Source: a virus. Taken from it: a stretch of 25,068 bases of DNA. Where the stretch lies: positions 1 to 25,068 of IMG/VR virus record IMGVR_UViG_3300017767_000121; one strand, 5' to 3'. A program made the position numbers and the translations under genes. Shown in pieces: positions 1 through 25,068 of this stretch. Numbering within the stretch: position 1 is the first letter of the stretch; the number at the start of each line of letters is the position of its first letter. A model generated the notes under the pieces. The model was not told the origin of the DNA. It did not search any database and saw nothing but the letters and a program-made list of their open reading frames with translations.

Positions 1-561
1 ACCTGAACTAGCGTTAACCCCTGTGCCAGTATATGTGACTGTGTTATCAGAACCGTCGATGTCCATATAGTTGGTGGCTTGGTCAATATTAATAGTTGAA
101 GTGACCGTATTGTTTGAGCCTTGAATAATCCAATCAAGATCTAGTGTTCCTGCTGCTGCCGTGGTCGCTTGGTTTAGCGTCAATGTATTGCTTGCACCTG
201 TCACGTTGACATTAACATTACTAGAATCTGCGCCATAAGTATTGGTTGTGTCGGTAACTACATTCATCACGTTTGAGTTACCAGTAAACTGAAATAACCC
301 AGTATAACTATCGGCGGTAATATCACCTTTCCACAGGTTGCTTGAACCTATCTGGTTAATGTCTAGTGTGTTGGTTGTTCCAATAAAATCAAAGTCAGTA
401 AGGTTGCCAGCAACAGAACCAACACCACCTATTAGGTTGCCACCACCTTGTTGTTCTAGGTCTATATTCGCCGTCGCGCCAGATTGATCCATAAAAATTT
501 CATTATCTGCAAACAATGGATGAGCTAACGTACACAAAACTAATAAAAGTATTCTATTCAT
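1..561 (-). CDS. Secreted curlin-repeat-like protein (partial, C-terminus beyond left edge)
   Basis: The frame is open from the ATG at 561-559 to the window edge, giving 187 residues of an unfinished protein. It begins with a Sec signal peptide, MNRILLLVLCTLAHPLFA, with likely cleavage before DNE. The rest is low in charge, rich in Asn, Thr, Gly and Ser, and built from degenerate curlin-like strands. Examples are IDLEQQGGGNLIGG, LDINQIGSSNLWKG, TGASNTLTLNQA and QGSNNTVTSTINIDQA, which repeat a Gly-x-x-Asn plus hydrophobic-x-Gln pattern every 20-25 residues. This resembles the Gln/Asn ladder of CsgA and CsgB. The ATG overlaps the csgG stop codon as ATGA, so the two are probably translationally coupled. 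The inferred role is cargo of the CsgG pore, assembled outside the cell. Signal peptide and repeats are visible; the curlin assignment is by pattern, and a generic secreted repeat protein remains possible. Confidence 0.7.
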   Translation of the reverse strand, partial: MNRILLLVLCTLAHPLFADNEIFMDQSGATANIDLEQQGGGNLIGGVGSVAGNLTDFDFIGTTNTLDINQIGSSNLWKGDITADSYTGLFQFTGNSNVMNVVTDTTNTYGADSSNVNVNVTGASNTLTLNQATTAAAGTLDLDWIIQGSNNTVTSTINIDQATNYMDIDGSDNTVTYTGTGVNASSG

Positions 562-1349
562 TTTTTAACGCTCCAGTATCCTGCCGTTAGACCGTCTTGA
601 ATTGTTTGGAGAACTGCCGTTTCTATGGCGGCTTGGAGGGCTAAATTGACAGACTCGTTTTGAACTGAGCCGTTCTCTATCTCAATCAATTCTGTGCCTT
701 GGGCAACAAATTTGAAAACATCCTGACTATATCCTACACTAAGAATACTCTTAGTGACCAGAACTTCAAGTAAAACCCGCCCTGTAAGCACAGAAACTGT
801 ACGTAACGACACTGTTACTGTATCTTTTCGATACTTTTTTGACGCTCCAATACCTAAGTAACGGGCACCCATGCCCCCGGAAGTTTGGTTACTTTCGTAA
901 CCTACAACACTTCCTTGCATTAATAATCCAGCAAACAACAACGGTTTTATCTTTTGTTTCTCACTGGCCTCTTGCCGTGTAGCGCGAATAATCTGGCGTT
1001 CCTTCATTAAGTTGTCTACACCAACGCGCTCAACTACATCGAAGAACCCTTGCTTTTGACCACCTGCATGGTGCAACGCTCGAATTAAATAAGTTACGGG
1101 GCTTTGCGTAACCGCTGTACTAAAGTTTGCAAACTCACCGTTACTGCGCCGTTGCCCAGTGTCGTCATTAAAAGCAACGCCATACACTGCAACGACAGGT
1201 CTTTTTTCTGGTGGTTCGACGCGAGCTAGTTCGGTAACCAGCAACGGTCGGATTTTGGGCAGTTCTTTTTTAGGAACAACATGATTACTGACAGTAGTGC
1301 AGCTAGAAGTAAAAATCACCAATAGGCACAGAAATAACAGTCGTGCCAC
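558..1349 (-). CDS. csgG: CsgG-like curli secretion channel lipoprotein
   Basis: This is an outer-membrane lipoprotein of the CsgG family, which forms the nonameric pore that exports curli subunits. Diagnostic segments are NFSTAVTQS, ERQIIRATRQ, GSVVGYESN, SGGMGARYLGIGA, a Y-x-x-D-x-VTVSLRTVSVLTG stretch, and the C-terminal AAIETAVLQTIQDGL. I chose the GTG at 1349. It gives 263 residues (E. coli CsgG has 277) and a compact lipoprotein signal, MARLLFLCLLVIFTSSC, with Cys17 as the lipidated residue. An ATG at 1490 is in frame but would add 47 residues before the signal peptide and overlap csgF by 188 bases. No clear Shine-Dalgarno precedes the GTG, so coupling to csgF (47-base overlap) is likely. 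The gene ends in an ATGA overlap with the curlin-like gene. Family assignment is secure; the exact start is less so. Confidence 0.93.
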   Translation of the reverse strand: MARLLFLCLLVIFTSSCTTVSNHVVPKKELPKIRPLLVTELARVEPPEKRPVVAVYGVAFNDDTGQRRSNGEFANFSTAVTQSPVTYLIRALHHAGGQKQGFFDVVERVGVDNLMKERQIIRATRQEASEKQKIKPLLFAGLLMQGSVVGYESNQTSGGMGARYLGIGASKKYRKDTVTVSLRTVSVLTGRVLLEVLVTKSILSVGYSQDVFKFVAQGTELIEIENGSVQNESVNLALQAAIETAVLQTIQDGLTAGYWSVKK

Positions 1350-1815
1350 CTGATTGGTCGGTAACGGTAAGTGAAACAGTTTGTCCGTTGGTGCTGTAGT
1401 CAACTTTATTGCCCTCAAGCTCAAAGCTTCCACTCTCTGATTTTGTTTCTCCAAACATGTTATCCACAAGCTGTCTGGATAACTCTGCATATATTCTACT
1501 CTCTAAATTGCGGATAAACCTAGCCAACGTACTATTATTGACCTCGCGCTCTGCTTCTTCAACTAAAGCAAGCTTTTCTTCTTTGATAGTTTCCTCTCGG
1601 CTATGTTCTTGGTTTTCGATAGTTAAGTAGTGAGCAGACGTACCGTTGCCAGAAAAGCTAGGACTTTTAAACTTGTGTAACATCTCTGCAGACGCAGTGT
1701 TTAGCGGAGAAAACAATAATAAAATACAGCAAACCAAAGCTACAAAAAAAATAACAACAACATGCCCTACAATACTAGCGGCTGTTTTTAATATTTTTTT
1801 TATCTTGGATCTCAC
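1303..1815 (-). CDS. csgF: CsgF-like curli assembly/transport component
   Basis: CsgF is a small exported protein that sits on the outer face of the CsgG pore, forms a second constriction and helps nucleate fibres. The mature region shows the family landmarks: an early HKFKSPSFSGNG stretch (E. coli has FQFRNPNFGGN), a central amphipathic helix ending IYAELSRQLVDNMFG, and a C-terminal VSLTVTDQSGGTTVISVP strand pair. The N-terminus is unusual. A basic stretch, then a hydrophobic segment of about 25 residues, then Ala-Ser-Ala before Glu gives a 43-46 residue leader. No ATG is available. The candidates are GTG at 1815 (used here, with a weak GAG upstream) and TTG at 1824, immediately after an in-frame stop. 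Both overlap the upstream holin-like gene. Its 3' end overlaps csgG. The family call is strong, the start uncertain. Confidence 0.88.
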   Translation of the reverse strand: MRSKIKKILKTAASIVGHVVVIFFVALVCCILLLFSPLNTASAEMLHKFKSPSFSGNGTSAHYLTIENQEHSREETIKEEKLALVEEAEREVNNSTLARFIRNLESRIYAELSRQLVDNMFGETKSESGSFELEGNKVDYSTNGQTVSLTVTDQSGGTTVISVPIGDFYF

Positions 1816-2035
1816 GTATCTCAATCACCGTATCAAGTTTCTGTTGTAACCGTATAATGTCATTATCCAACATACGTATTCGGTCGATTAATTCAATTAG
1901 TGTACCTATAGTCTCTCCAAGTTTAGACTTTATTTCATTGGTAATAAATTGCCATATAAAATAAATCATATAAAGCAAGCCAACTGTAGCAACAATAGGA
2001 AACCCATATTCACTAATTAGTTGAGCGATATCCAC
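1775..2035 (-). CDS. Small holin-like membrane protein (second of tandem pair)
   Basis: The 86-residue protein has a short N-terminal stretch, one transmembrane helix at about residues 10-32 (GFPIVATVGLLYMIYFIWQF), then a charged, probably coiled-coil tail with heptad-like Ile/Leu spacing to about residue 75. It starts with GTG, which shares one base with the stop of the preceding gene (TAGTG). The pattern E-x-GFPI, TM helix, coiled coil is shared with the gene just upstream, so the two look like a tandem duplication. Single-helix proteins with a cytoplasmic coiled coil next to an endolysin gene are usually holins, antiholins or membrane regulators of lysis. The name holin-like is inferred from topology and position. 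I cannot assign a family. Confidence 0.65.
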   Translation of the reverse strand: MDIAQLISEYGFPIVATVGLLYMIYFIWQFITNEIKSKLGETIGTLIELIDRIRMLDNDIIRLQQKLDTVIEIREIQDKKNIKNSR

Positions 2036-2316
2036 TAATCTCGCCTTGCGTCTTCTTTCCCATCTGCCCTAGAAATTCGATCTAAGTCAGGTCGAATACC
2101 AAGCACTGTACACATAGTACAATCTATACGCACCATGTCGTGATTCATTGTCTTAACTCTGTTGTCTAAGTTACTGACTATATTATGAATTGAATCAACA
2201 TCACCAACAACAGATGCCAGTATGAACTTAATAGATAGAAATACAAAAAAACCACCAATAATAGATATGGCTATTGGAAAACCAACTTCTGCTATTAATG
2301 CAAAGGCTTCATTCAT
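2035..2316 (-). CDS. Small holin-like membrane protein (first of tandem pair)
   Basis: This 93-residue protein has one strongly hydrophobic segment at about residues 10-37 (beginning EVGFPIAISIIGGFFVFLSI), then a polar helical region with IVSNLDNRVKTMNHDMVRID and a charged C-terminus. It aligns by eye with the protein encoded immediately downstream: both begin with a short helix, an E-x-GFPI turn and a TM helix, then carry a D-x-R...D-(I/M)-(I/V)-R coiled-coil pattern. Its start abuts the lysozyme stop at 2316, so it is translationally coupled to the endolysin gene. Holin or antiholin is the likeliest role from topology and context. An unrelated membrane protein cannot be excluded. Confidence 0.65.
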   Translation of the reverse strand: MNEAFALIAEVGFPIAISIIGGFFVFLSIKFILASVVGDVDSIHNIVSNLDNRVKTMNHDMVRIDCTMCTVLGIRPDLDRISRADGKEDARRD

Positions 2317-2807
2317 TAGGAATGCAACGTAGTATTATTAGGAGTATCCCAGCCATCAGTAGCATAAACAGCTTCTTTCATTCTGTTTATCAAACGATTA
2401 GCCCTATTAGGTACTTGTGTTGCCCAACGAGAGTCCGCCATTTCAATAGATGTTTGTTTAAAATCTTTATTATCTAAAGCTTTTTTCATATTTTTAAACT
2501 TACTTAACCTGGTGTAACCCATGTTAAACATCATATTAGCTAGTATACGCTGAACATCTTCAGGATATTCGTCAAAGTCTTCATACAACTTTTTACAGTC
2601 GCCAATAACTATTTGAATATCTTGTTCAAAACAATCATGTACTCTTAACTTATCCACAGAAGTACCCACAGCTTGTCCGTGCTCAGGATCAGACTCTTTT
2701 ATTAAATGACCTATACCAAAAGTAGGATACCCTAAATGATCTAAATAGATTTCAAATACGCATCCTTCATCTTCTGTTAGTTCTTCTCGTAGTTTATCTA
2801 TATTCAT
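2316..2807 (-). CDS. T4-type lysozyme endolysin (glycoside hydrolase 24)
   Basis: This endolysin hydrolyses the N-acetylmuramic acid to N-acetylglucosamine bond of peptidoglycan to release progeny. At 163 residues it nearly matches T4 lysozyme (164). The catalytic triad positions are visible: Glu14 in TEDEG, Asp23 in IYLDHLG and Thr29 in YPTFGIGH, equivalent to T4 Glu11, Asp20 and Thr26. The C-terminal half carries RILANMMFNMG and a SRWATQVPNRANRLI-like segment typical of the family. The ATG at 2807 is chosen because the protein then begins MNIDKLREELTEDEG, matching T4. An in-frame extension to 2930 would read through a different small gene. No signal peptide is seen, so export should depend on a holin; holin-like genes lie on both sides. 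The start follows the preceding stop after one base. Confidence 0.95.
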   Translation of the reverse strand: MNIDKLREELTEDEGCVFEIYLDHLGYPTFGIGHLIKESDPEHGQAVGTSVDKLRVHDCFEQDIQIVIGDCKKLYEDFDEYPEDVQRILANMMFNMGYTRLSKFKNMKKALDNKDFKQTSIEMADSRWATQVPNRANRLINRMKEAVYATDGWDTPNNTTLHS

Positions 2808-2808
2808 A

Positions 2809-2964
2809 TTATTTTTTTGCAGCAGTTTTCTTTTTAGTTGCAGGTTTTTTAACTTTAGAAACCGCTTCAACCACTCTAGTAGCCATTGGTTTAGGTTTTT
2901 TAGGAACATGCTCATAAACAAGAAGCCCAATTAACCCGATAAATATAAGTTCTAAAATACTCAT
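2809..2964 (-). CDS. 51-residue single-TM lysine-rich small protein
   Basis: This short gene lies between the upstream membrane gene and the lysozyme. It begins at an ATG sharing one base with the preceding TAA (TAATG) and ends one base before the lysozyme ATG. The product starts MSILELIFIGLIGLLVYEH, a single hydrophobic helix, followed by a Pro/Lys-rich basic tail ending KKPATKKKTAAKK. The exact fit into the overlap pattern of the cassette supports it being real despite its length. An N-out helix with a short basic cytoplasmic tail fits a small holin or a lysis regulator. Function is inferred only from topology and position. Confidence 0.6.
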   Translation of the reverse strand: MSILELIFIGLIGLLVYEHVPKKPKPMATRVVEAVSKVKKPATKKKTAAKK

Positions 2965-3146
2965 TAGTTTTTATTGGGAGGCAACATCTTTGCCTTTCCT
3001 ACATTTAGAGCAAGTAGTTCGACTACTTTGTACAGTTTACCAATAAGTACATCATCTTTAGGAGTAGGAGTTACAGATGCAATAAAAGACGCAGCACAAA
3101 CAATACCCGTTATAACGCTAACCATTTCAATAATCCAACTAACCAT
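2964..3146 (-). CDS. 60-residue small membrane protein, holin-like
   Basis: The protein has a hydrophobic N-terminal helix at about residues 3-26 (WIIEMVSVITGIVCAASFIA), then a conserved-looking soluble tail, SVTPTPKDDVLIGKLYKVV, followed by a short amphipathic helix. I recall similar tails (TPTPKDD...KLYKVVELLALNVGKAK) in small phage proteins next to lysis genes, but cannot name the family. It starts at an ATG that shares a base with the outer-spanin stop (TAATG) and ends in the same type of junction with the next small gene. The location between the spanins and the endolysin makes a holin-type or antiholin role plausible. That is inference. Confidence 0.62.
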   Translation of the reverse strand: MVSWIIEMVSVITGIVCAASFIASVTPTPKDDVLIGKLYKVVELLALNVGKAKMLPPNKN

Positions 3147-3499
3147 TAGTCTTCTCCTTTATCATAGTCCCGATAGAACTTTACAATATTTAGTATATTT
3201 TTAGTATACCTTTTAATTTCCGCCATGTTCATAGCTAAATTTTCGTATTGTTTAGTAGTCAACGCATAGTAAGGTTTACGTGGAGCTTTGTTTTCATCAA
3301 TCAAACCAAGATAGGTTGTCATAGTTTCTGGAGTAAGCACTTCAAATTGCACATCCGTTAACTGCATTTCCATTGGCAGTGGCGGATGATACATTGGAGG
3401 CCGTTCTGCAATAGTTTTTACTTCTACTTGTTTAGCATTGGGCATCATAGAACACCCACTAATCAATAAAAAACTAACCGCGAATGTCAATTTTCGCAT
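3146..3499 (-). CDS. Outer-membrane lipoprotein, probable o-spanin (Rz1-like)
   Basis: The 117-residue protein begins MRKLTFAVSFLLISGC, a textbook lipoprotein signal with Cys16 in the lipobox. A proline-containing linker follows (RPPMYHPPLPMEMQ), then a conserved helical C-terminal region containing YYALTTKQYENLAMNMAEI and a Lys/Tyr-rich helix. Its start lies inside the upstream coiled-coil membrane gene (26-base overlap), the classic arrangement of two-component spanins. The inferred role is the outer-membrane partner that binds the inner spanin and fuses the two membranes at the last step of Gram-negative lysis. It is longer than lambda Rz1 but typical of larger o-spanins. Lipidation signal and overlap are direct evidence; the spanin name is inferred from context. 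Confidence 0.75.
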   Translation of the reverse strand: MRKLTFAVSFLLISGCSMMPNAKQVEVKTIAERPPMYHPPLPMEMQLTDVQFEVLTPETMTTYLGLIDENKAPRKPYYALTTKQYENLAMNMAEIKRYTKNILNIVKFYRDYDKGED

Positions 3500-3965
3500 T
3501 TGGTACCTCTATTTTAGGGCTCTGTGGTGCTGTAGTTTCTTTTTGCGGGGGGCTAACCTCGTCTAATTCAACGTCAGGAGCATCAAATTGACCCGGATCT
3601 GTTATTTTTATAAGGGATTCTTTGATCTTGCGGGTTCCATTGTTAACCCGTGATTCAATAAGTTTAGGTTTAGCCAGTGCTAAGCTGTTCATGTCGTGCT
3701 TAGAAAACTTGTCTCTAAGGCTGTTAAACTCTCGTAAGGCTGCATTTTTTTCTGCTTCTAAACTAGTAAGCTGAAAGTTAATCTGTTCTTGTTTTTCTAA
3801 ATACGCATCAATAGAATCATTCTGCGTTTGAATCTGAGTTTCTAATACAATCTGATTGCCTTTAAGCACAGCCATTTGATTATTAAGATATTTAATATAT
3901 GAAGCAGAGCCCGCTAGCGACGCTAATAATAATGCACCCAATATAATTGCAAGCTTAAATCCCAT
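3474..3965 (-). CDS. Inner-membrane spanin, Rz-like
   Basis: The 163-residue protein has an N-terminal transmembrane helix at about residues 4-24, then a long polar coiled coil to about residue 90. A segment of the Rz-like type follows: KHDMNSLALAKPKLIESRVN, then NNGTRKIKESLIKIT. It ends in an acidic/proline-rich tail (PPQKETTAPQSP). This topology, one N-in helix with a periplasmic coiled coil, is that of i-spanins. It overlaps the lipoprotein gene by 26 bases, forming an i-spanin/o-spanin pair. The ATG shares its first base with a TAA that closes the second reading frame of the frameshifted upstream gene, which helps identify that frame as genuine. Confidence 0.78.
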   Translation of the reverse strand: MGFKLAIILGALLLASLAGSASYIKYLNNQMAVLKGNQIVLETQIQTQNDSIDAYLEKQEQINFQLTSLEAEKNAALREFNSLRDKFSKHDMNSLALAKPKLIESRVNNGTRKIKESLIKITDPGQFDAPDVELDEVSPPQKETTAPQSPKIEVPNAKIDIRG

Positions 3966-4208
3966 TACTTTTTCCTATAACGTCTGGTTTTCTTTGCTAT
4001 CTTCTTAGGCTGTTTACTATGTTGTTTACCTTTTTTAGTATCTTCTCGTTTCTTTTTAGTTGGCTGCGTATTCTTTTGAACTTAAACGCTTAATCGCTTT
4101 TTCTGGCAAATATCGTTCTCCTGTATCTGCTGATTTTTTACCAGATTTAGTGCGCCATTTTTGTTTAGTCCATTTTTTAAGACTCTTTTGACTCTTTGCA
4201 AGCGCCAT
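3965..4208 (-). pseudogene. Frameshifted small basic conserved phage protein (SQKSLKKW family)
   Basis: From the ATG at 4208 the frame encodes 50 residues starting MALAKSQKSLKKWTKQKWRT, containing GERYLPEKAIKRLSSKEYAA, and stops at TAA 4058-4056. I recognise this as the start of a roughly 80-residue basic phage protein family whose members continue with a Lys/Arg-rich tail ending KQPKKIAKKTRRYR-like. That tail is present here one base out of frame: just upstream of the stop the +1 frame reads TKKKREDTKKGKQHSKQPKK, then IAKKTRRYRKK, and ends at a TAA overlapping the i-spanin ATG. The second frame has no ATG of its own. A one-base insertion in the CCAAC tract near 4060, a sequencing error or a +1 recoding site would each explain it. 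The function of the intact family is unknown. Confidence 0.72.
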
Positions 4209-4363
4209 TACTTTCCAACTTTCTTCATAGCAGCTTTATGAGCTGCAGTAAATGTTTTACCAGAACGCATTGCTTTTCGCATTTCAGTCATGTGTTTAGC
4301 ACTATGATGAACACTATGTCTTTTTAATAATCCTTTTTGTCTTTCTGTTATTTGTTTTTTCAT
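4208..4363 (-). CDS. 51-residue basic His/Lys-rich small protein
   Basis: The gene starts at an ATG overlapping the previous stop as ATGA (4363-4360). It ends with a TAA whose last base is the first base of the next ATG (4208). The product begins MKKQITERQKGLLKRHSVHH, then contains KHMTEMRKAMRSGKTFTAAH and ends KAAMKKVGK. It is strongly basic with no membrane helix. I recall similar short proteins (a T-E-R-Q...L...H..HH...K.M..M...M..G.S F..AH..A...VG pattern) in marine phages. It may bind nucleic acid or be packaged with DNA, but no function is established. The junctions on both sides make it convincing as a gene. Confidence 0.7.
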   Translation of the reverse strand: MKKQITERQKGLLKRHSVHHSAKHMTEMRKAMRSGKTFTAAHKAAMKKVGK

Positions 4364-4548
4364 CGATATCCCCCGCCTGCGGCTTTGTATTGTTTAGCTA
4401 ACATTTGCGCTTTTCGCGCTGACCATTGACCGGGTTTACCGCCTTTACCACCTGCTTTTATACTAGAAAACAATCGCTTACGCATTGTCGGTTTAGTATA
4501 GTTACCAGCTTGGTTTACTTTAGACTTTGTTTTTTTCTTTACTGCCAT
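4360..4548 (-). CDS. 62-residue basic conserved phage protein
   Basis: The ATG at 4548 is chosen because it shares a base with the nuclease stop (TAATG) and gives the familiar start MAVKKKTKSKVNQAGNYTKP. Starting at 4563 would add five residues inside the nuclease gene. The protein continues with MRKRLFSSIKAGGKGGKPGQ and ends WSARKAQMLAKQYKAAGGGY plus Arg. It is very basic and soluble. Proteins with the KAG.KGG..GQWSARKAQ.LA..YK..GGGY pattern are common in marine phages and carry no assigned function. Lying among other basic proteins and two nucleases, it may bind DNA, which is an inference from charge alone. Confidence 0.78.
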   Translation of the reverse strand: MAVKKKTKSKVNQAGNYTKPTMRKRLFSSIKAGGKGGKPGQWSARKAQMLAKQYKAAGGGYR

Positions 4549-4919
4549 TAATAATCGCCCCAAACTTTTACTTTAGTACCGCCCCAGTACTCTACAGCTA
4601 GCCCCGCATCAATTAACTTTTGATTAAGTGAGTTGCCTTCTTTATCCCAGAGAACCCCTAGTATTCGACCATACTTACCTCGACCTTGTGACTCTAGCAC
4701 AAACCCATCTTGAGTAAGTTCTTGTAATAATTCTTTAGCTTGTAGCCCTAGTTTCTTTTCGGCTAAGTCGCGTGTACGTGATTCAGGAGTATCGATGCCA
4801 ACTAATCGTACCCGTTGTTTAGACAGTACAATTTTAAACCCTAAGTCTATATTTACATCTACTGTATCTCCGTCGACTACTCGATCTAAAGTACAGTTAT
4901 ACACAAAAGGCTTGGTCAT
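4548..4919 (-). CDS. Staphylococcal-nuclease-like (SNase/thermonuclease) endonuclease
   Basis: This 123-residue protein is a single SNase OB-fold domain, a calcium-dependent nuclease acting on DNA and RNA. The active-site pattern is intact: Asp18 in VVDGDTV (SNase Asp21), Arg38 and Asp43-Thr-Pro-Glu46 in RLVGIDTPE (Arg35, Asp40, Glu43) and Arg85 in GKYGRILG (Arg87). No signal peptide is visible, so it should act in the cytoplasm of the infected cell. A good AGGAGT site lies five bases before the ATG. Likely roles are degradation of host nucleic acid or processing of phage DNA late in infection; neither is shown here. It follows an HNH-like gene, so two nuclease folds sit side by side in the late operon. 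Confidence 0.92.
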   Translation of the reverse strand: MTKPFVYNCTLDRVVDGDTVDVNIDLGFKIVLSKQRVRLVGIDTPESRTRDLAEKKLGLQAKELLQELTQDGFVLESQGRGKYGRILGVLWDKEGNSLNQKLIDAGLAVEYWGGTKVKVWGDY

Positions 4920-4924
4920 GCGTG

Positions 4925-4930
4925 ACTCCT
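4925..4930 (-). promoter_or_regulatory. Ribosome binding site for SNase gene
   Basis: The minus strand reads AGGAGT here, five bases before the ATG at 4919. It partly overlaps the stop of the HNH-like gene. This fixes the nuclease start. Confidence 0.7.
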
Positions 4931-5213
4931 ATTTCTTTTTAGGTTTATTCCTCTTAACCGTATGATTAGAATTACGAGAGAAACTCCTGTTTTTACTAGG
5001 TTTTACTAATCTTAAATTAGATCGCTTATTAGTTCCACCTTTAGATAAAGGTTTTTTGTGGTCAATATCTTTACCTTTACGGTTTACTTTAGCTTTGTCT
5101 AGTTTATAACGAGCCCGCTCCCTGGCGTTGCGACGTTCCTGTTCTTTTTTACCCCTAGCTTTTTGCTGTTTGTATTCTTTTTTATAGGGTCTTGGTTTGT
5201 TTACGTAAGGCAT
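4929..5213 (-). CDS. HNH-endonuclease-like basic protein
   Basis: The 94-residue product is highly basic, with a Lys/Arg-rich N-terminal half containing KGKKEQERRNARERARYKLD-like charge clusters (residues 20-39). A compact HNH-like motif follows: Asp51-His52 in DIDHKKPLSKGGTN, Asn62, Asn66 in SNLRLV and Asn75 in KNRSF. This D-H...P-L-(S)-K-G-G-x-N...N-L-x-x-V...N-R spacing is the small-phage HNH pattern. Phage HNH proteins often nick DNA or assist terminase during packaging. This one is far from any terminase in view and lacks the zinc-binding cysteines of larger HNH enzymes. It starts with ATG at 5213, five bases after the preceding stop. Activity is not certain because the domain is minimal. 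Confidence 0.75.
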   Translation of the reverse strand: MPYVNKPRPYKKEYKQQKARGKKEQERRNARERARYKLDKAKVNRKGKDIDHKKPLSKGGTNKRSNLRLVKPSKNRSFSRNSNHTVKRNKPKKK

Positions 5214-5218
5214 GATTA

Positions 5219-5626
5219 TTAACTCGGTTTAGTAGGCCAGGTTATATTAAATGGATCAGACTGAGTAGTTATATCTCTTAATGCCTGTCTATACGTCTGC
5301 CATCTAGTAGTCATAGCAACGTCTGACAGCCCCATCCAATCTGTTTCTGCTAACAATTTATTACGTTCTTCCCTAACTATACCCCATTGAATTTCTGCAG
5401 TTTTAGTAGAAACCCATTTGTTTTGACCGTAATCCCACTCCATATAGAACTCTGGCGGAAATATAGGTTGATTTGTGTCAGTAATAGTGCCACTAGCGTA
5501 AATATGTCTTGTGTCTCTTATAAGTCCAGTTATATCAGAATCTACTTCAATCCAAGGAGACGCTGCACTAGGGGCTCTTTGCACTTGTGTAATTACATTG
5601 TTATCAAGCAAAATATAGTTTTTCAA
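5219..5626 (-). CDS. Tail fibre assembly/tail assembly chaperone-like protein
   Basis: The 135-residue protein has a variable N-terminal half that may interact with the fibre, containing WIEVDSDITGLI and PPEFYMEWDYGQNKWV. Its C-terminal helix-rich module ERNKLLAETDWMGL...WQTYRQALRDITTQSDPF...WPTKP matches the phage tail assembly chaperone (APC)-type C-terminus. The start is TTG at 5626, overlapping the fibre stop as TTGA, with a GGGGG stretch about seven bases upstream. Coupling to the FN3 fibre gene suggests it assists folding or trimerisation of that fibre. Family recognition is by the C-terminal motif; the partner is inferred from gene order. Confidence 0.78.
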   Translation of the reverse strand: MKNYILLDNNVITQVQRAPSAASPWIEVDSDITGLIRDTRHIYASGTITDTNQPIFPPEFYMEWDYGQNKWVSTKTAEIQWGIVREERNKLLAETDWMGLSDVAMTTRWQTYRQALRDITTQSDPFNITWPTKPS

Positions 5627-6855
5627 CGTTTTGCCCCCAACATAACAAGGTTAATTATATAAGTTGAGGTTTTTGAACCACTAGTTTTTACTCGTACATC
5701 GTACGTTATTGAACCATTTTCTTGTGTTGTAAATGCAAACAACGACTGACTACCACCACTGCCACTATAAGTATAATTAAGTTCGCTTAAAACAGACCCG
5801 CCTTTGTGCAATCCAATGGTGCCTGTGCCTACGCTACTATCTGCAGGTGCATGTTGCACACTGACCATAGCTATAACACCGCCAGTAGCACTCGAAGCAA
5901 GCCCTGAAAACGTAAAACTAGTAGATACAATAGCGCTACTATAGCTGCTACTAGTTGCAAGATTAGATGAAGTAGCTGTTGCAAACTGAGGTACAGTTAC
6001 TGCATTACCCCCAATTGATAAAGTATTTACTGCTGCTGCGCCTATTTTAGCTGTAGTTATTGCAGCAGCCTCTATTTTAGCTTCAGATATTGCAGCATCC
6101 GCTATTTTAGCTCTAGATATTGCTGCAGTTGCTATATTAGCTTCTACTATTGCTGCATCTGCTACTATGGCTTTATCAGCAGTAATAGCTCCTGCAGATA
6201 ATGCATCTGTAGTTACTGAGTTTGTAGCAAGTTTTGGAGTAGTAATAGCATCATCTGAAATCATTGTAGTGGTAATAGCATTAACATCTGTAGCTGCAAC
6301 AGATACTCCACTAGTTGCATTAAATGGGCCTTTTATACTATCTGTAGATATATACCTAACCCAGTAATAGTAAGTAGTTCCAGAAGATACAGTATCGTCT
6401 GCAAATATTGCGGCAGGAGTTGACCCAACAAACACTGCATCTCCAATAGCGTCACTTGTATGTCTATATATTTCAGTTAATGAATGGTTGCTGTATAAAA
6501 AACTAGGATCCTTCGCGCTATTCCACGTTAATATAACGGTTTGAAAAGCTGCAGAACCCGATAAACCTGCTGGGGCTGGAGGTACAGCTAGATTAGGCGC
6601 TGTATTTGTTTCAAACCCTAAGTTGGATGCTACATAGTTATTAGGGTCAAACTGCTGGGTTTTAAGTTCTTTGGCTAATCCTGAATCAACTAATTCTCTT
6701 AAAGTAACGGCGCGATCCCGGGGATCACCTCGTCTACCTAAACGCACCTGTAACGCTTCACCTAAAGCAGTTAAGTAAGCTCGTAACTCTGGAGAAGCAT
6801 CTTTTGGTATCGGCGGTATACCAGGGACTAACGTCGGTGTTAATTTTTTAAGCAT
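5623..6855 (-). CDS. Tail fibre protein with FN3 domain and 10-residue repeats
   Basis: The 410-residue protein has four visible parts. Residues 1-70 include PPIPKDASPELRAYLTALGE and LGRRGDPRDRAVTLRELVDS, a phage N-terminal module of a type I have seen in host-specificity proteins. Residues about 90-190 look like a fibronectin type III domain (APAGLSGS..., TVILTWNSA, TEIYRH, TYYYWVRYIS). Residues about 195-285 form a decapeptide ladder (VADAAIVEAN, IATAAISRAK, IADAAISEAK, IEAAAITTAK), probably a trimeric beta-helix or shaft. The last 110 residues are a Ser/Thr/Gly-rich beta-sandwich tip ending MLGAKR. It probably serves as a receptor-contacting fibre or tail tip. It overlaps the chaperone-like gene by four bases, and the preceding stop lies one base upstream of its start. 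Confidence 0.8.
   Translation of the reverse strand: MLKKLTPTLVPGIPPIPKDASPELRAYLTALGEALQVRLGRRGDPRDRAVTLRELVDSGLAKELKTQQFDPNNYVASNLGFETNTAPNLAVPPAPAGLSGSAAFQTVILTWNSAKDPSFLYSNHSLTEIYRHTSDAIGDAVFVGSTPAAIFADDTVSSGTTYYYWVRYISTDSIKGPFNATSGVSVAATDVNAITTTMISDDAITTPKLATNSVTTDALSAGAITADKAIVADAAIVEANIATAAISRAKIADAAISEAKIEAAAITTAKIGAAAVNTLSIGGNAVTVPQFATATSSNLATSSSYSSAIVSTSFTFSGLASSATGGVIAMVSVQHAPADSSVGTGTIGLHKGGSVLSELNYTYSGSGGSQSLFAFTTQENGSITYDVRVKTSGSKTSTYIINLVMLGAKR
6031..6180 (-). repeat. 30-bp tandem repeat inside FN3 fibre gene
   Basis: About five degenerate 30-bp units, each carrying a near-copy of the plus-strand word ctattttagct followed by attgcagca, encode 10-residue Ala/Ile-rich repeats of the fibre shaft. 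Unit number may vary between relatives. Confidence 0.75.
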
Positions 6856-6856
6856 A

Positions 6857-8635
6857 TTAAGTAGCCTGTAGTTCTTCTATGCTTTGCGCAATACAAACCT
6901 CATTAACTATTGTAGCTCCAGATACTTCTATTTCCCATTCTTGCGCAACAGTAGCTGGCAACCGCATTACAGGTTCTGTAAGAGTAGCGTTACTAATAGA
7001 ACCAGGGGTAGAGGTTGTTTGAGTAAATACTGACCCAGATAAACTTAATGCATAATTAGCTATTAAAGTACCGTCTCCATACACTTTAATTGTAACTGGG
7101 TAAGTATCTGCTTCTACGGAAACCCACGCCATACTAGTAGGTGCAGGGGTTATAAACTTTTTACTTTTGTAAGTTAAAGTACGTAAAGTAGAGCCATGGC
7201 CGCGCCATTTAAGAAGAGTGTTTCCAACAATTACGTATAAGTCACCATTTTTCTGATCTATATACCCACCGCGTACTTCGTCTGTAAGAGCTAAAGTTGT
7301 TATATTTGCATTTTCAGACTTAGCATCAAATATCCATCCTGTATCGTTACCACTTCCATCTGTATTAAAGGCTATATAAGTATCTTCGTAACGGAAAGCT
7401 TGTAATGTAGTAGGGTCAAAGTCAGCGTTCCATTGTTTAGGACTTATTATGCCTTTGGTTACAATGCGCGTTTCATTACCAGAAATAGCTACAAGACCCT
7501 CAGTACCTGCATACAGTACATAATCACCCATATCTACAATAGATTGCTTATTTACGCACGGTTCTGGTGTATCTAGTCTAACAGCCGTCATAGCTGCCGG
7601 GTCAGCACCCGTTACAAAATAAGGAGTACCTTCAGTTAATACAGCGATACCGTTGCCAGTAACGCCCAGTCCAACAATAGTTTCTTCTAAACTAATTCTA
7701 TAATCAGCTGGCCAAGCATGAGGTAAATAAGGTTCTGATAAACATAAAGTATTGCCAGTAAAGCCTGCAGCTATACCGTTAGCTACAAATACTAACCCAA
7801 GCATCATGCCATCTGGATAAGTGCCAGATTCATCATTAGGCGGGCCAATCCATGTTGAACTTGGCAAAACTTCTCCTAGTTCATCAGCATCTGTTGTATC
7901 GCTATAAGTAGTTGCGCTGTATGCAATTTCTGCTAAAAATTGAAACTGTGTATTTTCTGTACCCGTATTAGAACGGTATATTCTTTTTTTAGCTTCTGTT
8001 GGCAAATAATAAGCCCCAACGCCATTTGGAACCGCTGGAGCTGCTGCAATGCTAGACAACGATACGGTTTCGCTATCTGTTAATGTAATAACATCACTTG
8101 GCGGACTAGGTGGCCCTTCGGCACCAACACCGTCTACGTATGTATAAACATAAGATACGCTGTTTGGTATCTGAGTAGCATCAGCTGAACCCGATTTACT
8201 TGTGGCTAATTTAGCTGCAGGAGCAGGTAGCCCTAAACGATATGATGCCGCAGGATACCCACCACTTCCTGTAATCATAGTAGTAGATATACCAAACTGT
8301 GGATAAGTATCCCCTGTCCAGTAAACCCTATCATATGCATCGTTTGCTATGGGCCCACGCATAAAGTCTTGATATTTATTATCTACGCCTTGTAACCATT
8401 TTTTATCAGCATCTGCTGCCGCATCTACATATAAAAACACAGAACGTTTATTAACGCTTTGCAAAGTACTAGGAGTAATGCCACTAAGAACATTAGCGCT
8501 ATCAGCTTCTATAGGTACAAGTTGCCCACTATCTAGCTCTACATTCTCAGCTGTTTGAGCAAACCCATCAGCTAATAACCTAGAAGATACCTGGGGCGCG
8601 ATGCCTTTAAACTGTATTATTTTAAAGTAAGCCAT
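6857..8635 (-). CDS. Virion structural protein, possible tail nozzle/hub (beta-propeller-like)
   Basis: The 592-residue protein begins MAYFKIIQFKGIAPQVSSRL and continues LLADGFAQTAENVELDSGQL. I have seen this N-terminus in podovirus structural proteins encoded near tail genes. The body is beta-rich, with repeated Gly/aromatic strands such as YVYTYVDGVGAEGPPSPPSD, GIAVLTEGTPYFVTG, GDYVLYAGTEGLVAISG and GGYIDQKNGDLYVIVGNTLL, which suggest a propeller. T7 gp12 and P22 gp10 nozzle/hub proteins are beta-propellers of comparable size, and no other candidate nozzle is visible in the window. The role is therefore inferred from fold impression and elimination. It follows the DUF6447-like gene by 11 bases and has no signal peptide or membrane segment. 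Confidence 0.6.
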   Translation of the reverse strand: MAYFKIIQFKGIAPQVSSRLLADGFAQTAENVELDSGQLVPIEADSANVLSGITPSTLQSVNKRSVFLYVDAAADADKKWLQGVDNKYQDFMRGPIANDAYDRVYWTGDTYPQFGISTTMITGSGGYPAASYRLGLPAPAAKLATSKSGSADATQIPNSVSYVYTYVDGVGAEGPPSPPSDVITLTDSETVSLSSIAAAPAVPNGVGAYYLPTEAKKRIYRSNTGTENTQFQFLAEIAYSATTYSDTTDADELGEVLPSSTWIGPPNDESGTYPDGMMLGLVFVANGIAAGFTGNTLCLSEPYLPHAWPADYRISLEETIVGLGVTGNGIAVLTEGTPYFVTGADPAAMTAVRLDTPEPCVNKQSIVDMGDYVLYAGTEGLVAISGNETRIVTKGIISPKQWNADFDPTTLQAFRYEDTYIAFNTDGSGNDTGWIFDAKSENANITTLALTDEVRGGYIDQKNGDLYVIVGNTLLKWRGHGSTLRTLTYKSKKFITPAPTSMAWVSVEADTYPVTIKVYGDGTLIANYALSLSGSVFTQTTSTPGSISNATLTEPVMRLPATVAQEWEIEVSGATIVNEVCIAQSIEELQAT

Positions 8636-8646
8636 TAAACTATTAA

Positions 8647-8892
8647 CTATTTAGCGTCACTGCCTTCAAAAGACTCGCCGTTTTCAAACTTATACTGTTC
8701 TTTAACTTCAGCTATCAGCATATTAGTGTAAGACTGCAACGCAAGCTCTAACGGTTCTAAATCTAGTCTTCGTCTATTAACTTTATCTTGTAAGTCTCGA
8801 ATATGCCAAATGTACTTTCTTTGTTTATCTGATAAATCAGACTCTTTATAGTCTGTGCCGTCGATGCTAATTACGTTTGCTTCTTCAGTCAT
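8647..8892 (-). CDS. Small conserved phage protein (DUF6447-like)
   Basis: This 81-residue acidic protein opens with ISIDGTDYKESDLSDKQRKY and continues as one long helix with IWHIRDLQDKVNRRRLDLEP, then ALQSYTNMLIAEVKEQY. The short beta pair plus coiled coil resembles the family I recall as DUF6447 (I-T/S-I-D-G-x-x-Y, L-S-D, then a heptad helix). Its role is unknown; such genes are common in phage tail modules and may encode chaperones or accessory virion proteins. A GGAGA site lies six bases before the ATG. Confidence 0.7.
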   Translation of the reverse strand: MTEEANVISIDGTDYKESDLSDKQRKYIWHIRDLQDKVNRRRLDLEPLELALQSYTNMLIAEVKEQYKFENGESFEGSDAK

Positions 8893-8898
8893 GCTATT

Positions 8899-8903
8899 TC
8901 TCC
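8899..8903 (-). promoter_or_regulatory. Ribosome binding site for DUF6447-like gene
   Basis: The minus strand reads GGAGA six bases before the ATG at 8892, in the 12-base gap after the preceding gene. It supports this start. Confidence 0.65.
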
Positions 8904-8904
8904 G

Positions 8905-9240
8905 TTACCAAGATGATGGAAGTTTGCCCACAGATGTAGGCGTGTCTAGCTCTGTCAGTTGTGCATCTATATCAGTTTTTAGCTCTGCTTCAGTCCTGTC
9001 TATGTTTGCTAACACTTGTGTCTTGCACCAAGCCTCAGTCAAACTATTAAAGGCTGTAAAGCTGTCTGCATTTGCCGCACCTATAGTTGCCTGTCCATAA
9101 ATTGACGTAAAATTATTTGGGGTTTTTGCGTCACTCACGCCAGTAATACGCCAGTGTATAGATTTAACTACATCACTCAGCGAACCTTCAGTTGGTGCTG
9201 TATCTAGTTGTTCAAAGTTCCATGTGTACGTGTTAGCCAT
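8905..9240 (-). CDS. Conserved phage protein (DUF7936-like)
   Basis: The 111-residue protein starts MANTYTWNFEQLDTAPTEGS, followed by SDVVKSIHWRITGVSD, SIYGQATIGAANADSFTAFN and LTEAWCKTQVLANIDRTE. The order beta hairpin, W-x-I/F..L-D..P, V-x-x-I-H-W-x-x-T-G, then a C-terminal helix matches a small phage family I recall as DUF7936, often beside tail-fibre genes. Its ATG shares a base with the stop of the S74 fibre gene (TAATG), so expression is tied to the long fibre. Function is unknown; a fibre-associated structural or chaperone role is plausible from position. Confidence 0.7.
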   Translation of the reverse strand: MANTYTWNFEQLDTAPTEGSLSDVVKSIHWRITGVSDAKTPNNFTSIYGQATIGAANADSFTAFNSLTEAWCKTQVLANIDRTEAELKTDIDAQLTELDTPTSVGKLPSSW

Positions 9241-11927
9241 TATCCTGCCTCCAGTGCGGTTATTCTTGCTTCAAGTTCTTGTATTGTTTTTACCAGTAAT
9301 GGTACTAGTTTGCTTTGATCTATGCCTTGATGAATTGGTTTGCCATCACTATCTACCGCATCTTTTTCGCCTGTAATCGCGCTAGGCACAACGCTTGATA
9401 CTTCATGGGCAAGAAAACCATCAACAGTTCCTTTTTCTTGGTCTGTAATAAAATTAAACCTTGCTGGCTTCAACTGTTTTAATCTTGTTGTAGCATCCCA
9501 AGAATAATTAACGTTTTCTTTAAGGCGGTAGTCAGAGGCAGTGTTGTAAGTAAGACCTGAAGTGCCGTCTTGCACAATACTCCCAATCGGGTTTCCGTTA
9601 TGAGTAAACCATATGTAAGCCGCGCCACTAACCTCGGTGTTTAAATGCTGAATAGCTATTAATCCAGTTGAGGAGGTTTGTATTTGTACTGCTCTTTGGT
9701 TAGCAAAACCTATTGCTGTTGAGTTAAAGCAAGTATTACTACCTGAAAGCACTACCGTATTTGTAGCATTGCCTTCTTTTATTACAAAAGGGAAACTTCC
9801 AGTATCTCTATCGTTTATAACCATAGAGCCTGCTGATATTGATTGCGCTCCATCTGACCTTACCTGAAAGCCATAGCCAGCATTGCCATCTTCAAAAATC
9901 ATTTCGGCGTAACTGTTTGTTGCGCTAGTTGAGACTTTAGCAGTAGTCGCTCCACCACTAGCAATTTCTACAAGACTGTCTGGGGCAGTTGTGCCTATAC
10001 CTACCTTGCCGTCACCAGCAATCCGCATACGTTCTGTAGTTACTGCTGCTGCGTCATTACCTCCTCCAGTACCAACGCCAAAAGCTAAATATTCATTGCC
10101 CCAATTACCTGTAGCATATCCTGATGTTATGTCGGCTGTTCTTCTGTGACCTGTGTCGGAAGTTGGAGTTACAAAAGTTCCATAAAAAGCTAAATCTGCA
10201 ACTCTTGAATTTGCGCCACCTCCTGATTTCAATGCTAACGATGAACCATTTGTAGCCGCTACACCACCTTCAACAGTAAGTTTATTGTCACCTGTACCAG
10301 TTGTGCCTATAGCTATATTACCATCTGCAGCAATCCGCATACGTTCTGTGGCATTAGACGTAAACATTACTGGCGCATTATCACTGTTACCAACGACCAA
10401 TCCTGCGCTTGTTCCGTACCCTCCTCCTTTTTCAGCGAGAATAAATTGAGCATTGGTCGGTACACCAGAAGCTGCTGAAGCAGCGTTATATCCTAAAACT
10501 AATCTGTGATAGTTTGTTGCGTCACCGTTTCTAATTGCAAAGTCTCTATTAAAAGTAGAGCCACCAATATCTTGTATTGTTAATGGGTTTTCTGGAACAG
10601 ATGTGCCTATACCTACCTTGCCAGCATTAGTTATCCTCACACGTTCTGTTGCAGTTCCATTATCTACAGAAGATATAATAGCACCGTGACCTACACCTTG
10701 GTCTATATAACCAGAAAAATCTGCGCCGTATTCATCTCTAGTTGCCCGAATATCTGTTTGGCTTAAACCTGAGCCAGCCGCAGTCTGTTTCACTTGAAGA
10801 GGCTTAGATGGCGAAGTCGCCCCAATTCCTACATTACCATCATTAGTAATTCTGACGCGTTCTGTATTGTTTGTATTAAAACGAAATGGAATATTATCGC
10901 TAGTACCGATTCCACCAATAGCGTTGTAACTTTCAATATCTACTATACCGCCACCAGAAGCGCGTGAAATACGAAGTCCAGCACTCGTATCAGCAGAAGT
11001 TGTTATAGCTGCTCCAGTAGAGGTTGTAGCAAGTTTAGCTACGTTGTCGTGATAAAGCGTAACTGCGCCGTCAGGAGCAAGGACAATACTATCTTCTCCT
11101 GATTTTCCTTGCAGATTTAAATTTCCTGTGTTGTTTTGAATATACGAGTGCGATCCATCGTGTTGCAAAACCAAGTCAGATCCTGTTCCGAGGTTTATTT
11201 TATCTCCATCGGGAAATACAACATCGCCATTAGAATCAGTGGTCACTGCTTTTGATGCTTGGGTTGTTCCTAGTGTAGTAATGTCTAGGTAATTTAACTC
11301 TGCAGCGGTACTGGTAACACCATCTAAAATGTTTAGCTCTGCTGCGGTAGATGTGACACCATCTAAAATGTTTAGCTCTGCTGCTGTGCTTGTAACTCCG
11401 TCAAGGATGTTTAACTCTGCTGCGGTAGATGTAACTGCTGTACTAGCTATAGACAAAGCGTCTGTTTCGAGAGTGCCGTCTACGTCAACATCCCCGGATA
11501 TATCAAGGCTTCCAGCATCAAGCTCGCCTGATATAGTAATATTCCTACCACCTGTAATATCTTTATTAGAGTCGGTAATAATAGCTTTACTGGCTATAAC
11601 TGTACCCGCAGTAATACCGGTAGTAGGTTCAGTAGCGTCTTCAAGTACAGCGGCGGTTACCCGCAACTCAACAAAGTCTCCACTACTAAATGCTGCTGCA
11701 GATGTATTATCCTGTGCTCTAACTATGGTTAAAGTATCACCACTTCTTGCAGTAACTTTAACTATTTCTTTAGTAGCAAAGTCAGTAGTTTCAATAGTAG
11801 CGTAAAAATAATCCCCACCTGAAAGAGCAGGAAATACGGCTCCTGCAGCTACCGTAGCACTAGTAACGCTGTCATTTATACCAGAACTTAATGTAGTTTT
11901 AGCATTATTGCTGTATTTAATGCCCAT
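9240..11927 (-). CDS. Long tail fibre/tailspike with C-terminal peptidase S74 chaperone
   Basis: The 895-residue protein has an N-terminal virion-anchoring-like domain (residues 1-100, with TIETTDFATKEIVKVTARSG and GDFVELRVTAAVLED). Four 13-residue TSTAAELNILDGV repeats follow at 166-217. A long shaft contains at least four G-(K/N)-(V/I)-(G/A)-I-G-T-type units, each after an ER(M/V)RI strand. The last 98 residues are an S74 intramolecular chaperone. The self-cleaving Ser-Lys dyad is present in SDYRLKENV as Ser798 and Lys803, followed by LKPARFNF, DGFLAHEV and a terminal coiled coil, LVPLLVKTIQELEARITALE. The chaperone trimerises the fibre and is cut off autocatalytically. The product is probably the main receptor-binding fibre. 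The gene sits between short structural genes in the adsorption module. Confidence 0.92.
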   Translation of the reverse strand: MGIKYSNNAKTTLSSGINDSVTSATVAAGAVFPALSGGDYFYATIETTDFATKEIVKVTARSGDTLTIVRAQDNTSAAAFSSGDFVELRVTAAVLEDATEPTTGITAGTVIASKAIITDSNKDITGGRNITISGELDAGSLDISGDVDVDGTLETDALSIASTAVTSTAAELNILDGVTSTAAELNILDGVTSTAAELNILDGVTSTAAELNYLDITTLGTTQASKAVTTDSNGDVVFPDGDKINLGTGSDLVLQHDGSHSYIQNNTGNLNLQGKSGEDSIVLAPDGAVTLYHDNVAKLATTSTGAAITTSADTSAGLRISRASGGGIVDIESYNAIGGIGTSDNIPFRFNTNNTERVRITNDGNVGIGATSPSKPLQVKQTAAGSGLSQTDIRATRDEYGADFSGYIDQGVGHGAIISSVDNGTATERVRITNAGKVGIGTSVPENPLTIQDIGGSTFNRDFAIRNGDATNYHRLVLGYNAASAASGVPTNAQFILAEKGGGYGTSAGLVVGNSDNAPVMFTSNATERMRIAADGNIAIGTTGTGDNKLTVEGGVAATNGSSLALKSGGGANSRVADLAFYGTFVTPTSDTGHRRTADITSGYATGNWGNEYLAFGVGTGGGNDAAAVTTERMRIAGDGKVGIGTTAPDSLVEIASGGATTAKVSTSATNSYAEMIFEDGNAGYGFQVRSDGAQSISAGSMVINDRDTGSFPFVIKEGNATNTVVLSGSNTCFNSTAIGFANQRAVQIQTSSTGLIAIQHLNTEVSGAAYIWFTHNGNPIGSIVQDGTSGLTYNTASDYRLKENVNYSWDATTRLKQLKPARFNFITDQEKGTVDGFLAHEVSSVVPSAITGEKDAVDSDGKPIHQGIDQSKLVPLLVKTIQELEARITALEAG
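11277..11432 (-). repeat. Tandem 39-bp repeats in the S74 fibre gene
   Basis: Three full units and one diverged unit of 39 bp encode TSTAAELNILDGV copies. In the last unit the ILDGV turns into YLDIT. The copies differ mainly at third codon positions, which suggests old or selected repeats rather than a recent expansion. Confidence 0.85.
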
Positions 11928-11931
11928 TAAA

Positions 11932-12357
11932 CTAAGATACTGTTATAGTCCAAGTTACAGTCATAGCATCTGCGGAACCTTTATTAATCGCAGTAAAAAC
12001 TGTTCTACAAAGCATGGTTCCACCAGAAGAAGCGTTTAATATACCTGCTTCTGTTAATGCTGCAGTACCTGTACCTGCTGGAAAAGTAGCTACATATATA
12101 ACTGTATTAGTTGAAGCAGTAGTACTTGTTAAAGCTACTCGTGCAGATTCTGAACCTAATGCAGTATCACCAGCTGCTGCAGCTGTAGAATTAGTACCTA
12201 CTGCCATATGCGTCATTGCATCTGCAGTAGCATCTTTCATACGACTTGCTACAAATACTTTGCCTGCAGTGACAACAAGGTTGTCTATTTTTTGTACAGT
12301 TTGACCGTTTAATTCAATAGAAACGCGGCCTTTAAGGTTAAAAAGATCATTTACCAT
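11932..12357 (-). CDS. Phage structural protein, fibre- or appendage-associated
   Basis: The 141-residue protein begins MVNDLFNLKGRVSIELNGQT. Short beta strands separated by Ala/Thr/Gly-rich turns follow, including MTHMAVGTNSTAAAAGDTAL, ARVALTSTTASTNTVIYVAT and a C-terminal AINKGSADAMTVTWTITVS. The D-x-x-x-L-x-x-x-x-G-T-x-x-(S/T) and E-A-G-I-(L/F)-(N/D) elements resemble small tail-associated structural proteins in other phages, where they lie beside fibre genes. There is no signal peptide or TM helix. AGGAG lies nine bases upstream of the ATG, and the gene ends four bases before the S74 fibre. The structural role is inferred from composition and context. Confidence 0.6.
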   Translation of the reverse strand: MVNDLFNLKGRVSIELNGQTVQKIDNLVVTAGKVFVASRMKDATADAMTHMAVGTNSTAAAAGDTALGSESARVALTSTTASTNTVIYVATFPAGTGTAALTEAGILNASSGGTMLCRTVFTAINKGSADAMTVTWTITVS

Positions 12358-12366
12358 TGCTACATT

Positions 12367-12371
12367 CTCCT
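12367..12371 (-). promoter_or_regulatory. Ribosome binding site for 141-residue structural gene
   Basis: The minus strand reads AGGAG nine bases before the ATG at 12357, at the 3' end of the repeat-protein gene. It supports that start. Confidence 0.7.
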
Positions 12372-13050
12372 ATGAATTAAGCGTAAAAGAGTTAAAAGTT
12401 CCGGCATTAAGACGAGAACCCCTTCCAATAGTATAAACAAAATTGTCACCAAGGGAAATGGAGTGCCCAAAAGGTTTAGCTACTGCAAATGCAGGAGCGT
12501 CTGATACAGATGCAACATTAGTTTTAGTCATTGCTGTGTCTTTAGCAGTTATTGTGTCGTCTAGACTAAAAGCATCTGCCAAGACTTTAGCATACTCTAA
12601 AACCGGGGAATCTGATAAAGAATAACTATCTGTGGGTACTACTTTAGCTAGTGTTATAGCAGGAGCATCAGCTACTGAAGCAGCATCTGTAAATTCTCTA
12701 ATAAAAGTTAAAAGCGTTGTAAATGTGTCAGTTACAGTCTGAGAATCTGCTATTGATTTTGAAAAAACTACAGCTAATTCTTCAACCATAGTAACTGAAT
12801 CTGGTAATGCTTTAGCAAAAGCAATAGCAGTAGCTTCTGTAATTGAAAAGCTATCATCAAAATATCTATCAAGTATAGCTGTTAATAACTTAACATCTAC
12901 TGCTTGTATGTTTGTATAAGTGGTTAAAATTTCAGCAAATGCGTTTGTAGTAATGGCTTTAGCATCGACTTGAGTAACAATTACTTTACTATCTACGCTC
13001 GTAGTGAGCGCTTTAGCGCCGACCTGAGTAACAATTATGTTACTAGACAT
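12370..13050 (-). CDS. Repeat-rich phage structural protein
   Basis: The 226-residue protein is almost wholly repetitive. Residues 4-35 hold two copies of an IVTQV-(G/D)-AKA-(L/I)-TT motif. From about 66 to 210 come roughly seven degenerate repeats of about 18 residues with the pattern D-(S/A)-x-(S/T)-(V/L/I)-x-(D/E), a short strand, then A-K. Examples are DSFSITEATAIAFAKALP, DSVTMVEELAVVFSKSIA and DSYSLSDSPVLEYAKVLA. Similar D-S-h-S-h-x-D ladders occur in phage tail or fibre proteins. The C-terminus, RGSRLNAGTFNSFTLNS, may be a capping or docking element. It shares its first base with the BppU-like gene stop. A fibre shaft or adaptor role is inferred; no enzymatic motif is visible. Confidence 0.65.
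   Translation of the reverse strand: MSSNIIVTQVGAKALTTSVDSKVIVTQVDAKAITTNAFAEILTTYTNIQAVDVKLLTAILDRYFDDSFSITEATAIAFAKALPDSVTMVEELAVVFSKSIADSQTVTDTFTTLLTFIREFTDAASVADAPAITLAKVVPTDSYSLSDSPVLEYAKVLADAFSLDDTITAKDTAMTKTNVASVSDAPAFAVAKPFGHSISLGDNFVYTIGRGSRLNAGTFNSFTLNS
12421..12855 (-). repeat. Degenerate ~18-residue (about 54-bp) coding repeats
   Basis: About seven diverged units in the repeat-rich protein follow a D-(S/A)-h-(S/T)-h-x-(D/E) pattern ending Ala-Lys or similar. Spacing drifts from 18 to 22 residues. Confidence 0.6.
12946..13041 (-). repeat. Two-copy 42-bp direct repeat at 5' end of repeat-protein gene
   Basis: Two 14-codon units, 54 bases apart, share the minus-strand core attgttactcaagtcg or a near-copy. 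They encode NIIVTQVGAKALTT and KVIVTQVDAKAITT. Confidence 0.75.
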
Positions 13051-13424
13051 TAGTCAAAATCGCTTCGTACATTAAATTTAATTAAGTCGTAGACAGTTAA
13101 AACCTGACTGCTTCCATTAGTAACCTCTATTTCAGCTTCAAAAGTACCGGCTGTTGTAAGCGTTCCGTCAGGAAAAATTATAGTGCATACGCCATTTGTA
13201 GCGTCAGTAACGCTAGCGGTAAGCGTTGCAAGTAAAACTGTCTCACCTATTTGCCTAATTCTAACCTTAACAGTCGAACTAGCTAAGCTTATCGGAGCCC
13301 AAGTACTAGAGTCATTTGAGTCTAAAGTCTGTCCAGAAGCCGCAGTATTACTATCTTTCAGCGTAAATGTAAGCTGTGGTAGATTGTCTCCTGTAACAAG
13401 CTTTACTGTTGTAGAGTATCCCAT
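13050..13424 (-). CDS. BppU N-terminal-like baseplate/tail structural protein
   Basis: The 124-residue protein is a single Ig-like beta-sandwich domain. It opens VKLVTGDNLPQLTFTLKDSN, continues SSTVKVRIRQIGETVLLATL, TASVTDATNGVCTIIFPDGT and FEAEIEVTNGSSQVLTVYDL, and ends IKFNVRSDFD. The G-D-x-x-P-x-h-x-h-x-L, (V/L)-K-x-(R/K)-x-R and F-x-x-E-(I/V)-E-(V/I) landmarks match the N-terminal domain of baseplate upper protein BppU, which docks receptor-binding proteins to the tail. Here it stands alone, so it may be an adaptor between tail and fibres. A GAGGAA site lies six bases before the ATG, and its stop overlaps the next start by one base. Confidence 0.75.
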   Translation of the reverse strand: MGYSTTVKLVTGDNLPQLTFTLKDSNTAASGQTLDSNDSSTWAPISLASSTVKVRIRQIGETVLLATLTASVTDATNGVCTIIFPDGTLTTAGTFEAEIEVTNGSSQVLTVYDLIKFNVRSDFD

Positions 13425-13430
13425 TAGTTT

Positions 13431-13436
13431 TTCCTC
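13431..13436 (-). promoter_or_regulatory. Ribosome binding site for BppU-like gene
   Basis: The minus strand reads GAGGAA six bases before the ATG at 13424. The 28-base gap here (13425-13452) is the longest in the window and shows no terminator hairpin. Confidence 0.65.
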
Positions 13437-13452
13437 GTAATTACCATCTTAC

Positions 13453-13752
13453 TTAACATTTCCACCTTCTTCTAGCCTGTCTTATTCTAGAGTTAGGGTC
13501 ATTTCTTGTTTTAGCTGAGCTACGTTTAAGCTGACCTAGGGATCTAGCGCAATATGACTTACGTCGTTTTGCTGCTTTGCTTCCTTTTTTAACCTTTCCA
13601 GTAACCGCTGTCTTTAGTTTACTACCTGGATTTGCTTTACGATAGGCTCTAACGCCTTTCGCTGTCATGCCAGCTCCAGCTTTTGTTTTACGATAATTAG
13701 CGCCTTTTCCTTTAGTGGTCTTACGGATAGGCGTTTCTTTCTTTCTAGCCAT
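13453..13752 (-). CDS. 99-residue very basic conserved phage protein (DUF6321-like)
   Basis: The protein is dominated by Lys, Arg and Ala. It contains AGAGMTAKGVRAYRKANPGS, KLKTAVTGKVKKGSKAAKRR and KSYCARSLGQLKRSSA, and ends RIRQARRRWKC. The G-M-T-x-K-G-V-x-A-Y-R-x-x-N-P-G-S-x-L-x-T-A-V core followed by K-G-S-K-A-A-x-R-R-K-S-(Y/F)-C-A-R matches a phage family I recall as DUF6321, also found in cyanophages. The charge suggests nucleic-acid contact, but its function is unknown. Cys68 and the terminal Cys are notable in so basic a protein. The ATG shares a base with the giant virion-protein stop (TAATG). Confidence 0.75.
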   Translation of the reverse strand: MARKKETPIRKTTKGKGANYRKTKAGAGMTAKGVRAYRKANPGSKLKTAVTGKVKKGSKAAKRRKSYCARSLGQLKRSSAKTRNDPNSRIRQARRRWKC

Positions 13753-16700
13753 TAAAATTCAACCCCTAAGTTATTAATAAAAGGAAATGCCCTTGCAAGG
13801 TTATCTTCAAATAGTACTTGGTCAGCCAAGTCGATAATAGGAATTTGTGATACTAATGGATTATCTCCATGAGTCATACCACTCCACGCACTCTCCACAA
13901 TAGTCCACGGCCCATAAATACCTGCTCGGTTTGCAATATCGCTGACATATTCGGGCCACGACATAAAATCTGATCTAAACACTTCTTTACTTGCATCAAC
14001 CCCTGGCAATGCCATTTGTCCTAAATATTTAATCCATTCTCTAGTTTCTAACCCTACCATGGCCAACGGTAACATAGTTCCCGCACCCATTAACAGTAAT
14101 GCAGCTCCTCCGTTTATATGCCCGTCTTCAGCATATCTGTTTTTAAATTCTCTTCCAATCCCACCTAACACAGTAGTTCCGTAGGAATAAAAATAAGACT
14201 TTAAAGAAAACACAATTTGCCAATATGGACTATTTGCCCAGTTAGGTCTTTGACCGGGATCTGGTCTAATAATACTTTCGTCTGCAAATTGCCTAATAGC
14301 ACTGCCTACCTTCTGACCTACTTCACTATTAAAATTTTCACCATCAGCCTGCCATTGTTTTACTTCAGCGCGAGTTAGTCCAAGTTCTGCAAGATATCTA
14401 GTATTTCGTTGGGTATCTCTAGCAGCTGAGTTTATAATAAACCGCTTGCCCATACCTACGGCTAGCTCTCTGGTAAAATTAGTATACTGAGTAAGTAGTG
14501 TAGCTTTAAAAAACCAATCTAAACTTGAGGATGCCCACTTTTGTTGCCAGTCTAAATCTCCAGGAGTCAGGTAAGCCGTAGCAACAGCTTCGCTTGAAGT
14601 TACTCCAAGATCTTTAGCTAGTTGCCTGTATTCTTCAATACTCATAGTAGATTTTAATTCATGCATTAAATCTTTAACATTACCGAACTCTTTACTACGA
14701 GTAGCAATCGCACCTAAGTCTGTAAAAGATGAAAAAGTTGCCATAGATAAAGTAGTAAAAACAGTCCACACTGTTGCAATACTATTAAATGTTTTAAATC
14801 CTTCAGATATATCAGCCCCTGATCTACCCAACAAACCATCAAAAGTTTGGTATAATTCATTTCGTAAAGCTTCTCTTTTTTCAGAGTCTTGAGGGTGTCT
14901 GTCTTGAACAATTTCTTCAACAAGGGCATCCAGAGTAGCAGCACCACCGCGTCTTTCAAATTCTACTTTTTTAACAACTTGTGCTAGGTAAGGAAGAATT
15001 GCGTACTGCGGAGGATGAAGTATCTCATTAGGGATACCTTTTGCGTTTTCATATTCTCTAATTTTAGCAGTTGTTAAAAACTCTAGAACTCTTTCAGATG
15101 CTGCTCCTAAACCAACGTCTGCTACATTATCGTTGCCTAGCTCAAGTGCAGCTCCATGAACTGTCGCTTTGTTAGCAATTTTAGTTACTATTTTATCTAC
15201 TTCTGTTCTTAGTTGCTCATCAGTAGCTTGTGCTAAGTCTATATCTAAGACTTTATCAAGGGTGCCGTTATTACGTGCCTTAGTTAATTCTGTAAGTATT
15301 AAGTCTTTAAAGAAAGTAGGATTTTGAGAAATTTGAGCAATGTTTAATAGTCTTGGGTAATAGTTTTTTAATCTACCCATAGGTTTTCTACCGGATTCTG
15401 TTTTTTCTCCAGTAACAGGATCAACGTCATATTCTATAGTTTGTATAAAAGATTCACCTGTCTGTTTGTTTATAATGTAATCATCGTAAACAGTTTGTTC
15501 TAGAAACTCTCTGATTTTTTTAGCTTTAGGGGGCAAGGAGTCTGTACTTTGTGTGTCGTCTTCTACTAAGGCAAACAATGCTTCATATTGACCCCATTCA
15601 GTAATAGGAACACCAACTATTTTTTCTAGCTCACTTAAAAACTCATTACGTTTTGTAACACGTACATCATTATACCCTTCAGGCCCTATTGTTTGTGATT
15701 TTTTATTCCAAAAATTAGCTAATTTTTCTCCAGCTGGCCCAAGACTTCTATAAAAAGTTGTAACTGGGGCGCTTAATTTTAAGAACTTTTGTAAGTAACT
15801 ACCCCCTCCAACAGATAAAACTTTACGAACCGCCGCTGTAAGTTTCTTAACCGCCGATGGGGGAACAGTAAGTTTTATATCAGTTATGTAATTATCTACA
15901 ACATAGTCTTCTGTTGTTGATGCCTCTTGACTAGCTACTCTGTCTACATTTTGTGCTTGTTGATTAGCTTTTAATACTCCATCAAAATATTCTGCAAAAG
16001 TAGTATCAGACTTAAATCTTTTGTATAAAGTATTAGCTCCAGATTCAAATGCTTTTCGCACTTTCATAAAAATACTAGCAACAGTTTTAAAATACTTATC
16101 GACTATATTTTTTGGTTTGGCTTTATTTATATCGCTGTTTCGTTTAGAACCTTCTGCTAATACTAATTTGTTTACATACGCAGCTACTTGATCTGCATAC
16201 CATTCTTCAAAAGCCTTTTTTTGATCTTGTTGGTTGTATTGCCCTACGCCTTGACCTTGTACGTTTAAATTGTTCCTAGCTGTTTTAAAAGCATTCCACA
16301 GTCTGATCTTTATGTTTTTATTTTTAGGTAGTCGTAGCTCGTCAAATTGTTGATCAAATATTAAGTGTCCGTGTTCATGGAGCGCTACTGAAACTTCTCC
16401 TATTAAACTTTGTTGTTGTGCATTAGTTAGTTTGCCAAAGTCGCGTACAGAAGTAGTTAAAGCAGCATCACTTTTAAGAACGATAAGAGGAGAAGCCAAG
16501 TACCTACTTTTAATAGTAGATCCTTTAACGTTTCCTTTTTCCATACTTTCTGCTAGGTCGGTAAGAGTTTTTATAAAACTTTGTACTGCATCCCGTTGTT
16601 GCAGAATCTCAGGTATTGTCTTAGAAGGAAATGAAAATAGTTTTGTATCACTCCAAAAATCTGGCCCTCCAAATTTACTTTGCTCTAAAAGATTTTTTAT

Positions 16701-19700
16701 ATCTTCAAGAGTAAGTATTATTGGGTCTGAGTTTAGTTTATAAACATTAGTTAGTTTTTTAATAAAACCATTTAAAACACTAGATGTTGCATATTTAATG
16801 TCTAATTCATTTTTTAAAGATTGTTTCTTTCCTGGTGGTCTATATGGAACATACAATTCTTCTCGTTGATCTAAATTAGTATCTTCTTTAACTTCCATTG
16901 TTTCTTCTGGCTTAACTTTTTGGGATAGTCTAAAGCTTAGCCATTCAGGAACTAAATTAACTGCTTCTGTTTCAGATTCTTGACCCGCTGCTTCTTCTTG
17001 GAATTCTGTAGCTGTAGTATTTACATCCGGTATTCTAACTAAGTTTGAAAGTTTAAGCCCTGATGTTTTATCATCTGGAAATATTTTTGTAGAGTTATCA
17101 TATTTAAATATTGCTCGTAATTTATTTATATCACCAACACCCTTGGCTTCTCCTCTTATCGTTCTTAAAGCTGTTCCGGTTGTACTAGTATTAAGAGATA
17201 CTATTGATTTATTGGGAGGAAATTTGCCATCAATTTGTTTAGTAGATACAACATTGCCTCTTTCATCTTTAACACTAACAACTTGATCTAGTGATTTATT
17301 GGTTGGTGATTTATAATCTATAGTATAAGTAGTGCCTCTAAACTTACCTTTCTTTTGATTAACATGCGTTATTAAATAAGAAATGCCTGCATAAAAATTA
17401 AGCTTAGCGCGTTGTGCACCAGTTGAAGAAGAGTCCCCGACAAACCTTTGTTCTACGTTACTATTAATTTCACGCCCTAGATTTAATATAGTAGCCATAG
17501 ACAAAACTTGTTTTTTTATTACGTTTCCGTTTTTGTCTCGATGAACTAATTCAAAAGGCGACTGATTTTTTATCTTAGTTACGGTTTCTGGTTTAGTATT
17601 AAATGTTTTATCTATAGCTGACTGTGTAGCAGCATTATTAAGTTTTTCAATATCTATAGAAGTATCTGCATCCCTTAATACAAATAACCTAGCACCAGCA
17701 GGAGTTTCAGCAAATATTAGATCAGGGGTAACTCCTGGAAATGCGTTTAGCTCCCTTGCAAGTTGATCAAGCACAGAGTCAGAAATATATTTTTTATTTT
17801 CTATTATGTTATTTCTAGCTTGTTCATCTTCTATTAATGCAACTGTTGAATCAAACCTTTCATCAAAATCTGGGGATCTTTTAATCCCTTCTGCGGGGTC
17901 TAAATAATTTAAAAAAGAATAGCCATTGGCGTTTCCTATAACTCTGTTACCAGAAATTTCTTGTACATCAAGTCGTTCTAATGTTGTTGGGTTAAGTTGT
18001 GGTTCAGTAGGAGTTGCTGGACGAGTTGCCACTCCTGAAGCTACCGCCTGTTCTGCATAAACTGAATTTACTTTGGTATCAGGGTCAAAAGTTACTAATA
18101 GCCCATTAACTTCTACAAGATCTCTTATTGTTTGATTAACATCATTAGGGTCTGATTTAGTATTTAAAAATTCTTCTAATGCCTGGCGCGACTTAAAATT
18201 AATAACGTTTGATGTTGTTGCCGGTGCATCAGTTCCATTAATCCGGAAAGATTCTTGTATAGTTCTAGCCTCTTCTGGAGTAATGTATCCTTGATTTTCT
18301 AACTCTGCTATTTGTTCGTCAGTAAGCTCTATATTGCGCACCGTAACGTCGTCTTCTTGTGGCTGAGTTACAGTGCCTTCCGCATCAACACGTTCTTTTC
18401 TTGTTCGTAAAGCTTCTTCGACAGTAGATACTTCTGGAGAAATATTGCCAACATTACCATCAGCATCTGGAAGGGTATTTGCAAATTCTCTAGCTCCTTC
18501 CAAAGCTCTTTCTGCTCCTTCCGGGTCATTTGCCGTATCAACAGCTTGTTCAAATACAACACTGCCACTTGCATCTTTAACACTAATAACTTGATCTGGG
18601 TTACCAGGTCTTACGTTTGTGTAGTCAAGATTAGTTGCTAAAGTTTCTTCAAAAACCGCAGCAGAGTCAGCATTAGCATCTTGTAGATTAGTAACTACAT
18701 CAGCATCTGGAGTAAATACAAAACCCCGTCCTGCTACATATCCTAAGAACCCTCCATCAACAGTTACCGTTTCTCCGGTTTCTTTAGCACGATCTAGATC
18801 TTGGTTAGAAAGAGTAGTGCCTTCGGTAGCTCTATATTTAGGAATGCTATTTTCTGGTATAAAAGTAACGTTTTTTGCATTAGCTGAATTTTTAGTAGCG
18901 TTAATTTGAGCATCTATGTCTTTTACTGGCTCAGCTGTTGGGCTAGATAAATTTGCATCAGAAGCACCATAGGTAGTTCGTGCTTCATTGGCTTCAGCTG
19001 ATGCTTCTTGTTTATTACTAAGCATTTGACGCGCTTGCGAAAAAATAGATGCTGGCACAGCGCCTGCTCCACCAATAGCCTTACCTGCAAAAAATCCCCC
19101 AAATGCGGCTTCTCCTATTCGTAACTGCGCTTGCTCAAAAGTGTAACTGTCATCAATAGCAAAACGTTGTGCTATGCTTATACCTTCTTGGGTTACTTCG
19201 ACAGCTGCTTCTGAAACTCCTGTTTTAAGTGCAGTTTTAGAAATATCTGCGGCAAGTCTTTTTATTCCTAAAGAAGAACCACTTTTTGCAGCGTCTTTTA
19301 ATGCAAGTTTACCAAGCGTTTTTAGTATAAAAGCTTCGCCAGTAACTTCTGCAGCTGCTTGTGGTATAGCTATACCTAGGGCTTGCCAAGCTCTTGTAGC
19401 ATTAAGTTCCTGACCACCTTCTTCAAACTCTTGAAAAGAAGAACCTGCTAATAATGGATAATTAAACCCAAAGGCTCCTCCCATAGCTCCTCTTTTAGTT
19501 CCTTTAGCAACATTACGTGTAAGTGCTGCTCCCGCTTTTAAAAAGTCTTCTTCGTCTGGAGTTAATGCTTTTTTCTTAATTTTCTTTTCGGCTAAATCTT
19601 TTAGTTTCTTTTTTAAATACCTTCTGCCCGCTAGATTAAGCCCCATTTTACCTAAAGAACCCGCAATTGCTCCGTATATGCCACCAGCAATAGACCCTGC

Positions 19701-20201
19701 TGCATAAGGTAAAGCTTGTCCTATAGCTTGAGTTGCTTGTTTAGCAACCGTCTTAAATGTTTTTGGCCCCTCGACAAAGTCTTTAAAATCAGTAGTTCCT
19801 TCTGAAGCTAAGGCAGATTGAGCTTGTGCTACTTCAGCTGCTTCTATAGATCTATCAAATCCCTGTTCGTCCCCTTTAATACTAGCAACTAAAGCATTAA
19901 AGTTATTAATGTCGGTTTCAATTCCTAAAACGCCAGATCGGACACTTTTTCTAAAAGTTTCTCCAAGCCCATCTTCTACTTTTTTTATGTCTACACTTGC
20001 TTCTTTAGAGGGATCTCGGGCTGCTTCCTCTTTAGATACATAATCTGGATCTATAAGACCAAAGGGATCCCCTTGAGGTACAGAAGGATCATTAATTAAA
20101 CTAAAAGGGTCACCTTCTGGAGTTCGTTGTTTTCTATATAAATTAGATGCACCTAGTACTGCATTACCTTTTGGAACATCTGTGTCTAGTTTAGTAGCCA
20201 T
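13752..20201 (-). CDS. Giant internal virion/ejection protein with zincin metallopeptidase motif
   Basis: The 2149-residue protein follows three smaller candidate internal virion genes, the place of T7 gp16. Residues 30-52 carry two GDPF-(S/G)-LI motifs. Residues 159-190 are a Gly/Ala-rich hydrophobic stretch followed by Lys-rich helices, and another hydrophobic segment lies at 2031-2050. At 1275-1279 the sequence ALHEHGHLIF contains HEXXH (His1275, Glu1276, His1279). FEEWYADQVAAY at 1331-1342 offers Glu1332 or Glu1333 as third zinc ligand. This arrangement is typical of zincin metallopeptidases. I see no transglycosylase motif like that in T7 gp16. The likely role is ejection into the cell with the DNA to form or modify the trans-envelope conduit. 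Protease activity is predicted from the motif only; position and size support the virion role. Confidence 0.82.
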   Translation of the reverse strand: MATKLDTDVPKGNAVLGASNLYRKQRTPEGDPFSLINDPSVPQGDPFGLIDPDYVSKEEAARDPSKEASVDIKKVEDGLGETFRKSVRSGVLGIETDINNFNALVASIKGDEQGFDRSIEAAEVAQAQSALASEGTTDFKDFVEGPKTFKTVAKQATQAIGQALPYAAGSIAGGIYGAIAGSLGKMGLNLAGRRYLKKKLKDLAEKKIKKKALTPDEEDFLKAGAALTRNVAKGTKRGAMGGAFGFNYPLLAGSSFQEFEEGGQELNATRAWQALGIAIPQAAAEVTGEAFILKTLGKLALKDAAKSGSSLGIKRLAADISKTALKTGVSEAAVEVTQEGISIAQRFAIDDSYTFEQAQLRIGEAAFGGFFAGKAIGGAGAVPASIFSQARQMLSNKQEASAEANEARTTYGASDANLSSPTAEPVKDIDAQINATKNSANAKNVTFIPENSIPKYRATEGTTLSNQDLDRAKETGETVTVDGGFLGYVAGRGFVFTPDADVVTNLQDANADSAAVFEETLATNLDYTNVRPGNPDQVISVKDASGSVVFEQAVDTANDPEGAERALEGAREFANTLPDADGNVGNISPEVSTVEEALRTRKERVDAEGTVTQPQEDDVTVRNIELTDEQIAELENQGYITPEEARTIQESFRINGTDAPATTSNVINFKSRQALEEFLNTKSDPNDVNQTIRDLVEVNGLLVTFDPDTKVNSVYAEQAVASGVATRPATPTEPQLNPTTLERLDVQEISGNRVIGNANGYSFLNYLDPAEGIKRSPDFDERFDSTVALIEDEQARNNIIENKKYISDSVLDQLARELNAFPGVTPDLIFAETPAGARLFVLRDADTSIDIEKLNNAATQSAIDKTFNTKPETVTKIKNQSPFELVHRDKNGNVIKKQVLSMATILNLGREINSNVEQRFVGDSSSTGAQRAKLNFYAGISYLITHVNQKKGKFRGTTYTIDYKSPTNKSLDQVVSVKDERGNVVSTKQIDGKFPPNKSIVSLNTSTTGTALRTIRGEAKGVGDINKLRAIFKYDNSTKIFPDDKTSGLKLSNLVRIPDVNTTATEFQEEAAGQESETEAVNLVPEWLSFRLSQKVKPEETMEVKEDTNLDQREELYVPYRPPGKKQSLKNELDIKYATSSVLNGFIKKLTNVYKLNSDPIILTLEDIKNLLEQSKFGGPDFWSDTKLFSFPSKTIPEILQQRDAVQSFIKTLTDLAESMEKGNVKGSTIKSRYLASPLIVLKSDAALTTSVRDFGKLTNAQQQSLIGEVSVALHEHGHLIFDQQFDELRLPKNKNIKIRLWNAFKTARNNLNVQGQGVGQYNQQDQKKAFEEWYADQVAAYVNKLVLAEGSKRNSDINKAKPKNIVDKYFKTVASIFMKVRKAFESGANTLYKRFKSDTTFAEYFDGVLKANQQAQNVDRVASQEASTTEDYVVDNYITDIKLTVPPSAVKKLTAAVRKVLSVGGGSYLQKFLKLSAPVTTFYRSLGPAGEKLANFWNKKSQTIGPEGYNDVRVTKRNEFLSELEKIVGVPITEWGQYEALFALVEDDTQSTDSLPPKAKKIREFLEQTVYDDYIINKQTGESFIQTIEYDVDPVTGEKTESGRKPMGRLKNYYPRLLNIAQISQNPTFFKDLILTELTKARNNGTLDKVLDIDLAQATDEQLRTEVDKIVTKIANKATVHGAALELGNDNVADVGLGAASERVLEFLTTAKIREYENAKGIPNEILHPPQYAILPYLAQVVKKVEFERRGGAATLDALVEEIVQDRHPQDSEKREALRNELYQTFDGLLGRSGADISEGFKTFNSIATVWTVFTTLSMATFSSFTDLGAIATRSKEFGNVKDLMHELKSTMSIEEYRQLAKDLGVTSSEAVATAYLTPGDLDWQQKWASSSLDWFFKATLLTQYTNFTRELAVGMGKRFIINSAARDTQRNTRYLAELGLTRAEVKQWQADGENFNSEVGQKVGSAIRQFADESIIRPDPGQRPNWANSPYWQIVFSLKSYFYSYGTTVLGGIGREFKNRYAEDGHINGGAALLLMGAGTMLPLAMVGLETREWIKYLGQMALPGVDASKEVFRSDFMSWPEYVSDIANRAGIYGPWTIVESAWSGMTHGDNPLVSQIPIIDLADQVLFEDNLARAFPFINNLGVEF

Positions 20202-20206
20202 TAAAC

Positions 20207-22687
20207 TTAAGTTTGCTGTGTTCGTTGACGTTGCTGTGCTTGTTGACGTTTAAGTAGTACGCTTAACACTCGTTCTGCATTTTTAGAGCCTAAAGCAATT
20301 TTTAAATCCCCAAGAGAAATTGGTTGCTCCTTCACACCTCTAAAATTTCGTAATTGTAACTTCGATGCGTCCGTTATGTTTCCATCTGGCCCAGTAACAA
20401 CTTCAAAATTGTTTAAGTCTGTAAACGGATTAACGCCACCAGGTGCTTCGCCCCAACTTGCTACCCAACCCGCTAACCCGCCTATCCTTTTACTAAGAAC
20501 ACCTGCGGTAAGCATATGAACAACCATTTTTTCTTGCGCTCTTTTAATAGAACCTATCTGTCTTGGGTCAACAAAGCCATCATAGTTTCCAAATTCTATA
20601 ATTTCATCTAATCTAGTTAGTTGTTCTAGCGCTCTACTAGAAGAAACTTCTAAGTCTGTTATAGCCCCTACAGATTCATCTGATAATCCTTTGTTATCTT
20701 TATATACCCTTGTTATAAGGCCAAATAAGCCCCTTTCGTTTGCTACTTGTAGTTCTCCGATAGCCCCAACGCCTTTATCAATTTGAGCATCAACTTTTTC
20801 AAGTGCATTATCTATGCTAGTTATATATCCTTTAAATTGATCAGCCGCTGATTTACCACTTGTATTACGTGTTCCCATTAGCGACAAAGTATCAAGAGAA
20901 ATATTAGGGTCACCTGTTGTATAGGTATTCCAATTTGAATCGAATAAAGTGTCATAAAGAGCATTATTAAAAGAAACCGTACCATTAGAGTCTGTTTGTA
21001 AAGAAGCCGCCATAGCAGCAGCAGTTAAAGCCCTTTGTACTTTTATATCGTTAGCAAAATTACGTGGTGTTCTAGCTACAGCTTTAGGGCTATTGTAACC
21101 CCCAGCTTCTGCTACCTTTCTTCCCTTATCAATTATATCTTCGGCTACTTGTTGGTTTACTGACCCGTCAGGATTTAAAACTGTAGCTGCTGCATTATCA
21201 CTTATTGCAGTAGTTATTTTACCAGTATTTTTTTGAATTTTTTCTAAGCTATTAAAATTCGTTGGGTCAATTAAATTTTGCCTAGTTTTATTTTTTGTAG
21301 CTAAAGAATCTATATCTTCTAAACTTGCCCCAGCGAGTACGGCTTGATCAACTGCTGTTTGTGGATTTAGTAGCTCATCTCGTTCTAATTTTTTTGGGTC
21401 ATTTTTAGTACTAAAAAGAGAAATTTCTTCTTCTGCAGCTTCTGCGCCTCGTTGATTTTGATCTGCAAAAGATTGAATTGAAAGTAAAGTAGTTCCAGGA
21501 GGAAGCCCTAATTTTGCATCTCGATCTTGTAATCTATCAGCGTTTCTACCAATAACGTCCCAGTTATTTTTTACAAAAGAATTTTTTTCTAGGTCAACAG
21601 GCACACCATTTCTATCTAAACCGCGAATATAAGTAACACCTTTAGCCGCGTTAACGCCGTCTTTTCCAATTCTAAGACCCTCTACATACTTAGTGCCTGC
21701 TAATTCAGGAAAGTCTTCATTAAATTTAGCAGGCCTCATTACGTTTGGAGAGTACTTTCCTATATCAAGAGGAATTTTATATGCGGCCTCAGGATCTCGC
21801 TGTCCTCTTAAAAATTTAGCCCCTCCACTAGTATCGGTGCTGTCTATCATAGGTAACGTAAGAGCATCTTCGCTATTTTCTAACAGTGTTGTTGAAGCTG
21901 GCGCTGTTCCTGCGTCTCTTTGTTGTTGTAGTTGTGCTTGTGCACCCTCTCGTTCTGGGAACAAACGATTTGCCGACTGATCCCCAGCACTAGGAGTCAT
22001 GCTAGCATTAGGAGTCATACTATTTCTTAAATAGTCTCTAAGCTGGCCGGGGGTTGCTCCAATAGCTCCTCGTGCGGCGTCAACGTCTCCTTGTTTTTCT
22101 GCAACTTCAATAGCCGTATTAACCGTATCTCCATCTTCTATAGTTTTAGCAGTAGCTTGTTGCAGTTGTTTTTGTCTGTTATCGCCCGCTAAAGTAACAC
22201 CTCGGGCGTTTATTTGCCCAATTATTAGAGTGTCAAGCCCACCACTTAAAGTAGCTAAAGACTTATATTTATTTGCAATAGCATTGTTTATTTGTTCAGT
22301 TGTAAACTTTGTAACTCTACCATTAGGATCTGCATTAGAAGTATCAGTAACAATGGTATCTTCGCCGGTCTGTGGGTTTTTTAGCCCAACAACCCAACTG
22401 CCATCTTCTTCTTGCATTACGTTAGACACATCAAACTCTACTATAGAACCATCTGCAGCAACGCTTGGTACTTTAGTTCCCATTAACAATCTTCTTTTAT
22501 CAACCTCGTTGGCGCTGTTTATATCTCCTACTACTGATTCCGTATTAAAATCATATCTAACACCTTTAGTGTTTGATAGGTCTTCTTGAGCCATTTTCGC
22601 ATAACGTCTTTGTTCATTAGCGTCTACTTCTTGTGGGTCATCAGGCATCTGAAATGACTTATTAAATGCGTTTAGAAATCCCGCCAT
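20207..22687 (-). CDS. Internal virion protein, probable gp15-like ejectosome component
   Basis: The 826-residue soluble protein begins MAGFLNAFNKSFQMPDDPQE. It is acidic and mostly helical, with Gln- and Asn-rich stretches (for example RQKQLQQATAKTIEDGDTVN) and a C-terminus rich in Gln/Arg (LLKRQQAQQRQRTQQT). The mid-region beta element NVMQEEDGSWVVGLKNPQTG resembles a small strand module. No catalytic motif is recognised. Size and position between a small virion protein and the giant protein correspond to T7 gp15 (747 residues), a tube-forming ejection protein. That assignment rests on synteny, not on recognisable sequence similarity. It starts 12 bases after the preceding gene and ends five bases before the giant gene. 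Confidence 0.65.
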   Translation of the reverse strand: MAGFLNAFNKSFQMPDDPQEVDANEQRRYAKMAQEDLSNTKGVRYDFNTESVVGDINSANEVDKRRLLMGTKVPSVAADGSIVEFDVSNVMQEEDGSWVVGLKNPQTGEDTIVTDTSNADPNGRVTKFTTEQINNAIANKYKSLATLSGGLDTLIIGQINARGVTLAGDNRQKQLQQATAKTIEDGDTVNTAIEVAEKQGDVDAARGAIGATPGQLRDYLRNSMTPNASMTPSAGDQSANRLFPEREGAQAQLQQQRDAGTAPASTTLLENSEDALTLPMIDSTDTSGGAKFLRGQRDPEAAYKIPLDIGKYSPNVMRPAKFNEDFPELAGTKYVEGLRIGKDGVNAAKGVTYIRGLDRNGVPVDLEKNSFVKNNWDVIGRNADRLQDRDAKLGLPPGTTLLSIQSFADQNQRGAEAAEEEISLFSTKNDPKKLERDELLNPQTAVDQAVLAGASLEDIDSLATKNKTRQNLIDPTNFNSLEKIQKNTGKITTAISDNAAATVLNPDGSVNQQVAEDIIDKGRKVAEAGGYNSPKAVARTPRNFANDIKVQRALTAAAMAASLQTDSNGTVSFNNALYDTLFDSNWNTYTTGDPNISLDTLSLMGTRNTSGKSAADQFKGYITSIDNALEKVDAQIDKGVGAIGELQVANERGLFGLITRVYKDNKGLSDESVGAITDLEVSSSRALEQLTRLDEIIEFGNYDGFVDPRQIGSIKRAQEKMVVHMLTAGVLSKRIGGLAGWVASWGEAPGGVNPFTDLNNFEVVTGPDGNITDASKLQLRNFRGVKEQPISLGDLKIALGSKNAERVLSVLLKRQQAQQRQRTQQT

Positions 22688-22699
22688 CTTATTTACCTT

Positions 22700-23296
22700 T
22701 TAAATAAACTTAGAAACAAAACCACCTATACCGGTAATTAAGTTTGCTTTACTTTGAGCCTTAGCTGCATTATATGCGGCTTTGCGTTGTGCTGCATTTG
22801 CAGAAGCATCACCTAATAAGCCCATAGCTTGAGAATAACTGTTGTTAGCCGCAGATAATAATCTACCTAAAGAAGTTGTATTCTGTTCTTGTTGATCTAA
22901 CCTAGCTTGGTTAACTGCACCTATACCACCTAAAGTAGTAGACTGAGTAATTCTGTTTTGCTGGGCTAGCTGTTGGGCTGGAGTAAGGGACACCCCAAAC
23001 CTTTCCTGATTTCTACGAACAATGTCTCTGGTTAACTGAGGAGTTCTTGCAGCAGATTCTTTAGCTTCATCTATTAAACTAGTATCTGTTAATGCCTTAT
23101 TAACCGCATCTCTTTCAAACTTATCTGAAGTATTTAGTCTCTTTAAATATTCATCTCTAGTAATACCTGCAAGAGTTCCCTCTGGATCATCACTCATAAA
23201 CTGATCTAGATAAGACGAATCATACTGCTTATTTGCACCTTCTGTATTAGTATTAGGTGATGCAAGAACTGATGACATAAGACTAAACATGCTCAT
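22700..23296 (-). CDS. Internal virion protein, probable gp14-like
   Basis: The 198-residue protein has a polar N-terminus (YDSSYLDQFMSDDPEGTLAG), then long Ala/Gln-rich helices including RFGVSLTPAQQLAQQNRITQ, and an Ala-rich C-terminal segment, AAYNAAKAQSKANLITGIGG, ending FVSKFI. The size matches T7 gp14 (196 residues), the first ejected protein, which forms an outer-membrane pore. The order gp14-, gp15- and gp16-like is preserved. No TM helix is obvious, as for other gp14-type proteins. The RFG(V/I)xLTPxQ motif is one I associate with marine podovirus virion proteins. Its ATG shares a base with the previous stop. Confidence 0.6.
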   Translation of the reverse strand: MSMFSLMSSVLASPNTNTEGANKQYDSSYLDQFMSDDPEGTLAGITRDEYLKRLNTSDKFERDAVNKALTDTSLIDEAKESAARTPQLTRDIVRRNQERFGVSLTPAQQLAQQNRITQSTTLGGIGAVNQARLDQQEQNTTSLGRLLSAANNSYSQAMGLLGDASANAAQRKAAYNAAKAQSKANLITGIGGFVSKFI

Positions 23297-23997
23297 TACC
23301 TCGGGTTATATCGGCGGGATAGTGGTGAACCCCCACCGGTAAATCTACTAAATCCTGAATATTCGTAATCCGCATTGGGATTACTAGCCATAGTTCCGGG
23401 AGCATATCGACTTTGCCCAGAAAAATCTCCAGTACCGCCTGCAGTAAAAAATTTACCAGTATCTTGTCTGTTTTGCATACCTTGTGAAAAACCGGCTCCC
23501 GCTATTTCTCCTAAAGCACTTGCATAAGCATCACGTACTTTTTGTTTGTCACGAGCTCTTGATAAAGCCTTGCTCTGTTCAATTTGCGCACTTCGGGAAA
23601 TAGCCGCAGTAGTAGTACCCTGTTTATTTATAATGCTATTAAGCGCATCAGATTCTAATGCTGCAGTTACTGCTAAAGCTGCTTTACTCGCTTCTGTTCC
23701 TTGACCTAATAAAGCGCTTCCATAATCGCCACCCGTGTCAAATCCAGTACCACCTCTGCCTATAACATTTTGATAGCTACCTAGATCTGGCGTTAAAGTT
23801 TGAGATGCGTCTGCTGCTGCTCTCCCTCTATAAGTAGTTGCATAATCCTTTCCAGCTTGTTTCATAAACTCTTTATTAACAGGGTCATAAATTTCAGCCT
23901 GCCTTCTATAGTCAGCTAACCCTACAGCTGCCTGCATTTTCTCTTGTGGACCAGCTTTGTATTCTTTTGCTTTAGGTTTAAAAGGGCCAAAACTCAC
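23296..23997 (-). CDS. Virion-associated protein, Gly/Ala-rich
   Basis: The 233-residue protein starts with GTG overlapping the previous stop as GTGA. It has a basic N-terminus (GPFKPKAKEYKAGPQEKMQA), an Ala/Ser-rich helical middle with SKAALAVTAALESDALNSII and SKALSRARDKQKVRDAYASA, and a Gly/Tyr/Arg-rich C-terminus ending GSPLSRRYNPR. It has no membrane helix or catalytic motif. It lies in the ejectosome gene set between a helical 162-residue protein and the gp14-like gene and is probably an internal virion or tail protein. I cannot assign a known family. Confidence 0.55.
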   Translation of the reverse strand: MSFGPFKPKAKEYKAGPQEKMQAAVGLADYRRQAEIYDPVNKEFMKQAGKDYATTYRGRAAADASQTLTPDLGSYQNVIGRGGTGFDTGGDYGSALLGQGTEASKAALAVTAALESDALNSIINKQGTTTAAISRSAQIEQSKALSRARDKQKVRDAYASALGEIAGAGFSQGMQNRQDTGKFFTAGGTGDFSGQSRYAPGTMASNPNADYEYSGFSRFTGGGSPLSRRYNPR

Positions 23998-24482
23998 TTT
24001 AATTTCTCCAAATACATATCCAACGGTTCGTGTTTAGTAAAGAACGAACGAATTTCTAGACTATATTCTTTCATAGCTTCTCTACCTTTAAGCAAATATA
24101 CCGCCATGTTTGTTATCTCTAGAATATAATCTCTTAGTACGTAAGCAAACACTTTATCATTTTTAGATTTTTTTTCTAACTTATTTGCATCCATCCACGC
24201 ATTTATTCCAACTATAAGTACAGGTATTAACTGCAACTTATATCTATCAAAAAAAGGATTTAGTGGAAGGCTAGTAAGCATGTGCATAAATACTTCGTTA
24301 ATATGGTCATCAGATAGCTGTTTATCCTTGTCTATTAAGTCATCCCAGGTTTCTGTGATTTGACCAATAGTTAAAATAAAGATAACAGCGTGTTCATCTC
24401 CTAACCATTTATATAAAAGCTCCTCCTTTTGTAAATTCCATTCTTCTGATTCATATTTAAAATGACAGTCGCCTTCCTGCAT
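23994..24482 (-). CDS. Helical phage protein of unknown function next to tail adaptor
   Basis: The 162-residue protein is predicted mainly helical, with WLGDEHAVIFILTIGQITET, WDDLIDKDKQLSDDHINEVF, PFFDRYKLQLIPVLIVGINA and FAYVLRDYILEITNMAVYLL. The W-x-D-L-I-D-x-D pattern recurs, in my recollection, in podovirus proteins encoded after the tail adaptor. A role near gp13 of T7 is possible by position only. AGAGGAG lies 11 bases upstream of the ATG at 24482. The gene overlaps the adaptor 3' end by 26 bases. Confidence 0.55.
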   Translation of the reverse strand: MQEGDCHFKYESEEWNLQKEELLYKWLGDEHAVIFILTIGQITETWDDLIDKDKQLSDDHINEVFMHMLTSLPLNPFFDRYKLQLIPVLIVGINAWMDANKLEKKSKNDKVFAYVLRDYILEITNMAVYLLKGREAMKEYSLEIRSFFTKHEPLDMYLEKLK

Positions 24483-25068
24483 ACTTTTGGTATCTCCTCT
24501 TACTTGAAGTTAACCCACCATATTCTACTTTACCAACAGCTGGTGTATCTCCTCTGCGGGCTCTTTGCTCTGCAGCAACAACACCTTCGTTATAAAATCC
24601 ATAGTACACGCTGGCGGCAGTAACGTCTGACCATTCTTTTGATGGCATTCTTAATAGCCTACCAACAGTTCCGTTTATTATAGTGTCTCTATAGTCAGAC
24701 ATAACTGTGTCATCACACGATACAGAAGTATAAGTAGGCTTTAATGCTACTCGAATAATCAAACTATTAGCTGCACTAGCACTGGGAACTGGTGCGATCC
24801 AAAATGTAGTTAGGTTATTTTTAATAATATATTCAGGAGTTCCTGTTTGGTTACGCCAATCGGGTACTCGTTGTTCTAACATACCGCTAGAAACAGGTTC
24901 TAGTGCGTCTCCACTTAGAACCCCCCATACAATTTTATGTACACTAGTGCTTAACGGTGCATCAAACTCATATTCGTACACGTTTGAAACAGTACTTATC
25001 GGATCTAACTCATGTTGATAAACTGATGCTTTTTCACACAGCTCGATCACTGAAGATCTAATGTTTTG
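24457..25068 (-). CDS. Tail adaptor (gp11-like head-tail connector/tail tube protein), 5' end beyond edge
   Basis: The visible part starts with in-frame codons Q-N-I-R-S-S at the window edge and continues VIELCEKASVYQHELDPIST. A GTG at 25050 is not the true start because the frame is open to the right edge. Recognisable adaptor-type segments are NVYEYEFDAPLSTSVHKIVW, RVPDWRNQTGTPEYIIKNNL, TTFWIAPVPSASAANSLIIR and DYRDTIINGTVGRLLRMPSK, with W-S-D-x-x-A-A-S-V-Y-Y-x-x-F-Y-N-x-G next. The length of about 200 residues matches T7 gp11 (196), which links the portal ring to the nozzle. Similar proteins occur throughout podovirus tail clusters. It is the most upstream gene here and begins the late tail block. 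Confidence 0.78.
   Translation of the reverse strand, partial: QNIRSSVIELCEKASVYQHELDPISTVSNVYEYEFDAPLSTSVHKIVWGVLSGDALEPVSSGMLEQRVPDWRNQTGTPEYIIKNNLTTFWIAPVPSASAANSLIIRVALKPTYTSVSCDDTVMSDYRDTIINGTVGRLLRMPSKEWSDVTAASVYYGFYNEGVVAAEQRARRGDTPAVGKVEYGGLTSSKRRYQKYAGRRLSF
24494..24500 (-). promoter_or_regulatory. Ribosome binding site for 162-residue helical protein
   Basis: The minus strand reads AGAGGAG 11 bases before the ATG at 24482, inside the adaptor gene. The spacing is slightly long, but it is the best site in the window and supports the 26-base overlap. Confidence 0.65.

Follow-up and report, generated by a model that had tools for sequence, protein, structure and literature searches.

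A predicted curli-type secretion module beside the lysis genes of a podophage-type viral contig

The window analysed here is a whole contig of 25,068 bases from a marine phage (IMG/VR record IMGVR_UViG_3300017767_000121). Its left end carries, on the minus strand, h1, h2, csgF, csgG and a gene for a secreted repeat protein, with spanin and lysozyme genes directly before them:

1..561, minus strand: curlin-like secreted subunit A1, first 187 of 238 amino acids, cut by the contig end (signal peptide, repeats, family profile)
558..1349, minus strand: csgG, lipoprotein of the curli outer-membrane pore, probably starting at the GTG at 1349; the longest ORF extends to 1490 (PF03783, 2.4e-46)
1303..1824, minus strand: csgF, pore partner (PF10614, 6.8e-21)
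1775..2035, minus strand: h2, 86 amino acids, one predicted transmembrane (TM) segment and a coiled coil, a core component in the curli modules of phages (PHROG 18771, 5e-27)
2035..2316, minus strand: h1, 93 amino acids, same kind as h2, first gene of the curli module (identity to HTVC008M and Melnitz, linkage survey)
2316..2807, minus strand: lysozyme/endolysin, longest ORF to 2930 (PF00959, 4.8e-7)
2809..2964, minus strand: 51-residue one-TM protein, holin candidate (ORF and sequence only)
2964..3146, minus strand: 60-residue one-TM protein adjoining the spanins, holin candidate (PHROG 9685, unknown function)
3146..3499, minus strand: Rz1-type outer spanin (PHROG 812, 8e-15)
3474..3965, minus strand: Rz-type inner spanin (PHROG 739, 1.5e-11)

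An earlier note, made from the sequence alone, had described csgF, csgG and the repeat gene as overlapping one another. All three do lie on the minus strand at the coordinates it gave, each overlapping the next. It had also let csgF overlap the last holin-like gene of the lysis cassette. The overlap with the small membrane-protein gene at 1775-2035 is real; its assignment as a lysis-cassette holin is not upheld, since linkage makes it a curli-module gene. In the window lineage, virion and lysis genes form a co-directional run that ends with the module. The 60-residue one-TM protein accompanies either the spanins or h2 in related loci. Further into the window, several small and strongly basic proteins (50–99 amino acids) are encoded in a row among the virion genes (4056-5213 and 13453-13752), with conserved counterparts in related contigs. 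The label 'T7-like' given to this phage was not borne out: the 592-residue virion protein is closest, at 30–32% identity, to proteins of Aeromonas, Escherichia, Vibrio and Burkholderia podophages.

The contig ends within the repeat gene. Two related contigs, L002 and L003, are 99–100% identical to the window at these genes and encode a full-length repeat protein of 238 amino acids (L003:8501-9217), after which come genes for a FecR-domain protein and a CHASE2-adenylate/guanylate cyclase. Past the cyclase, L003 continues with replication genes on the opposite strand. The full unit, h1-h2-csgF-csgG-curlin-FecR-CHASE2 adenylate cyclase, is thus larger than the window shows, its last two genes lying beyond the contig end. 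The same order was found in the SAR11 phage HTVC008M, in the OM43 phage Melnitz and in the survey loci described below.

Both pore assignments held in profile searches (see list). Against structures of E. coli CsgG, the window protein scored 4e-42; it also retains the NFSTAV constriction motif. The GTG at 1349 immediately precedes a lipoprotein signal ending in TSSC, a lipobox called from the sequence. The N-terminal pore-binding segment of CsgF aligned weakly with that of E. coli CsgF (6l7a, E 0.03). A csgG match of 39.5% identity was also seen in a 1,499-base unannotated record, OR851715.1 (Salmonella phage S.Kent 1-2-1), which may be mislabelled bacterial DNA.

The window repeat protein by itself gave no Pfam match above cut-off, and we therefore used family profiles. 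Within the protein, GxxN occurs seven times versus 2.7 expected in shuffled sequences (P = 0.009), and hxhxQ (h = I, L, V, F or M) five times versus 0.5 expected, a count reached by 0/5000 shuffles. An alignment of 52 family members shows invariant Q, G and N residues at curlin-type spacing. The family profile matched the solved curli subunit 8c50 with an E-value of 1.1e-11 and E. coli CsgA with 0.007, and 16 of the 52 members matched Curlin_rpt (PF07012). The Melnitz homologues lie above the Pfam Curlin_rpt cut-off; its genome (L036) has two such curlin-associated repeat genes, at 8851-9570 and 10629-11645, in the same run as csgG. The AlphaFold2 model of the window protein is all beta (pLDDT 87.8), and a Foldseek search with it found no solved structure at a significant level (best hit at E 0.24; curlin 8c50 at E 5.3). 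From the family profile and the Pfam matches of its members, we assign the repeat protein as a predicted curlin, in line with its earlier proposal as the exported subunit. With a predicted CsgG pore lipoprotein, CsgF and a secreted curlin-repeat substrate, the locus has, as far as can be read from sequence, a near-complete set of the parts of a type VIII secretion (curli) system. All seven module genes are under purifying selection (dN/dS 0.02–0.17 where computable), and between L003 and L018 the cargo is better conserved than the pore (dN 0.13 vs 0.22).

We surveyed 100 csgG loci, counting each gene only where the flanking sequence sufficed. FecR was present in 81/81 loci with room and the cyclase in 56/62; h1 or h2 lay upstream in 65/65, T4-like phages included. 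The earlier note would have given up its proposal had related phages shown the pore genes far from lysis genes and never beside a secreted repeat protein. The pore genes do often lie away from lysis genes; the curlin gene was beside csgG in all 87 loci with room. Spanins or lysozyme were found within 4 kb downstream of csgG in 22/46 loci and upstream in 2/37, both lower bounds, with profiles built from the window's relatives. As lysis genes thus stand near the module in about half of the loci, this neighbourhood is lineage-specific. That the module sits in the lysis run, co-directional with spanins and lysozyme, is correct for the window phage; its coupling to that run via a holin gene is not, because h1/h2 open the module in 65/65 loci. 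In this lineage, closeness to lysis genes is best read as marking where the module stands among the late genes and not as a sign that it acts in lysis. Promoter and terminator scans stayed at chance level, and we draw no inference on timing from them.

The two small membrane proteins at the start of the module both match PHROG 18771 (unknown function) strongly. h1 is 48–51% identical to the first module gene of HTVC008M and Melnitz, and h2 is 47–48% identical to the gene preceding csgF in these phages. When loci were retrieved with h1/h2 instead, another curli gene was present in 101 of the 106 with at least 2.5 kb downstream. We searched 399 Pseudomonadota genomes with the h1 profile and obtained a single hit, in a metagenome-assembled genome (MAG) that contains several short contigs of phage-like character. 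Of the same genomes, 37 had csgF (E ≤ 0.001), the h1-bearing MAG among them, and h1 was present in 0/36 of the others. By their linkage to phage csg loci, together with this absence, h1/h2 are genes of the phage module; they lie outside the sampled bacterial curli operons and are not just holins closing a lysis cassette. Five separate h1 loci occur on short contigs (C129, C173, C200, C240 and C261) of a GTDB MAG titled Rhodobacteraceae (G004), at least four of them with csgF; probably several curli-carrying phages were binned together with their host. A bacterial origin of the module was considered and rejected, as five loci found in bacterial genome contigs all show the phage-type order, and a closer look at the one in G004 suggests contigs of phages that were binned with the MAG.

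The FecR domain (PF04773) is present in 50/50 homologues. In the AlphaFold2 model, a signal helix and the FecR domain are followed by a linker predicted as disordered (206-293), after which comes a separate beta domain (298-367). This tail ends in [ILVM]x[ILVM]xQ in 46/50 homologues, versus 3/1169 other ORFs. Its profile matched curlin profiles at P about 8e-6, whereas seven other FecR segments did no better than 0.018, and 0/100 column shuffles reached the real score. The FecR domain itself resembles the PupR signalling domain (3e-4); to the antifreeze-adhesin anchoring domain 5ix9 it aligned with probability 1.0 but E 0.07, weaker than PupR by E-value. Among the matches listed for the FecR profile, the alphaproteobacterial ones end near column 223 of 371, many of them in very large proteins, and no FecR-curlin fusion was found in the sampled bacteria. 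In E. coli, the curli fibre is nucleated by CsgB. The degenerate C-terminal repeat of this nucleator has been implicated in CsgF binding (PMC10192328). The window lineage has no separate CsgB, and the curlin-type tail of FecR, a short and imperfect repeat, could serve in its place. These sequence features suggest that the phage FecR protein may be a surface-anchored nucleator. In the cyclase, the catalytic motifs FxDxxGF and KYxGD are kept in 136/167 and 130/167 homologues, respectively.

Modules of this kind are already known (PMC7029224, PMC9599517); the window contributes a lineage of podophage type in which the module stands next to lysis genes. The earlier note had thought a linked cargo and lysis coupling less familiar; both had been published, the CsgA/B cargo in PMC9599517 and a lysis role in PMC9004378. 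The type VIII systems described for HTVC023P-type and T4-like pelagiphages (Wittmers 2022, PMC9599517) consist of one or two short genes, csgF, csgG, CsgA/B, FecR, an optional second CsgA/B and adenylate cyclase. Gene set and order are alike in the window lineage, whereas the window, a contig of podophage type, differs in its tail genes, has the module beside lysis genes and has no second curlin. The short 'histidine kinase' genes of that report are, from position and length, most likely h1/h2, which have no kinase domain. Compared with the pelagimyophage and Melnitz modules (PMC7029224, PMC9004378), CsgG is 39–43% and CsgF 41–43% identical and the flanking order is shared, but csgF-csgG there lie near ssb and helicase-loader genes and in the window beside spanins and lysozyme. 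CsgG, CsgF and the curlin repeats are homologous to those of E. coli csgBAC-DEFG; in contrast to E. coli, the phage module has no CsgB as such and additionally contains h1/h2, the FecR-curlin fusion and the CHASE2 cyclase. Viral modules are reported to have no CsgC, CsgD and CsgE (PMC9599517), and the HTVC008M and Melnitz modules bear no CsgE annotation. A bacterial biofilm operon pairs a secreted FecR-domain protein with a CHASE2 kinase (PMC5192318). The phage module likewise pairs a FecR-domain protein with a CHASE2 sensor, but the bacterial operon has a kinase and response regulator as its output, curli genes are not reported for it, and its FecR protein has LysM instead of a curlin tail. 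The FecR-curlin fusion is new in this analysis; neither it nor the phage-specificity of h1/h2 was found in the available parts of PMC7029224 and PMC9599517.

Homology, a fixed gene order, purifying selection and signal peptides called from sequence support the module, and we regard a fibre-exporting type VIII secretion (curli) system as the probable explanation of the whole. By homology to solved complexes, CsgG would act as an outer-membrane pore during infection, with CsgF docked at its outer face. The curlin would pass through Sec and then CsgG and polymerise outside, while the FecR protein, with its signal peptide, adhesin-anchor-like domain, linker and curlin tail, would stay at the outer membrane and nucleate the fibre. 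The CHASE2-adenylate cyclase may read the state of the envelope and make cAMP, and h1/h2 may be phage-specific inner-membrane helpers. An infected cell would then bear amyloid fibres before lysis, which could keep cells attached to one another or shut out rival phages. In cultures infected with Melnitz, no clumping was observed (PMC9004378). A more far-reaching version is a self-contained curli device, in which the FecR adhesin-anchor/curlin-repeat chimera replaces CsgB, fibre engagement is converted into a CHASE2 cAMP signal and h1/h2 gate export; this we propose only tentatively and consider rather doubtful.

A lysis role for CsgGF of Melnitz was proposed by Buchholz 2022 (PMC9004378), in part on the apparent absence of csgA/B. 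On this view CsgG/CsgF would open the envelope or time release, h1/h2 possibly acting as holins, in keeping with the spanins and lysozyme that adjoin the module in the window and in about half of the related loci, and with a weak holin family match, found for h2 only (1.4e-5, in 5/6 members). We think this improbable. The absence of csgA/B stated in that paper is contradicted by the deposited Melnitz genome with its two curlin-repeat genes above the Pfam cut-off, and in the T4-like phages Melnitz and HTVC008M no lysis gene was observed next to the module. Curlin, FecR and cyclase are under purifying selection and would be needless for a lysis pore, and separate one-TM holin candidates adjoin the spanins. 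Holins were also rejected as the main reading of h1/h2 on grounds of linkage (101/106 loci with another curli gene): the pair was not found to keep a place in lysis cassettes where csg genes are missing, with one exception. At L064:4085-5918, h1-h2 are directly followed by spanins and lysozyme without curli genes, the sole case of the pair alone in a lysis cassette, and one that favours a lysis role. The lysis hypothesis hence loses two supports, i.e., the premise that phages are without csgA/B and the supposed holin link.

A pore that feeds the infected cell by admitting larger nutrients or cofactors was proposed in PMC7029224 and PMC9599517. Since the viral modules have no CsgE (PMC9599517), such a pore may stay open, but a feeding role leaves the universal curlin and FecR-curlin partners unexplained, and we judge it very improbable. 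It is likewise unlikely that the module serves mainly signalling, with FecR and the CHASE2-adenylate cyclase reporting on the envelope and switching cell physiology while fibres are secondary. The FecR/CHASE2 kinase pairing of the bacterial biofilm operon (PMC5192318) and the catalytic motifs kept in many cyclase homologues argue for it; against it, the cyclase is missing in 6/62 modules that retain pore, curlin and FecR.

A fibre-exporting curli module would matter beyond this phage. Scans with the module genes gave at least about 600 viral matches each, i.e., the module is common in viruses, and infected cells may therefore often display a surface protein fibre. If so, such a fibre would have consequences for how cells aggregate, for superinfection and for the formation of particles in the sea. 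The module also holds parts not found in the sampled bacterial curli genomes, namely the FecR-curlin chimera as candidate nucleator and the phage-only membrane pair h1/h2. Around this pair, two variant arrangements were observed. In one lineage, a 365-residue protein with a metallopeptidase-like HEYRH motif and no Pfam or PHROG match is encoded between h1 and h2 (L005:2614-3711). At L109:4831-7254, a 635-residue autotransporter beta-domain protein (PF03797, 6.6e-12) replaces csgF/csgG after h1-h2, which hints at a broader role of the pair in surface export.
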